Shown here: positions 1 to 64,000 of the stretch, one piece after another
Numbering within the stretch: the stretch's first letter is position 1
Layout: each line of letters opens with the position of its first letter
NCBI GenBank assembly: GCA_903923925.1
Contig: CAIXZF010000035.1
Location: forward strand, 434,001 to 498,000
Source: an uncultured Bacteroidales bacterium
Lineage (GTDB): Bacteria; Bacteroidota; Bacteroidia; Bacteroidales; CAIXZF01
Reading direction: 5' to 3'
DNA: 64,000 nucleotides
The notes under the pieces: generated by a model
The model's input: only the letters and a program-made list of their open reading frames with translations
Database searches by the model: none
Told to the model about the DNA's origin: nothing
Program-made: the position numbers and the translations under genes

Positions 1-1833
1 ACCTCGAATTGAATTAATAACCATGCTTAGTGCAGAGCCTGAATGCCAGACACCTTCCAGTCGATGGCCTCGAGTACTAATAATCACAGGAGCTTTTTGA
101 CCGCCTTTAGTCCTATATTGTAATGTTGCAAGATCGTCGCTTACAACCTGAATTGCATAAAGCAAATAATCAAAATATTGAATTTCTGCTACTGGTCTGA
201 GACCGCGCATAGCCAACCCCACTGCCTGGCCAATAATTGTAGCTTCACGGATCCCAGTATCGGTGACACGGAGATTTCCAAATTTTGCCTGCAGCCCTTC
301 CATGGTTTGATTTACGCCACCGATGCCTCCAACGTCTTCACCAAATATTAAAAGTTTGTCATCATTTTTAAGAGATATATCCCAGAAGTCACGCAGGATT
401 TCTCTTCCAGGTACCATTGGGGAATTTTGTGAGTACTCAACTTTAACTTCTTTAATTTTTAATGCAGATTCATCAGATTCGCTGTAAAGATGGGAACTGT
501 AGCGTTCGTATCCATCCTCCATAGTTTTCTTAAGCCATTTTGTAATATTAATTTTCAGAGAGTTTGCAGGATTACTGCAGGAGTTGCAAATAAGCCTGAG
601 AATTTGCCTTGCGGAAGACATAATGTCTTTGCGGATTGGTTCAGCGATTCTCTTTAAATCCTGCTTAATAACATCAATTTTGTCTGTTTTCGCGCAATTA
701 CATGTTGTTATGTCAACGAGCTTTAGAAAATCGTCGCGTTGTTTTTTTAATGGTGCTGTATAATGTTCCCATGCATTATCTCGTATTGATTTAATTTTTT
801 CTATAGCGACCTTTTCAATAGTTTCTAATTCTTCTGAGGTTGCAAGATTTTTGTCGAGAATCCACTCTTTAAATTTTCTGTTGCAGTCCCATTTTTGTTC
901 CCAATCCAGTTGTTCAGTAGTTTTATACCGCTCATGTGAACCAGATGTTGAGTGGCCCTGAGGTTGTGTAAGTTCATTCACATGAATTAACACTGGTAAA
1001 TGATTTTCTCTGCACTGAGTAATTGCAACATCGTAGGTCTCACAAAGACATTCGTAATCCCAGCCTTTAACTGTGTATATATTGTAGCCTGGATTTCCTG
1101 GTTCCGCTTGAAATCCTTTAAGTATTTCTGAAATATTTTTTTTGGTAGTCTGGTATTGAATTGGAACAGAAATTCCAAATCCGTCATCCCAGACAGAAAC
1201 TGCCATTGGAATCTGAAGGACACCTGCCGCATTTATTGATTCCCAGAAAACACCTTCTGAAGTACTGGCATCGCCAATTGTTCCAAAAGCAACTTCATTT
1301 CCATTCGTACTGAATGTGCTGTATTTGTTAAGTTCAGGATTGTTTCTAAAGAGTTTAGATGCAAGTGCAAGGCCAACCAGGCGGGGCATTTGACCAGCAG
1401 TAGGGGATATGTCTGCAGAAGAATTTTTAAGTTCAGTAAGGTCTCTCCATTTTCCACATTCATCAAGTGTTCTGGTAGCAAAATGGTTATTCATTAAACG
1501 ACCACCATTCCCACGACTTACTTCAATGTCAGTATCACCATAGAGCTGGGCAAAAAATTCTTCAAGGTTAAACATTCCTGTGGCAAGCATCAATGTTTGG
1601 TCGCGATAATATCCGGAGCGCCAGTCACCTTTTCGGAAAACTTTTGCCATTGCCAATTGGGGCAACTCTTTACCGTCTCCGAAAATACCGAATTTGGCCT
1701 TTCCCGTAAGGACTTCTTTTCGTCCAAACAAACTTGCTTGCCGGCTTTCAACGGCTAACTGATAATCTTTCAGGACATCTTCCCGAGAATAAACATAACC
1801 TTTCTTACTCGTATAACTTTTTTTGGCCTTCAT
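1..1833 (-). CDS. Fused alpha/beta E1 component of a 2-oxoacid dehydrogenase (3' end outside window)
   Basis: A single open frame runs on the minus strand from the ATG at 1833 to base 1 without a stop (611 codons), so the gene continues past the window edge. Residues 1 to about 330 resemble the E1-alpha half of thiamine-diphosphate-dependent 2-oxoacid (branched-chain type) dehydrogenases. The cofactor motif starts GDAS at residues 187-190 where E1-alpha usually has GDG. From about residue 473 (VPGREILRDFWD) the protein is E1-beta-like, with FGEDVGG and the conserved DTGIREATIIGQAVGLA segment. These enzymes decarboxylate 2-oxoacids and pass the acyl group to the lipoyl E2 subunit. Fused E1 alpha-beta proteins are common in Bacteroidota. 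AGGACC just before the ATG may help initiation. The exact substrate cannot be assigned. Confidence 0.88.
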   Translation of the reverse strand, partial: MKAKKSYTSKKGYVYSREDVLKDYQLAVESRQASLFGRKEVLTGKAKFGIFGDGKELPQLAMAKVFRKGDWRSGYYRDQTLMLATGMFNLEEFFAQLYGDTDIEVSRGNGGRLMNNHFATRTLDECGKWRDLTELKNSSADISPTAGQMPRLVGLALASKLFRNNPELNKYSTFSTNGNEVAFGTIGDASTSEGVFWESINAAGVLQIPMAVSVWDDGFGISVPIQYQTTKKNISEILKGFQAEPGNPGYNIYTVKGWDYECLCETYDVAITQCRENHLPVLIHVNELTQPQGHSTSGSHERYKTTEQLDWEQKWDCNRKFKEWILDKNLATSEELETIEKVAIEKIKSIRDNAWEHYTAPLKKQRDDFLKLVDITTCNCAKTDKIDVIKQDLKRIAEPIRKDIMSSARQILRLICNSCSNPANSLKINITKWLKKTMEDGYERYSSHLYSESDESALKIKEVKVEYSQNSPMVPGREILRDFWDISLKNDDKLLIFGEDVGGIGGVNQTMEGLQAKFGNLRVTDTGIREATIIGQAVGLAMRGLRPVAEIQYFDYLLYAIQVVSDDLATLQYRTKGGQKAPVIISTRGHRLEGVWHSGSALSMVINSIRG

Positions 1834-1922
1834 GGTCCTATGAATATCTAGCAAAGGTATTAAACAGATTTTTATATATAAACCCAGCAGGGCAGAATAT
1901 GTTTAATTTGAAAAAAAAGAAT

Positions 1923-3557
1923 TTAAATTTTCAGAATATGGGTTACCTTGGTTGAATCTCTTGGAGAATTGTAATCAGAACGATTTAATTCTTTAAGTCC
2001 GCTATCATGCATTATCCATTTTCTTCCGGACATATCCTGAGTATTTTCAAAATATTGCTGGTTGAAAAAGATATTTGTCTTTTCGCTAAGTTGAATAGAC
2101 TTTCCAATAGGCACACGGATAAGTATTTTGAGCCTTTGTCCTCTGAATTTCTCATCAGTTGGGAGAAAGTAATACGGATTAAGGATTAATGCCGTATCGT
2201 TTTGTTCGAAATTGTAAATAATCTGGCTTGCACGTACTTCTGCCTGATGCCTGTCTTTGCCTCTGGCAGAGGAATACAGAACAAGTTGAAAACTGTCATT
2301 TTCAGTTCTCATAAACTCAAGAGATGGCATTCCGAAACAAACACTAGTATCTTCCGTGGATAAAATATTCCAGTTCCCAAGTACAAATCGATTATCCTGG
2401 TATCCAAGGTTTTCCAATTGGCTATCCCATTTTACATCTATCCGTAGATTGTTGGTTTTAGGTTGAAGTAAAGTATATTGTTTATTTTCAATGTCTCTTT
2501 GGCTAAAGTTTTTAAGTACCTGTACAGCAGAGATAACGCAAATAATAAGCCCGGCGATAAAAAGTGAAAAAGCTGGTATGCCAACAAATCTTGATCTTGC
2601 TTTGAACCTAAAAATTAATCTGCTGCCTGTATAGATAAGCATTACCAGTGGAATTCCAACTGTTAGAATAAGCCCTATTATAGCTAAAGTCTGGTCTTTA
2701 GGTTCAAGGAATAGCCTCATAAATGCTGGTATAGAAAAGGTTGAGACTCCGAACGATGAAACATAATAGACATGTTCGTTTGCGATAAAGGAAACAAGTA
2801 TTCCAATTAGCAGAAATAAGCCGATCGTAATAAAAACGAGACCAAAGAAAACCACAATTGATCTGAAGAAGTACTTAAAAACTGCAACGATAAATCCAAC
2901 AAGTTTCTCAAAGACATTTTTTCCATCTTTTTTTCTTTTTTGGAAAGTCTGATTTGCTTCATCTTTGAGATCGATGAATTTATCCTTTATCCCTTCAAAT
3001 TCTTGTTTAATCGAGCGTTGAATTGTATTTATATCAACTTTTTCTCCTCGCATTTCTAGTTTTTCAGCTGTTGACCTGGCTTCAGGCGCAACAAGCCAAA
3101 GTACCAGGTAGGCAATAAATCCGGCGCCAACTCCCATAATAGTAACTAAAATGAAGGCGAGTTTTATATATAAAGCCTTAGTATGAAAATATGCAGCCAG
3201 TCCACTGCAAACACCCCCGATTGTTTTGTTGTCAGGGTCTCTGTAAAATCGTTTGGAGTAACTACCGTCAGTATTTGTTTTTTCAGAAATATGTTCTTCA
3301 GAGAAATCGGAAGGTTTTCCCATGATCATTATTACTGAGTTAACATCTTCAATTGCAATTACCTGTTTATCGTCTGTTATTCGCTCCTGAAACATCTCAG
3401 CTATTCGTAGTTCGATATCAGCAATTATTTCTTCTTTGCCATTTTCGTATTTGAAGTGTGTTTTAAGGCTTTCAATATATTGAGAAAGTAATTCATAGGC
3501 ATCATCATCAATATGGAAAATAATGCCACCTATATTTACTGTGAAGTTCTTTTTCAT
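1923..3557 (-). CDS. PspC-domain membrane protein
   Basis: 544 residues. The first ~95 residues are a soluble helical region rich in acidic residues, resembling the N-terminal part of other PadR-linked PspC proteins. A PspC domain follows at about 101-161 (RDPDNKTIGGVCSGLAAYF, then a hydrophobic helix). Further membrane segments lie near 221-250, 291-310 and 330-347, and a C-terminal soluble domain of about 190 residues follows. PspC domains are linked to envelope-stress responses. The gene lies 28 bp downstream of a PadR-type repressor gene on the same strand, the usual arrangement in Bacteroidota, so the pair is probably one transcription unit. The role of the C-terminal region is unknown. 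Confidence 0.85.
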   Translation of the reverse strand: MKKNFTVNIGGIIFHIDDDAYELLSQYIESLKTHFKYENGKEEIIADIELRIAEMFQERITDDKQVIAIEDVNSVIMIMGKPSDFSEEHISEKTNTDGSYSKRFYRDPDNKTIGGVCSGLAAYFHTKALYIKLAFILVTIMGVGAGFIAYLVLWLVAPEARSTAEKLEMRGEKVDINTIQRSIKQEFEGIKDKFIDLKDEANQTFQKRKKDGKNVFEKLVGFIVAVFKYFFRSIVVFFGLVFITIGLFLLIGILVSFIANEHVYYVSSFGVSTFSIPAFMRLFLEPKDQTLAIIGLILTVGIPLVMLIYTGSRLIFRFKARSRFVGIPAFSLFIAGLIICVISAVQVLKNFSQRDIENKQYTLLQPKTNNLRIDVKWDSQLENLGYQDNRFVLGNWNILSTEDTSVCFGMPSLEFMRTENDSFQLVLYSSARGKDRHQAEVRASQIIYNFEQNDTALILNPYYFLPTDEKFRGQRLKILIRVPIGKSIQLSEKTNIFFNQQYFENTQDMSGRKWIMHDSGLKELNRSDYNSPRDSTKVTHILKI

Positions 3558-3585
3558 GATTTCGATATAAATGGTTATTAGTAAA

Positions 3586-3921
3586 TTAATTTGAAGATTG
3601 AGTTGTAAGACTGTTGACTGAATTTACGAGCTCTTTCCAGCTTTTGTCAAGATCAGAAAGATATATTTTTCCCAGATCAGTAATATTGTAATATTTTCGG
3701 GGAGGCCCTGATCGTGATTCTTCCCATCGATATGTCAGAAGTTCATCATTTTTAAGTCTGTTTAAAAGTGGATATAATGTGCCTTCAACGATTATAAGAT
3801 GCGATTTTTTCAAAAGATCGATAATGTCGCTCGTATAAGCCTCATGTTGGGAAAGGATATGAAGAATACAATACTCCAGAACACCTTTCCTCATTTGTGC
3901 GATGTTCTTTTCAGTTTCCAT
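3586..3921 (-). CDS. PadR-family transcriptional regulator
   Basis: About 111 residues from the ATG at 3921 (METEKN). A longer frame begins at 3939, but that would cover the -7 promoter element at 3926-3933, so the shorter start is preferred. The winged-helix PadR domain is clear: MRKGVLEYCILHIL, then EGTLYPLLNRLKNDEL and the wing with SGPPRKYYNIT. PadR proteins are small dimeric repressors that bind inverted repeats. A perfect 11-bp inverted repeat at 3940-3972 overlaps this gene's own promoter, so autoregulation of the padR-pspC unit is likely. The predicted transcription start falls at or within a few bases of the ATG, which would make the mRNA leaderless or nearly so. Confidence 0.9.
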   Translation of the reverse strand: METEKNIAQMRKGVLEYCILHILSQHEAYTSDIIDLLKKSHLIIVEGTLYPLLNRLKNDELLTYRWEESRSGPPRKYYNITDLGKIYLSDLDKSWKELVNSVNSLTTQSSN

Positions 3922-3925
3922 TCTG

Positions 3926-3958
3926 CAAATATAATGCAAAATTTAGTACTATGCAATA
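3926..3958 (-). promoter_or_regulatory. Promoter of padR-pspC
   Basis: On the minus strand the -7 element TATATTTG (3926-3933) matches the Bacteroidota consensus TAnnTTTG exactly. A TTG (3954-3956) lies 20 bp upstream as the -33 element. Only 4 bp separate the -7 element from the ATG at 3921, so the transcript should have almost no leader. Confidence 0.7.
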
Positions 3959-3972
3959 CAAAGTACTAAATT
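3940..3972. promoter_or_regulatory. Candidate PadR operator (perfect inverted repeat)
   Basis: The half-site AATTTAGTACT (3940-3950) is repeated as a perfect inverted copy at 3962-3972, separated by 11 bp. The spacer contains the -33 TTG of the padR promoter, so a bound dimer would cover the polymerase site. Position, symmetry and proximity to a PadR gene make it the likely autoregulatory operator. The binding itself is inferred. Confidence 0.65.
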
Positions 3973-4047
3973 ATTTAAAAATAATTTTATTTTACAGAAT
4001 GAATTTGATTCAGGAAACTCTAAAATGGTAATTTCAGTTGGGGGAGT

Positions 4048-4626
4048 TTAATAATTTTCAGCCAGGACTTCAAAATAAGCCTGAGGATGTTCGCATCCCG
4101 GGCAGTTATGCAATGCACTGAGACTTTCATGAATAAGACCGCATTTACGACAAATCCATTTCACTTTTTTGTCTTTTTTAAAAACAGTTCCATTTTCGAT
4201 ATTTGATGAAAATTTCATAAACCTTTCGATGTAGAATGAGCTGATTTGTTCAAAAAGTTTAAGTTTAGTGAATTCTTTTTTATTTCCTTCTTCCCAAATT
4301 ACTTTATTGTATTCTTCAATTTTCGATACAATTTCTTTTTCTGAATTGATTGCATCTTTGAGATTTTCTACGGTGGTTCCAATTACCGATGAATTAATTA
4401 CCATTGTTACTTCCGGATTTTGGCCTTTCAGGAGTCGGAAAATGGTTTTTATATGATTTTTTTCCTGATTTAATGTTTCCAGAAAGATGCTGTTGATTTG
4501 CTCGAATCCTTCTTTTTTTGCCTGTTTGGCATAATATTCATATTTAGTGATAATCTGGCTTTTAAGGATAATAATTTCTGCCAGATAAGTTGAAGTTTTG
4601 TTGTTTTTGTAAGATTCTGACTCCAT
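4048..4626 (-). CDS. Rubrerythrin-like protein with eroded diiron ligands
   Basis: 192 residues: a four-helix ferritin-like part (about 15-140) followed by a rubredoxin-like domain with two intact CxxC pairs (C159/C162 and C175/C178). Rubrerythrins normally reduce hydrogen peroxide with a diiron site fed by the rubredoxin iron. Here the first ExxH motif is kept (E55, H58). The first-helix glutamate that precedes the SQ dipeptide in the family is K22, and the second ExxH motif appears as S129 and Y132 when aligned on the ERF that follows. The normal diiron centre is therefore unlikely to form, although the rubredoxin site should bind iron. The alignment was done by eye. The gene is divergent from the esterase-like gene at 4698. 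Confidence 0.75.
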   Translation of the reverse strand: MESESYKNNKTSTYLAEIIILKSQIITKYEYYAKQAKKEGFEQINSIFLETLNQEKNHIKTIFRLLKGQNPEVTMVINSSVIGTTVENLKDAINSEKEIVSKIEEYNKVIWEEGNKKEFTKLKLFEQISSFYIERFMKFSSNIENGTVFKKDKKVKWICRKCGLIHESLSALHNCPGCEHPQAYFEVLAENY

Positions 4627-4697
4627 TTTATTATTATTTTTGAATTGTTGCCTCTAAGGTAAAATATTATCTATATTTTCGGACAAACCTTTGTAAA

Positions 4698-5960
4698 ATG
4701 CAAAAAATAATAAAATTTGGCTGGCTGTTAAGCTTTCTGGCAGTTTGTGCAATTTCATGTGGCAGTAAAACTCAGAAATTGAATGACTTAATTATAACAA
4801 ATGCCAGCAGAGGAAAAATTACAAGCAAAGTCAGTTGTATATCGAATAAATCGGTGAGTTATGAATTGTTTCTTCCAACAGCTTATGATTCAACCAAAAT
4901 ATGGCCTGTAATCTTCTGTTTTGATTCACACGGTGATGGAAGGATGCCTGCAAATTTGTTTTCAGAACAAGCTGATCAGTATGGTTACATTTTAATTTGC
5001 TCCGATGATTCAAAGAATGGACAGTCTCAGGATGTTAATCTGGGTTTTTATGATGATATGCTTAAGGATGTTAGAAATAGATTAAAAATTGATGAAAAGA
5101 GAATATATACATCAGGTTTCTCAGGAGGTTCAAGGGTTGCGAGTTCAGTTGCCTTATACCGTGGTGGTGTAAAAGGAGTTATTGGGTGTTCAGCTGGTTT
5201 TGCAACAGTAACGAAAGAAGCACAAACCAACTTTGAATATCTTGGTGTAGTTGGTAATGAAGATTTTAATTTATTGGAAATGAGGCAATTAATGAAAGGT
5301 TTGGAAGGCAGTCCAATCCCTCATCTATTATTGGTTTTTAAGGGGACACACGCGTGGCCGCCAAAATCTATGGTACCTGCATTGTTTAGCTGGTTAGAAA
5401 TAAAGGCTATGCATTCCGGATTGATAAAAATTAATCAATTAACCGTACAACAGTTTGCCAAAAGTTGCCTGGATTCAGTTGCAAAGTATAAAACCGGGTA
5501 TGATTTATACAATGCCTGGTATTATTCTACAGTTGCTTCTGATATTTTAAAAGGTTTTCCCGAGGGTGAGCAATTTAATTCGATAGTATTGGAAATGGAA
5601 AAGAGTAAGGAATTAAAAGCTATTTTTAATAAAAATGAGAAAACAGATATTAAGGAGCAGCAGCTTCAACAGGAATATCTTAAATATTTGCAAGAAAAAC
5701 CGGCAGATTGGTGGAGGATTGAGGTGTCGAAAATTCAGAATATGGGCAAAGTGAAGAATGTTAATTCAGAAGCTGCTATGTATAAAAGAATTTTAAGTTA
5801 TCTGAGTTTAGCAGCTTATATGAATAGCACAAATGCATTAAAATCTGCTAATTATGAGGCAGCAGACAGATTTATTACATTATACTCTATTATTGATCCA
5901 GAGAATCCTGAGCACAAAAAGTTAAGGGATGAACTGACTGTAAAGAAAGGACAATATTAG
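4698..5960 (+). CDS. Esterase-like alpha/beta-hydrolase lipoprotein
   Basis: 420 residues with a lipoprotein signal peptide (lipobox AISC, lipidated C21). The middle resembles polyhydroxybutyrate-depolymerase/esterase-type hydrolases: YELFLPTAYD, then the nucleophile elbow GFSGGSR with S142, a possible acid D189 and H218 in GTHAWPP. The last ~180 residues are helical and rich in alanine, leucine and tyrosine, perhaps a TPR-like tail. It probably cleaves an ester outside or at the outer membrane. The substrate is unknown. The gene stands alone between divergent and convergent neighbours. Confidence 0.65.
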   Translation: MQKIIKFGWLLSFLAVCAISCGSKTQKLNDLIITNASRGKITSKVSCISNKSVSYELFLPTAYDSTKIWPVIFCFDSHGDGRMPANLFSEQADQYGYILICSDDSKNGQSQDVNLGFYDDMLKDVRNRLKIDEKRIYTSGFSGGSRVASSVALYRGGVKGVIGCSAGFATVTKEAQTNFEYLGVVGNEDFNLLEMRQLMKGLEGSPIPHLLLVFKGTHAWPPKSMVPALFSWLEIKAMHSGLIKINQLTVQQFAKSCLDSVAKYKTGYDLYNAWYYSTVASDILKGFPEGEQFNSIVLEMEKSKELKAIFNKNEKTDIKEQQLQQEYLKYLQEKPADWWRIEVSKIQNMGKVKNVNSEAAMYKRILSYLSLAAYMNSTNALKSANYEAADRFITLYSIIDPENPEHKKLRDELTVKKGQY

Positions 5961-5982
5961 TTAGGCCAGAAAGTACGAATCT

Positions 5983-6591
5983 TTATGGTTTAATGTTGAA
6001 GGTTTTGAGATAAATCTGACCAGATTTGCCACGATTAATATATACCAAGCCTACATCGTTTGCATAGGTGTAATCCCAGGAGGACATGAGAGAATCGCTC
6101 ACAGAACCGAAATCGACGTGGGTTTCTTCCCTTATTGTAATGCAATGCTCATAAACTTCGCCATCAATTAAACGAGGCTCATCATATTCCCAGAGCAGAT
6201 ATTTGTATGTTGTCGGAAAACCATTGATTTCATAGGTCTTTTCCCATTTTGTTCCAATCGGAACATTATCCTTTAAGTAATTGAATTCAATGACAGTATC
6301 AAGGTTTGGAAGGAGCCGGTAGTAGTTTCCGTTTTCTTTTCTTACCCAGGAGAAGCCGGCATTGGTAGTGAACATTTCGTAATACACTTTCTTGTTAAAT
6401 ACTGAATCAACGCCATTCGCGTAGGTGGAGTATAAATTAGTTAATGGATATTCGGCGTAGGTCCAGGCAGAACCAGCGGAAACAGGTTGAAAATTTGTTG
6501 GCAGAACAACTTCTTTTACTGTTTCCGTCTTCTTACAGCCAAGTGTGAGAATTATGAAAGAAATAAGTGCAATAAATAGATACCGGTGCAT
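5983..6591 (-). CDS. Lipoprotein of unknown function
   Basis: 202 residues. The N-terminus is a lipoprotein signal peptide (LTLGC, then KKTET). The mature part is rich in aromatic residues and beta-strand-like stretches, which resembles small secreted Bacteroidota proteins, but no domain was recognised. It is convergent with the esterase-like gene, with 22 bp between the stop codons. It has its own promoter at 6612-6641. Confidence 0.7.
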   Translation of the reverse strand: MHRYLFIALISFIILTLGCKKTETVKEVVLPTNFQPVSAGSAWTYAEYPLTNLYSTYANGVDSVFNKKVYYEMFTTNAGFSWVRKENGNYYRLLPNLDTVIEFNYLKDNVPIGTKWEKTYEINGFPTTYKYLLWEYDEPRLIDGEVYEHCITIREETHVDFGSVSDSLMSSWDYTYANDVGLVYINRGKSGQIYLKTFNIKP

Positions 6592-6611
6592 TAAGGAGTT
6601 ATTTGAAGTAA

Positions 6612-6641
6612 CAAATTTACTGAATACATCTTAATTTACAA
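6612..6641 (-). promoter_or_regulatory. Promoter of the 5983-6591 lipoprotein gene
   Basis: On the minus strand TAAATTTG (6612-6619) matches TAnnTTTG, and TTG (6639-6641) lies 19 bp upstream. The -7 element ends about 20 bp before the ATG, which leaves a short leader. Confidence 0.5.
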
Positions 6642-6780
6642 GTGATTGTTTTTAAGCTTGTTTATAAATTAAGCATAACTTTAGGATGAGCTGATTGATC
6701 AATGCGTTATTTCTTCATATATTTAAGCGCTAGAAGTTTCTTCAAATTTCAAGTTAAGCGAATTCCATTAATATTATACA

Positions 6781-8580
6781 ATGCTCAAGAGATCAGGACT
6801 TATCTGTTACTTGATCGCACTTTTAAGTGGATGGGTTCAGCTATTCACGCCCGTAATGGCTCAGGGGGATGACAGGTTAGACTCAAGTGATGTTTGGAGT
6901 AATAGAGTTTCAATTGGCCTGAATTTTGGTCCGACTCTTTATTTTGGCAACATTAGGACCAACCCTGTATTGCCTGTATTTAATCCTTATTCAGAAGTAA
7001 AATTTGGGTATGGAATATTAGTTTCAAAATCAATCAACCGATATTCTGAAATTGATTTTGAATTTCTTAAAGGGCAAATTGCTGGACTTGAAAAGACATT
7101 TTCAAATGGAGATTCTGCAAACCGATATTTTGAAGGTGATTATTTATCAATAAGTTTACTTCCTGTAATAAATTTCTCCAATCTTTTTTCTGGTCAGGAT
7201 AGCTATCGGAGAATTTATTTTAAGGGCTTTGCAGGTGGAGGGATAGTTTTATACAGGGCAAGATTAAAGAATTACAAAACAGGTGACTATTTGGGACTTG
7301 TTGGTTATTCTGACGATGGCATGACCAGATTACACCCAACAAGTGCATTTGTTGTTCCAATGGGTTTGAAAATCCAGTATAAGTTGACTTCAAGGTTATC
7401 GTTAAATTCTGAGATTAATTACCACTTAGTTATGGCAGGAAATCTTGATGCGATGAAAGGACCTAATTCGAATGATGGCCTTTTATACACAGCTTTTGGA
7501 GCAACATTCCATTTTCTAAAATCCAGTAAAAAGAAGCAAGTTTCAAAATTGCAAAGGCAAATAAAGCCTGAACAGCTTGCAATGGAAAAAGCTGAAGAAC
7601 CATTGAAAGGATTTGGTTTTTTACCATTAACACCAAAACAAGCTGCTGAGCAAGCACCATTACCGCCATCTGATGATCTTGAATATCGCGTTCAGATAAT
7701 GGCAACGTACATGCAGAGGATACCATTGAATGATTTTGTAATCCGTTATCAGCTTACTCAAGCAGTAAAAGAGTATTATAACAATGGGTGGTATCAATAT
7801 TCTGTAGGATCTTTTCCAAAAATGGAAGATGCAGTCCATTACAAAAATAAATTGTCGGTTGAAGATGAATTAAACGATGCTTTTGTTGTCGTTTTTAAGA
7901 ATGGAAGCAGGTTTTACCAGGGTAAGCGAAAATTGGTTTCGTTTAATATAATTGGTGATGAGCCAGTTACTTTTCCTAAACCAGAAATTTCGGAAGAGCA
8001 GGAATTTGAAAATGTAGAATTCAGGATTCAGATTGCTGCAATAACTGGAAAGAAAATTTCAATAGGTGCACTGAAGGAAAAGTACGAATTGAAAGATGAA
8101 ACTATTCATTCAGATTCATTAAATGGCCGGTATTATTATACAGTTGGATCGTTCAGGAATTTGAGACAAGCCAGAGAATATTGTAAAATATTGATTTCCA
8201 GAAATCTGATATATGATGCTTTTGTTATTTCGTATGTTGATGGAGTCCGGAAGACATTGTCGCAGATAACAACTAAAGCTAGCAATGATGGTAACCGAAA
8301 AATAGAATCTAAGGAAGGTTATGTGTTTAAAGTTCAGTTATTAGTGTCAATTAAAGACCTCCCGGTCGCAACGTTTAAGGAACATTATGGTTTACGGGAG
8401 CAAGTAACAGAAGAAAAACAGAATAACCTGAATGTTTATACCTGTGGACAGTTTAAAGCCTATGAGCAGGCGTTAGATTACCAGGGAGTTTGCCGGAAGG
8501 CAGGAATAGCGGATGCCTTTGTAGTTGCTTATCAGGATAAAAAGAAAGTTCCGCTTAAAGAAGCATTAACGGAATATTAA
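6781..8580 (+). CDS. Outer-membrane beta-barrel protein with three SPOR-like repeats
   Basis: 599 residues. A signal peptide (ending near VMAQG) is followed by about 200 residues with alternating strand pattern and glycine turns, like a small OmpA/porin-type barrel (ending near TAFGATFHFLKSS). A charged linker leads to three similar units at about 301-374, 413-490 and 516-590. Each starts with a strand such as YRVQIMAT or FRIQIAAI, contains a VGSF or CGQF segment and ends with DAFVV or DAFVIS. This pattern fits SPOR-like domains, which in other proteins bind denuded peptidoglycan. The protein may tie the outer membrane to the cell wall. No partner gene is adjacent: the next locus is the broken TIGR02757 gene. 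Confidence 0.7.
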   Translation: MLKRSGLICYLIALLSGWVQLFTPVMAQGDDRLDSSDVWSNRVSIGLNFGPTLYFGNIRTNPVLPVFNPYSEVKFGYGILVSKSINRYSEIDFEFLKGQIAGLEKTFSNGDSANRYFEGDYLSISLLPVINFSNLFSGQDSYRRIYFKGFAGGGIVLYRARLKNYKTGDYLGLVGYSDDGMTRLHPTSAFVVPMGLKIQYKLTSRLSLNSEINYHLVMAGNLDAMKGPNSNDGLLYTAFGATFHFLKSSKKKQVSKLQRQIKPEQLAMEKAEEPLKGFGFLPLTPKQAAEQAPLPPSDDLEYRVQIMATYMQRIPLNDFVIRYQLTQAVKEYYNNGWYQYSVGSFPKMEDAVHYKNKLSVEDELNDAFVVVFKNGSRFYQGKRKLVSFNIIGDEPVTFPKPEISEEQEFENVEFRIQIAAITGKKISIGALKEKYELKDETIHSDSLNGRYYYTVGSFRNLRQAREYCKILISRNLIYDAFVISYVDGVRKTLSQITTKASNDGNRKIESKEGYVFKVQLLVSIKDLPVATFKEHYGLREQVTEEKQNNLNVYTCGQFKAYEQALDYQGVCRKAGIADAFVVAYQDKKKVPLKEALTEY

Positions 8581-8647
8581 AACCGATCAACGACTTCAAT
8601 CTCTCATAGTGAATATTTGTCAGACTAAACCTTTTCGATTCAATGTT

Positions 8648-8845
8648 TTAATACTTCTCGCAGGCTCTCAGGCCAAATAATGCAAAATCATATTTTACCG
8701 GGTCTTTGGCATCTAACTTCCTTAATGACAAATCTAATTCTGTTACAGCTCTTGAATCATTTTGTTTTCGATTAAGCAGGCCCAATTTTCTGCCAACATT
8801 GCCTGTGTGAACATCTAAAGGGCATGATAATTTTGATGCAGATAA
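8648..8845 (-). pseudogene. C-terminal fragment of native TIGR02757/DUF2400 gene
   Basis: Read on the minus strand, this stretch encodes LSASKLSCPLDVHTG onward to FALFGLRACEKY and a stop at 8648-8650. In the 54 residues from LSCPLDV to FALFGL it matches the C-terminal part of the intact protein at 8905-9696 at 42 positions by eye. An in-frame TAA (8846-8848) ends the similarity on the upstream side. The matching N-terminal piece lies 8.6 kb away at 17455-17634 in the same orientation. The two are best explained as ends of one gene, with about 135 middle codons lost. Confidence 0.88.
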
Positions 8846-8877
8846 TTAAGGTAGTACGTAATGATGCTTTATATTCA

Positions 8878-8885
8878 TAACTTTG
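8878..8885 (+). promoter_or_regulatory. Possible -7 element for the intact TIGR02757 copy
   Basis: TAACTTTG matches the TAnnTTTG consensus and lies 19 bp before the TTG start at 8905. No good -33 TTTG was found at the expected distance, so this is a weak call. It would be the only promoter available, because the gene sits just inside the insertion junction. Confidence 0.35.
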
Positions 8886-8904
8886 TTTGAATTATTAACC
8901 TGCT

Positions 8905-9696
8905 TTGGATTTGGATATAAGGACATTAAAAGAATTTCTTGATGAAAAGGTCATTCAATATAATACCCCTGATTTTATCGAACTTGACCCGATCCAGATT
9001 CCGCATATGTATTCAGTTAAAGAAGATATCGAGATCTCCGGGTTCCTGGCAGCCACAATATCCTGGGGCAACAGAAAATCAATACTGAAGAGCGCCAAAG
9101 GTATGATGGTGCTAATGGGAAATTCACCTTACGATTTCATTATCAACCACAAAGACCACCACTTGGACAAATTTAATGGGTTTGTCCATAGAACCTTCAA
9201 CACTGATGATTTTAAGGTGTTTGTCAGAGTGTTAAAGCATTTATACCTGAATATGAATGGTTTGGAAGGTTTATTTGTTGAAAATCAAACTCCGGAATCC
9301 CTTCAGCCTGCGATTCATAAATTGAAACAGAAGTTCATTTCCATACCCTACTCCACTAGAACATTAAAACACATTGCTGATCCTCTCGCTGGTTCGGCGG
9401 CAAAAAGAATAAATATGTATTTAAGATGGCTTATCCGTAAAGATAACGCTGGTGTTGATTTTGGGATATGGAAAAACATTCCCCCATCTATATTATCCTG
9501 TCCTTTAGATGTTCATTCCGGTAAAGTTGCCAGAGATCTTGGTTTACTGAAACGAAAACAGAATGATGCCAAAGCTGTAACAGAACTTGATGCCGCTTTA
9601 CGTTTGTTAGATCCTGAAGATCCGGTAAAATATGATTTCGCATTGTTTGGACTTGGTATATATGAGAATTTTAGCAATTTTAATATTCTCAAATGA
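8905..9696 (+). CDS. TIGR02757/DUF2400 family protein (intact copy inside the insertion)
   Basis: 263 residues, complete for the family. It begins MDLDIRTLKEFLDEKV and carries the conserved DIEISGFLAATISWGNRK block near 40-58 and the LSCPLDVHSG block near 198. The function of this family is not established. The start codon is TTG, where the native broken copy has ATG in the same context (GGATTTGG follows in both). By eye it shares 48 of 56 N-terminal and 42 of 54 C-terminal residues with the native fragments, so it is a diverged homologue and not a recent duplicate. It lies about 60 bp inside the left junction and may replace the function of the gene that the insertion destroyed. Confidence 0.85.
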   Translation: MDLDIRTLKEFLDEKVIQYNTPDFIELDPIQIPHMYSVKEDIEISGFLAATISWGNRKSILKSAKGMMVLMGNSPYDFIINHKDHHLDKFNGFVHRTFNTDDFKVFVRVLKHLYLNMNGLEGLFVENQTPESLQPAIHKLKQKFISIPYSTRTLKHIADPLAGSAAKRINMYLRWLIRKDNAGVDFGIWKNIPPSILSCPLDVHSGKVARDLGLLKRKQNDAKAVTELDAALRLLDPEDPVKYDFALFGLGIYENFSNFNILK

Positions 9697-9819
9697 CAAG
9701 TCCGGTCCGGTAGCGGGCACTGATGAAAGTTCTAACTTGGATTTGTTGAAAGATTTGATCAAAATCATTGATTTCGTGAACAATACGAATAATTATTTCG
9801 AACCATTTTCAATATCCGG

Positions 9820-11355
9820 TTAAAAATCGAAGGTTATTCCTTGTGCCAGAGCTGTCTGACCACTAAAGTTAATGGTGTTCGTTTGACGACGCATATATGC
9901 TTTCCAGGCATCCGAACCAGACTCACGACCACCACCAGTATCTTTTTCACCACCGAAAGCCCCACCTATCTCTGCACCTGAAGTTCCCAGGTTAACATTA
10001 GCGATCCCACAATCGGAACCGGTTTCGGATAAGAACTTTTCGGCTTCTACCAGGTTCTCTGTAAAAATACAGGATGATAAGCCCTGTGGAACCTGGTTAT
10101 TATGAAGAATGGCCTCTTCTATAGTTCTATATTTAATCAGATAGACAATAGGTGCAAATGTTTCTTCCTGAACCATGCTAAATTGGTTTTCAGCTTCGAC
10201 AATGGCAGGTAGCACATAATTACCGTTAGGATACTTTTCTCCATTTAGCTTAGTCCCACCATATGCAACTTTACCACCTTCCTTTTGAACTTCTTCAATA
10301 GCACGAAGGAAATTCTTGACGGCAGTGGCATCAACAAGAGGCCCAACAAGGGTATCTTTTTCAAGTGGATCACCAATGCGGTCACTAATACTTTCGTAAG
10401 CAGCAACAAGCCTTTCTTTCACGTTATCGTAAATGGATTCATGAATGATAAGTCGCCGGGTAGACGTGCATCGCTGGCCGCAAGTTCCGACAGCCCCAAA
10501 AACGACAGATTGCAGTGTCATATCCAGATCTGCATGTTGGGAAATGATAACTGCATTGTTACCACCAAGTTCGAGGATGGTTTTACCCAGTCTTTTGCCA
10601 ACGATAGTTGCAACCCTGCGACCAACTTCAGTTGAGCCGGTAACAGAAATCAGTGGAATTCTTTTATCAGCAGCAAAATTGTCTCCGAGTACCGATGATT
10701 TAGCGATGATTAGATTGAATACACCTTCCGGTACATTGTTATCCCGTAAAGTTTTAGCAATGATCTTTTGAACTGCAATCGCACAAATAGGTGTTTTAGA
10801 ACTGGGTTTCCAAATAACCACATCTCCTGCAATGGCTGCCAGCATCGAATTCCACCCCCAAACTGCAACAGGAAAATTGAAAGATGTAATGATCCCAACG
10901 ATTCCAATTGGATGATACTGATCGTACATCCGGTGGAAAGGGCGTTCAGAGTGCATTGTTGCCCCATTCAGCAAACGGGACTGTCCAACAGCAAACTCAC
11001 AGATATCTATCATTTCCTGGACTTCACCAAGGCCTTCTTCATAGATTTTTCCCATTTCAAGGGAAACTAAGTAACCAAGTTCTTCTTTTTTCGCACGCAG
11101 AGCTTCACCTATCTGACGGACAATTTCTCCCCTTTTGGGAGCCGGAATGATACGCCATTGCAAATATGCGTCCTGCGCCTTTGCCATAAGATGTTCATAA
11201 TCATCTAAGGTTGCGTTCTTTACTTTTGCTATTAATGAGTCATCTATAGGCGAAAATGAACTTGTTTCATCACCATTAGTTTCTAACCATTCACTTCCAG
11301 TACTTGCACCTGGATTTAGGGGGTCAATCCCTAAAATTTTTAAATCAAATTTCAT
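9820..11355 (-). CDS. L-aminoadipate-semialdehyde (piperidine-6-carboxylate) dehydrogenase, ALDH7 type
   Basis: About 511 residues from the ATG at 11355 (MKFDLKILG), which has an A-rich upstream region. A start 24 bp further upstream is open but less typical. It is a complete NAD-dependent aldehyde dehydrogenase: the cofactor region SFNFPVAVWGWN, the glutamate in ILELGGNN, and the catalytic cysteine in the GTCGQRCTSTRR segment. Overall it resembles the ALDH7A1/AmaB group, which oxidises 2-aminoadipate semialdehyde in lysine breakdown. The P5C dehydrogenase gene lies directly upstream on the same strand with an 82-bp gap, so the two are probably co-transcribed. Both sit inside the inserted segment. 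Confidence 0.82.
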   Translation of the reverse strand: MKFDLKILGIDPLNPGASTGSEWLETNGDETSSFSPIDDSLIAKVKNATLDDYEHLMAKAQDAYLQWRIIPAPKRGEIVRQIGEALRAKKEELGYLVSLEMGKIYEEGLGEVQEMIDICEFAVGQSRLLNGATMHSERPFHRMYDQYHPIGIVGIITSFNFPVAVWGWNSMLAAIAGDVVIWKPSSKTPICAIAVQKIIAKTLRDNNVPEGVFNLIIAKSSVLGDNFAADKRIPLISVTGSTEVGRRVATIVGKRLGKTILELGGNNAVIISQHADLDMTLQSVVFGAVGTCGQRCTSTRRLIIHESIYDNVKERLVAAYESISDRIGDPLEKDTLVGPLVDATAVKNFLRAIEEVQKEGGKVAYGGTKLNGEKYPNGNYVLPAIVEAENQFSMVQEETFAPIVYLIKYRTIEEAILHNNQVPQGLSSCIFTENLVEAEKFLSETGSDCGIANVNLGTSGAEIGGAFGGEKDTGGGRESGSDAWKAYMRRQTNTINFSGQTALAQGITFDF

Positions 11356-11437
11356 ATTGTAGTTTTTAATTAGTTTCATTGAAAGGCCATATCAGCACTG
11401 TACATGCGACAATGCAACGTCTGGCAAATCGTTAACC

Positions 11438-13066
11438 TTACTCTATCATGTAAGGATAACGATATTCTGTAGCTGGCTGAAAAGTTTCCTTAATAGTTCT
11501 GGGGCTGATCCATCGGATGAGGTTAAATTCGCCACCGGCTTTATCATTTGTACCAGATGCACGTGAGCCACCAAAAGGTTGTAATCCAACGATAGCTCCT
11601 GTTGGTTTATCGTTAATGTAAAAATTACCAGCTGCATATCTTAACTGCTCACACATCAATGATGCGGCCACCCTGTCACGGGCAAATACTGCTCCTGTAA
11701 GCCCGTATGGTGAGGTAGCATTGCATAACTCCAATGTTTCCTGCATCTTATCATCCTGATATATAAAGATGGTCAACACAGGTGCGAATATCTCTTCCTG
11801 CATTGATTTGAATTTTGGGTTGGTGGTGACAATAATCGTTGGTTCTACAAAGTATCCTACACTTTTATCGCCTTGACCACCGGCAATTATCTCAGCCTCA
11901 TCCGAGTTTTGAGCGAAGGTTATGTAATTCATAACATTGTCAAATGAACCTTCATCAATTACAGCATTGATAAAATTTACAGGATCTATAACATCACCCA
12001 TCCGGGCATCTGAACTTATTTCTATTAATTCTGACTTTATTTCAGGCCATAATGATTCTGGTACATACATGCGTGAAACCGCAGAACATTTTTGACCCTG
12101 AAATTCAAAAGCCCCACGATAGGCATTCACTGCAACCTCTTTTGCAGTGGCTGATGGGTGTACAAAAATGAAGTTCTTACCACCGGTTTCACCAATCAAT
12201 CTTGGATAGGATTTATAATGTGGCAATTGTTTTGCGACTTCTCCCCACAGATGGTTAAAGGTTTCGTTGGAACCTGTAAAATGGATACCTGCCAGATCAG
12301 GTGATTCAAGTACCTTTTTGCCAATCACTGCTCCGCTGCCGGGGACAAAGTTAATGACACCATCTGGTAAGCCTGCCTCCTGGAAGATCTTCATCAGGTA
12401 ATAATTGGATAATAAGGAGGTAGTGGCAGGTTTCCAAACAGTAGTATTCCCCATCATAACCGGAGCCATGTTCAGATTGGAAGCGATGGAAGTGAAATTG
12501 AACGGACTCACCGCAAAAACAAAACCTTCCAATGGTCGAAATTCCATCTTATTCAGTTGGTTAAACGCTGAACGTGGCTGCATTTCATATATCCGGGAGG
12601 CAAAAAAAGCATTGAACTTTAGGAAATCAATGGTTTCGCAAACAGCATCAATTTCTGCCTGGAATATATTTTTACTTTGTCCCAGCATGGTGGCTGCATT
12701 CATGGTTGCCCTGTACTTGCCAGATATCAGTTCAGCTGCTTTCAGCAGAATAGATGCTCTTACTGTCCATGAGAGGTCGGACCAAATTTTTTGAGCATCA
12801 AGCGCAGCCTGAATGGCCATGTCTACTTCAACTTCAGTTGCTTTATAATAGGTTGCCAGCACATGTGAATGCCTATGGGGCATTCTTACCTGACCGGTCT
12901 GTTTTGTTCGAATTTCTTTACCACCAATGATTAATGGAATGTCAATTGGGTTGGTAAGCTGTTTATCTAACTCAGTTTCCAATTGTTGCCTTTCAGGGCT
13001 ATTTTTTTTATAATCCAATACGGGTTCATTTGAAGGAATCGGGAAGTTGAATATTGCATTGTTCAT
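11438..13066 (-). CDS. pruA: L-glutamate gamma-semialdehyde (1-pyrroline-5-carboxylate) dehydrogenase
   Basis: 542 residues, the usual length of the monofunctional 1-pyrroline-5-carboxylate dehydrogenase group found in eukaryotes and Bacteroidota. Key segments are the SPFNFTSIASNLNMAP cofactor region, the glutamate of LIGETGGKNF and the catalytic cysteine in FQGQKCSAVSRMYV. The enzyme oxidises glutamate semialdehyde, made from proline or ornithine, to glutamate with NAD. A possible -7 element TATTTTTG (13123-13130, minus strand) precedes the gene. Its neighbour encodes a second semialdehyde dehydrogenase, so the pair channels proline and lysine breakdown products toward central metabolism. 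Confidence 0.9.
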   Translation of the reverse strand: MNNAIFNFPIPSNEPVLDYKKNSPERQQLETELDKQLTNPIDIPLIIGGKEIRTKQTGQVRMPHRHSHVLATYYKATEVEVDMAIQAALDAQKIWSDLSWTVRASILLKAAELISGKYRATMNAATMLGQSKNIFQAEIDAVCETIDFLKFNAFFASRIYEMQPRSAFNQLNKMEFRPLEGFVFAVSPFNFTSIASNLNMAPVMMGNTTVWKPATTSLLSNYYLMKIFQEAGLPDGVINFVPGSGAVIGKKVLESPDLAGIHFTGSNETFNHLWGEVAKQLPHYKSYPRLIGETGGKNFIFVHPSATAKEVAVNAYRGAFEFQGQKCSAVSRMYVPESLWPEIKSELIEISSDARMGDVIDPVNFINAVIDEGSFDNVMNYITFAQNSDEAEIIAGGQGDKSVGYFVEPTIIVTTNPKFKSMQEEIFAPVLTIFIYQDDKMQETLELCNATSPYGLTGAVFARDRVAASLMCEQLRYAAGNFYINDKPTGAIVGLQPFGGSRASGTNDKAGGEFNLIRWISPRTIKETFQPATEYRYPYMIE

Positions 13067-13216
13067 ATTATCAAATATTTAGATTTACAAGTTCGAGTTG
13101 CACAGAATTGCATATCGGGGTGCAAAAATAGCATAAATTTGCCATCTGGGAAAGGTAATTACAGTAAAGCATCTACTTTTGTTGAACCAGGACTCAATCC
13201 ACCAAATATTGTAACT

Positions 13217-14203
13217 ATGAAACGGATCAGTATCTTACTTTTCATTTCTTTGACTTTTACTCTGGCCTGTAGCAACTTCCAGAAAAAGAATGAGAATACA
13301 ACTTCCTCTAATTCTATGTCTGGCGACCTGGTTATTTTCCATGCTGGAAGTTTATCAGTACCCTTAAAGGAAATTTCGGCGGCATTTATGAAGGAGTACC
13401 CAAAGGCGAATGTGCTTTTGGAAGCAGCAGGTAGTGTTGAATGTGCCCGTAAGATTACCGAGCTAAAGAAACCTTGTGATGTGATGGCTTCAGCCGATTA
13501 TAAGGTGATAGATAAGCTCCTTATCCCAGAATATGCAGATTGGAATATAAAATTTGCTTCTAATGAAATGGCAATAGTATATACGGAAAAATCAAAGAGA
13601 AGCCAGGATATCAATAAGGAAAACTGGTATACCATCTTGTTGGATAAAAACGTCCAGATTGGTCGGGCTGATCCAAATCACGATCCTTGCGGATACCGAA
13701 CAGTTCTGGTTTCAAAGCTGGCAGAAAAATATTATAAACAAACTGGGTTAGCCTACCGGCTGCTAAAAAAAGATGACAATAATATCCGGCCAAAAGAGGT
13801 TGATTTATTGGCATTGCTTGAATCCGGTAATGTTGATTACATATTCATTTACAAATCTGTAGCAATACAACACAAGTTAAAATATCTTGTATTGCCGGAT
13901 GAAGTGAATCTGAAGAAAACTGAATTTTCGAATTTGTACAGTACAGTTTCAGTTGAAATTGCTGGCAAAAAGCCCAATGAGACAATAACACAAATAGGTG
14001 AACCAATGGTTTATGGGGTCACGATTCCGAAAACTGCGCCACACCCTGCTTTGGCTGCTGCCTTCATAAAGTTCTTATTAGCCAAAGAAAAGGGAATGGT
14101 CATCATGGAGAAACTGGGACAACCTTCAATTGTACCTGCTCCTACAGATAGTTACTATCATATACCTGAAGATCTTAGGATTTTTGCAAAACGAACTAAT
14201 TAA
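13217..14203 (+). CDS. wtpA: Tungstate/molybdate ABC transporter, substrate-binding lipoprotein
   Basis: About 328 residues from the ATG at 13217 (MKRISILLF). The open frame extends 26 codons upstream, but this start gives a proper lipoprotein signal peptide (TLAC lipobox). The mature protein begins with the ligand-loop segment GDLVIFHAGSLSVPL and contains EAAGSVECARKI and CDVMASADYKVID, hallmarks of the WtpA/ModA oxyanion-binding family. It should capture tungstate or molybdate and deliver it to the permease encoded 0.8 kb downstream. A TAAATTTG element at 13134-13141 may be its promoter. It is divergent from the pruA unit. Confidence 0.87.
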   Translation: MKRISILLFISLTFTLACSNFQKKNENTTSSNSMSGDLVIFHAGSLSVPLKEISAAFMKEYPKANVLLEAAGSVECARKITELKKPCDVMASADYKVIDKLLIPEYADWNIKFASNEMAIVYTEKSKRSQDINKENWYTILLDKNVQIGRADPNHDPCGYRTVLVSKLAEKYYKQTGLAYRLLKKDDNNIRPKEVDLLALLESGNVDYIFIYKSVAIQHKLKYLVLPDEVNLKKTEFSNLYSTVSVEIAGKKPNETITQIGEPMVYGVTIPKTAPHPALAAAFIKFLLAKEKGMVIMEKLGQPSIVPAPTDSYYHIPEDLRIFAKRTN

Positions 14204-14247
14204 TTTAGAACTAACTTATAATCACCACTATAACTAAAAATGTTATT

Positions 14248-15012
14248 ATGAAATCCTTATCAATTAAATACCTTCAGTTACTTCTGCTGATGTTTGTGTT
14301 GCCCTTGATCGTTTCAGCTCAGAAAACTGATTATGAAAAGTGGAACCTAAAAGGAAAGGTGAAGAACATAAAGGAATCATCATTTACGAAATCTAAAATC
14401 GGAAACCAGGAGAAAGATTCTTTGGAGTTCTTCTATATCAATGAGTTCGATGAATACGGAAATAAAATTGTTGACACGAAGTACCTACCGGATGGAAAAG
14501 TGGACAAAAATTACATTTACAAATATGATAATAATCACAGAAGGACTGAGCAGCGAAAGTTACAGGCTGATGGTAAGATCATATTGATTATAACCTATCA
14601 ATATAATGCCGAAGGTTTTCTTACTGAAGACAATAGTGTAAATGGTGAAGGAAGACCTGATAAAACCCTGAAGTATGGTTATGATGACAAAGGAAGAGTC
14701 ATTGAAGATAATAGTTTTAACGCTGAAGGTAAATTGCTTAAACGATTTACCTATCGCTATGATTCAAATGGAAATGTCATCGAAAACAATAGATATACAG
14801 CTGATGGAAACCTGGACAAGAGAATTACATTCAGCTATGATTCCAAAAATAACGTCACGGAAGAATCATCCTTTAAACCTGATAATACACTGATTGCTAA
14901 AACGATTTACCAGTATGAATATGACAGTCACAACAACTGGACGAAAAAAATTAAATTGTCTTCGGGTAAAACTATCAGTTTTGCAGAACGACAATTAGAA
15001 TACTACAAATAG
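14248..15012 (+). CDS. Secreted YD/RHS-like repeat protein within the wtp operon
   Basis: 254 residues with a signal peptide (ending near VSAQ). The mature part is built from about seven units of roughly 20-25 residues with the pattern Y-x-YD-xx-G-x-xx-E, for example YRYDSNGNVIENN and YGYDDKGRVIEDN. Such YD-type strand repeats occur in RHS-like shells, but here there is no toxin domain and the protein is small. It lies between the binding-protein gene (44 bp before) and the permease gene (about 10 bp after), so it must be co-transcribed with the transporter. Its function is unknown: it could be an extracytoplasmic accessory or an unrelated passenger. Confidence 0.7.
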   Translation: MKSLSIKYLQLLLLMFVLPLIVSAQKTDYEKWNLKGKVKNIKESSFTKSKIGNQEKDSLEFFYINEFDEYGNKIVDTKYLPDGKVDKNYIYKYDNNHRRTEQRKLQADGKIILIITYQYNAEGFLTEDNSVNGEGRPDKTLKYGYDDKGRVIEDNSFNAEGKLLKRFTYRYDSNGNVIENNRYTADGNLDKRITFSYDSKNNVTEESSFKPDNTLIAKTIYQYEYDSHNNWTKKIKLSSGKTISFAERQLEYYK

Positions 15013-15025
15013 ACGTAAATCTGTG

Positions 15026-15820
15026 ATGAATCGACAGCCAGGGAAGTTTGATATGATTAGCCTGATATTCACCTTTCTTGGTGGACTGTTGTTGTTATTC
15101 ATAATTGCACCCCTCGTGGGTATGTTTGTAACAACTGCCCCAATACATGTTTTTGATGCAGCGAAAGAGACCGAAGTTCAGCGTAGCATCTGGCTTACGA
15201 TTTTTACATCTATCGTATCTACGTTGATATTTTCCATTGGAGCCATTCCTTTGGCGTTTTTATTGGCTAGGAGAAAATTCGTACTTAAAAAACTGGTACT
15301 TGGTATTATTAACATTCCGGTCATTATCCCACATTCCGCAGCCGGGATAGCATTACTGGGCGTAATTTCAAGAGATACTACATTAGGAAGGATTGCTGAT
15401 TATTTGGGGTTTAGCTTTGTAAACAATCCGGCTGGAATCATAGTAGCAATGGCCTTCGTAAGCGTGCCATATCTTCTGAATGCTTCTATTGAAGGTTTTA
15501 ACAATGTCCCTGAACGTCTTGAAAAGGTTGCACTAACACTTGGTGCATCACCTGCCCACGTTTTTTTTACTATCTCATTACCATTGGCTTGGAGAAATAT
15601 CCTGACAGGTTTTATCATGATGTGGGGCAGAGGGTTAAGTGAATTCGGGGCAGTAATTATCATTGCTTATCATCCAATGATCACACCGGTAATGATTTTT
15701 GAACGGTTTAATGCTTTTGGGCTACAGTATGCAAAACCGGTCACAATCCTGTTTATTTTAATTTGCCTGGTAATCTTTATATTGATGAATATTATTTCAG
15801 GGAAGAGACAAAATGCTTAA
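15026..15820 (+). CDS. wtpB: Tungstate/molybdate ABC transporter, permease
   Basis: About 264 residues. GTG at 15023 is directly followed by ATG at 15026, and either could start translation. Roughly six transmembrane segments are visible, with the EAA-type loop that contacts the ATPase at LGASPAHVFFTISLPLAWRN. The sequence fits the ModB/WtpB permease family. It overlaps the ATPase gene by 8 bp, which indicates tight coupling. With WtpA and WtpC it forms a complete importer in the inner membrane. Confidence 0.87.
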   Translation: MNRQPGKFDMISLIFTFLGGLLLLFIIAPLVGMFVTTAPIHVFDAAKETEVQRSIWLTIFTSIVSTLIFSIGAIPLAFLLARRKFVLKKLVLGIINIPVIIPHSAAGIALLGVISRDTTLGRIADYLGFSFVNNPAGIIVAMAFVSVPYLLNASIEGFNNVPERLEKVALTLGASPAHVFFTISLPLAWRNILTGFIMMWGRGLSEFGAVIIIAYHPMITPVMIFERFNAFGLQYAKPVTILFILICLVIFILMNIISGKRQNA

Positions 15821-16880
15821 ACTGGAAGACATAAACAAGAAGGTTGGGGACTTTTCTCTCCGCAATATTGGATTCACTGTCCGGAAGGGCGATTATTTTG
15901 TTCTGATCGGAGAAACAGGAGCTGGTAAATCAATGCTTTTGGAAATCATTACAGGATTATTGGTTCCGGATTCTGGTAGGGTTATACTTGACGGAATTGA
16001 TCTCGTATCAACGCCAACTCAGAAAAGAAATATCGGAATCGTCTACCAAAAGCCCACGCTTTTTCCTCACATGTCAGTTTTGGAGAATATAGCATACCCT
16101 CTGAAAATCAGAAAATTAAAAGCAAAAGAAGTAATTACTAAAGTGCATGAATTAGCAAAAGAACTTGATATTAGCCATCTGCTGCAAAGAGATACTACTA
16201 ACTTATCAGGGGGTGAGGCGCAAAGAGTTACCATCGCCCGTACATTGGCGACTGATCCGGCGATTCTGCTACTGGATGAACCACTTTCATTTCTTGATAT
16301 TCAGCTCAAACGAGAAATGTCAGCACTGCTACGGCGGATAAATCAATCCGGAAAAACCATTATTCATGTTACACACGATTACGAGGAAGCACTTTCCCTG
16401 ACTAACAAAATCGGCATCATAGAAAATGGAGCCATTATCCAAACCGGTACACCACAGGAAGTATTTAACAATCCAAAATCAGCTTTCATCGCCAACTTTA
16501 TTGGAATCAAAAACTTTTGCCAAGGGAGATTATTGGTTTCTGAAGCGGATGCTGATGTAAATATTTTCAAGACATCAGGGATTGAAATATTGGTATCTTC
16601 AGATGAAGCAGCCAATACAGAAGGGTTTATCATTATTCCCAGTGAGTCGATAACATTATCTGAGGATCAGTTGGTTTCAAGTGCTATCAATAATTTCCAG
16701 GGAACAATTCTCGATGTTTTCCAGACCAAGATCGGGATGGAAGTGATCATCGATATTGGTGTTCAAATATCAGCCCATATAACACATCATTCACTTGGCA
16801 GATTAAATCTTGGCATTGGTAAGCGGGTCTGGATCAGCTTTAAGGCAAGCTCGGTCAGCTTTATCCGGAGCCATGTATAG
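15813..16880 (+). CDS. wtpC: Tungstate/molybdate ABC transporter, ATP-binding protein
   Basis: 355 residues. The ABC ATPase domain (1 to about 230) has the Walker A motif GETGAGKS, the Q-loop at YQKPTLFPHMS, the signature LSGGEAQR, Walker B AILLLDEP and the switch histidine in THDYEE. A C-terminal TOBE-like region (about 240-355) is expected for molybdate or tungstate transporters, where it can sense the oxyanion. It is the last complete gene in the inserted segment. A 7-bp hairpin at 16899-16917 follows, but it lacks a strong T-tract. Confidence 0.88.
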   Translation: MLKLEDINKKVGDFSLRNIGFTVRKGDYFVLIGETGAGKSMLLEIITGLLVPDSGRVILDGIDLVSTPTQKRNIGIVYQKPTLFPHMSVLENIAYPLKIRKLKAKEVITKVHELAKELDISHLLQRDTTNLSGGEAQRVTIARTLATDPAILLLDEPLSFLDIQLKREMSALLRRINQSGKTIIHVTHDYEEALSLTNKIGIIENGAIIQTGTPQEVFNNPKSAFIANFIGIKNFCQGRLLVSEADADVNIFKTSGIEILVSSDEAANTEGFIIIPSESITLSEDQLVSSAINNFQGTILDVFQTKIGMEVIIDIGVQISAHITHHSLGRLNLGIGKRVWISFKASSVSFIRSHV

Positions 16881-17049
16881 TGTGAATTAAATCAACTATA
16901 AAGGTTATTGACCTTTACATTTCTCATTAAGAGATAGTTAAGCGTAATTTTTCTTCGAAAAAAATTGTTTTTCTCATAGATTATTCTTAGATTAGCTCTT
17001 TCGTTCAGTTTCACTTTGATAATAAGGTAGAACCAAGAACATCACCTAA
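16881..17049. other. Non-coding stretch downstream of wtpC
   Basis: No gene was found. There is a small inverted repeat (TAAAGGT, 16899-16905 with 16911-16917) and an A/T-rich stretch near 16940-16975. The region leads into the decayed frame that starts at about 17050. Confidence 0.4.
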
Positions 17050-17454
17050 AGCCATCCTATCGCCAAAATCATTCCCATCAAGCGATACATATCAAAAACA
17101 TTAACAGAAGACCAACGAGGTCTGGTGGCACAGCATGATTTATATTTCCTTAAGGTCAGCAAAATACCCGCTTGGGCACAACCTTACGCTAAGAGTACCA
17201 TTAGTCACAAGGTGGCTCAGATTAAAGATTTTTATAAAAATCACTAATGGGTTTTCAAAGCCAGCTCGGTGATGATTGATGTTCACCAGCAAGGTATTGA
17301 AGATCCCATTTTTACATACGATATAAGCCTGGATAAAAATGATGCGGGTGAACTTCACCTATTCTGTCATGACGTTACTATGCGTGATGAACCATATATT
17401 CAGGAAATGGAGAATGCATGTCGACGACTCAAACAGTTACTTACAGTTTTTAAA
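17050..17454 (+). pseudogene. Decayed coding frame of unknown origin at the right end of the insertion
   Basis: One frame is open from 17050 to a TAA at 17245-17247 and then stays open past the junction near 17464. The conceptual protein, about 135 residues with the stop read through, has protein-like composition: TLTEDQRGLVAQHDLYFL before the stop and FTYDISLDKNDAGELHLF after it. No family was recognised, and there is no good start codon with a ribosome site. It may be the remnant of a gene carried on the inserted DNA and cut by the junction. Confidence 0.4.
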
Positions 17455-17634
17455 TTACAGGATATAATTGCCCCAATATATAGTTGCAGTCAGAAATCCT
17501 GAAATTTCAATATCTTCTTTAAGGGAAAACATATGAGGAATTTGGATCGGGTCGAGGTCAATAAAGTCGGGAGTATTGTATTGCAGTACTTTCTCATCCA
17601 GGAAATCTTTCAGTGTATCAATGTCCAAATCCAT
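17455..17634 (-). pseudogene. N-terminal fragment of native TIGR02757/DUF2400 gene
   Basis: It starts at the ATG at 17634 and encodes 59 residues, MDLDIDTLKDFLDEKV to TATIYWGN and then YIL and a stop at 17455-17457. The first 56 residues match the intact copy at 8905-9696 at 48 positions. The similarity stops abruptly after the WGN block, at about 17466. The start overlaps the end of the MORN-repeat gene by 17 bp, which shows that this was the native last gene of the operon. Its C-terminal part is at 8648-8845. Confidence 0.88.
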
Positions 17635-18253
17635 TGGTAATAATTTTAGCTATGCTGCCATCAGGGTTATACAAGGTCTCTTTACCATTCTTTTTACCAT
17701 CTTGGTATAAAACTTCCCGTTTAAGTTTCCCGTTTTCATAATATCCTTTTTGAAATCCTGTGCCCTTGATGAATTTGCCTTCGCCAACAAGTAAACCTTT
17801 GTTGCTATAATATTTCCAATCTCCATTATACACACCTGTTGAATAATTTCCGGAAATTTTTAAAACACCATTGGGATGGTACTCTTTATAAAACCCATTT
17901 AAGGTGTCGTTTGTATACTCTACTTCAGTTAGCGCAGAACCATCTTCATTCCAGCATCTTGAAACACCCTGCTTTAAACCATTAATATAGGATTCTTTAG
18001 AGGCTATCAATCCATTACCAAACCATCGGGTACAAAGTCCATCAAGTTTATCATCCTTATACGTTGCTTCCATTTGGTGAATGCCGTTCTGATACCACCA
18101 GAGACACTTTCCATTGAGCTTTTTGCCTCTGTAAGATAATTCTGACTTTTTAGTTCCATTAGGATATAATTCAGTATTGACCTCATTACAAGATGCAAAT
18201 ACTAATACACTTAAGATTATTAAAACGAGACAGTTGCCAGAAAACTTTGTCAT
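17618..18253 (-). CDS. MORN-repeat (YwqK-like) lipoprotein
   Basis: 211 residues. A lipoprotein signal peptide (FASC, then NEVNT) is followed by about seven repeats of roughly 22 residues such as GKCLWWYQNGIHQMEATYKD and GDWKYYSNKGLLVGEGKF. These match the MORN-like repeat family often annotated as YwqK antitoxin. In Bacteroidota these proteins are usually surface lipoproteins and no toxin partner is present here, so an antitoxin role is not supported. The start overlaps the glycosyltransferase stop by one base (TAATG). The end overlaps the start of the broken TIGR02757 gene. Confidence 0.8.
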   Translation of the reverse strand: MTKFSGNCLVLIILSVLVFASCNEVNTELYPNGTKKSELSYRGKKLNGKCLWWYQNGIHQMEATYKDDKLDGLCTRWFGNGLIASKESYINGLKQGVSRCWNEDGSALTEVEYTNDTLNGFYKEYHPNGVLKISGNYSTGVYNGDWKYYSNKGLLVGEGKFIKGTGFQKGYYENGKLKREVLYQDGKKNGKETLYNPDGSIAKIITNGFGH

Positions 18254-20172
18254 TATTTATAGAAACGAATAGTTAGATTATCAATAAAAACATCTTTTAA
18301 GCCATGATTCCATGGGTAAATTTTAATGATGTCTGTTTTCTTTATCTCTTTTGGAAGTCTGAACGTAAAGTAAACCTTACTCCAACAGTTTTTCCTGACA
18401 TAATTTTCGAAATCAGAGGCAGCCCATGCAATTGTTGTACCTGATTGAGATTCAACTGTTGCAACTAATTTGGTATCGCAGGTGTCATTTTTTGAAAAAG
18501 CAGAGCAGGATATTTTTATTGTTGAGAATTCTCCATTTACAACATCAGAAATACTTGATTTAAAGGAAGGTCCATATTCAAATTTATCATTTAAAAGAAT
18601 AGAATTTGGAGGACTTACTGAATGTAAAGAAGAGATCATTCCGGGATCTACATCAATCATTTCTGGATTATCAAATGTGTTTTCTGTCAAAAATACGGGT
18701 TCAGTTTTAGCACATAGTCCGGTAAAACATTTCTTCCCGAAAAGAGTAACCTGAGAAAGTCCGTCATAATCCTTACTTTCAATAATATACGGGTATTCAG
18801 CAAGGATAAGATCAGTAATTTCATCAGGTGCTGGCTTTGTCCAGGCATAAATAAAGTAAGGAGTATTACTTGAGGAAATAATGTTGTTTAATTCTAATAG
18901 ATCTTTACCCCCTTTATTGTCGTACTGAAGAAATTTACCTGAAAAATTAAGTTTATCCAGGTAGTAATGAATATACCAGGGATTGTTAACAACAATTACT
19001 TCGTTAACATTATCGATTCCGATTCTTCTGTTCCAGGATTCAATTGTTTTAGCAACATCTTTGAATTCTCCGAAATGTTGTTTGTTGTAATAGTTTGATA
19101 TGAATAAAAGGTCTGTAATTAATGAAAGATTAAGGAAGATTACTAAGACAGTATTGATTCTGTTGAACCCCGGGTTTGCAAAAGAAAAGAGAAGGATAAT
19201 CAAAAAGGGAAAGGAGAAAATAAGGACAGAATTTTGTAGAACAGGATTAATAAAGACAGAATATACAAAACCAATAAGAAAAGGGGCAAGGAAAAGTATT
19301 GTTGCGAATAAATGAAATTTGTTGAATTTCAGGTTTTTACGATTCAGAATGATAGTAAGCACAGAAACCAGTAATGTGATCGTTAGTGTAAAAGCTGAGG
19401 TATTGAAAATATATCTCACATGATTCCACAACCAGTATGAGTCAGGTTTAGCTAGCCATTCACCTACACCTTTAATAGACAAATGATTAAGTGTTATCCG
19501 GATATGAGGACTGAATAATAAAGAAGCAATCAGAAGTGAGGCAAAATAATAGTAACGATTTATTTTAGAGAGGTAGAATAGTCCAATCCCTGCGAGAATT
19601 ATCCCGAGTAAAAAACAAAAATAGTGGGTATACATGCATAAAGCAAAAGAGACCCCATAAAGAAATACTTTGAAAATCCGCTTTGTTCTTTTCTCTTCCT
19701 TCAGAGGAAAGAGCAGTAAAGTCCAGGTATATGTCATGAGCAGGCTGAAAAGCAGTCCCGGCCCGTAAGGCCTGGCAATTTGCGAAAAAAGTACAGGGAA
19801 TTGCAAAAAAGCCACAAATGACATAACATAAATACCAGTAGCTTTATTAAACCAGCGTTTACTAAGTATGTACGACATCCATACAGCAAAAATTCCCATA
19901 ATAACAAATGGTAAGCGAAGGGCAGCCGGTGAATTGCCGAACATTTTCATCCAATAAAAAATCAGAACCTGTATTCCTCCCGGATGACCGTCGACATAAA
20001 AGCCTTTATCGACCAATTCCTGGAAAGAAGGATAGGAGGCACGAATTATTGCACTTAATTCGTCGTTAGAATACGAAAAGCTTCCATACAAAATCAACCG
20101 AAATACTGCTGCCAGAAAGATAATAAGTAAAAGAAGTAGTTCTTCAGAAAAATACCTGATAAATCGGGACAT
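18253..20172 (-). CDS. PMT/ArnT-type membrane glycosyltransferase
   Basis: 639 residues with about eleven hydrophobic segments in the first ~370 residues and a soluble C-terminal part. The first extracytoplasmic loop after the first membrane helix contains SNDELSAIIRA, which has the acidic pair typical of GT-C enzymes, followed by DGHPGGIQVLIFYWMKMFG. These enzymes transfer sugars from polyprenyl phosphates to proteins or lipids outside the inner membrane. The last ~150 residues resemble a beta-sandwich with possible carbohydrate-binding character. The gene lies 11 bp downstream of rlmB in the same operon. Confidence 0.75.
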   Translation of the reverse strand: MSRFIRYFSEELLLLLIIFLAAVFRLILYGSFSYSNDELSAIIRASYPSFQELVDKGFYVDGHPGGIQVLIFYWMKMFGNSPAALRLPFVIMGIFAVWMSYILSKRWFNKATGIYVMSFVAFLQFPVLFSQIARPYGPGLLFSLLMTYTWTLLLFPLKEEKRTKRIFKVFLYGVSFALCMYTHYFCFLLGIILAGIGLFYLSKINRYYYFASLLIASLLFSPHIRITLNHLSIKGVGEWLAKPDSYWLWNHVRYIFNTSAFTLTITLLVSVLTIILNRKNLKFNKFHLFATILFLAPFLIGFVYSVFINPVLQNSVLIFSFPFLIILLFSFANPGFNRINTVLVIFLNLSLITDLLFISNYYNKQHFGEFKDVAKTIESWNRRIGIDNVNEVIVVNNPWYIHYYLDKLNFSGKFLQYDNKGGKDLLELNNIISSSNTPYFIYAWTKPAPDEITDLILAEYPYIIESKDYDGLSQVTLFGKKCFTGLCAKTEPVFLTENTFDNPEMIDVDPGMISSLHSVSPPNSILLNDKFEYGPSFKSSISDVVNGEFSTIKISCSAFSKNDTCDTKLVATVESQSGTTIAWAASDFENYVRKNCWSKVYFTFRLPKEIKKTDIIKIYPWNHGLKDVFIDNLTIRFYK

Positions 20173-20183
20173 ACAGAAGTGTA

Positions 20184-20927
20184 TTATTTCACATTTCTGC
20201 GTTGCCGAACAACTTCATACATAGTTACTCCGGCAGCAACAGATACGTTAAGAGATTCGATATTCCCTTCAAGTGGAATTTTTACAAGGCTATCAGCCAT
20301 TTTTAGGTATGCCGGACTAATTCCATCTTCTTCTGAGCCCAATATTAATGCAACAGGAATTGTATAATCTTCTTTGAAATAGAAATCCTCAGATTTTTCA
20401 GTAACTGCAATAACCCTGATCCCACTTTCCTGCAAAAATGTGATTACATCTTTTAAATTGTTATCGCGACATACTGTTATTTGAAGAAGTGCTCCTGATG
20501 AAGTTTTCACAGCATCCTCATTAATTTGTGCTGCACCTTTACTCGGAATAATTATTGCGTCAACACCTGCACATTCAGCAGTACGTGCAATAGCACCAAA
20601 ATTTCTTACGTCAGTAACTCTGTCAATAATAAGAAGAAATGGAATTCGGCCCTGCTCGTAAAGCATTGGAATTACCTGTGTGATATTCTGGTAATTTATC
20701 TGGGAGACAAAGGCAATTATTCCCTGATGATTTCCTCTCACGACCCTGTCAAGTTTCTGAACAGGAACTTGTTGGAAAGGTATAAGATTATCTCTCAGGA
20801 GTTTATTTAATTCAATAATTGCGTCACCACGAAGACCAGCCTGAATGAGGACTTTTTCTATTTCCTGTCCGCTTCGAATAGCCTCAATTACAGGATGAAT
20901 ACCATAAATTATATTCTCTTTTGCCAT
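20184..20927 (-). CDS. rlmB: 23S rRNA (guanosine-2'-O-)-methyltransferase RlmB
   Basis: 247 residues, the full length of the TrmH/RlmB group. The N-terminal substrate-binding part starts YGIHPVIEAI. The SPOUT methyltransferase knot carries VTDVRNFGAIARTAECAGVD, the LILGSEEDGIS loop and the final IPLEGNIESLNVSVAAGV, which are the three S-adenosylmethionine-binding motifs. It methylates a conserved guanosine of 23S rRNA. It lies 12 bp after the GWxTD gene. Confidence 0.93.
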   Translation of the reverse strand: MAKENIIYGIHPVIEAIRSGQEIEKVLIQAGLRGDAIIELNKLLRDNLIPFQQVPVQKLDRVVRGNHQGIIAFVSQINYQNITQVIPMLYEQGRIPFLLIIDRVTDVRNFGAIARTAECAGVDAIIIPSKGAAQINEDAVKTSSGALLQITVCRDNNLKDVITFLQESGIRVIAVTEKSEDFYFKEDYTIPVALILGSEEDGISPAYLKMADSLVKIPLEGNIESLNVSVAAGVTMYEVVRQRRNVK

Positions 20928-20939
20928 TTTATTATTTTA

Positions 20940-22187
20940 TTAACGCCGCCAGTTTTCAACAGAATTGTACCAGGTTTCTTTAAACATTGGATTTCTGTAT
21001 AAATTATAGTCGTTGTTTGTGAAAGGATTATTAACTCTTATAAAACTAAATCTCAGAGAACCTGGATTTCCGGCTTCACCATAGACCCAATTTTCAGTAT
21101 TTGTTGCTCTATAAACATAATTTGGTGGTCCCAATACAATGTATACCATGCCCCTGTCGGTTTTCCAACCTTCGAGAAAAGAGGAAAACATATTATTTGC
21201 TTCCTGAACGCGATTGTAGTATCTGGAAATTAATTGCCTGGCCCGGTTTGGGTGACCCGTATTTACTAGCCAAAAACTATCGGCGGTTAACTTTTTGTTC
21301 GAAGAAGAAGTCAGAATATCGTATTCCCTTTGTGTTGAAATATATCGAAGGGGAGAAATAACATGCTCTGCAGATGAAATAACAGGGAAATCGTCATAAT
21401 AACGATAAATTGTGAACCCCTCTCTGGAGTTTGTATCAGACTGAAAGAAATAGAATCCTTCCTTAACCAGATTAAATTGATGACTATTGCCATTAAAAAC
21501 AGGTATTGAAAAAGTACTATCTGCTTTGTAATTAAATGCTTGCTCTTTATCTAAAACAAAAGGAGGGCGGGCCAGAGGGAAATCGCGTTTGTAATAATGA
21601 ACGAAGAGTTTTTCCTGTGATATATTTAAATATTTCAGACTAACATTCTCATTAGGGGAAATATAGTTTCTGAAAAGAAGACTACTATCCTTATCAAATA
21701 GCATGAATGATTGAGAGCCTATCATTGATTTTTTGTAAATTGGAAGATAATAGGAAAGTTCTTTACCCCTGTGAATGTCGAGAATACTAACTTTTAGAAT
21801 ATAGTCTCCGGGAGCTTTAGCCTTAACAAAAAGAACTTCAGACAAGGTACTGTTTAATCCGTACTCAATGCTGTCGGTATAAAAAAGTGCAGCACTGTCA
21901 AGGATAATTTTTGATTCATAACTTTCGTATAATGAATAACTTATTTCAATACGGGCTATGTATTTCCCATTTTCATTTTCACGGGTATAAAGAAATTCAG
22001 ATAAATTGACATGCAGGTAAACATTGGTGATGCTATCATTGGTATGAGCTATTAGAAATTCAGGTTGGGTAAACCGGAGTTGAGGATCATACGTACCGGA
22101 AAGGTTTTGCTGGCTTAATTCATAGCCGACAGAACAGCCAAAGAGCAATAAAATCAGGAGAAACGGTATTTTATTGAGATACTTCAT
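20940..22187 (-). CDS. GWxTD-domain lipoprotein
   Basis: 415 residues. The lipoprotein signal peptide has the lipobox LFGC. The C-terminal part has the family motif as EGWKTDRGMVYIVLGPPNYV near residue 350, followed by the conserved NWVYGEAG segment. GWxTD proteins are widespread in Bacteroidota and related phyla, but their role is not established. The ATG overlaps the stop of the rmuC frame by 4 bp (ATGA), so translation of the two is coupled. Confidence 0.85.
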   Translation of the reverse strand: MKYLNKIPFLLILLLFGCSVGYELSQQNLSGTYDPQLRFTQPEFLIAHTNDSITNVYLHVNLSEFLYTRENENGKYIARIEISYSLYESYESKIILDSAALFYTDSIEYGLNSTLSEVLFVKAKAPGDYILKVSILDIHRGKELSYYLPIYKKSMIGSQSFMLFDKDSSLLFRNYISPNENVSLKYLNISQEKLFVHYYKRDFPLARPPFVLDKEQAFNYKADSTFSIPVFNGNSHQFNLVKEGFYFFQSDTNSREGFTIYRYYDDFPVISSAEHVISPLRYISTQREYDILTSSSNKKLTADSFWLVNTGHPNRARQLISRYYNRVQEANNMFSSFLEGWKTDRGMVYIVLGPPNYVYRATNTENWVYGEAGNPGSLRFSFIRVNNPFTNNDYNLYRNPMFKETWYNSVENWRR

Positions 22188-23560
22188 ACTTCGCCTTCTA
22201 TTAGCGGGAGGTCGTTGTCAGAGAGATATTTATCGGGAAGATTTTTAGTGGCTTTAGCACCAAGCTTTTTCAATCGTTCTGTTTGGTTTATCAGGTTACC
22301 TTTCCCGTCTTTCAGTTTATTCAGAGCATCCTGATAGGCATTTTGGGTGCCACTGATACTCTTTCCAACTTTTTCCAGATCTTCGATGAACCCCACAAAT
22401 TTGTCGTATAAGCTACCTCCAGCCTGAGCAATTTCAATGGCATTTTTAGTTTGTTTTTCCTGCTTCCAAATTGATTGGATGGTTTTAAGTGTAACTAGCA
22501 GCGTAGTAGGGCTAACGATTACAATGTGGTTTTTCCATGCTTAATCAAAAAGTTGGATGTCCTCACGAATTGCCAGACTAAACGATGCTTCAACCGGAAT
22601 AAACAGCAGCACAAAATCAGGACTGTGAAGCCCTTCAAGATTCTGATAGCTTTTTTTACTAAGGTTACTGATATGACTATAAACAGATGCTATATGTTCT
22701 TTCAGGTGTTTCTTTTTATCGTCTTCGCTATCGGCATTAACATAACGTTCGTAGGCAACAAGTGAGACTTTTGAATCAATTACAACGTGTTTGTTGTCGG
22801 GTAAATAGATTATTACGTCGGGCCTGAGTTGTTTGTTGTTTTCCGTATTTATACTAAGTTGTTTCTCAAACATTGTACCTTCTTCGAGTCCTGATTGTTG
22901 TAATATTCTTTCAAGAATTACTTCACCCCAGTCACCCATGGTTTTAGTGTCACCTTTAAGCGCTTTTGTTAGATTATGTGCTTCATCACTAATTACCTTA
23001 TTGAGTTCAAAAAGCTTATTGACCTCAGTTTTCAGGCTTTCGCGATGTTTCATTTCTTCTGTATATGTATCTTCAACCTTTTTCTCAAAATGCTGAATCT
23101 TCTCTTTGAGCGGATTCAGAATATCGTTAAGATTGCGTTGGCTGGTTTCCCGGAATTCACTGGAATGGGTTTTGAAGAGTCTGTGAGAAATATTTTCAAA
23201 CTCAAGGCTTAGTTTTTTGTGAAGGTCGTCAATTTCAGTTTTCTGGCTATTGAGGCGTTCGAGAATGTTCTTGTTTTTTTCTTCGGCAGTTGCCTTTTCT
23301 GATGAGAGCAATTCAACTTTATTTCGTTCAACAGAAAGCTGAAACTCAATTTTCCCCTTCTCCTCTTCAAGCATTGTAACCTTGCCTAATAGCACTTTAA
23401 TGTCAGCATTTTTGAGATTTTCCGTCGCAAGAATCTGATTTTGCAATTGAGTAACAGTCTCAATATGAGTTTGTTTCTCAGTGTTTGATTTTCTGTTTGT
23501 CAGAATATAGGCCAGCAGGAATCCTATAATTAAACCGGCTGCCATAAACATAAATTCCAT
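22184..23560 (-). pseudogene. rmuC: rmuC interrupted by an in-frame TAA
   Basis: RmuC is a DNA-recombination protein with an N-terminal membrane helix, a long coiled coil and a nuclease-like domain. All parts are present: the helix at MEFMFMAAGLIIGFLLAYIL, the coiled coil, then MGDWGEVILERILQQSGLEEG and VVIDSKVSL. A TAA at 22541-22543 stands where the family has a tyrosine (LF-D/N-Y-AW). The same frame then continues with AWKNHIVIVSPTTLL to the end at 22184. The change is thus a single nonsense codon, not a frameshift. The remaining 118 codons are well conserved, which suggests a recent mutation or a sequencing error. A GTG at 23608 could give a longer N-terminus. Confidence 0.85.
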
Positions 23561-23608
23561 CTCAAAAAGTATTTCCTCAAAAGTAATTAATATTCTGTTA
23601 GGGCTCAC

Positions 23609-25729
23609 TTATTCTACTACAAAGGCACCATTTGATGCAATGTCGTAATATTGGATATGTTGATTGACACAAGCGGTTATAATTTGTTTTGATTTCCAGG
23701 GCTTAACACTCGAACAGATTAATACTTTTTCAGGTTTGAAATAGGCAAACAATCTTTCAGGTTTCATTTTTGATTTACCACTAACAACAAGAATATCAGC
23801 TGGCAAGGTTTTTTTTATTTTAATGAAAGGATTAAAGTGTGGTTCAAGAAAAATTATTCTCTTTCCAAATTTGTTTATAATTGATAAACCGCTGATAGTA
23901 GTCTTTTGGAGCAGTTTAGTTGAAGTTATCAGGTTAATTTCAGAATGCCTGACACCTCTGATGCCACAAAAATTCATCGTTTGACTAAGAAGGTAGTCCT
24001 TGCCAGCCATTGCGGCACTATCGAGAATCATTTCCTGCCTTGCCTGCTCTATAAAAGAAAAGGCCAATCCATTTTTAACAGCATAAACTACAAACGTCTT
24101 TCTTGTAGAGTTTCTAATTGATGTAATTTCAACAGATATAATAAACAAAAGAATGAGTAGGAGCGCCCATTGAATGTCTCTGCCTTTTCTGTAATGAACA
24201 ATGAGGATTATAAATATCCCTGCAAGAAATAACAGGCAGGTTTCAGGGATTGAGATATAAAGTCCTTTAAGAGAGGAGTATGGCAGATTTTCTATCCTAT
24301 TGATGATGTAATTCATAAATTCTATACTCATCATAAATAATTTTGCAAGCCAGCCGCAAAGGACTGAAATCGGAGAAGCAGCAAGAACTGCCATTCCAAT
24401 GTACATTACGATGCTTGAAAGAGGAATTATAAGCATGTTGGCAGGAATAAAGTAAGTTGGAAACTGATGAAAGTAATACACAGCGAGAGGGCCGGTAAGA
24501 AGTTGAGCTCCAAGACTGATAGCTACTAATTCCCATAATTTATCGACAATGTAATTTCCGGGAGTCAGAAGCTGATATAGGGGATTCCCTGCAATTACGA
24601 TTCCAAGCACTGCAAGGTAGGACAGTTCAAAGCCAACATCGGCAATCAGCAATGGATCGATGAGCAGTAAAAGTAAGGCTGAAGCCGCTAGTGTATTGAA
24701 AATGTTTGAATTACGATTTCTTGCTTTTCCGGCAATCAGGAAAGTGAACATAGCCGCTGCTCTTTGCACCGGAGGTGATAATCCGGTTAATAAGGCATAA
24801 AACCAAGTAAGAAGAATAAGCAATACAGCTTTGATAATTCTAAGCTTTTTATTGCCATTAAGGAAAAAGAGTAAATGATTAAGTACAATGAAAACAATGC
24901 CGACATGAAGTCCTGAAACCGAGAGAATATGTGTTACGCCTGCAGCAGCATAAGAGTTTCGCAGTTCCTGAGAGAAATTTTCATATTTACCAAGAAGCAT
25001 TGCTGCACCAACACTGTATTCTTCGTCTTTCATTCCATTGTTTTTAAAGATGGCTGCCAGAGATGATTGCCATCGATAAGCCAGTTCAAAAACAGGATGG
25101 CTGTTGTCGTGTCCAAAATATTCCCAATCGCTTTGTTTGCAATGCGCGATATGGTAAATGTGTTTAAACCTGAGGTATTTTTTATAATCGAAGGCACCCG
25201 GGTTTAATACTTCCGGGGGAGAAAGAAATCTGGCTTTTAACAATAGTAAGTCGCTATATTGCAGGCCAACAGTATTTTTTGAATTTTTTATATAGCAAAT
25301 GGCATTTCCTCTGATTTTGTAGGAGTGTAAGCAGCCATTTTTCTTATAGAAAACCTTTTCAATATTTATTTTGAGTTTGAGTTGCTTTTCTGTTTGCTGA
25401 GGAGGTTCAAGTATTCTAACAAGGTAAATTGACTCATTATTTTCGAATAGTTTGCCAAGGAAATTTGGTTCTGCTGCCGGATCACGTGAAATTGCAGCTT
25501 CATAGCCAAGTATAAAAAAAATGTAAAATATTGACGCACCAACTATCCATCGTGTAGGGTAGGTTATAACTTTATCGGGTGAGATCAGGTAAGCTGAAAA
25601 TACAAGTAATCCCGGAAGGTATATCCAAACGGGCAGATATACAGGGATATTTATGGCAATTGCCATAAATATCCCTGCAAGGAATGCCAGGAAAATACGG
25701 AATATTGGAATTTCATGCCAACTTATCAT
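23609..25729 (-). CDS. comEC: ComEC/Rec2-family DNA uptake channel
   Basis: 706 residues. An N-terminal membrane pair and a DUF4131-type OB-like region (up to ~230) precede the competence channel domain, recognised by AAGVTHILSVSGLHVGIVF and TGLSPPVQRAAAMF. The C-terminal ~170 residues occupy the place of the metallo-beta-lactamase domain but show no HxHxDH motif, as is common for ComEC proteins in Bacteroidota. The protein carries single-stranded DNA across the inner membrane. It is the first gene of the minus-strand operon that runs to the broken TIGR02757 gene. Confidence 0.87.
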   Translation of the reverse strand: MISWHEIPIFRIFLAFLAGIFMAIAINIPVYLPVWIYLPGLLVFSAYLISPDKVITYPTRWIVGASIFYIFFILGYEAAISRDPAAEPNFLGKLFENNESIYLVRILEPPQQTEKQLKLKINIEKVFYKKNGCLHSYKIRGNAICYIKNSKNTVGLQYSDLLLLKARFLSPPEVLNPGAFDYKKYLRFKHIYHIAHCKQSDWEYFGHDNSHPVFELAYRWQSSLAAIFKNNGMKDEEYSVGAAMLLGKYENFSQELRNSYAAAGVTHILSVSGLHVGIVFIVLNHLLFFLNGNKKLRIIKAVLLILLTWFYALLTGLSPPVQRAAAMFTFLIAGKARNRNSNIFNTLAASALLLLLIDPLLIADVGFELSYLAVLGIVIAGNPLYQLLTPGNYIVDKLWELVAISLGAQLLTGPLAVYYFHQFPTYFIPANMLIIPLSSIVMYIGMAVLAASPISVLCGWLAKLFMMSIEFMNYIINRIENLPYSSLKGLYISIPETCLLFLAGIFIILIVHYRKGRDIQWALLLILLFIISVEITSIRNSTRKTFVVYAVKNGLAFSFIEQARQEMILDSAAMAGKDYLLSQTMNFCGIRGVRHSEINLITSTKLLQKTTISGLSIINKFGKRIIFLEPHFNPFIKIKKTLPADILVVSGKSKMKPERLFAYFKPEKVLICSSVKPWKSKQIITACVNQHIQYYDIASNGAFVVE

Positions 25730-25805
25730 TTCAATGCGATTTCGAATCTATACTAACTTAGATGGAAATCAACAGTGAAGTCGGAAGGACTAATTTGTTT
25801 TTTTA

Positions 25806-27485
25806 CTACTTTTTAACCCATTTCAGAGTAGAGGTGCCGGAATTAGTTTTAATATTTACAATATATAAACCATCTGATAATTCAGGAATTGAAGGTTGAA
25901 TTATGTTTTTACCGGCATTTAATTGCTCGCATTGTTCGAAAAGCAGTTTCCCATAAACATCATTTATAGAAATAGTTGCCAAATTATTTTCTCTTACATT
26001 GACAACTAAAACTGGTTGAGATGAAGGATTAGGAAAAAGTTTTGCATTATTGCTAATAGTTTCAGATTCAATACCTGTGGTTATTCCAAGTGCGCCGCCT
26101 GAGGTAATATTTTGTGCATAAATCCCACCGTCAATACGGTCGTCGTCCCAAACAACAACTAATTGATAGGGAGAAAAATCGCCGGTTTGTACTTTATCTT
26201 TATTGCTGTTAACACCACAAATATTTACAGGATTTGTCCACATTGGAAGCCCGTTGTAATCGACTTTAATCGCATACATTAATTCAGCACTGTATCCTCC
26301 TTGCTTGTAAATAATAATTAGCCCGTCGTTAGTACTTGTAATGGAATATGGCAAATAATAAGTTGCGCTGACAGGTAGAACTTTTTTACCATTATTGCCA
26401 AGTAATTTGTTTCCTAAAGCATCGAGGCACTGAATATAAATACCACTTTGACTTTGTGCCCCATCCAATACCTGCATTGAAACCCAAAGGTTACCAGTAC
26501 TGGCATCTTTATCGAAACCATTGCTTAATTTCTGACAAAGAGAATCTCCGGTTTCGGTACCTGTTGGCGACCAAACAACTCCATTTTGATCCATGTGCTG
26601 GGCATAAACATCATTTAAAGAAGCACTTTGCGGATGTGATGTTGTAAAAGCGAAATCAAATCCTCCAGCTCCATCCGGACGAATTCTCGGAAAGAAAAAG
26701 AAAGTGATGGTTTTAGTAGAAACTTTTGAAGGTAAAGCCCAGATTGGATTTCCTCCGGTATCATATCGTTGTGCATACATAGTACACGTAACTCCAGGGA
26801 AATTACCAACTTCTTCAACATACATCATAATAAAATCGCTTGATCCGGTGGGAGCAAAAACTGCCCGGCCATATTTTTTTACTGGATCAGTAACTCTGTG
26901 TACAGCATTCCAGCCAAAACTTCCATTTGCTGTTATTTTCTGGAAAGATATCCATTTTGTGCTGCCAGCAGAAGCATTCCATGCAATAATAACATCGTTG
27001 TTATTCGTTATTCCTATTGTAGGGCTTAAACCGCCACCAGGTGAAAGTGAATCTGTAAGCAGAATGCCATTTGCACCCCAAAGCATAGCGCCTGTTGGAC
27101 TAACTTTATAGGCAACTACTTCCATTGCACCCGTTCGTTCATCCTGAAAAGCAACAATTGCATTTCCTTCTTTGTCTGTTTTAAGATCATAACGGAATAA
27201 AGCTGAATTTTGTGGTTGATTACTCACTACCAATCCTGCCCCAGCCCATAATTTATATCCTTCAGAATCAAGAAGTTGCATTTTTAACTGAAACTGACCA
27301 TTGTACATATCAAACCAGGAAATATACGTTTTACCATCAGGAAGAGATGCGATTAAGGGAGTTGCCTGTTCTGTGCCGCTACTATCCTGCACAATTGTGT
27401 TTTGCATTGGGTTGCTTGTCCATTGTGCAAACAATGAGGTGCCCAGAGTTAAAATAAATACCGGAAGAAGAAAAATTCTTTTCAT
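25806..27485 (-). CDS. Secreted protein of unknown function with T9SS sorting domain
   Basis: About 559 residues from the ATG at 27485 (MKRIFLLPVFILTLGTSLFAQ), which gives a clean signal peptide. An ATG 27 bp further upstream would add nine residues. The body has several repeated strand patterns with DAxG and FQDERTGA elements, which suggests a beta-propeller-like fold. The last ~75 residues form a type IX sorting domain (KLFPNPSSQPVLVV to STLKWVKK), which directs export through the outer membrane and anchoring or release. No catalytic motif was identified. Confidence 0.75.
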   Translation of the reverse strand: MKRIFLLPVFILTLGTSLFAQWTSNPMQNTIVQDSSGTEQATPLIASLPDGKTYISWFDMYNGQFQLKMQLLDSEGYKLWAGAGLVVSNQPQNSALFRYDLKTDKEGNAIVAFQDERTGAMEVVAYKVSPTGAMLWGANGILLTDSLSPGGGLSPTIGITNNNDVIIAWNASAGSTKWISFQKITANGSFGWNAVHRVTDPVKKYGRAVFAPTGSSDFIMMYVEEVGNFPGVTCTMYAQRYDTGGNPIWALPSKVSTKTITFFFFPRIRPDGAGGFDFAFTTSHPQSASLNDVYAQHMDQNGVVWSPTGTETGDSLCQKLSNGFDKDASTGNLWVSMQVLDGAQSQSGIYIQCLDALGNKLLGNNGKKVLPVSATYYLPYSITSTNDGLIIIYKQGGYSAELMYAIKVDYNGLPMWTNPVNICGVNSNKDKVQTGDFSPYQLVVVWDDDRIDGGIYAQNITSGGALGITTGIESETISNNAKLFPNPSSQPVLVVNVRENNLATISINDVYGKLLFEQCEQLNAGKNIIQPSIPELSDGLYIVNIKTNSGTSTLKWVKK

Positions 27486-27604
27486 GTTAGTTGAATTGGA
27501 GTTGTTAAACAAAGATAATTGTAATTTTTGAACACTATTCGCTGAGAGAATAATATTCTACTTTCAACTTTCATTAATTTTGCAGATGATAAACAAGCAT
27601 TCTT

Positions 27605-28012
27605 ATGAAAAAATCAGGCATTATACTTATTTTTCTTTTCCTTTTTATTGCTGTAAAATCACAAACAGTTGATACAACAATAAAGAAGCTTCCAGTAGAA
27701 CATTTTCAAGAAATTCTGAAGGGAACTTACACTGACACTCTTTCAACTCACATCTGGATTTTTGGCAACACAGACTGCCACAGATGCGAAGAACTGCATA
27801 CTCTTTTTTTGGAGCGCAACTTACCGTGGATTGAATACGATATGCATGATCCTAATAATATCAATCTTGCTTACGATTTGGTAAAAAATGCAGAAAAGTC
27901 AGAGAAGTTGTCTTTTTCGTTTCCGATTGTGGTTGTAAATACCAAACTGTATTACAATGTGGCTGATTTAAAGGTACTTGCTGATCAGATTAAAGCAAAT
28001 TTTAAACCGTAA
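27605..28012 (+). CDS. Exported thioredoxin/glutaredoxin-like protein
   Basis: 135 residues with a signal peptide (ending near VKSQ). The redox motif C58-H-R-C61 lies in FGNTDCHRCEEL, and the cis-proline appears in FSFPIVVVN. Length and motif fit a glutaredoxin-like fold. It probably acts on disulfides in the periplasm. It stands alone, convergent with the SpoIID/LytB gene with no gap. Confidence 0.75.
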   Translation: MKKSGIILIFLFLFIAVKSQTVDTTIKKLPVEHFQEILKGTYTDTLSTHIWIFGNTDCHRCEELHTLFLERNLPWIEYDMHDPNNINLAYDLVKNAEKSEKLSFSFPIVVVNTKLYYNVADLKVLADQIKANFKP

Positions 28013-29173
28013 TTATTTTTTCTGTGGAATCATTGATGTATCAAATGGAGCAATTCTAACATCTTTGTAATAGAATTTGATAATTTCCTCGAAATTGTAG
28101 CCTTTGTTTACCATATTGATTGCTCCTTCCTGGCTTAAACCAACTCCATGGCCGAATCCTTTACCTTTAAAAATGAGGATATCACCATCCGGAATAATAT
28201 CAAAATATGTTGATTTCAGGTTAAAATCACTTCTAATGTTCTTTAATGGTATTGTATCGCCGAAATTTTTCTTTCTGTCTTTTTGTTTGAAATGCAAGGC
28301 TTGTGACCTTTTAACACTATCATTTATTGGATATTTGTATTTTACTTTCAGATAGTTAAGCCATTCTTTGGCAGGAATACGTTTTTCCCAGCAAGCCATG
28401 GGCATAGTTGAGCTAAACGTATCTTTTATCGACCGAAGATAGGGAGATTGCAAACTCCAGACATCTTCTGAATTGGTTGTTTCTCCACCACTGTTTGAAT
28501 GAAAAGCTGCCGAAATTGGCCCTCCCGCGCTGTCTACAATCACCAAACCGCGTGTGTCAAGCAATGCTTCAAGCACATCTCTGTTGGTGCATACACCCCT
28601 GTAAAGCTGACAATGCACCTGGTCGCACTGATGAAATTTTTCGAGTTCATGCTTCCGCATATTCCGGATAGCATATGTTCTGGAAATCATACACTGTATC
28701 TTATAGAATTCCGTTGATTTCCCGGCACCAGCCTCCGATAAAACAGCACCAGCCACAAAATTCTCAAGTTCAACATGATTAATCATGTATAATTCTCCGC
28801 CTGATACATATAATTTCAGATAATCCTGATACTTTCGTTCCTCCTTCCCGTTTCTTACTTTAAGTAGGCATTCCCCATTTTCCGGAACGAGTCTTATAGT
28901 ATCAAAAATACCTATTGTGGCATCAAGTTTCGCCATTTTTATCTTTTTCCCGAGTACTTTAAATGTAGTCGTTATACTTTTGCTAAGTTCAGAAACTTGT
29001 TTGTCCTGACTGAAAACCTGATATTTACCTTGTGCCGGTACTATGGTGATAGTTTTGATATTTCTGTGTGCAAAAATTCGGACATTCAGATAAAGTGAAT
29101 CAGCACTTAGGGAATATGGAATAAAAGAAAAAAAGAGTATTAAAATTAATGGGTAAAAGATTGATTTTTGCAT
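28013..29173 (-). CDS. SpoIID/LytB-domain protein
   Basis: 386 residues with a signal peptide (ending near LSADS). The SpoIID/LytB domain spans about 120-385: EAGAGKSTEFYKIQCMISRTY, the AAFHSNSGGETTNSEDVW motif and the C-terminal GKGFGHGVGLSQEGA. Members are lytic transglycosylases or amidase activators that act on peptidoglycan stripped of peptides. It follows lpxB by 46 bp on the same strand and may be the last gene of that operon. Confidence 0.87.
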   Translation of the reverse strand: MQKSIFYPLILILFFSFIPYSLSADSLYLNVRIFAHRNIKTITIVPAQGKYQVFSQDKQVSELSKSITTTFKVLGKKIKMAKLDATIGIFDTIRLVPENGECLLKVRNGKEERKYQDYLKLYVSGGELYMINHVELENFVAGAVLSEAGAGKSTEFYKIQCMISRTYAIRNMRKHELEKFHQCDQVHCQLYRGVCTNRDVLEALLDTRGLVIVDSAGGPISAAFHSNSGGETTNSEDVWSLQSPYLRSIKDTFSSTMPMACWEKRIPAKEWLNYLKVKYKYPINDSVKRSQALHFKQKDRKKNFGDTIPLKNIRSDFNLKSTYFDIIPDGDILIFKGKGFGHGVGLSQEGAINMVNKGYNFEEIIKFYYKDVRIAPFDTSMIPQKK

Positions 29174-29219
29174 GGCAACAATAGGAAACGGGGTTGTTGA
29201 AAATAAAAATTCCGGAGAA

Positions 29220-30344
29220 TCAGCTTTTGCTGAGGTACATCACAATTTCTTCAGCTGTTCTTAACGAGGCTCCGCTACCACCAAGTAATTTTCTGAGTTC
29301 TTTGTAATCATCTTTGATGCGTTGTCTTTCAGAATCATCGGTTAGAAGTCGGTCGAATTCTGATATCAGGCTGTTCATGTTTAAGTCATTCTGAATCAGT
29401 TCTTTCACAACAGGCTTGTCCATAATCAGATTAGGAAGGCCTATGTATTTTACATCAACTATTCTTTTAGCAATAGCGAATGAAATAGCTCCTCCTTTGT
29501 AACAAATTACTTGTGGAACCCCGAATAATGCAGCTTCAAGAGAAGCTGTCCCCGAAGTAATTGCTGCAATATGAGCATGTTTGAAAAGGTCGTAAGTTTG
29601 ACCATAAAGTACCTTAATTACCGAATTCCCAAGGATTTGCCTGTATAGATTTTTATCCACACTTGTTACTCCCGAAACTATCCATTGATAATCATTCTTA
29701 TATTTATTGTATACAGAAAGCATCAAGGGAAGTATCTTTGAAATTTCCTGTTTTCTGCTACCTGGAATAACTGCAATAATTGGTTTATTATTCAGACCAT
29801 TTCTGGAATAAAAATCATCGTTTTTTTCCGGTTTATTGATCTCAGGAATAACATCTAATAAGGGATGTCCAACAAAATTTACATCATATCCATAAGTTTC
29901 ATAGAATTTCTTTTCAAACGGAAGAATCACAAACATGCGGTCAACAACTTTTTTGATTGTATGAATTCTGGATTTCTTCCAGGCCCATACCTGCGGCGAA
30001 ATGTAATAAAAGACCTTTAGCCCAATTTTATGAGCGAATTCAGCGATTCGAAGATTAAAACCCGGATAATCAACTAATATTATTGCATCAGGTTTATAGG
30101 CAAGAATGTCCTCTTTGCAGAATTTAATATTGCCCGTTATTGTCTTCAGGTTCATAAGAACTTCGGTAAATCCCATGAAAGCCAAATCTCTGTAATGTTT
30201 AACGAGGACTCCTCCAAGGCTTTGCATTTTGTCGCCGCCCCAGAATCGAAAATCAGCCTCTTTATCTTTTTCAATAAGAGCTTTCATAAGGTTTGAGGAG
30301 TGAAGATCTCCGGATGCTTCACCTGCGATAATATAGTATTTCAT
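29220..30344 (-). CDS. lpxB: Lipid-A-disaccharide synthase
   Basis: About 374 residues from the ATG at 30344 (MKYYIIAGEASGDLHSS). The longer open frame would overlap the upstream gene. The conserved motifs are AGEASGDLH, WGGDKMQSLGG, YISPQVWAWKKSR, AVIPGSRKQEI and TSGTASLEAALFGVPQV. LpxB joins UDP-diacylglucosamine and lipid X to make the lipid A disaccharide, at the inner face of the inner membrane. It lies 2 bp after the small membrane protein gene. Confidence 0.93.
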   Translation of the reverse strand: MKYYIIAGEASGDLHSSNLMKALIEKDKEADFRFWGGDKMQSLGGVLVKHYRDLAFMGFTEVLMNLKTITGNIKFCKEDILAYKPDAIILVDYPGFNLRIAEFAHKIGLKVFYYISPQVWAWKKSRIHTIKKVVDRMFVILPFEKKFYETYGYDVNFVGHPLLDVIPEINKPEKNDDFYSRNGLNNKPIIAVIPGSRKQEISKILPLMLSVYNKYKNDYQWIVSGVTSVDKNLYRQILGNSVIKVLYGQTYDLFKHAHIAAITSGTASLEAALFGVPQVICYKGGAISFAIAKRIVDVKYIGLPNLIMDKPVVKELIQNDLNMNSLISEFDRLLTDDSERQRIKDDYKELRKLLGGSGASLRTAEEIVMYLSKS

Positions 30345-30346
30345 GC

Positions 30347-30661
30347 CTAATAATATTTCAGTCCTGGTAAATGGATTTGAACCCAAACACTTTTCAACAG
30401 AAAAAAGGCCAATACCCAGGCAAAAGTGATAAGCAGGATACCCTTCCCTGTTTCATGCAAACCTTTTCCTGAAAAGAAGTATCGTAGCAGCACAAAATTG
30501 GCAGCTATTCCAAGCATAGCAAGAGAACTCTGTTGTAAAAACGGATAAAGTCCAAAAACTGTGACGATTAACCAGATTAACCCATATAAAACCAGGAAGG
30601 TGATAGGAGGTGAAACAGCGGCAATCTTCATTCCAAGATAAATATCATCTTTCTTAAACAT
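30347..30661 (-). CDS. Small inner-membrane protein between surE and lpxB
   Basis: 104 residues with three hydrophobic segments (about 15-37, 44-60 and 73-91). It overlaps the end of surE by 8 bp and ends 2 bp before lpxB, so it is clearly co-expressed with them. No known domain was recognised. Proteins of similar size and position occur in other Bacteroidota, but the role is unknown. Confidence 0.75.
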   Translation of the reverse strand: MFKKDDIYLGMKIAAVSPPITFLVLYGLIWLIVTVFGLYPFLQQSSLAMLGIAANFVLLRYFFSGKGLHETGKGILLITFAWVLAFFLLKSVWVQIHLPGLKYY

Positions 30662-31424
30662 GATTTTCGAGGTCTTTAAGTTGATTAATAACAGAATGAG
30701 CTGTCATATCGAGCTGAATAGGTACAACTGAGACAAAGTTATTCTGCAGTGCCCATTCATCGGTACCTTCCTCTGCATCAATACTTACAAAACTTCCGGC
30801 AAGCCAATAGTACGGTTTATTTCCCGGATCGAAGCGTTCTTCAAGAAGTTCATCCCAATACCCTTTTCCCATGCGGCAAACTTTTATCCCTTTAATCTGA
30901 TCAGCAGGAACAGCGGGGATATTAACATTCAGGCAAGTATATTTTGGGATCCCATTTTGTAAAACCTGTGAAATAATTTTTCTGATGTAGGATTCTCCCG
31001 GCTTGAAATCTGCGTTGTGCGAATGATCGAGTAATGAAAATCCTATAGCAGGTACACCAATCATTGCTGCTTCGTTTGCAGCAGCCATTGTACCTGAGTA
31101 AAGAATATTAATTCCTGCATTCGATCCGTGATTTATTCCAGAAACCACTAAATCAGGGCGGGCTTTCAGCACCACCTTTTCTCCAAGTTTCACTGCATCA
31201 ACTGGAGTCCCACTGCAACTGTATTCAGCATAGCCATCTTCTTTGTGAATCATTTTATAGCGAATCGGGCTGGCAACTGTTACAGCATGGCTCATGCCTG
31301 ATTGAGGTTTATCGGGTGCAACAACTACGACATGCCCAAATTCACGCACAATTCCAATCAATGATCTGATACCCGGAGCATGAATGCCATCGTCGTTTGT
31401 TACCAGTATTAGAGGTTTTTTCAT
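30654..31424 (-). CDS. surE: 5'/3'-nucleotidase SurE
   Basis: 256 residues. The metal-binding NDDGIHAPGI motif is at residues 10-19, followed by SGTPVDAVKLG and VSGINHGSNAG, all diagnostic for SurE, a cytoplasmic phosphatase of nucleoside monophosphates. It is in the envelope operon between the DUF502 gene (17 bp) and the small membrane protein gene (8-bp overlap). Confidence 0.94.
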   Translation of the reverse strand: MKKPLILVTNDDGIHAPGIRSLIGIVREFGHVVVVAPDKPQSGMSHAVTVASPIRYKMIHKEDGYAEYSCSGTPVDAVKLGEKVVLKARPDLVVSGINHGSNAGINILYSGTMAAANEAAMIGVPAIGFSLLDHSHNADFKPGESYIRKIISQVLQNGIPKYTCLNVNIPAVPADQIKGIKVCRMGKGYWDELLEERFDPGNKPYYWLAGSFVSIDAEEGTDEWALQNNFVSVVPIQLDMTAHSVINQLKDLENHV

Positions 31425-31441
31425 CTTTTAATAATTTTATT

Positions 31442-32023
31442 TTACGGTTTGTTTGAGCCTATTTCCGTGACACCTGCAGTTAAAATAAATTTCATAACTT
31501 CTGTTGACTGGGCTTCGAGTGCAGTGACATTTGTAGCCGGAACTAAAAAAAGATTGCCGGAAAAGGCATATGAATGAGGTAAATAAACAGCGATCATTTC
31601 TTTTCCCAGGCCAATTCTTTCTAAATCTCTGTTGGTTACAAACCCTAATTTGTAGAGCATCCCGTTTTCAGATATTTTTACGAGGACAGGTTCTTTAAAT
31701 TTACGTTTATCGCCTACCACAGCAGTCATAAATTCTTTAACAGGAGTATAAATGAGATTGAGTAATGGTATTCTGCGAATAAGATCTTCAAGAAATGCCA
31801 ACAGGGGTTTAATTATTATTGTTGAAGCGAGAACTCCAAACAGTGTTATTGATACTACAACGAGAATTAAACCTAGCCCCGGAATTTTTAGATATGGGAA
31901 AAGCTTATCAAAAAACTCAATAGTATTGTAAATAACATAAACAGTGATAGTTACAGGTGTAATAAAAAGCAATCCCTGTACAAAATACTTTAAAAAAGTT
32001 GCAAAAATACTTTTTGGTTTCAT
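31442..32023 (-). CDS. DUF502 family membrane protein
   Basis: 193 residues with two hydrophobic segments near the N-terminus (about 12-33 and 48-75) followed by a soluble domain. LFITPVTITVYVIY and the RRIPLLNLIYTPVKEF segment are typical of DUF502. The function is not established. It is on the same strand as maf and surE with gaps of 63 and 17 bp. Confidence 0.87.
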   Translation of the reverse strand: MKPKSIFATFLKYFVQGLLFITPVTITVYVIYNTIEFFDKLFPYLKIPGLGLILVVVSITLFGVLASTIIIKPLLAFLEDLIRRIPLLNLIYTPVKEFMTAVVGDKRKFKEPVLVKISENGMLYKLGFVTNRDLERIGLGKEMIAVYLPHSYAFSGNLFLVPATNVTALEAQSTEVMKFILTAGVTEIGSNKP

Positions 32024-32086
32024 TATTATTTTATTGAATCGAGTGTTTCTTGTTAAACAGATTGAACTTAATTTACTCAGAATTAA

Positions 32087-32707
32087 TTAGTATTCAATGT
32101 CCCGTTTTGTAGTCTGTATTTCTATAAAGTATTCAAGTTGTTCATAAAACTTATGGGTAGGAAAACCCATTACGTTATAGAAAGAACCTACAATTTTTTC
32201 AACACCTACATAGCCCATCCATTCCTGTACACCATATGAGCCCGCTTTATCATAGGGTTTGCATAATTCAATATAATGATATAATTGTTTGTCGGTCAAT
32301 TTTTTGAAATATACTTCTGATCGGTCTGTAAATGAATTTTGGCGAAAAGCAGATTTCAGGCAAATGCCAGTAAAAACTTCATGCATTGAACCAGAAAGAG
32401 TTCTCAGCATGTTAAAGGCTTCGTCTTTATCAACAGGCTTCCCCAATACCATTTCATTATGCCAGACAATTGTATCCGCAGTAATCAAGATCTGATCTTT
32501 TTCAAGCTCTTTATCCGTAAATGCTGACGCTTTAAGTTCGCAAAGGTACTTTGCTATTGCATCTGCCTGTAAGTCAGGAGGGTAAATTTCATAAACTGCT
32601 CTCACAGAAACTTCAAAATCAAATCCCATTTCTTTGAGTAATTGTTGACGTCTCGGCGATTTAGAAGCGAGCACGTATCTGTAAGATTTAAATATATCAG
32701 GGATCAT
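32087..32707 (-). CDS. maf: Maf-like nucleoside triphosphate pyrophosphatase
   Basis: 206 residues. It shows the Maf signature ASKSPRRQQLLKEMG near the N-terminus, LITADTIVW with the catalytic aspartate, and the C-terminal KAGSYGVQEWMG and GSFYNVMGFP segments. These proteins hydrolyse dTTP, UTP or modified nucleotides. The gene is 4 bp downstream of the UbiA-type gene. Confidence 0.92.
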   Translation of the reverse strand: MIPDIFKSYRYVLASKSPRRQQLLKEMGFDFEVSVRAVYEIYPPDLQADAIAKYLCELKASAFTDKELEKDQILITADTIVWHNEMVLGKPVDKDEAFNMLRTLSGSMHEVFTGICLKSAFRQNSFTDRSEVYFKKLTDKQLYHYIELCKPYDKAGSYGVQEWMGYVGVEKIVGSFYNVMGFPTHKFYEQLEYFIEIQTTKRDIEY

Positions 32708-32711
32708 AAAA

Positions 32712-33662
32712 CTAATTAAAGGAAAGAAATAACAGATTCAAAACCCCGGAGAGCAGAACAAATTTCAAAATATTTTCTGAAGCTGAAAATTTCGAAAAAA
32801 CGAAAGTTTTATTCAGATTCAGTATAACTATCAGCATTGGAACCTCTACGAATAGTCCGATGTAAAGAATGTTTAACCAGTTGTTCTTTCCTGCTATTGC
32901 TGGAAGGAAAAGCATTATCAGCAAAGCAGTTAGTAAGGTGATGATTATCAATACCAGATTTGTTTTTTTTAAACCCAGTCTAATGGGAAGTGTTTTGCAC
33001 TGATAAAGTCCATCTCCTTTAATGTCAATACAATCTTTGATTATTTCACGGATTAAGTGGATTAGAAATGCAAAACCAGCATATATCAAAATAGTTCTGT
33101 TGATAAAATGGAAAGAAGGGATTAATGCAGAGAAATTCACCGGATATTTCTGAAGAGCGTAGAATTCATACAGCCATACAATAAGTGGAACCACAGTCGC
33201 AAGTAAAGCTATTACTATATTTCCTAAAAGAAGGCTTCGTTTATATTTTGAAGAATAGAACCATAATACTGCAGATATTGCTGCTTGGATCCCAATTAAT
33301 TTTATCGAACCTGCATACCATGATGCGATTAATCCGGCAAATAAACCAGAAGCAGTAAGATAGATATGAATAGATGGAGCCTTTTTTAGCGGAATCATTC
33401 TGGTAAGTACCATTTTTTGCGGTTTGTTTACAGTATCAATCCGCACATCAAAAAAGTCATTAATAACATAACCGCCGGCAGCAATCAGAATAGAAGAAAC
33501 AACTAATAAAATAAAACCTGGCAGTGGCAAACCAAAAGGAATCCCTGAATTATTATATACAGATCCTATCAGACAATATCTCACAAGACATTGTGTCAAT
33601 AAAATCAACAAAAGATTTTTCCAGCGGATTAGTAAAAGGAGTGCTATGAAGTTATGCATCAT
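32712..33662 (-). CDS. UbiA-family prenyltransferase
   Basis: 316 residues with about nine membrane segments. The first aspartate-rich motif is NDFFDVRID (68-76) and the second is IKDCIDIKGD near 210. UbiA enzymes attach prenyl chains to aromatic or glycerol-phosphate acceptors. In Bacteroidota this group is often annotated as geranylgeranylglycerol-phosphate geranylgeranyltransferase, but the acceptor cannot be decided here. It is 5 bp after the kdsC-like gene. Confidence 0.85.
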   Translation of the reverse strand: MMHNFIALLLLIRWKNLLLILLTQCLVRYCLIGSVYNNSGIPFGLPLPGFILLVVSSILIAAGGYVINDFFDVRIDTVNKPQKMVLTRMIPLKKAPSIHIYLTASGLFAGLIASWYAGSIKLIGIQAAISAVLWFYSSKYKRSLLLGNIVIALLATVVPLIVWLYEFYALQKYPVNFSALIPSFHFINRTILIYAGFAFLIHLIREIIKDCIDIKGDGLYQCKTLPIRLGLKKTNLVLIIITLLTALLIMLFLPAIAGKNNWLNILYIGLFVEVPMLIVILNLNKTFVFSKFSASENILKFVLLSGVLNLLFLSFN

Positions 33663-33667
33663 TTTGA

Positions 33668-34189
33668 TTACCAGATAAAAGCTTTGTCAGTAAACCATTT
33701 TTCCTGAACCTTCATAACTTGTTCAATAACATCACGGGCACAACCTTCACCACCTTTAAAGTTGCTGATATAAGCTGAAATATTTTTAATCTCATTTGCG
33801 GCATCAGCCGGACATGCTGCCACGCCAACAGTTTGCATTACAGGGTAATCAGGGATATCGTCGCCCATGTATAAAATTTCTTCATCTTTTAGTTCATGCT
33901 CAGCTTTATACTCATTATACTTCAAAAGTTTATCCCCGATTCCAAGAAAAACATCCTGAATTCCCAAGGGAAGAAATCGTAAGCGAACTGAGTCTGATTT
34001 GCCGCCAGAAATAATTACGATACGGTAGCCCATTTCCCGGGCATGCTTGAGTGCATAACCATCCTTCACATTTGCTGTTCTTAACAATTCGCCAAATTCA
34101 TTGATAATTACAGTGCCATCTGTTAAAACGCCATCGTAATCGAAAATTATTGTTGTAATGTGTTTAAGAAGAGCCTTGTAGTTCGACAT
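33668..34189 (-). CDS. kdsC: KdsC-like HAD phosphatase (Kdo-8-phosphate phosphatase)
   Basis: 173 residues, the typical length of the tetrameric KdsC group. Motif I is IIFDYDGVLTDG, motif II contains VIISGGKS, and the C-terminal metal motif is YMGDDIPDYPVM. KdsC removes phosphate from Kdo-8-phosphate in lipopolysaccharide synthesis. The neighbouring lpxB in the same operon supports this. Related HAD members act on other sugars, so the specificity is inferred. Confidence 0.85.
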   Translation of the reverse strand: MSNYKALLKHITTIIFDYDGVLTDGTVIINEFGELLRTANVKDGYALKHAREMGYRIVIISGGKSDSVRLRFLPLGIQDVFLGIGDKLLKYNEYKAEHELKDEEILYMGDDIPDYPVMQTVGVAACPADAANEIKNISAYISNFKGGEGCARDVIEQVMKVQEKWFTDKAFIW

Positions 34190-34209
34190 AATTATCTTTT
34201 AAAATTGAA

Positions 34210-34992
34210 TTAAAATTTCTTATTTGCTTTCAAAATGGAGTTTGTGATAACTTCATAAAATTCTTTATATGCAGGATAAGAATCCAACATTTTAAGATGT
34301 GCATCTATCGTAGTTTTATCTCCACGGATTGCAGGTCCGGTTTGAGCTTGTAGCGGACCAATCCTGCCTGCTTTCCTGGCTGTTTCCATTATCAGAGGAT
34401 GGATAATCTCAAAATCAATTTTCTGATCTTTAAGAATTTCTTCAGCAACCATGTACATATAGTTCGAAAAGTTTGAAGCAATAACTGCCGCCAGATGAGC
34501 AACTTTTCGTTGTTCTGAAGAAAGCTTCTTAACGTTTGTAGTTAATTTAAGCGCAAGATTGTTAATTAATTGCAGATCATCTGAATTATTAGCTTCAACA
34601 CATATTGGCAGATTTCTGAAACTCAGGTTATGTCCTTTGGAGAAAGTTTGAAGTGGGTAAAATACACCATGCCTGTCAGAAAAGGGTGCCAGGATTTCAA
34701 TAGGTGTTGTTCCGGCAGTATGAGCTACAAGCTTATGGTGATGTTGCCATTCATTTGAAATCGACCTTAATTTCTCATCGGGGACGCAAAACAGATAAAA
34801 ATCAGATGAATCTTCAATTTTATCAATTGAGCAGACATAAGTAGCTAATACATCAGTGCTTAAACGTTTCGCATGAGCAGAAGTGCGGCTGCAAATCTGG
34901 TTTATTGAAACTCCTGCTTTGAAAAATGCCAAAGCCAGTCTCGTGCCCACATTTCCGGCACCGATAATTGTTAATGATCTGATTTCTTTCAA
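34210..34992 (-). CDS. DUF2520/Rossmann-like oxidoreductase family protein
   Basis: 260 residues. The N-terminal Rossmann motif is IIGAGNVGTRLALAFF. The C-terminal helical domain has HLAAVIASNFSNYMYM and GPAIRGDKTTIDAHL, as in DUF2520 proteins related to NADP-dependent dehydrogenases such as P5C reductase. The substrate is unknown. The ATG overlaps the stop of the ccmF-like gene by 4 bp. Confidence 0.87.
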   Translation of the reverse strand: MKEIRSLTIIGAGNVGTRLALAFFKAGVSINQICSRTSAHAKRLSTDVLATYVCSIDKIEDSSDFYLFCVPDEKLRSISNEWQHHHKLVAHTAGTTPIEILAPFSDRHGVFYPLQTFSKGHNLSFRNLPICVEANNSDDLQLINNLALKLTTNVKKLSSEQRKVAHLAAVIASNFSNYMYMVAEEILKDQKIDFEIIHPLIMETARKAGRIGPLQAQTGPAIRGDKTTIDAHLKMLDSYPAYKEFYEVITNSILKANKKF

Positions 34993-37397
34993 AGATCAGG
35001 AATTACAGCTGGCTGACTATGATAATTTCTTTTCTTTATTCGTCTGTAAATTGAAATAAAAAGACCAATAAACGTGATAAAAGCTCCAGTCCAAAGGATT
35101 AAGATCCAGGGGAATACCATTGCTTTAATTACAATATAATCATTTCCTTTATTATATACCCCCAGGAAAATTCCATGACGTTTTTCAGAAACATTTTCAA
35201 AGCGGAAGCGGTAATTACTACCTGCAAGAGAATCATCCTCATACATAACTACACCCTGATTCATCACGAAAGTAGGTTTTATATGCTGCTTTTTTGTTCC
35301 TGAATTTACAGTGAGGTAGGCTGTTATACTAATTACTCCAGCTTTTAACTCTTCATCAGTGGTTTGACGGGTGCTGGAAGTAATACTGTCGAAATGAAGC
35401 ACAAAATGTCCAACTTTAAGTGAGTCGTTTACTACAATCTCCTGATGGAAAACGCCTGCAGAGTTATTGTTTTTCATTCCTCCGTTAAGAACTTCAGCAT
35501 AGCTTATAAATGTATAGACATCTTTATTGAAAAAATGCTTGATTTTTGGCTCATAAACTGCACCCATCTTTGAATTGGCCTTGACCTTAGGCCGCAATGT
35601 GAAGATTTTATCGTTAGTCCCCTTTTTATAAAAATCGATATCAAAAGAAAAAACTTCCTTATCATTCGAATGCCCTGTATAGATTACATCATAGGGTCCG
35701 ATTGTAGACATTTCATTTTTAAAGAGGACCTGGTTAGTATTAAGTTGTTCATTCTCTGATGAATCTGTATTGCCAGTACCACTTATAACATTATCATGAG
35801 AAAAAGCGATAAGTACACCAAAAAGAAATAAACCAATGCCAAGATGGGTAATCAAAGCACCAGTGTTACGGGTAACTGGATCATACGCAACTAATTGTTC
35901 TATAGCAGAATAGATGCTGTATACGAGGAAGAAAAGGAATACATAGTGAAAAGGCTTATTGAACGGGAAAAATATTAAACTCAGGATTAATACTAATGCA
36001 GAAACAGTTGCCGGTAAAATAAGCCTGCGAAGGAAAACACCAGTTTCATTTTTACCATAACGAAGGTAATGCGCCACACCAATCAATAAAGCAATAAGGA
36101 TTCCATAAGGCAACTGCCATTGATTATAATATCCTACTCTGTCGGTGGGCGGAGCAATGTTAGATCCGAAAATTTTATTAAGAACAGGTATTGATGTAGT
36201 TACAACAATTTGGAAAGCAGAAAGTACAAGCACAATGCCACCAACAAACATCCAGAATTCCCGGGAGGTAATACTTTCTTTTGCCTTGTCAACATTTTTA
36301 AATCTGCGAAAAACAGGTAGAATAACTGCAATTAGCAGGAATGAAACAGTGTAAAGAACCAGGAGAAATGCCCTGCCTTCTTCCCCGAAGGCATGAGCAG
36401 AGGTATCTTTAAGTACACCGCTTCTGGTAAGGTAACTTGCATAAACAACCATTCCATATGATAGTCCGGCAAGAGCAAAAGCCCACAAAGTATTATTTTT
36501 ATATTTTAACGAAATAAGCATAAAATGCAAGGTGGCAATTGAAGTAAGCCAGGGAATCAGAGAGGCATTTTCTACCGGATCCCAGGCCCAAAATCCACCA
36601 AAAGTCAGATCTATATATGCCCATGCTCCTCCCAGAATGATACCAACGCCCAGGCTGAGACCAGCGAAGCCGGTCCATGGAATAGCTGGTTTTATCCAGC
36701 TGAAATAATCTTTGTTCCAGAAGCCTGCGAAAGCAAGCGCAAAAGGGATTAATACGGCGGCATATCCAAGGAAGAGAATAGGAGGATGGATCGCCATCCA
36801 GATATTTTCAAGTAATGGATTAAGTCCATTGCCGTCGGCTATCATTTTTGCATACTCAGGATTTAAAAAGAACTGCTGACCAGCATTATCTCCCATAGTG
36901 CGGATAAGTGTAAATGGACTGGAACCGATATTTAATCCGCCTAATTTATAGCCTAATAGCATTGAAACCAGGAATAACTGAGCAAAAGAAATGAGCGCCA
37001 TGGCGGGATTTTCCTTATTTCCGGCTTTTTTCAGGAAGATAGCTCCCAATAATGCCTGCCAGAATGCCCAAATCATAAAGCTTCCTTCCTGACCAGCCCA
37101 GAAACAAGACATCAGGAAATGAAAGGGAAGCGATCTGGAGGAATATTCATAAACATACTGGTATTCGAAAGCATGCGAATATATCAGGTAATATAAAAAC
37201 CCAATACCAACAACAAGGAACAGAAAATGAGCTAAATAGAAGCTGCGTGCAATTTTTTTTAAGTGTTCGAATCTGCTGGATGATGCAGCAAACAGGTATA
37301 GTATCATAGCGCCCAGGGCACCCAAAAAGGACAGGTTAATACTAATATTACCCAATTGTCCAGCGAGGAAGTGTTCCCCGATGTAATTAATTTCCAT
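34989..37397 (-). CDS. ccmF: CcmF-type haem lyase for cytochrome c maturation
   Basis: 802 residues with about fourteen membrane segments. The haem-handling tryptophan-rich motif appears as GGFWAWDPVENASL near 265-275, and the conserved GRAFLLVLY region follows. A large periplasmic domain lies near 560-760. CcmF attaches haem to apocytochrome c at the periplasmic face. No other ccm genes are in the window. It is the first gene of a ten-gene minus-strand run down to the SpoIID/LytB gene. Confidence 0.88.
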   Translation of the reverse strand: MEINYIGEHFLAGQLGNISINLSFLGALGAMILYLFAASSSRFEHLKKIARSFYLAHFLFLVVGIGFLYYLIYSHAFEYQYVYEYSSRSLPFHFLMSCFWAGQEGSFMIWAFWQALLGAIFLKKAGNKENPAMALISFAQLFLVSMLLGYKLGGLNIGSSPFTLIRTMGDNAGQQFFLNPEYAKMIADGNGLNPLLENIWMAIHPPILFLGYAAVLIPFALAFAGFWNKDYFSWIKPAIPWTGFAGLSLGVGIILGGAWAYIDLTFGGFWAWDPVENASLIPWLTSIATLHFMLISLKYKNNTLWAFALAGLSYGMVVYASYLTRSGVLKDTSAHAFGEEGRAFLLVLYTVSFLLIAVILPVFRRFKNVDKAKESITSREFWMFVGGIVLVLSAFQIVVTTSIPVLNKIFGSNIAPPTDRVGYYNQWQLPYGILIALLIGVAHYLRYGKNETGVFLRRLILPATVSALVLILSLIFFPFNKPFHYVFLFFLVYSIYSAIEQLVAYDPVTRNTGALITHLGIGLFLFGVLIAFSHDNVISGTGNTDSSENEQLNTNQVLFKNEMSTIGPYDVIYTGHSNDKEVFSFDIDFYKKGTNDKIFTLRPKVKANSKMGAVYEPKIKHFFNKDVYTFISYAEVLNGGMKNNNSAGVFHQEIVVNDSLKVGHFVLHFDSITSSTRQTTDEELKAGVISITAYLTVNSGTKKQHIKPTFVMNQGVVMYEDDSLAGSNYRFRFENVSEKRHGIFLGVYNKGNDYIVIKAMVFPWILILWTGAFITFIGLFISIYRRIKKRNYHSQPAVIPDL

Positions 37398-37575
37398 ATC
37401 AGAAAAATATTATAAGGTGCTGATAATTAGCGGTTAAGACTTATTTAGAATGTTTCCAAAATTAAATAAAATTGTCGATTTGGTAGCATTAAAAATTTAA
37501 TTCCTAATATTGCAGGTTAACAAAAGCTTTGAGTTGATCTGAATTCACTTCAATTTGAGCTATAAAATATCCTGC

Positions 37576-38703
37576 ATGACAGTCGTAATCAAGGCAATAA
37601 CCGACAAATCGGATTTGCGAAAATTTATTTACCTGCCCGCAGAAATCCACAAAGACCATAAAAATTGGTTACCTCCGATTTATCTTGATGAGTGGGAATT
37701 CTTCACTCCTTCAAAGAATAAGTCATTCAGCTATTGTGATACTGTGCTGGCACTTGCTTACAGAGAAGGAAAAGTAGTGGGCAGAATAATGGGGATTATA
37801 AATCGTAAATACAACGATTTACGTAACGAAAAGCATGCCCGTTTCGGTTACCTTGAATGTTGGGATGATCCCGAAGTTTCGCATGCACTGCTGAACTATG
37901 TTGAGGATTGGGCGAGGGTTAAAGGTATGCATAGAATAATTGGCCCTTATGGATTTTCAGATAAAGATCCTCAAGGTTTGTTAATTGAAGGTTTTGAATT
38001 TACACCTTTAATATCTGCTCCCTGCAATCAAAAATTTCTGGTTGGACTTGTTGAAGATGAAGGCTACGAAAAAGAGGTCGATTGCTTAATGTTCAGAGCT
38101 GATCTGACCAAGCAGGTACCCGAATTCTACAATAAAATTTTCAACAGAGTTAATTCAAACAGTGAATATAAATTACTTGAATTTACCAGAAAGCGGGATC
38201 TGAAGCCTTACATTCTACCGATTCTGCAATTGTTAAATGAGTCATATGCGCACATTTACGGATTTAGCCCACTTGAAGAGCAGGAAATGAAGGACTTTGC
38301 TAAGCGATATATGCCAGTGCTGGATCCCAGATTCGTTAAGGCAATCATCCATGCCGGACAAGTTGTGGCTTTTATAATAGGTTTGCCAAATATGTCGCCA
38401 GGGATTCAGCGTTCAAAGGGGAGATTAACTCCGCTTGGTTTGTTTTATATCTGGCTTTCTTCGAAATCTACAAAGCAGCTCGATTTAATGCTGGGTGGTG
38501 TAAAACCCGACCATCAGGGCAGAGGGCTTGAAGTTTTAATGGGACTAAAGTTATTTGACTCGGCAAAACAAGCCCAATATACAAGTGTTGAAGTGCATCT
38601 TGTTCTTGAAACAAATGCTCCGATGCTAGCTCAAATGTCTAAATTGGGAGCTTTACCTCATAAAAGATTCAGGGTATTCCAGAAAAATCTCAGAGATAAC
38701 TGA
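37576..38703 (+). CDS. GNAT-like N-acetyltransferase family protein
   Basis: About 375 residues from the ATG at 37576 (MTVVIKAIT). The open frame starts seven codons earlier with TTG. It shows an N-terminal region with WLPPIYLDEWEFF and GRIMGIINRKYND, and a C-terminal GNAT-like part with GVKPDHQGRGLEVLMGLKLF, where QGRG is the acyl-CoA loop. Two-domain proteins of this type are common in Bacteroidota without a known substrate. The 3' end overlaps the convergent tocopherol-cyclase-like gene by 14 bp. Confidence 0.75.
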   Translation: MTVVIKAITDKSDLRKFIYLPAEIHKDHKNWLPPIYLDEWEFFTPSKNKSFSYCDTVLALAYREGKVVGRIMGIINRKYNDLRNEKHARFGYLECWDDPEVSHALLNYVEDWARVKGMHRIIGPYGFSDKDPQGLLIEGFEFTPLISAPCNQKFLVGLVEDEGYEKEVDCLMFRADLTKQVPEFYNKIFNRVNSNSEYKLLEFTRKRDLKPYILPILQLLNESYAHIYGFSPLEEQEMKDFAKRYMPVLDPRFVKAIIHAGQVVAFIIGLPNMSPGIQRSKGRLTPLGLFYIWLSSKSTKQLDLMLGGVKPDHQGRGLEVLMGLKLFDSAKQAQYTSVEVHLVLETNAPMLAQMSKLGALPHKRFRVFQKNLRDN

Positions 38704-39655
38704 ATATCTGCTCAATGATTTCTAATCCTGCGCGTTTACCATTATCAGAGTAAACAATTTCACCATTTTTGTTTGTCAGTTCAATGTGAACTTCTGCATC
38801 AATACTTTCTTTGATATGCCGGTCCATATTTCCTGCCTTTGGTGCTTTGAGCAGACCTGAAGTGTTTGAGGTTGCTAGTATTTCTAAAGTGTATTCTTTA
38901 TTTTTTAGTGTAATAGATAATTGGTTATCCGTGTTTTTAACTTTTTGAAGTTTGGAATTATTGTAAGAGCTGAAAAGAATTAATTTACCATCCACAAAAA
39001 GAAAACTGATGAATCCGATAAAGAATTTCCCTAACCATGGAATTTTAGCCACAGAAAACATCAAGCAAGTATTTTTTTGTCTGAAGTTGTTGCATTGTAT
39101 CCAAATCCAGGCCTCTGGAAATGAGGATCCCCAATCTTTTTCAATATACCCGCTTCCATTTTTAAAATTGATGCTGTTTCCATTTATCTCCAATAACCCA
39201 GATGTACTGTGATTTAATGAAATAACACCATGCTTGCATTCCATAAACGGAACAAATGAATACCATCCCATGATGCCGGGTGACAGCAGGTTCCCAGGGT
39301 AAAGAGTTAATGCTGAATAGGTTAAATTTCCCTTTACTGAAATGGTATCATTATTAAGGTTTATTTCAAGGCCTTTCCCGGAAAATTTATTGCCGGCAAT
39401 TTCAATTTCAAACTTCCTTTTGTCATATTTAAATGCAGGTAACGGAAATTGGAAATAGTGAGTTTCGCCGTTAATGCCGTTTATGTACTGAATAAAGGAA
39501 TGAGGATCATGCCCGTTCAGAGCTACACCCGGGATTAACGAAACAACGTTATTAAGATCTTGTGAAACATGTTTAAGATACCAGCCTTCAAAATAGTTTT
39601 TTCTTGCAAGATTTCCCTGAAAGATTGCAGGATGGTACAGTTTATTGAACACCAC
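38690..39655 (-). CDS. Tocopherol-cyclase-like protein
   Basis: 321 residues. YFEGWYLKHV near the N-terminus and GYIEKDWGSSFPEAWIWIQC in the middle are hallmarks of the tocopherol cyclase family, whose plant and cyanobacterial members close the chromanol ring of vitamin E. Bacterial homologues outside cyanobacteria are of unknown function and may act on other lipids. It has no signal peptide. Its start abuts the stop of the secreted protein gene at 39655, with a one-base overlap. Confidence 0.75.
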   Translation of the reverse strand: MVFNKLYHPAIFQGNLARKNYFEGWYLKHVSQDLNNVVSLIPGVALNGHDPHSFIQYINGINGETHYFQFPLPAFKYDKRKFEIEIAGNKFSGKGLEINLNNDTISVKGNLTYSALTLYPGNLLSPGIMGWYSFVPFMECKHGVISLNHSTSGLLEINGNSINFKNGSGYIEKDWGSSFPEAWIWIQCNNFRQKNTCLMFSVAKIPWLGKFFIGFISFLFVDGKLILFSSYNNSKLQKVKNTDNQLSITLKNKEYTLEILATSNTSGLLKAPKAGNMDRHIKESIDAEVHIELTNKNGEIVYSDNGKRAGLEIIEQIFSYL

Positions 39656-40629
39656 TATTTGCTTCCCTGTTTCGCAATAATTTTAAGGTCATCTTTACGT
39701 ATAGAGCCTTTTGTGAACTCTTTTTTGTATTTGTCCATATTGCCAACTGAAACACTTACGCCTGTTGTTCTGCTGTTATCTGTGCGCCCCATTTCATTGC
39801 TGTCTTTTGTATCTACAACAACTGTTGAAGTCTCTCCACCAGATCTTGGAATAAAAACAAAAGTAAATACTCCGCTTTCTTCGTCAACAAAAGCCTTGTC
39901 AATTCTTGCTTTGTCAACAACCTCATACGGGAATGTATAATACTTTTCAATTTCATTCTCTTCAATATTGAGAAGTTCTTTATCGATAAGGAGTTTCATT
40001 CCTGACATTTGCCTGGCATTATCCTTATACAAACTATAGATACCAATATCTTTAAGCCCTTCCAGTTTGCGATTAAGTTGTAGTTGCATTTGTTTGAGTG
40101 CATATACCATTTCACCTTCATTTGGTTCTACCGAAGGCATATAAACACCATAAACCGGCACCCCAAGCGGGTTATCTTCACAGAGCCTGATGTCGAATGA
40201 CGATTCTTCATAACCTCCAACCAGGTTAAATTTTCCATTTTTCATGTTTTTGGTGGCTTTGAGCCCCATTGAATTTGAAAAATGTACCCTGAATTTGCTA
40301 TATTCCAGATAGGCATACTTTTCGTTTTTACTTTTAACCAGCTTATTTACTTCAGTTCTGGTTTGGAATTCGATTTTTGTGCTGAATTTCCAATATTTGG
40401 GTAATACCTTTTTTATCAGAGCATTATATTCATCGATCTCTGTCTGATAGAAGGTCTTGTCATCATCTTTAAGTTTATCCATCAGTTCTGCTTTGGGTTC
40501 TTCTACTACGATTAAAAGAACTCTGTCTTTAATAAGTGTTACATCATCCTTTTTGGAAGAACCAAGCTGAGCAAAAGCCACCTGGGATACAAATGCTAAA
40601 AATAGAAATAGAAAATTGAAGTTTTTCAT
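39655..40629 (-). CDS. Secreted protein of unknown function
   Basis: About 324 residues from the ATG at 40629 (MKNFNFLFLFLAFVSQVAFAQ), which gives a proper signal peptide. The frame is open 18 bp further upstream. The mature protein is rich in lysine and glutamate, with no recognised domain and no T9SS tail. Repeated references to charged helices and short strands suggest a periplasmic soluble protein. It is co-directional with the tocopherol-cyclase-like gene and probably co-transcribed with it. Confidence 0.7.
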   Translation of the reverse strand: MKNFNFLFLFLAFVSQVAFAQLGSSKKDDVTLIKDRVLLIVVEEPKAELMDKLKDDDKTFYQTEIDEYNALIKKVLPKYWKFSTKIEFQTRTEVNKLVKSKNEKYAYLEYSKFRVHFSNSMGLKATKNMKNGKFNLVGGYEESSFDIRLCEDNPLGVPVYGVYMPSVEPNEGEMVYALKQMQLQLNRKLEGLKDIGIYSLYKDNARQMSGMKLLIDKELLNIEENEIEKYYTFPYEVVDKARIDKAFVDEESGVFTFVFIPRSGGETSTVVVDTKDSNEMGRTDNSRTTGVSVSVGNMDKYKKEFTKGSIRKDDLKIIAKQGSK

Positions 40630-40786
40630 GAGCGAAATTTTTGTCAAAGGTACAGAAATACCACGATCTGCTTTAATAAAGCTGAGATGAAGTTTACTTT
40701 CCTTTGATTAAATTACAATGTTAATGGTTGATTCATTGCTATCAAATAGTCATAGGAAGGCTTAAATAAACAAAACGCCAATTTTT

Positions 40787-40817
40787 TTTGGTTTTTGAAT
40801 AAAAACGATTAATTTTG
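40787..40817 (+). promoter_or_regulatory. Promoter of tRNA-Asp
   Basis: TTTG (40787-40790), 19 bp, then TAATTTTG (40810-40817): an exact match to the Bacteroidota consensus. The expected transcription start is about 50 bp upstream of the tRNA. Confidence 0.7.
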
Positions 40818-40871
40818 CACCGCTTTTAAGGCAGATGATGTTGAAAAGGCAAAACGTTCTTTATTAAAAAT

Positions 40872-40945
40872 GGATCGGTAGTTCAGCCGGTTAGAATACG
40901 TGCCTGTCACGCACGGGGTCGCGGGTTCGAGTCCCGTCCGGTCCG
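40872..40945 (+). tRNA. tRNA-Asp (anticodon GTC)
   Basis: A complete cloverleaf of 74 nt. The acceptor stem GGATCGG pairs with CCGGTCC (one T-G pair), the anticodon loop is CTGTCAC with GTC at 40906-40908, and the T arm is GGGTTCGAGTCCC. The discriminator base is G and the CCA end is not encoded. A promoter lies upstream and a terminator downstream, so it is a single-gene unit. Confidence 0.97.
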
Positions 40946-40959
40946 CAAAGAACATATGA

Positions 40960-40995
40960 AACCCCTTGATAGTTAATACTTTCAAGGGGTTTTTC
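40960..40995 (+). terminator. Rho-independent terminator after tRNA-Asp
   Basis: A 10-bp perfect stem (AACCCCTTGA at 40960-40969 with TCAAGGGGTT at 40982-40991), a 12-nt loop and a T-run. It starts 15 bp after the tRNA. Confidence 0.9.
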
Positions 40996-41140
40996 GTTTC
41001 GAGGCTACGCTTAGTGATATAATACCTGTAAATAATAAGACCTTCGCCTTAAATAATAGCTTGATAAAAGCTATATTTGTTTTACGATTTCATTTCACTT
41101 CAATTCATTAATAATTTACAATAAGTATTTACATCCTCAA

Positions 41141-43618
41141 TTGACAAAGATTAAACAAATTTCCATGCCTGTTACTGGCATGACCTGCTCAAATTGCGCT
41201 GGTCTTGTTGAGCGAACCGTTGCTAAACTTTCAGGCGTTAACGAAAGTAATGTTGATTTTGCAAGTGAAAAACTTATTATAAAATATGATCCTGAACAAC
41301 TTGGTGAGAAAGAAATTGTTGAAACGGTAAAGCGCATTGGGTATGGTATTGCAATTGGTAAAACGGAACTCCCAATACAAGGCCTTCATGATAATGCAGA
41401 TGCTTTGATCCTTGAAAAACTGCTATTAAAACAAGATGGTGTGCTTTCTGCAAATGTAAGTTATGGCAATGAGCGGGCAACACTTGAATACATTCCTGGA
41501 ATCACCAGCATTGCCTCTCTTGCAACTGAAATGCAGAAAGCCGGCTTCGACCTTGTTCAGGTTGGAGAAATGGAAGAGCTTGAAGATGTTGAAGCTAAAG
41601 TTCGGGCAGCTGAAATTGACAATCAACGTTTCCTGTTGATTATAGGACTAATGCTTACAATTCCACTTGTAACATACTGCATGGTACATGATTTCACTGG
41701 AATTTGCTTTGCTTATGATCAATGGGCTATGCTTTTTACAGCCACGATTGTGCAATTTGTAGTCGGCTGGCAATTTTATAAAGGAGCTTTTAAAAGTCTT
41801 AGAGCCGGAAGTGCTAATATGGATGTACTTATAATGATGGGTTCATCAGTGGCCTACTTCTCCAGCCTTTTTGTTACACTCGGGTTAATTAACAGCCCGC
41901 ATGTTTACTATGAAACCGGTGCTGCAATTATTACCCTGATCAGGTTAGGGAAATTTCTTGAGGTTCGGGCTAAAGGAAAAACTTCGGAGGCTCTTAAAAC
42001 ACTTATGAAACTTCAGGCCCAAAATGCTTCGGTTGTTCGTAATTCTATAGAATTGAATATCAGTATTGATCAGGTAATAGTAGGGGATGTTATTCTTTTG
42101 CGACCCGGAGAAAAAGTGCCTGTTGACGGAATTATTATCGAAGGTCATTCTTCTTTTAACGAATCAATGATAACTGGCGAATCAATGCCGGTTAATAAGG
42201 GCCCTGGTGATGAAGTAATCGGAGCTACTATAAATACTGAAGGTCTTATAAAATTTGAAGCAACAAAAGTTGGTAAAAATACTGCCCTTGCCCAGATAGT
42301 AAGACTTGTTCAGGAAGCACAGGGGAGCAAAGCTCCAATTCAGAAGCTTACAGATGAAATCGGAAAGTATTTTGTTCCGATAATAATTGGTATTGCCCTG
42401 ATAACATTTGCCGGATGGTTTTTTGGTGCCAATGTTAACTGGACAATTGCTATGATTAATGCTGTTGCAGTTTTAGTTATTGCTTGTCCGTGTGCAATAG
42501 GACTTGCTACACCAACTGCCATAATTGTTGGAACTTCAAAAGCAGCCGCAAATGGTATTTTGTTTAAAAACAGTGAGATTCTTGAAAAGGCCGGCAAGGT
42601 GAATATTGTTGTTTTTGATAAAACGGGAACAATAACATGTGGAGAACCTGAATTGACTGAGGTAATTTCAATAGGGAGTCTTCAAACTGATGAGATATTG
42701 AGTCTAGCGGCCAGCGCTGAAAGTGGATCAGAGCACCCGGTTGGAAAAGCTATTGTAAAGGCAGCTAAAGAAAAAGGTCTTCTTGTTTCCCGTCCGGCTC
42801 AATTCAGAGCTGTTGGTGGTTTTGGGATAAGAGCAGTTGTTAACGGACAGTCTGTAATTATAGGTAATCCCAGAATGATGCAGAATGACGGGATTGATAC
42901 AGATAATTTTTTAGGTGATATCCACCGTCTTCAAGCTGAGGGAAAAACAGCTATGATAATCGCTGTTAAACAGCCTGATGATAAACAGCCTCCCACACCT
43001 ATTGGAATTCTTGCAGTGGAAGATACAGTTAAACCAGGATCGGCAGCGGCACTATCAGACCTTCGAAAACTTGGAATTGAGCTTGTGATGATAACCGGTG
43101 ATAACCGGCTAACTGCAGATTCTATTGCAAAACAAGTTGGGATAGAAAGAGTTATAGCGGATGTTTTGCCAGCTGATAAAGCAAAAGAAATTAAAAACAT
43201 TCAGAATTCACTACTTTACTCAGAACAGCAAAAGCCGATAGTTGCAATGGTTGGAGATGGTATCAATGATGCACCGGCTCTGGCACAGGCGGATGTCGGG
43301 ATTGCAATAGGCACCGGAACTGATGTGGCTATGGCAGCTGCCGGTATAACAATAATCAGCGGAGACCTGAATGGCGTTGGAAAAGCCATTTCATGGTCAA
43401 GAATAACGTCGCAAACAATTATTCAAAATTTGGTTTGGGCATTATTTTATAATATTGCACTAATTCCTGTTGCAGCTTTTGGACTGCTTAGCCCAATGTT
43501 TGCTGCCGGTGCTATGGGCTTAAGTTCAATATTTGTAGTCACTAATAGTTTGCGGTTACGAGGATATGAAATACAAACCCTTGCGAAGAAAAATTCAGTT
43601 TTTAAAGCAGCTAATTAG
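41141..43618 (+). CDS. copA: Copper-translocating P-type ATPase
   Basis: 825 residues from a TTG at 41141. The first ATG (41165) would remove the first strand of the metal-binding domain, so TTG is preferred. The first heavy-metal domain has GMTCSNC. A second such domain (about 77-145) has lost its cysteines (GLHDNADA in the same place). The ATPase core is complete: TGES, the copper motif CPC in [14 protein letters not shown] near 447, the phosphorylated aspartate in DKTGT near 493, SEHPVG and [16 protein letters not shown]. It exports Cu(I) from the cytoplasm. No copper regulator is adjacent. Confidence 0.93.
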
Positions 43619-43687
43619 TTTATATACACTAACTTTTCACAGTATTAAATAACACACCCTAAATTCTAAATTTAAAATAGATTTTCC

Positions 43688-46600
43688 ATGAAATTAAAAA
43701 TTACAACAATTATATATTTATTTGTTTCCATTTTTTTTCTTGGAACAATAAACGCACAGACTGATGCAATTAAGGAAGCCTCCAAATTAGGGGTAATGAA
43801 GCGTGCATCAATTACTGCTGTTCAGAAAAAACTTGCATTAAAAAATACTGTTAAAGCTGGAATTCCAATTACGAAGACAACAACTCCAAAGCTTAAAGCC
43901 ACAGCAAAATCATCTTTAATACATGGAAGAACGTTTTATGGATATAATGCTTACCAGAATTCGTCTGCAATTCCACACGGGCCGGTTAGGTTTAACAGCA
44001 GCAGCCCTAATATCGTAACATCATTAGCTAACCAGGGTTTAGATAGCTTTATTAATGGTTCTTCATGGGCAAACGGACAATGGTATGCTACAGAGCATAA
44101 TACCAATCTCTTCGTTACCGTTGATACAAGTACAGGCAACAGAACAGTGCTGGGAGCTCTCGGAATTGAGATGAATGGTCTCGCTTATGACTGGACAACT
44201 TCAGTAATGTATGCAATCGGGACAGATGGCTATACAAGTAATTTGTATTCAATAAACATGAACACCTATGCCGTTAACTATATTGGTATTGCCTCAACGA
44301 ACTATTTGGTTGGTTTGGGCTGCGATTTGAATGGGAACCTTTATAGCGTGGATATTGAGAGTGATGAATTTGTTGCTGTAGATAAAACCAATCCTTCAAC
44401 TGTTGCATTGGGCCCACTCGGTTTTGATGCTAATTATACTCAGGAAATTGAATTTGATAATTCGACAAACACTATGTATTATGCTGCTTTTAACATTGAT
44501 GATTTCAGTGGAGAACTTTATACAGTTAATCTTTTAAACGGGTCACTTTCATTAATTGGGTCTTTTGATGGAGGAATGGAACTAACAGGATTATGCATTC
44601 CCAATCAATTTTATAGTCATGATATAGGAGCTAGTGGAATTTCACATCCAGGCTCAGGCCCTGGTTTAGGAAATAATGAAGAAATTTCAGTGGACCTCTA
44701 TAATGCAGGGTTTTCTGATGAAAATGATGTTCCAATATATTATTCAGTTAATAATGGACCAGTTGTGAGCGAAGTTGTAAGCGGAAGCTTCCCTTCTTCT
44801 GCATCCATTACTTATGATTTCGATCAGAAAGCAGACCTTTCCGTTCCTAATGTTTACTATTCAATTAAAGTTTGGGTTGGTTTACCTGGCGATCAGAATT
44901 CAGATAATGATACTTTAACAATTGTAGTATACAATGGTATGGAATACTGCACTTCAGGGTCTCAAATCTGTTATGATTATATTTCCCAGGTATTGTTTGG
45001 CACTATCAGCAATTCTTCAAATTGTACAGTTAATGGTTATGCAGACTATACAACACAAAGTGCTTCAATTAGTTATGGGCAGACTGCAAACATTACTGTA
45101 ATAAATGGTCAATCTGGTAGTTATGGGATGTGTGGAATTTGGATTGACTGGAATCAGGATGGAGATTTTGCAAATGATGCGCAGGTTATTGCATTTACAA
45201 ATGGTGATCAGTTTGATGCAAGTGTTAATGTTCCCAATAACGCGCTTCCCGGAATTACAAGAATGAGGATAAAAATCAGCAGCAGCGATTACCCGACCCC
45301 ATGTAATTTTACCTATAATGGTGAAACAGAGGATTATACTGTTGTTGTTACTGGCCAGCCAGTTCAGAATGATGTTGGTATTAGTCAGATACTTAGTCCT
45401 TTAATAGTTAACACACTGCCATTTACATATACACCTGAAGTAGAAATTGCCAATTATGGTTCTTTAAATCAATCTTCTGTTTCTGTGAGTTACTCAGTTG
45501 ATAATGGAACTCCGGTTACTGAAACATTTTCAGGCAATCTTAATTCAGGCAGTGTAATTTCGTATATGTTTAATCAGTCAGTAAGCTTTTCAAATTGTGG
45601 TAACCATAGTTTAACATATTATACGTCTCTTCCAGCTGATGAGGTAAACAGTAATGATACACTAAAAAATACTGTTATTGCATCAATGTATCTTACTATT
45701 GCTGCAGCTACAAATGTTCAACAACTTGTAAATTCAATTCTACCCGGAAATGGAATCACAATTTCAAATATTTCTTTTACAGGAGATAGTGTTGCCATAG
45801 GCACATTTGATGCGAAATGTTCAACTTTAGGGCTCGATTCAGGACTTGTTCTGGCCTCTGGTTATGTTACAACTGCCTTAGGTCCGAATACTAGTTCAAG
45901 TGCAGGCTCTGACCTGGGGCTGAATGGAGATTTACAACTTACTGCATTGTCAGGCATGCAGACATACGATGCTGCTGTGCTTGAATTTGATATTGTACCT
46001 CAATACGATACAATTCAGTTCCGCTATGTTTTTGGCTCAGAAGAATATCCTGAATACGTGAACCAATACAATGATGTATTTGCTTTCTTTGTAAATGGTC
46101 CTAAACCTGGTGGGAGTTCTTATGTGAATGCAAATATTGCTCTCGTTCCCGGCACAACGGATGTGCCTGTTTCAATTAATACTATTAATAATGGGATATC
46201 TGATAATGGACCATGTCAGAATTGTGAATATTATATTACAAACTTATCGAATGAACTAGAATTAGACGCCTATACTACAGTGCTTACAGCAAGTTTTATC
46301 GCAATTCCAGGAGCATCCTACCATTTAAAAATTGCAATAGCAGATGCACTCGATCATGTTTATGATTCAGATGTATTCCTTGAGAAAGGTAGTTTTAGCA
46401 GCCCAAGTGGAAATGTTTCCTTAAGCGGCCAAGTTGAATACGACAATAATGCTGAAACAAAACTTCCGAACGTAATAGTTAAACTTAAACAAAACGGTAT
46501 TCAGGTTGCCCAAACAACAACGAATGCCTACGGGAATTACGAATTTTCTAATCTGGCACCTGGAACTTATAACATTGAGGCCGAATCGAATGCTCCTTGG

Positions 46601-46888
46601 GGCGGAGGTAATTCGATTGATGGCTTAGCCATTCTAAAGCATTTTGTAGCTGTACAGTATTTGCATGACCTGTTTTTAAAGGCAGGCGATCTCAATGGAG
46701 ATAATACGCTGAATTCTACAGACGCATTGCTGGATTTGAAACGTTTTGTGGGAATGATAACTTCATTCCCGATTGGTTCTGACTGGATTTTTGAAGAAGA
46801 CACCATCACAATAACAGGAAACGCCCCTGTTGTTTATGATTTTAAAGGATTATGCAGGGGAGATGTTAATGGTTCATTTATTCCGTAA
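43688..46888 (+). CDS. Large secreted protein with GEVED, choice-of-anchor L and dockerin-like modules
   Basis: 1066 residues with a signal peptide (ending near INAQ). Order of parts: an N-terminal propeller-like region (about 110-310), a CARDB-like beta-sandwich (about 315-415), a GEVED domain (about 419-550, with WIDWNQDGDF and the closing GETEDYTV), another CARDB-like part, a choice-of-anchor L domain (about 670-905, with YVFGSEEYPEYVN), a carboxypeptidase-regulatory-like beta domain (about 909-970) and calcium-loop segments AGDLNGDNTLNSTDALLDL near 997 and GDVNGS at the end, like a dockerin type I repeat pair. There is no T9SS tail. The protein is probably a surface or matrix adhesin. Confidence 0.8.
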   Translation: MKLKITTIIYLFVSIFFLGTINAQTDAIKEASKLGVMKRASITAVQKKLALKNTVKAGIPITKTTTPKLKATAKSSLIHGRTFYGYNAYQNSSAIPHGPVRFNSSSPNIVTSLANQGLDSFINGSSWANGQWYATEHNTNLFVTVDTSTGNRTVLGALGIEMNGLAYDWTTSVMYAIGTDGYTSNLYSINMNTYAVNYIGIASTNYLVGLGCDLNGNLYSVDIESDEFVAVDKTNPSTVALGPLGFDANYTQEIEFDNSTNTMYYAAFNIDDFSGELYTVNLLNGSLSLIGSFDGGMELTGLCIPNQFYSHDIGASGISHPGSGPGLGNNEEISVDLYNAGFSDENDVPIYYSVNNGPVVSEVVSGSFPSSASITYDFDQKADLSVPNVYYSIKVWVGLPGDQNSDNDTLTIVVYNGMEYCTSGSQICYDYISQVLFGTISNSSNCTVNGYADYTTQSASISYGQTANITVINGQSGSYGMCGIWIDWNQDGDFANDAQVIAFTNGDQFDASVNVPNNALPGITRMRIKISSSDYPTPCNFTYNGETEDYTVVVTGQPVQNDVGISQILSPLIVNTLPFTYTPEVEIANYGSLNQSSVSVSYSVDNGTPVTETFSGNLNSGSVISYMFNQSVSFSNCGNHSLTYYTSLPADEVNSNDTLKNTVIASMYLTIAAATNVQQLVNSILPGNGITISNISFTGDSVAIGTFDAKCSTLGLDSGLVLASGYVTTALGPNTSSSAGSDLGLNGDLQLTALSGMQTYDAAVLEFDIVPQYDTIQFRYVFGSEEYPEYVNQYNDVFAFFVNGPKPGGSSYVNANIALVPGTTDVPVSINTINNGISDNGPCQNCEYYITNLSNELELDAYTTVLTASFIAIPGASYHLKIAIADALDHVYDSDVFLEKGSFSSPSGNVSLSGQVEYDNNAETKLPNVIVKLKQNGIQVAQTTTNAYGNYEFSNLAPGTYNIEAESNAPWGGGNSIDGLAILKHFVAVQYLHDLFLKAGDLNGDNTLNSTDALLDLKRFVGMITSFPIGSDWIFEEDTITITGNAPVVYDFKGLCRGDVNGSFIP

Positions 46889-46897
46889 AAAATAAAC

Positions 46898-47212
46898 TCA
46901 GTTATTAGGTGCGCCATTATCAATCCAGCATACGATCTTGTTTCTTTCAGCATCAGACATTGAACTGCCTTTTGGCATTGAACCACTCACAATGACACTC
47001 CTGATTGAACTTTTCGCTCCATTAACCTGCGAATAGGAAGAGTAATTTGAATGACATCCGGAGCAATAACTTGCTATTAATGGAGTAACATCATTTTTAT
47101 ATGAATTAGCTGATCCAGTGCAAGTTGGTGTGTAAGGTGATCCTGTATTGTCTTTTTTACATTGAGTAAACAGCCCTATACAGAGAATAGTCAGAACAAG
47201 TATTTTTTTCAT
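46898..47212 (-). CDS. Mono-haem c-type cytochrome-like lipoprotein
   Basis: About 104 residues from the ATG at 47212 (MKKILVLTILCIGLFTQC). The lipobox cysteine is followed by a short mature protein with one CSGCH haem-attachment motif and a possible axial methionine in GSMPKG. This pattern fits the small c-type cytochrome domain often found in Bacteroidota outer-membrane proteins. It is convergent with the large secreted protein gene, with a 9-bp gap. Confidence 0.78.
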   Translation of the reverse strand: MKKILVLTILCIGLFTQCKKDNTGSPYTPTCTGSANSYKNDVTPLIASYCSGCHSNYSSYSQVNGAKSSIRSVIVSGSMPKGSSMSDAERNKIVCWIDNGAPNN

Positions 47213-47313
47213 ATTTATGTATTTTAATACCACATAACGGAATAAGAATTCCAGTAGTATTCAAAGTTTAAAATTTCAATAAAAATTAGTATTCTTGCAG
47301 TTCAAATATTTAA

Positions 47314-48786
47314 ATGATGAAAAAGAGACTTTTACCATTGCTTGTTCTTCTAATTGTCAGCATTTCTGACCTAAAATCCCAAACTTACGACGGGTATACA
47401 CTTTATGCAACAATGAATGGCGTTAAAGCTTATTTAATTGACATGACGGGAAATACATACCACACGTGGACTTTCGGAACGAATTTTAAAACCGGGTATT
47501 CAACGTATATGTTGCCAGGCGGAACGCTATTAAGGTCTGTTGCCCGAATGGGAAATTCATTCAATGGAGGCCCTATTTGTGGTGAAGTTCAAAAGGTTGA
47601 TTATAATGGAACTGTTTTATGGGATTATGTGTATTCAACAACTGGTTATTGTACACACCATGATATATGTGCAATGCCGAACGGGAATGTGCTGCTTATT
47701 GCATATGAGCGAAAAACAGCAGCCCAGTTAACTCAGGCTGGAGGCTCCGCCAGTTACGAAATATGGCCGGATAAAATAGTAGAAGTTCAGCCAACAGGAG
47801 CCACAACTGGCAATGTGGTATGGGAATGGCATGCCTGGGATCATCTGTGTCAGAATTACAATGCCGCAAAAGATAATTATGTAACATCAATTGTGCAGCA
47901 CCCTGAACTGCTTAATATTAACTATAATACAGCCAAAGACTGGATGCACATGAATGGGGTCGATTACAATGCAGAACTTGATCAGATTGCCTTCAGTTCC
48001 CATACATTAAATGAAATCTATGTGATAGACCATAGCACTACTACCGCTGAAGCTGCTTCACATTCCGGAGGCAATTCCGGGAAAGGTGGCGATATACTTT
48101 ACCGCTGGGGTAATCCAGCCGCTTATGGTGCATCTGGTGCAACAATTTTCAATGTAGTGCACGATGCCCATTGGGTGAGCGCAGATAATCCGCATTTCCC
48201 TAATTATTTGACGGGTTTTAATAATAAAGGAGGAGCTGGCGGAAAAACATGCGTGGATATTATTGAGCCACCTTATGACGGTTCGAACTACCTTCTGACT
48301 TTAGGATCTTCATATGCGCCAACCACTTATACCTGGCGCACAACCTATTCCGGTGCTTTTACACCCGACAACGGGAATTCACAACAGTTACCGAATGGGA
48401 ATACTCTTGTTTGTGTCGGTATGTCTGGCTACATTTATGAAGTCGATTACAATCAAACAGTGGTCTGGTCCAAAACAATCGGAGGTGTACTGGTTCATGC
48501 TTATCGATATCCCTACGATTATATTACTGGTGTTGAGGATAATACAGTCAATACAGTTGATTTAAGTTTTTATCCAAATCCTACATCGGGTCTTGTAAGA
48601 TTAAATGGTGCTGTAACGAATAAAAGTTTTGTAATTAGTGTTTTTGATTCTTTTGGAAATAATGTCCTGAAAGGATCTGACCTCACAACAATTGACCTTT
48701 CGGGCTTAAGTAACGGAGTCTACATGTTTTCTGTTAAATCAGGAGATTCTGAAATATTGACAAAAAAAATTACTTTAATTAAGTAG
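47314..48786 (+). CDS. Arylsulfotransferase-like secreted protein with T9SS tail (paralogue 1)
   Basis: 490 residues with a signal peptide (ending near LKSQ). Motifs shared with the two paralogues at 50728 and 59040: THHDICAMPNGN, DWMHMNGVDYN with IDHSTTT, GGDILYRWGNP and HDAHWV. These fit the arylsulfate sulfotransferase (ASST) family, in which an active-site histidine carries the sulfuryl group between phenolic compounds. The residues that match the E. coli enzyme's catalytic histidines were not verified. The C-terminus (SFYPNPTSGLVRL to KKITLIK) is a T9SS sorting domain. A hairpin at 48800-48826 follows. Confidence 0.75.
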   Translation: MMKKRLLPLLVLLIVSISDLKSQTYDGYTLYATMNGVKAYLIDMTGNTYHTWTFGTNFKTGYSTYMLPGGTLLRSVARMGNSFNGGPICGEVQKVDYNGTVLWDYVYSTTGYCTHHDICAMPNGNVLLIAYERKTAAQLTQAGGSASYEIWPDKIVEVQPTGATTGNVVWEWHAWDHLCQNYNAAKDNYVTSIVQHPELLNINYNTAKDWMHMNGVDYNAELDQIAFSSHTLNEIYVIDHSTTTAEAASHSGGNSGKGGDILYRWGNPAAYGASGATIFNVVHDAHWVSADNPHFPNYLTGFNNKGGAGGKTCVDIIEPPYDGSNYLLTLGSSYAPTTYTWRTTYSGAFTPDNGNSQQLPNGNTLVCVGMSGYIYEVDYNQTVVWSKTIGGVLVHAYRYPYDYITGVEDNTVNTVDLSFYPNPTSGLVRLNGAVTNKSFVISVFDSFGNNVLKGSDLTTIDLSGLSNGVYMFSVKSGDSEILTKKITLIK

Positions 48787-48799
48787 TTTTTGCCCTGTC

Positions 48800-48829
48800 A
48801 GCTTATTTCACCTGTTGAAATAAGCTTTC
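48800..48829 (+). terminator. Terminator-like hairpin after sulfotransferase paralogue 1
   Basis: A perfect 11-bp stem (AGCTTATTTCA with TGAAATAAGCT) and a 5-nt loop, followed by TTCT. The T-tract is short, so termination may be partial. It separates paralogue 1 from the downstream cluster. Confidence 0.55.
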
Positions 48830-49011
48830 TACTGATCCATATTATCCTTCTGTTGATTTCTTTTGGAGATAACATTCATGTTATACTAATATTGTTAACA
48901 ATACTCTTAAGCATGTTTCGATAATTGAATTTTCGAACTAACTAAGGGTGATGGTATTATAATGTGTATAATTTATTGAAGAATAATGATGAACATTCTA
49001 ATAATTGGATT

Positions 49012-50652
49012 ATGAAAATACTAACGTTCAAAGCTTTAGAAAAAAAATGCATTATCATCATTGGAGTTTTATTAATTCAAAACGTTTCTAACTGTCAGAA
49101 CTTCAATATTAACCAGACATTATCAGACGGAGCTCAACGTAACACTATTGCTTTTGATGGATTGGCCTTTCTGACAGGGAATTTCTGTGCATGTTCGTTT
49201 ATCCCGCCAGGTAAAGTTGCTGATTACTTTGGATTTCAGTTCCTTCGCGATAATGATCCGACTCATATGGGGCACAATACGGATTTCCTGACTGTAATAG
49301 CTAACAATTTACTCTTTGTCTTAGACAGTGCTCAACGAGAGCAAATGATAGCGTTGGCTCAAACGCAGGTCCCCCTGATCAATCAATATGGTAAATTGAG
49401 ATTTCCATTAATTGATGCTTTTGTGCGAATGCGCGACAATACAATGCCTGTGGGAAGTATAGGGCTTAACAAAGAAATTGTAAAATGTTATTCATCTGAT
49501 TTATACAGACTTGATGGAATTATTAGCTTACAACGAGCTCAATTATACGCTGGAATTATTAATTCACTGAGTTTACAACAAAGACAATATCTCGACAGCG
49601 TTTCGGGGCTTGGAATGCAGAATATGCCTGTGTTGCCGGATCAGATTGATAAAACTATAATGAGTCATAACGCTTATGTTGCGGTAATGTCTTATGCTGG
49701 CGATATTTTCGCCTGGTATGCAGGTAACATAGCTGCTGATGTATATTTTTGCCCTGAAAGGCAGGGAAATTATTTTGGTGGATTTTATATTAAAGATGCT
49801 CCAGCAATGGGGAATGCCGGTTACTCTATTGATACAAATCTCACTCAGAACGGGGGAGTCAACTTTTTGGCTGCACTCACCACTTCTCAAGCTTTACAGG
49901 TCACGGAATTGGTTGATACACAGCGAACAGCTCTGTATTCAATTGTTGACAGAAGAACAGACATTTCGTCCTTATTATGCAATTACATTTCAAATGTTCC
50001 AGTAGACACTTCCGAAATTTTAAATTTATCAGAGATTTATGGTGAGCTGGATGGTGAAATATCATACTATTACGCAACTCACTTTTCATACGTTAACTGG
50101 ACTTTAAGCACTTCACAAAGAATGGAACTGGATAGTATACGCAATCTTGATGACTATCCTTGTACTGGTGCTTACCTCTATTCTGATCCAATTGGTGCCC
50201 CGGATATTAGTGGACAGGGAACTATTGCTTTGACTCTTAACTTCAATTCGAACTGGTCTGGTGGTCCATTACTTGTTTCTGCAGAAAATTGTGCAGGTGC
50301 TTCTACTCCAAGAGATTTGAAGTTAAAAAAACAGACGCGCTTCTCTGGGATACAGAATAGACCTGATAATACAGGCTTCCAGATGTTCGAGCCAGAATTC
50401 AAAAATTCAGTTGTTCAATTATCGATTTATCCAAATCCTGCCATGGAAATTCTTAAGGTTGATTTTTCTGAGAATATTACGGCGGATGCATACATCACCA
50501 TTTCAAACCTTTATGCTCAGATTCTTTATTCTGAAAAGTTAAATTCAAGAAATGAAATTGAGATTAATCTAATGAATAGGAAACCAGGAATTTATGAAAT
50601 ACAGTTGTATTCTGATAATGAGTATTCTTCTAAGAAATTTATTATCAAGTAA
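49012..50652 (+). CDS. Conserved secreted protein of unknown function with T9SS tail
   Basis: About 546 residues from the ATG at 49012 (MKILTFKALEKK), which gives a signal peptide ending near VSNCQ. A GTG 48 bp upstream is also in frame. The body has a striking conserved-looking block (PPGKVADYFGFQFLRDNDP, then MGHNTDFL) and several LTxxQ-like helices (LTTSQALQVTELVDTQRTAL, LSTSQRMELD). A second block is MSYAGDIFAWYAGN followed by DVYFCPERQGNYFGGFYIKD. No known function was recognised. The C-terminal ~75 residues (LSIYPNPAMEILKVDF) are a T9SS sorting domain. The gene is followed by the sulfotransferase gene after 75 bp. Confidence 0.7.
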   Translation: MKILTFKALEKKCIIIIGVLLIQNVSNCQNFNINQTLSDGAQRNTIAFDGLAFLTGNFCACSFIPPGKVADYFGFQFLRDNDPTHMGHNTDFLTVIANNLLFVLDSAQREQMIALAQTQVPLINQYGKLRFPLIDAFVRMRDNTMPVGSIGLNKEIVKCYSSDLYRLDGIISLQRAQLYAGIINSLSLQQRQYLDSVSGLGMQNMPVLPDQIDKTIMSHNAYVAVMSYAGDIFAWYAGNIAADVYFCPERQGNYFGGFYIKDAPAMGNAGYSIDTNLTQNGGVNFLAALTTSQALQVTELVDTQRTALYSIVDRRTDISSLLCNYISNVPVDTSEILNLSEIYGELDGEISYYYATHFSYVNWTLSTSQRMELDSIRNLDDYPCTGAYLYSDPIGAPDISGQGTIALTLNFNSNWSGGPLLVSAENCAGASTPRDLKLKKQTRFSGIQNRPDNTGFQMFEPEFKNSVVQLSIYPNPAMEILKVDFSENITADAYITISNLYAQILYSEKLNSRNEIEINLMNRKPGIYEIQLYSDNEYSSKKFIIK

Positions 50653-50727
50653 TTCATTTTTGAAAGCGTTTATCGAATATCCCTTTTCAGAAAAAAAATA
50701 GTTAATAATTAAGTAAAAGTTGAGCAT

Positions 50728-52521
50728 ATGAAAAAAATAATCGGAATTTCCTGTCTGATACTTTTTGTAGTAAGTATCCATGCTCAGGAGTGTTTTATGG
50801 TACCAACTGAAACAAGGTACTGGGATGCAACAAATGCTTATAATGGTTATACCCTTTTTGGAACCAGAGGGTTATCCTACCTGGTTGATATGGAGGGACA
50901 TGTAGTTCATAAATGGTTGATTGGTACAAATCCAAGGTTTACTCCTGGTGGAACCATTCTTGATGCGGTAGGTGGAAATCCGAGTAATCAGAATACCTGG
51001 CGTGAACTCGACTGGGATGGGAATATTGTTTGGCAATATTCAGAAACGCGCTCAGGTTACTATCCTCATCATGATTTTGAAAAGATCTTTAATCCTAAAC
51101 TAGGAGACTCAACGTTTATTTATATTGCCAATAAAGATCTGACATCTCAACAGTGTTTGAATGCTGGCTGCGATCCGTCGCATACTTATACCGGATCTCA
51201 AATGGATGTTATTGTTGAAGTTGACATGCAGGGGAATGTTATCTGGGAATGGTCGTTCTTTGATCATGTGGTTCAGGATATTAATCCGGCATTGCCAACA
51301 TATGGCATAATTGCGAATACCCCTGGTAAAATTGATTTGAATATTCAGGGAAATCCCGTCAGGAGTGATTGGCTGCATTGCAATTCACTTGATTACAATG
51401 AAGATCTCGACCTGATAGTTGTTAACTCTGTTCACGGGGAATTTTATGTTGTTGATCATGGCAATACTTTTATTGCGAATCAGCCGGCAAATAGTATTGC
51501 TCTGGCAGCAACAAGCGCAGGGGATTTTCTATACAGGTTCGGTGATCCTGCGAAATATGACAAAGGTGATCCACCTTCAGTGATTGAGAATTGGGAGAAA
51601 GCAACAGCAGGTCACAAGCAAATAGGAGGGGCTCATAATATACAGTGGATTAAACCAGGCCTGCCTGGGGCTGGAAACTTCCTGGTTTTTAATAATGCGG
51701 AAAATCTCTTTGAACTTACACCACAATCCTATATAGTAGAAATTAATCCATATCTCAATTCTGCAGGGGTTAACACAGGGATATTTGTAAATCCACCTGA
51801 TGCCGGGTATGTAACTGTTCCTTCACCAAATCAGAATCTTATGAAGGAAAATAAAAAAGTTTCCAAACAAATAGTATGGACATATTCAAGTAAAAACAAC
51901 ACTACTTTTTACAGTACAATTGGTTCAAGTGCTCAACGTCTGCCCAATGGAAATACAATGGTTTGCTCTATGAATGATGGTCACTTTTTTGAAATAAAAC
52001 CCAGTGATACTTCATTAGTATGGGAATATATTAACCCTGTCACCCGCGATGGGGTGAAGAAAATTAAAGTTGATAATTACCCTACCTACAATGGAGTATT
52101 CAGGGCATACAGGTATGCAGCTACTCATCCTGCACTAGCAGGTCATGATCTTACTCCGGGGAATACAATTACAGCTAGTGTCCCGAATTATTATATTCCA
52201 TCTGATCTTACCTTTATAAAAGAAAATGAACCAGAGCCTTTGCCTCAGAGTATTCTGAATCAGAATTACCCAAATCCTTTTTCAGGCAGTACACAGATCC
52301 AATTTGAAATTTCTGAGTCAAAACTTATTATAATAGAAATCTGTGATTTTTCAGGTAATAAAGTAAAAACATTGATGAGTAAAACCTATCCCAAAGGGAA
52401 ATATTCATTGACATGGGACGGTACAAACGACAGTGGAACTAAAGTAGCAACAGGTGTTTACTTTTATATACTGACAGCTGATAACCAAAGAATTGCAAAG
52501 AAAATGATTCATTTTAGGTAA
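50728..52521 (+). CDS. Arylsulfotransferase-like secreted protein with T9SS tail (paralogue 2)
   Basis: 597 residues with a signal peptide (ending near IHAQ). It carries the shared motifs in diverged form: YYPHHDFEKI, DWLHCNSLDYN, GDFLYRFGDP and GAHNIQWI. Compared with paralogues 1 and 3 it has about 50-100 extra residues in the middle. The tail (NQNYPNPFSGSTQI to KMIHFR) is the FlgD-like type of T9SS sorting domain, different from the tail of paralogue 1. The next gene, the chimeric kinase/LytTR, starts 13 bp later. Confidence 0.75.
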   Translation: MKKIIGISCLILFVVSIHAQECFMVPTETRYWDATNAYNGYTLFGTRGLSYLVDMEGHVVHKWLIGTNPRFTPGGTILDAVGGNPSNQNTWRELDWDGNIVWQYSETRSGYYPHHDFEKIFNPKLGDSTFIYIANKDLTSQQCLNAGCDPSHTYTGSQMDVIVEVDMQGNVIWEWSFFDHVVQDINPALPTYGIIANTPGKIDLNIQGNPVRSDWLHCNSLDYNEDLDLIVVNSVHGEFYVVDHGNTFIANQPANSIALAATSAGDFLYRFGDPAKYDKGDPPSVIENWEKATAGHKQIGGAHNIQWIKPGLPGAGNFLVFNNAENLFELTPQSYIVEINPYLNSAGVNTGIFVNPPDAGYVTVPSPNQNLMKENKKVSKQIVWTYSSKNNTTFYSTIGSSAQRLPNGNTMVCSMNDGHFFEIKPSDTSLVWEYINPVTRDGVKKIKVDNYPTYNGVFRAYRYAATHPALAGHDLTPGNTITASVPNYYIPSDLTFIKENEPEPLPQSILNQNYPNPFSGSTQIQFEISESKLIIIEICDFSGNKVKTLMSKTYPKGKYSLTWDGTNDSGTKVATGVYFYILTADNQRIAKKMIHFR

Positions 52522-52534
52522 TATTATCAGGATT

Positions 52535-53407
52535 TTGAATATCAATAATGTTTTTCGGATTCCAGAAAACATAGTGTATGTGTTTATTTGGGCAGTTGTT
52601 TTCACTTTTCCAATATTACTTTCAACAGGAGGCGACACAATAGATTGGGTCCGGACTTCAAATGAAATTATCAGGATATTGCCCTTTTTTCTGGTTTTTA
52701 TTTTGAATAATTATTTTTTTTTCAGACTATTCAAGAAAAAAAAGATTGCTCTTTATTTTCTAGTAGTTGCTATTTCAGTATTGCTGATAAGTTTTCTGGG
52801 TTCATTTAGCCATTTGATAATAAGATTCTTACATCTTCCTGAGCTTAATAATTCTCAATCTCCAATTGATGCTTTTTTTATTTTAAACAGTGTTTTTTAC
52901 AATTTAATTTTTTCCATCCTGGTTATTGGTTTAAACACTGCAATTAAAATAAATGTAAGTTGGTTTGAACACATGAAGAACTATCAGGAACTTCAGAAAG
53001 AGAATCTCAGGAATCAATTATTACTGCTAAAAAACCAGATAAGTCCTCATTTCTTTATGAATACTCTGAATAATATTCATGCCCTTATTGATTATGACAA
53101 GGAAATAGCAAAGAATTCAGTCGTTAAATTATCGAAATTAATGAGAGTTTTATTGTATGAGGTTGATAATGAATTCATATTACTCAGAAATAAAAAATTC
53201 GTAATTACTCTAATGAGATTGAAAAATCTTGAAATGCTCTTACCCAGAGAAATAATTTTACGAGTACATAGGTCGTATATTGTTAATATTCAGAATATTA
53301 CAACTATTGAAAAAAACAGGATTGTGTTTTATGAGAATATTTACATTCCTGTATCCGATCAATATAAAGAAGGTTTTAAGGAGTTTGTCAATAGAAACCT
53401 GATTTAA
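52535..53407 (+). CDS. Chimeric LytS-type histidine kinase / LytTR DNA-binding protein
   Basis: 290 residues from a TTG at 52535. The first ~150 residues have four membrane segments. The histidine box of the LytS/YehU type follows (LKNQISPHFFMNTLNNIHAL near 167-186), and the phosphoacceptor region continues to LMRVLLYEVDNEFILL. The sequence then switches to the second part of a LytTR DNA-binding domain (KKFVITLMRLKNLEMLLP, RVHRSYIVNI, IPVSDQYKEGFKEF). The kinase ATPase domain, the receiver domain and the first LytTR strands are all missing. This is best explained by one in-frame deletion between adjacent kinase and regulator genes. The frame is intact, but neither half looks complete. Confidence 0.8.
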   Translation: MNINNVFRIPENIVYVFIWAVVFTFPILLSTGGDTIDWVRTSNEIIRILPFFLVFILNNYFFFRLFKKKKIALYFLVVAISVLLISFLGSFSHLIIRFLHLPELNNSQSPIDAFFILNSVFYNLIFSILVIGLNTAIKINVSWFEHMKNYQELQKENLRNQLLLLKNQISPHFFMNTLNNIHALIDYDKEIAKNSVVKLSKLMRVLLYEVDNEFILLRNKKFVITLMRLKNLEMLLPREIILRVHRSYIVNIQNITTIEKNRIVFYENIYIPVSDQYKEGFKEFVNRNLI

Positions 53408-53445
53408 GCAATAAATATAGAAATCTAAATAATAGAAGGTTTAGT

Positions 53446-55089
53446 ATGCTAAATAAAAAAACAACTTCCTTGATAGTACTCTTGTTCCTGACATTATGCA
53501 AATTTGTGGATGGTCAGAGTTACAATGAAATTCTGGGACGCCCTACTGATTCTGCAATCACTATGAGTATCTTGTTTGATCAGCAAGCTGAGGTGTATTG
53601 GAAATATGGTACAACTTCCGGCGTATATTCTGTAACAACTAATACTTATATTGCATCAGCTGATACAACTTTAATGGTTGATTTTTCGAATCTCATGCCT
53701 GATACGAAATACTATTACAGAACCAAATACAGATTAAATGGTTCTTCCGGAGCTTTTAACACAGGTTCCGAACATTCATTTCATACTCAAAGAGCTTTGG
53801 GAAGTACATTCACATTTACTATTGAGGCAGATGAACATTTGTGTGATATTAAAGGAGTAAGGAGTTTGTTCCAGGTATGCCTGGAAAATCAGGCTTTGGA
53901 TCAGCCTGATTTCATGTTGTCCTTAGGCGATAACTTTGGTAATGATCATAATCCAACTACGATAACCTCTAACCAATTGGACTCATTGCACAAAATGTAC
54001 CGACCTTTCTTTGGAAGTATTTGCCATTCAATACCTTTATATTTGTGTTTAGGGAACCATGAGGGAGAAAATAATTATTATTTATCACAGACACCTCCTG
54101 AAAATATGGCTGTATATGCTACTCTATGGAGAAAATTTTATTATCCGAATCCACATCCGGACAGTTTTTATACCGGTAATTTAGCTGTTGAACCTTATGG
54201 TATAGGAAATCCCGAAAATTATTATGCATGGAACTGGGGCAATGCACTCTTTGTTGTAATGGATGTATACAGAAATCAATGTGATACATCACCCAAGCCA
54301 AAAAAATGGAATTGGTCACTTGGGTTTACACAATACACCTGGTTGAAAAATACTTTAGAAAATAGTAATGCACAATACAAATTTGTTTTTGCACATCACA
54401 CCCGGGGCGAAGGAAGAGGTGGTGTAACTACAGCTCCGTTTTATGAATGGGGTGGATATGAAGCTAACGGTTCAACCTGGGGTTTCAATACGAATCGGCC
54501 GGGCTGGGCTAAACCGATACATCAGCTTTTTGTGGATAATGGCGTGAATGTTTTTTTTCAGGGCCATGACCATCTTTTCGCCCATGAGGAATTAGATGGT
54601 GTAATATATCAGGAACTGCCAATGGCCGCAGATTCCACATACAAGATTGGAATGCTTGCCAATGCGAATGCTTATGTCTCTGATACTCTTGATGGTTCTG
54701 GGCATCTGAGGGTTAAAGTTTCTCCCGACTGTGTTACAGTTGACTACATTAGGGCATATCTGGCAGCTGATACAGTTAGTGGAATTCACCATAACAGGGA
54801 AGTGGCTTTTTCGTATTCCTTCGGGAATTGTCCAACTACAGGTTTAGATGAAACAGATGATAATGTTTCCGCAAAAATATTTCCTAATCCGGCAAGTAAT
54901 AGAATAACTATTGATTTATCTGATGAAAATGGAAATTTACAGGTCAATCTATTGAATATTCTGGGACAAAGATTAGTACAAACTCAATCAACGGAATTAA
55001 ATGTAAGTAGTTTTCCAAATGGGATTTACTTTTTAAGTATTGAGACATCAAAAGGAGAAATAAAAAAGAAATTGATAATCAACAGGTAA
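53446..55089 (+). CDS. Secreted metallophosphoesterase, purple acid phosphatase-like, with T9SS tail (copy A)
   Basis: 547 residues with a signal peptide (ending near VDGQ). An N-terminal fibronectin-like domain (about 25-115) precedes a calcineurin-type metallophosphoesterase core with all metal motifs: ADEH, LGDN, GNHEGE, AHHTRG and GHDH. The T9SS tail starts at KIFPNPASNRITI. Such enzymes hydrolyse phosphomonoesters or diesters outside the cell. It is directly followed (2 bp) by a homologous gene, so the two arose by tandem duplication. Confidence 0.85.
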   Translation: MLNKKTTSLIVLLFLTLCKFVDGQSYNEILGRPTDSAITMSILFDQQAEVYWKYGTTSGVYSVTTNTYIASADTTLMVDFSNLMPDTKYYYRTKYRLNGSSGAFNTGSEHSFHTQRALGSTFTFTIEADEHLCDIKGVRSLFQVCLENQALDQPDFMLSLGDNFGNDHNPTTITSNQLDSLHKMYRPFFGSICHSIPLYLCLGNHEGENNYYLSQTPPENMAVYATLWRKFYYPNPHPDSFYTGNLAVEPYGIGNPENYYAWNWGNALFVVMDVYRNQCDTSPKPKKWNWSLGFTQYTWLKNTLENSNAQYKFVFAHHTRGEGRGGVTTAPFYEWGGYEANGSTWGFNTNRPGWAKPIHQLFVDNGVNVFFQGHDHLFAHEELDGVIYQELPMAADSTYKIGMLANANAYVSDTLDGSGHLRVKVSPDCVTVDYIRAYLAADTVSGIHHNREVAFSYSFGNCPTTGLDETDDNVSAKIFPNPASNRITIDLSDENGNLQVNLLNILGQRLVQTQSTELNVSSFPNGIYFLSIETSKGEIKKKLIINR

Positions 55090-55091
55090 TT

Positions 55092-56756
55092 ATGAAAAAT
55101 AAATTTATTCTATTTGTATTGATTCTTTTTGCATCTGGAGTTGCATCCGGTCAGAATTTCACTGAAATACTTGGCAGGCCAACAACTACAACTATTACAG
55201 TGAGTATTTTGTTTGACCAGCAGGCAGAAGTGTATTGGGAATTGGGGACTTCACCGGGAAATTATACCATAACCACTTCGACCTTCACAGCGGTTTCGGA
55301 TTCAGCATTCGAAGCTGATTTTCCAAGTTTATCTCCTAATACAAAGTATTATTATAAAACCAGATATCGTCTGGCAGGGACAAGCGGAATCTTTTTATCC
55401 GGTATAGAACATACTTTTCATACACAACGTCCAGCCGGAAGCACTTATAAATTTGCCATAGAGGCTGATCCTCATCTTGATACGAATACAAATTATAGCT
55501 CCTATACGCTAACGTTACAGAATATTCTGGCAAAGAATCCTGATTTTCTCATTGATCTGGGAGATAATTTTATGTCGGAAAAACTTCCTGTACAATCACA
55601 AACACAAAATGAAATCACAAATCGTCATCGGTTGTACAGGCCATTTTATAGTACAGCCTGTCATTCTGTTCCACTTTACCTTGTTTTAGGTAATCATGAA
55701 GGAGAAAATGGATGGTTGCTTAATGGATCAGCGAATAGCATGCCTGTGATAGCTGCAAATACGAGGAAATTATTCTATCCCAATCCTATTCCAAACTCTT
55801 TTTATTCAGGTGATACTATCCCAGAGAATTTTGTTGGACTTCGGGAGAATTATTATTCATGGGAGTGGGGAAATGCACTTTTTGTTGTCCTTGATCCTTA
55901 CTGGTACACTGTTTCCAAACCTGACTGGGGCTGGACCTTGGGAGAAGATCAATATAACTGGTATAAAAATACGGTGACCAACAGTCAGGCAAAATTCAAA
56001 TTTGTTTTCTGTCACCAGTTGGTTGGAGGCGATGGGACGAACGGCCGGGGAGGTACTGAGTTTGCGCATCTTTGGGAAATGGGAGGATATAACCTGGATT
56101 CAACATGGGGTTTTACTTCCTTTCGTCCGGGCTGGGTTAAACCAGTTCATACGATTATGGTCGAAAATAATGTAAATATTTTCTTTCATGGACACGATCA
56201 TTTTTATGGTAAGCAAGATTTAGATGGGGTTGTATATCAGGAAGTTCCTCAACCTTCATCAAAAAATATTACGAATATTTCCGGATTGCAATATGGTTAT
56301 ACGAATGGGATTTTCCTTCCGAGTCGTGGATATTTATTGGTGACTATCACAGATTCAAGTGCTAAAGTAGATTATATTCGAACCTATCTTCCCTCTGAAG
56401 AGAATACTACACGACACAATGGGGATATTGGCCATACTTACACCCTCACTTCAATAACAACTGGCCTTACAGAAAACGACGAATTTAGTGGTTTTACTCT
56501 TGAACAAAATTATCCGAATCCATTTAATCAGGAAACGACTATAAAATACCAATTACAAACAACGAATGTGGTTCAGTTAATACTGTATGATATTCTGGGA
56601 AGAGAAATCAGAACACTGGTAAACCAAAATCAAAATCCAGGGAATTATTCTGTATTCATGAAACCCGGAGAACTAAATTTAAAGGAAGGTATTTATTTCT
56701 ATAAATTGAATTGCGGAAATTATTCGAAAAGTCTGAAGATGGTTTATTACAAATAA
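55092..56756 (+). CDS. Secreted metallophosphoesterase, purple acid phosphatase-like, with T9SS tail (copy B)
   Basis: 554 residues with a signal peptide (ending near ASGQ). It is similar to copy A along the whole length up to the tail (both begin ILGRPT and contain SILFDQQAEVYW). Metal motifs are ADPH, LGDN, GNHEGE, CHQ and GHDH. The tail differs from copy A: it begins EQNYPNPFNQETTIKY, the FlgD-like T9SS type. Different tails on duplicated catalytic domains suggest tail swapping by recombination or separate evolution after duplication. Confidence 0.85.
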   Translation: MKNKFILFVLILFASGVASGQNFTEILGRPTTTTITVSILFDQQAEVYWELGTSPGNYTITTSTFTAVSDSAFEADFPSLSPNTKYYYKTRYRLAGTSGIFLSGIEHTFHTQRPAGSTYKFAIEADPHLDTNTNYSSYTLTLQNILAKNPDFLIDLGDNFMSEKLPVQSQTQNEITNRHRLYRPFYSTACHSVPLYLVLGNHEGENGWLLNGSANSMPVIAANTRKLFYPNPIPNSFYSGDTIPENFVGLRENYYSWEWGNALFVVLDPYWYTVSKPDWGWTLGEDQYNWYKNTVTNSQAKFKFVFCHQLVGGDGTNGRGGTEFAHLWEMGGYNLDSTWGFTSFRPGWVKPVHTIMVENNVNIFFHGHDHFYGKQDLDGVVYQEVPQPSSKNITNISGLQYGYTNGIFLPSRGYLLVTITDSSAKVDYIRTYLPSEENTTRHNGDIGHTYTLTSITTGLTENDEFSGFTLEQNYPNPFNQETTIKYQLQTTNVVQLILYDILGREIRTLVNQNQNPGNYSVFMKPGELNLKEGIYFYKLNCGNYSKSLKMVYYK

Positions 56757-56774
56757 TATCAAAAAATTAGTGCC

Positions 56775-59030
56775 ATGTATATTTTACCTGACAGGATGTT
56801 TATTCTTTTTATTAGTCTGGCTATAGCTGTTTCAGCTGCACAAGCACAGAAGCTTCTGCCTTTTAAATTACCTGATACTCAGCAAAGTCTAAGCTTTACT
56901 ACAACACAGGGAGAAGATGCTGATTATCTTATTAATCCACTGTCTTTTAAGGATAATGGTGATGGAACTATAACAGATAATGTCACAGGGTTAATGTGGC
57001 AGAAAACTGATGGTGGTGAAATGACCATTGAAAATTCGACAACGTATTGTAACAATCTTACTTTGGCAGGGTATTCCGACTGGCGACTTCCAACTGGCAT
57101 GGAGTTGTTTAGTATAAATCACTATAATCACCTTAATCCGGCATTAGACACTGTTTATTTTACAAAAACGCTGGCGGAGTATTGGTGGACCAGCGAAAAA
57201 AGGTTTGATGATCAGACTAAAATATGGGCTGTTAATGCAGGTGGAGGTATTGGAGCTCACCCTAAATCTGAAACACTAAGTGCTGGTGGTATCAAGAGAT
57301 TCCATGTAAGAGCTGTCAGAAATCTGTATTCAACAACATTCACAGTTTCTCACTTTACAGACAATGGTGATGGAACAATTTCAGATAATTTTACAGGACT
57401 TATCTGGCAGAAAGTACTGCCAACAAATGCGATGAACTGGGAAGCAGCCCTGCTTTACGGCAATAGTCTATCATTGGCCGGTAAAGCAGATTGGCGACTT
57501 CCAAATATTAAGGAGCTTCAATCCCTGAATGATGTAAATCAGATCAATCCATCTTTCAGCAATAGTTTCTTCTCCAATTTGGCTGTTGGGAATTACTGGT
57601 CATCAACTACTCTTCAAAATACAAATACAAAAGCCTGGGATATTAATACGATGTATGGTATAGTTTCATACAACGATAAAACGATACAGGAACATGTTAT
57701 ACTTGTTAGAGGAGGACTTGATAATTTGTATTTGAATATAAATGAAGTGCAAATCCCGGGAGGAGAATTTGTGATGGGAGATCATTTTGGTTTTGTAGAT
57801 CCAAACCATCCAAGTGATGAAATTCCTCTTCATACTGTAAAAGTCGACTCTTTTATTATTACGAATACAGAAACTACTAATCAACAGTTTCTTGCGTTTC
57901 TGAATTCTGCCTTATTAAGTGGTTCAATTCATGTTCAGAATAATATTGTTTACAATATTAGCGACACAAACAGGATCTGTTTTACCAATCAGTTTGCTCC
58001 GTATTACAGTATTTCTTACAATGGCACATCATTTACTATGGCTGATTTCAGGGCAAATCATCCGATGGTTGGAGTGATGTGGATAGGAGCTGCAGCTTAT
58101 TGTAATTGGCTTAGCCAGCAGAATGGTTTACAAGAATGCTATAACACGGTGACCTGGAACTGTGATTTTTCTAAAGATGGTTATCGCCTTCCCACTGAAG
58201 CCGAATGGGAATATTCTGCTAGGGGAGGTCATTTAAACCCATACTTCAATTATCCTTGTGGTGATTCTGTAATTCTGAATCAGGCTAATTTACCAGCCTC
58301 TGGTGACCCTTATGAATCAGGGTCTAGTCCGAATACCACACCAGTTGGTTTTTATGATGGGACACTAAAGCAGAAATCTGACTACAATTGGCCAGGTTCT
58401 GCAACTAATTACCAGACTTCGAATGGTGAAAACTCATATGGTCTATTTGATGTTCAGGGTAATGTATGGGAATTTGTTAATGATTGGTACGGGCAAAATT
58501 ACTACAGCCAGAGTCCATATAACAATCCTCAGGGTCCTGTTTCCGGATTTATTATGCCTGATGGGAAACCATACAGAGGAATGCGTGGGGGGAATTGGTA
58601 TAATGGATATACAATTAATGGCGTAAACGATGGCCATTCAAGGGTTTCCAACAGGAATCCTTCCTACTACCGCGGGCCTCAGGATCCAAATCATCCATGG
58701 TACCATGTTGGTTTCAGGATTGCGAGAAATTTAGTGGCAACAACTGGAATAGGAGATAATACTCCTGAAAATATTCAATTTATTCAAAATTATCCGAATC
58801 CATTTACAACTGGCACAACAATCTCATTTACACTGCAAAAAACTGAGAATGTAAAACTTACAGTATTTAATATCCTTGGTAAGGAGGTTGCACAATTAGT
58901 AAATGAACACTTGAATTCAGGTAAATACAATATCCAATGGAGATCAATTGATTTTCCAGGAGGTATTTATACATGTAAACTACAGATTGACAAACAATTT
59001 TCAACAATAAAAATGATTTTAGTAAAATAG
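56775..59030 (+). CDS. Secreted DUF1566 x2 / sulfatase-modifying-factor-like protein with T9SS tail
   Basis: 751 residues. The signal peptide ends near AQAQ. A start at 56796 would give a shorter one. Two DUF1566 (Lcl-like) domains follow, both with DNGDGTI, TGLMWQK or TGLIWQK, and DWRLP (about 55-185 and 194-315). A formylglycine-generating-enzyme-like C-type lectin fold spans about 325-655 (IPGGEFVMGD, RLPTEAEWEYSARGG, DVQGNVWEF, RGGNWYNG, GFRIAR). The cysteines that hold copper in true formylglycine-generating enzymes are not seen in the RGGNWYNG region, so it is probably not an active FGE. The tail is FlgD-like T9SS (QNYPNPFTTGTTI). Confidence 0.82.
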   Translation: MYILPDRMFILFISLAIAVSAAQAQKLLPFKLPDTQQSLSFTTTQGEDADYLINPLSFKDNGDGTITDNVTGLMWQKTDGGEMTIENSTTYCNNLTLAGYSDWRLPTGMELFSINHYNHLNPALDTVYFTKTLAEYWWTSEKRFDDQTKIWAVNAGGGIGAHPKSETLSAGGIKRFHVRAVRNLYSTTFTVSHFTDNGDGTISDNFTGLIWQKVLPTNAMNWEAALLYGNSLSLAGKADWRLPNIKELQSLNDVNQINPSFSNSFFSNLAVGNYWSSTTLQNTNTKAWDINTMYGIVSYNDKTIQEHVILVRGGLDNLYLNINEVQIPGGEFVMGDHFGFVDPNHPSDEIPLHTVKVDSFIITNTETTNQQFLAFLNSALLSGSIHVQNNIVYNISDTNRICFTNQFAPYYSISYNGTSFTMADFRANHPMVGVMWIGAAAYCNWLSQQNGLQECYNTVTWNCDFSKDGYRLPTEAEWEYSARGGHLNPYFNYPCGDSVILNQANLPASGDPYESGSSPNTTPVGFYDGTLKQKSDYNWPGSATNYQTSNGENSYGLFDVQGNVWEFVNDWYGQNYYSQSPYNNPQGPVSGFIMPDGKPYRGMRGGNWYNGYTINGVNDGHSRVSNRNPSYYRGPQDPNHPWYHVGFRIARNLVATTGIGDNTPENIQFIQNYPNPFTTGTTISFTLQKTENVKLTVFNILGKEVAQLVNEHLNSGKYNIQWRSIDFPGGIYTCKLQIDKQFSTIKMILVK

Positions 59031-59039
59031 GAGGGACCA

Positions 59040-60701
59040 ATGAAGAAAGTTAAAAGTGTAGTACTGATGCAGATATTTGTAGCATTCGCATTTACAGGAA
59101 TAACATTTGGACAAACACAAACAGTTGGTTTGTTTTTAAGTGATACAGCTCAGGTTTGTGATGGGTATACTTTATTTGCACCCAAACACAATACTATGAC
59201 TTATCTGATTAATAATGAAGGCCGTAAGATTCATGAATGGTCAAACAGCACTTATCCTCCGGGACAAACGGTATACCTTCTTGAAAATGGTAACCTCTTG
59301 CGCGCCTGTATGATACCTGGACAATTAGGTACAGGAGGAGGAGAAGGCGGCCGGATAGAGGAATACACCTGGAATGACAGCCTGGTTTGGTCAATGAATT
59401 ATGCCACTACAACATACATGCAGCATCATGATATCAAAAAGCTCCCTAACGGGAATATTATAATGCTTGTTGTGGAGAAAAAGATGATGTCGGATATTTT
59501 AGCTGCTGGATTCGATACAACTGATTTTCAACCTGAAGTACAGCAACATGGCTTTATGCTTCCCGATGCTGTTATAGAAATTCAGCCAACATATCCTTCG
59601 GGTGGAACAGTAGTGTGGCAATGGCATGTATGGGATCATCTTATCCAGGAATTTGATGCTACAAAGTTGAATTATGGAGATGTAAGCGTCCATCCTGAAC
59701 TGATTGATGCTGCTGGAGATCATAAAAAGTTACCACTTTTCTGGAATCACATGAACTCCATTGACTATAATCCTGCATTTGACCAGATTGCTGTTAGTGT
59801 GAGGGGCAACAGTGAGGTTTGGATAATTGATCATAGCACAACAACTTCACAGGCGGCAGGGCATACAGGCGGTACCCATGGAAAGGGTGGCGATTTATTA
59901 TACCGCTGGGGTAACCCGATTACGTACGGTGCAGGAACTGCCAATGATCAGAAGTACTATCAGCAACATGACGTAGAGTGGATTAAACCTGGGAATCCAG
60001 GAGCTGGAAATCTTACCTGCTTCAACAATGGTGCTAATCTAATGTACTCAACGGTTGATGAAATAGTGCCTCCTGTTGATTTGAACGGGAATTATACTTA
60101 CGTGGCCGGTTCGGCATATGGACCGCAAAATTTTACATGGACTTATCAGGCGACACCTCCAACGTCCTTCTATTCCGAAAATATTTCAGGTGCGCAACGA
60201 TTACCCAATGGGAATACAATTGTTTGCGAAGGGGCACATGGTAACTTCATCGAAGTAACACCAAATCACAATGTAGTATGGAAATATCTTTGTCCAGCTG
60301 ATGCAAACGGACCCTTAACTCAGGGAAATGTAATACCAAATGATCCTACACATCCCGGAGAATTTATGAATGCCGTTTTCAGGGTTTATAAGTACGATCC
60401 TTCCTATTCTGCATTTACTGGTAAGGTGCTAACCCCGGGGAATTTCATAGAACTTTATCCCGCAGGGATTAATGAAACCAAAGAAGTAAAGTATATGGTT
60501 TACCCTAATCCTTTCGTCAATACTATTTCCATCAGGAATTCATCGGGCAATGAGGAATATCTGCTAATAAACGCTATTGGTCAAACTCTTTGGTCGGGGA
60601 AAAATATTGAAAAACAGGATTTTAGCTTCCTGCCTAAAGGAATTTATAGTTTGCTGGTTTATGATCAGGAAACAGTGTCTACGCTTAAGTTAATTAAGTG
60701 A
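59040..60701 (+). CDS. Arylsulfotransferase-like secreted protein with T9SS tail (paralogue 3)
   Basis: 553 residues with a signal peptide (ending near TFGQ). Shared motifs: YMQHHDIKKLPNGN, WNHMNSIDYN, IDHSTTTSQAAGH, GGDLLYRWGNP and QQHDVEWI. It is closer to paralogue 1 than to paralogue 2 in the central region. The short tail (KYMVYPNPFVNTI to TLKLIK) is a T9SS domain. It is the last gene of the plus-strand cluster, 9 bp after the DUF1566/FGE-like gene and convergent with the alpha-2-macroglobulin gene. Confidence 0.77.
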   Translation: MKKVKSVVLMQIFVAFAFTGITFGQTQTVGLFLSDTAQVCDGYTLFAPKHNTMTYLINNEGRKIHEWSNSTYPPGQTVYLLENGNLLRACMIPGQLGTGGGEGGRIEEYTWNDSLVWSMNYATTTYMQHHDIKKLPNGNIIMLVVEKKMMSDILAAGFDTTDFQPEVQQHGFMLPDAVIEIQPTYPSGGTVVWQWHVWDHLIQEFDATKLNYGDVSVHPELIDAAGDHKKLPLFWNHMNSIDYNPAFDQIAVSVRGNSEVWIIDHSTTTSQAAGHTGGTHGKGGDLLYRWGNPITYGAGTANDQKYYQQHDVEWIKPGNPGAGNLTCFNNGANLMYSTVDEIVPPVDLNGNYTYVAGSAYGPQNFTWTYQATPPTSFYSENISGAQRLPNGNTIVCEGAHGNFIEVTPNHNVVWKYLCPADANGPLTQGNVIPNDPTHPGEFMNAVFRVYKYDPSYSAFTGKVLTPGNFIELYPAGINETKEVKYMVYPNPFVNTISIRNSSGNEEYLLINAIGQTLWSGKNIEKQDFSFLPKGIYSLLVYDQETVSTLKLIK

Positions 60702-60726
60702 TTTATGGTTCATCGCACTATCTGAA

Positions 60727-63700
60727 TTAGCGAACCCTAATCTCTTTTTTCGTATTCAAGCCAAATCGGTCAGGGTAATACATCAAAGATGCCTTTACAG
60801 GTAGTAGGGTGGATTTACCCTCAAATCTTGGCTGAAGTAAGATTGACATCTTGTGATTGCCTTTTGGCAGGTTCCGGCAGAAAATTACCACTTTATCATC
60901 AAAGTATTCACGGTTCACTTCGTAAGGCATTTTTTCTGCAAGCTTGTCTGAATAATAACAAGAAGAAGGAATAGGAATTTCAATCATTACGTATTCTGTT
61001 GATTTGTAGGCAGTAATATCAATTTTGTATGTTGCCGGTATTGATTTCCTGAGTTCATTCCTTGTTTTATTATCTTGATCGAACCAGGTATTTATTTTGA
61101 ACAAACTATCAACAGATTTTGGGTTTCGCTCGATTCTATAATGAAATACGGAAAAGTATATTGGAGCTCCATTTTTTGCTATTGAAATTGGCTTTTCATT
61201 GGAAAATTTAATTGAATGAGGATATTTCTTAACAAGGTAAGACTGACCATTTACGAAAATCTCCGGATCAATCATTTTTCTAAGTTGTATTTCTTCAAGA
61301 ATATCATCAACAATACGGTTTAACATTACTGCCTGCTCAATTGTATTGCGTGCCATTTCACTGTGGTTGAGGAAGTATTTTCGTATGCCCTGCAACAGTT
61401 CTTTGCGATCAATGGTGTCGTGTTTTAATACTTCATAGGCTAATGCAGAAGTAGGTATAATATTGGTTTTAAAGTTGAGGACTTCTTCACCCCAAAATAT
61501 ACCAGTTTTAGTCTGGTTCATTGAAGAAATAAGCGGTTCAATAGATACAGGTAAATTCATAATCTGCTTTAACCTCATCAATCTGAATTCATCCTGTAAA
61601 CTCAACTTTCTTCTATCAAAATCTTCAACTTGTTTTTTGTAATCGATTTTATCGTAAAAGCCGGATAGAATTTCCAGTGCATATAGCCTGTCTGTTACTC
61701 CAAGCAGATTGATATTTGAGCGGAGGTATTCGGCTCCACGGATATTTGCATGGGTGTGAAATCCAGCATTTATTGCCATATTCAGAGCTTCAATAATATA
61801 GCAGCTCATCCAGTATTCAGGACTATTCTCCATGGTCCACCAACCCCAGGCTCCATCTTTACGCTGGGATTTTTCCAGAATTTTAATGAGTTTTACTATT
61901 AGTCTGTCGTCAGTAAATTCTTTTCCAACTGCCTTGAATATAGTTTTTTCTGCCAGCAGAGCTTTTAATTTCGAAGCAGTTTGCTCATTACAACCGTAGG
62001 AATAGTTTTTAAGTTTATCAATATGGTTTAGAAGAAGATCTAACTGATTGTTTGTAACAGTAACCATTGTTCTTCCTGAAGCTGTATCTGAAGGGAAATT
62101 TAAAATAGTATCAGCTTCACTAATAAAATTGTCTGCATTAACCACTTCAGTTCCATTAACAATAACCGGAATTTCCCTTTCTTCTCCATCGATGTAATTA
62201 TCGTTTGTTTTGAACGAATATTCAACCTTGTATTTGCCTGCTGAATCAATTGACATAGTTAACGAATCCGTCAGAAAAGTCTTTACGCTGTGGGATTGGG
62301 AGAACTTCTGGCCTTTATTAATGCTGAATAATGTTGTTACAGGGATTTCTTTATCTGTGTAATTATATGTCTTTCCAATTATTTTTATTGAATCATTTTC
62401 AACCATAAATTTCGGAAGAGCAAGTGTCGCATTCAGAGGTTTATATGCTTTAATGTCGGATAGTCCCAAGCCGGTTCTTTTGTGGTAATCAATTGCAGGA
62501 ACCATTGTTTTCCAGAGGGTTTGATTGTCGGGAAAAATAACAGTAAAATGTGTTTCACCCTTTTTATCAGTCAGTAAGTTTGGAATAAAATAGGCATAAT
62601 CCCTGAATTTGGATCTTATCCTGTTAGCATTCGTATCTCCTTTAATCCTATCGAGAAATTCGTTGAATTTATTTTTCCCTTTAAGCGAATCAGAATCAGA
62701 TGATGAAGTTGAATTTGCATCAGAGCCGGCATCAGATCCGGGAAGAATTGATTTGAAAAGATTGCTTTTTCCCAATGTTGAGATTACTCCTGCAACGCTT
62801 CCTGTAAATAATCCAAATGACATTCCTCCCATAGACGTAATCTGTATGTTGTTAAGGCTGGCACATGCACTAGTATAACTGTCTGTGCCATATCTCATTG
62901 CATTGTCAGAAATAACAGATTCGTTCAGTACCCAACCATAAGGCTGGCCTGCTGAGTTTGGAAGAAAAAGATGGATTTCGGTATGCTTGCCAATAGCCAG
63001 GAATAGTTGATTAACGGTATAAAATTTGCCATTAACAAATATCTTAAGCTGAACATTCACATTTTGCCCGGCTTCCAATCCAAAATAACCGATCTGGTTT
63101 GTAATTGCTCCGTTAATAAATTCTCCAGCATTTTCCATGAAAATCGTCACCCTGTCGATAGGATTATTATTCTGATCGAAAACATATCCGCTTAATTTCG
63201 TTGTCTTCGAAATTCCTTTATCTATCCGTTTAATTTCGGTTATTGGGACAGGAGGGTTATCGAAACCTCTGGGAGCAGGTCTGTTCAGTTCAACAATTCG
63301 TTCTTCTGCTTTTGTAATTAACAAACTATCATAGGGTTGAAAATTTGTTGAGCTGATAAATTTGTAGTTGCTGCCATCTGCTTTTACAGGATAATTTTTA
63401 AAGAAACAAATTGAATCGTCACCAGTGACGATCAGAATGTCGTAACGTCCAGGTTTCAAATTATAATTAGTAAAGCAAGGATTGTAACAAATTCTTGAAG
63501 ATTTCTCCTCTTCTTTGTTGAATATCCAGATCTTTTTAATCGCTCGACCGGATAGATTTTTAAATATCAAATTCGACCAGGGATTTTCATTCCAGGTATA
63601 CCCATAATCATGCAATGCAGGGTGGTTTCTAACAGGTTTTGAAATTGAAACCGGAGGTGGGATAATTTCATGTTTCCCAATTTGATATGGCCATTCGTAT

Positions 63701-64000
63701 CGCCTGTCCGCCAATGGTATAATCGATGATGGTGCCATGTTCAGCATGTTTAAAGGTACCTTATCTGCTACTTGAGTGAGATCTTTTGAAGTTATAGAAT
63801 TATCGTAGAAACGATAGCCTGAGCCAGGTTCAAAGTAAAATTCAGAAGTGTCAAAACCAGGAAATACCAATTTTATGGCACCTCGTTCAAAAGGACCGGC
63901 AATGTAATAATTCCCGGTTTCAGTAACAGCTGCAGTATGACTATATGTAGTACCGCAATAAACTTTATTTCCTTGCACAAGGAAAAAATGTCTGGTTTTT
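60727..64000 (-). CDS. Alpha-2-macroglobulin-like protein (5' end outside window)
   Basis: The frame is open to the window edge on the minus strand (a GTG at 63978 is only the first possible start inside), so the N-terminal part is missing. Visible parts, in numbering from 63978: a carboxypeptidase-regulatory-like beta domain (about 250-335), the A2M domain (about 450-520, FRDYAYFIPNLLTD) and the thioester domain with YGCNEQT near 660. The Cys and Gln of the GCxEQ thioester are both present, so covalent protease trapping is possible. A long helical thioester-barrel region with DGAWGWW follows. Such proteins protect the periplasm from foreign proteases. It ends 25 bp from the convergent sulfotransferase gene. 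Confidence 0.88.
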   Translation of the reverse strand, partial: KTRHFFLVQGNKVYCGTTYSHTAAVTETGNYYIAGPFERGAIKLVFPGFDTSEFYFEPGSGYRFYDNSITSKDLTQVADKVPLNMLNMAPSSIIPLADRRYEWPYQIGKHEIIPPPVSISKPVRNHPALHDYGYTWNENPWSNLIFKNLSGRAIKKIWIFNKEEEKSSRICYNPCFTNYNLKPGRYDILIVTGDDSICFFKNYPVKADGSNYKFISSTNFQPYDSLLITKAEERIVELNRPAPRGFDNPPVPITEIKRIDKGISKTTKLSGYVFDQNNNPIDRVTIFMENAGEFINGAITNQIGYFGLEAGQNVNVQLKIFVNGKFYTVNQLFLAIGKHTEIHLFLPNSAGQPYGWVLNESVISDNAMRYGTDSYTSACASLNNIQITSMGGMSFGLFTGSVAGVISTLGKSNLFKSILPGSDAGSDANSTSSSDSDSLKGKNKFNEFLDRIKGDTNANRIRSKFRDYAYFIPNLLTDKKGETHFTVIFPDNQTLWKTMVPAIDYHKRTGLGLSDIKAYKPLNATLALPKFMVENDSIKIIGKTYNYTDKEIPVTTLFSINKGQKFSQSHSVKTFLTDSLTMSIDSAGKYKVEYSFKTNDNYIDGEEREIPVIVNGTEVVNADNFISEADTILNFPSDTASGRTMVTVTNNQLDLLLNHIDKLKNYSYGCNEQTASKLKALLAEKTIFKAVGKEFTDDRLIVKLIKILEKSQRKDGAWGWWTMENSPEYWMSCYIIEALNMAINAGFHTHANIRGAEYLRSNINLLGVTDRLYALEILSGFYDKIDYKKQVEDFDRRKLSLQDEFRLMRLKQIMNLPVSIEPLISSMNQTKTGIFWGEEVLNFKTNIIPTSALAYEVLKHDTIDRKELLQGIRKYFLNHSEMARNTIEQAVMLNRIVDDILEEIQLRKMIDPEIFVNGQSYLVKKYPHSIKFSNEKPISIAKNGAPIYFSVFHYRIERNPKSVDSLFKINTWFDQDNKTRNELRKSIPATYKIDITAYKSTEYVMIEIPIPSSCYYSDKLAEKMPYEVNREYFDDKVVIFCRNLPKGNHKMSILLQPRFEGKSTLLPVKASLMYYPDRFGLNTKKEIRVR

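Follow-up and report, generated by a model that had tools for sequence, protein, structure and literature searches.

An in-frame fusion of a LytS-type kinase front end and a LytTR domain within a secreted-enzyme operon of an uncultured Bacteroidales bacterium

In the 64,000-nucleotide stretch of Bacteroidales DNA analysed here (the window), one open reading frame joins the membrane front end and dimerisation region of a LytS-type kinase to the DNA-binding domain of a LytTR regulator, and this fusion is confirmed as real in the assembled sequence. As judged from sequence comparison, it probably arose by a single deletion in a LytS/LytTR pair of the operon where it lies, leaving a presumably membrane-anchored product that looks slightly more like a young remnant than like a working regulator. 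The features concerned are as follows.

50728..52521, + strand: arylsulfotransferase-like protein with a T9SS tail, upstream operon gene
52535..53407, + strand: fused gene, 290 aa, TTG start (Pfam: His_kinase and LytTR)
52556..52951, + strand: kinase membrane front end, aa 8-139, four long hydrophobic helices (alignment to intact kinases; AlphaFold2 helices)
53015..53188, + strand: LytS-type His_kinase dimerisation region, aa 161-218, with the histidine box QISPHFFMNTLNNIHALI (PF06580)
53048..53050, + strand: His172, the conserved phospho-acceptor position (invariant column of the kinase alignment)
53156..53191, + strand: crossover zone, aa 208-219, matching both the kinase and the LytTR parent (alignment; intact-pair comparison)
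53156..53386, + strand: LytTR domain, aa 208-284, with the RVHRSYIVN core (aa 243-251) kept (PF04397; alignment; AlphaFold2 strands from 207)
53446..56756, + strand: two calcineurin-like phosphoesterases with T9SS tails, downstream operon genes

The in-frame fusion of a LytS-type kinase to LytTR, proposed in the first-pass annotation, is borne out by the domain content. The His_kinase match covers model positions 2-60 of 81 with 50.6 bits and E 2.3e-13, and the LytTR match covers model positions 15-96 of 98 with 50.4 bits (cut-off 22.6) and E 2.7e-13; both clear their cut-offs by a wide margin, and two independent matches at E about 1e-13 within one reading frame rule out chance. As also claimed, the frame is open and belongs to the secreted-enzyme operon: its 290 codons contain no internal stop, and the gene is set among T9SS-tailed neighbours, with the ASST gene 13 bp upstream and a phosphoesterase gene 38 bp downstream. 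Translation would begin at the TTG, the first in-frame ATG being found not before aa 147. In the front part AlphaFold2 places helices at 8-29, 38-67, 71-100 and 113-168, and the protein thus combines predicted membrane segments with a DNA-binding domain, as is required of a transmembrane transcription regulator (TTR). The supposed lack of ATPase and receiver domains holds as well, since the Pfam check for HATPase_c and Response_reg is empty down to E=10, and no Pfam match to an MHYT domain is seen in the fused protein; phosphorelay signalling by this protein is excluded. As for the tail, a LytTR domain is indeed present as had been stated, but model positions 1-14, roughly its first two strands, are missing, so that the DNA-binding domain begins late.

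In alignments with intact kinases and regulators of relatives, the fused protein is kinase-like to about LLYEVDNEFILLRN and LytTR-like from about KKFVITLMRLKNLE, and because residues 208-219 match both parents the crossover is placed there. About 45 intact pairs from relatives agree with the expected arrangement of LytS/LytR genes, namely adjacent and with the kinase first; nearly all of them are overlapping, usually by a few bases, or adjacent, and the lost segment that they imply measures 866-905 nt in most cases and 960-1390 nt in a few that have a spacer. The single deletion of about 1 kb supposed at first therefore fits in kind, but its size is rather about 0.9 kb and the start of LytTR was removed with it; by this comparison one in-frame deletion would be enough. 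Between the two crossover regions of the intact pairs there is no microhomology beyond 8 bases. Directly seen are the domains present, the place where they join, the length of segment that should have been lost and, in sister operons, pairs that are not fused. From these we suggest that an adjacent LytS/LytTR pair within the secreted-enzyme operon underwent a single in-frame deletion of about 0.9 kb, which would have taken the ATPase domain of the kinase, the receiver domain of the regulator and the first strands of the DNA-binding domain. The product would be anchored in the membrane and dimerise through the kinase helix bundle; beneath the membrane it would carry a LytTR domain shortened at its N-terminus, which may bind DNA, and it is unable to autophosphorylate or to take phosphate on a receiver.

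The operon itself merits attention. The neighbours of the fused gene encode T9SS-tailed secreted enzymes, namely an arylsulfotransferase-like protein, calcineurin-like phosphoesterases and an FGE-sulfatase/Lcl_C protein, and such an operon is present in many further Bacteroidota contigs, as well as in two relatives without a LytS/LytTR pair. Nine other contigs carry unfused LytS/LytTR genes inside the operon, with intact pairs in L139, L144, L146, L160, L161, L163 and L171, a pair that runs off the contig in L162 and, in L140, the regulator end only; where these genes lie in the operon varies among the nine contigs, and none has them at the position of the fusion. In 15 other operon contigs an ECF sigma factor is found instead, mostly together with a Spy-like protein, and some contigs, often short ones, have neither regulator type. 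The sigma factor and LytS/LytTR never occur together in the operon contigs read (L131-L171 and L185, set against window positions 47314-60701), and the window operon (47314-60701) has the fusion only, with neither an unfused pair nor an ECF sigma factor. Two further observations concern the upstream genes. For a 562-aa protein at 48964-50652 Pfam finds a T9SS tail only, and its relatives at 43-55% identity occur near several LytS/LytTR-type operons and some others; relatives of the arylsulfotransferase-like protein at 50728-52521 (loci L168-L209, 38-63% identity), often with the same neighbours, come from MAGs labelled Verrucomicrobia, Lentisphaerae, Chloroflexota, Ignavibacteria and Proteobacteria, and from one labelled archaeal.

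Unfused pairs, which were to be looked for at this locus in relatives, thus occur in the same operon, but at other positions and not as the closest kin by the tree. There the fusion joins the pairs of L106 and L085 (support 88), and two clades of operon pairs stand separately. As the pairs embedded in the operon are not its nearest kin, LytS/LytTR pairs seem to have entered this operon on more than one occasion. An L139-type or L161-type operon pair was considered as the parent and is unsupported, because the tree puts these types apart from the fusion.

Other fusions were sought with a profile of in-silico kinase-to-LytTR chimeras (A2; the chimeras served as profile only) in 393 genomes of the order, 395 of the phylum, 395 of the class and 2 of the family, the sets partly overlapping. 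Both halves of the profile were covered only by the fused gene, at 237.5 bits, while the next match, at 136.1 bits, is an intact regulator; no second fusion was found among about 1,200 genomes, at thresholds under which fusions of distant LytS subfamilies could fall. In 58 relatives from the order the matches listed are all unfused kinases or regulators, normal in length; a scan of the contigs of close relatives with the fusion sequence alone gave no match, and the plasmid search returned unfused pairs or single halves only. Being seen in a single genome among about 1,200 others, the fusion is lineage-specific as far as seen. Two loci met on the way are worth recording. At G380:C299:33767-34015 an in-frame TAG lies in a LytTR regulator whose neighbouring kinase is intact; this may be another decaying regulator or a sequencing error. 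At L129:966-8187 (G040) stands the intact pair whose kinase is the best BLAST match to the front half of the fusion, and it adjoins a TonB-receptor-like protein and two T9SS-tailed, Lcl_C-like proteins, again a secreted-protein context.

The two halves were then compared for constraint. By root-to-tip lengths, which are approximate (47-sequence tree, midpoint rooting, 80 columns), the kinase half stands at the 36th percentile of the 47 sequences and is not accelerated, while the LytTR half stands at the 98th percentile, with the largest value of all. Highly conserved positions are kept at 31 of 36 in the kinase half and at 22 of 30 in the LytTR half, where seven of the eight changes are conservative by BLOSUM62. 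The lost LytTR strands, the eight changed sites and the longest root-to-tip length point to relaxed constraint and, together with the TTG start, speak for a remnant. About 4.7% of random substitutions in the fused frame would create a stop, and the probability that an open frame survives neutrally is 0.13 at 5% divergence and 0.017 at 10%, values so low that any neutral decay must be young. As far as the sequence tells, the fusion is either young or constrained in its frame, and the data fit both. For its fate we lean, by a modest preference, to a young remnant in early decay, which could nonetheless persist as a LytTR protein tethered to the membrane. Against the remnant, the open frame, a codon usage the same as that of the neighbours, the unaccelerated kinase half and the conservative LytTR changes fit continued function, and a plausible fate, if short of probable, is that of a decoy or of a membrane-tethered regulator that works without phosphate.

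In a more specific form, such a protein would be a one-component regulator in which the four-helix membrane part senses and the kinase bundle transmits by dimer rearrangement, a proposal that we hold doubtful; that its LytTR part would bind DNA near the operon without phosphate is doubtful to the same degree. The open frame, the kinase half under normal constraint and the conservative LytTR changes count for it, sister-genome operons keep a LytS/LytTR pair or a sigma factor, and membrane-bound LytTR proteins have precedents in CoxC (PMC11347149) and the Bacteroides LRS-like proteins (PMC6193735). It also draws on the structure model. With an alignment of LytTR homologues supplied, AlphaFold2 folds aa 207-290 in the manner of LytTR (from aa 221 on, the mean pLDDT of each block is 81-95), with the kinase-derived LYEV and EFIL modelled as replacement strands at lower confidence, and VIA-align of the model (about aa 192-290) matches 3d6w with Z 12.2, ComE 4cbv with 10.5 and AgrA 3bs1 with 9.8. 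With kinase homologues only, however, the tail becomes low-confidence helices. Because the fold depends on the alignment supplied, a LytTR fold of the tail is possible in the model, which is not proof that it forms. Moreover the first two LytTR strands are missing, the fusion occurs in a single genome only, and the operon intergenic regions contain no clear LytTR direct repeats, LytTR-like repeats there showing no excess over shuffles. That kinase-derived residues replace the missing strands in a functional membrane-tethered, phosphate-independent LytTR regulator is, on the whole, unlikely.

The genome itself contains intact paralogous pairs, the nearest at C2:15562-17279, with a kinase 34-36% identical. 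With this pair at hand and its own dimerisation region intact, the fused protein might act as a dominant-negative partner that dimerises with the C2 kinase or occupies the sites of that system and so dampens it, but heterodimers are doubtful at about 35% identity, and we consider this role improbable. In the assembly no orphan LytS-type ATPase is found, as each of the eight matches belongs to a kinase that has a His_kinase domain itself; no leftover LytTR-type receiver is seen, those present being part of regulators that also match LytTR, and the missing segment is not seen displaced elsewhere. The LytTR half is unlike all others found in this genome, so it is not a join to another copy. An assembly artefact, by which about 0.9 kb was dropped from an intact pair of the true genome, is thus highly improbable even for a draft of 117 contigs, since the drop would need to keep the frame and to hit the two genes at almost corresponding positions, and would have to agree with the lack of an orphan ATPase or leftover receiver and with so distinct a LytTR half. 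Elsewhere in the same genome, a LytS-type kinase at G000:C24:5213-5575 has no LytTR match on its contig, and a LytTR regulator at G000:C15:41120-41803 has no LytS match on its contig.

Compared with canonical LytS/LytR systems (BtsS/BtsR, LytSR), to which both halves are homologous, the fused protein has neither ATPase nor receiver domain and is one protein instead of two. Among its closest parallels is Rsp of Neisseria gonorrhoeae, which PMC6528607 and PMC10269533 (the latter citing Carrick 2000) describe as a two-component remnant formed by fusion of the adjacent kinase and regulator genes nps-npa, of PilS/PilR type; reports on its effect on pilin expression disagree. Like Rsp, the present gene is a single reading frame in which a kinase's membrane front is followed by the DNA-binding end of the neighbouring regulator, and the operon in relatives contains pairs that are not fused, though at other positions and not the closest by tree. 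Unlike the LytS/LytTR parents here, those of Rsp are of the RpoN-dependent PilS/PilR type. On the side of function, CoxC of Afipia carboxidovorans has been shown experimentally to be a working membrane-bound MHYT-LytTR repressor (PMC11347149); it is likewise a membrane-anchored LytTR protein without a receiver domain, but its sensor is MHYT, which the fused protein lacks, and it is not derived from a LytS kinase. The LRS-like LytTR proteins of Bacteroides have several transmembrane segments and are paired with an NfeD/DUF2154 membrane protein (PMC6193735). They too belong to Bacteroidia and have transmembrane segments ahead of LytTR, but no histidine-kinase region is reported for them, and the fused gene has no adjacent membrane inhibitor gene, its neighbours being T9SS-secreted enzymes. 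A LytS-LytTR deletion fusion was not found in the open-access papers searched, which is weak as evidence of absence. If it is a remnant only, the case is an ordinary instance of regulator loss. Membrane-bound transcription regulators have been proposed to derive from two-component systems (PMC10269533), and the present case unites a gene fusion of the Rsp type with a membrane-bound LytTR protein, namely as a LytS/LytTR deletion fusion; as both states exist in one operon context, the intact pair in sisters and the fusion here, the transition between them would be directly testable.
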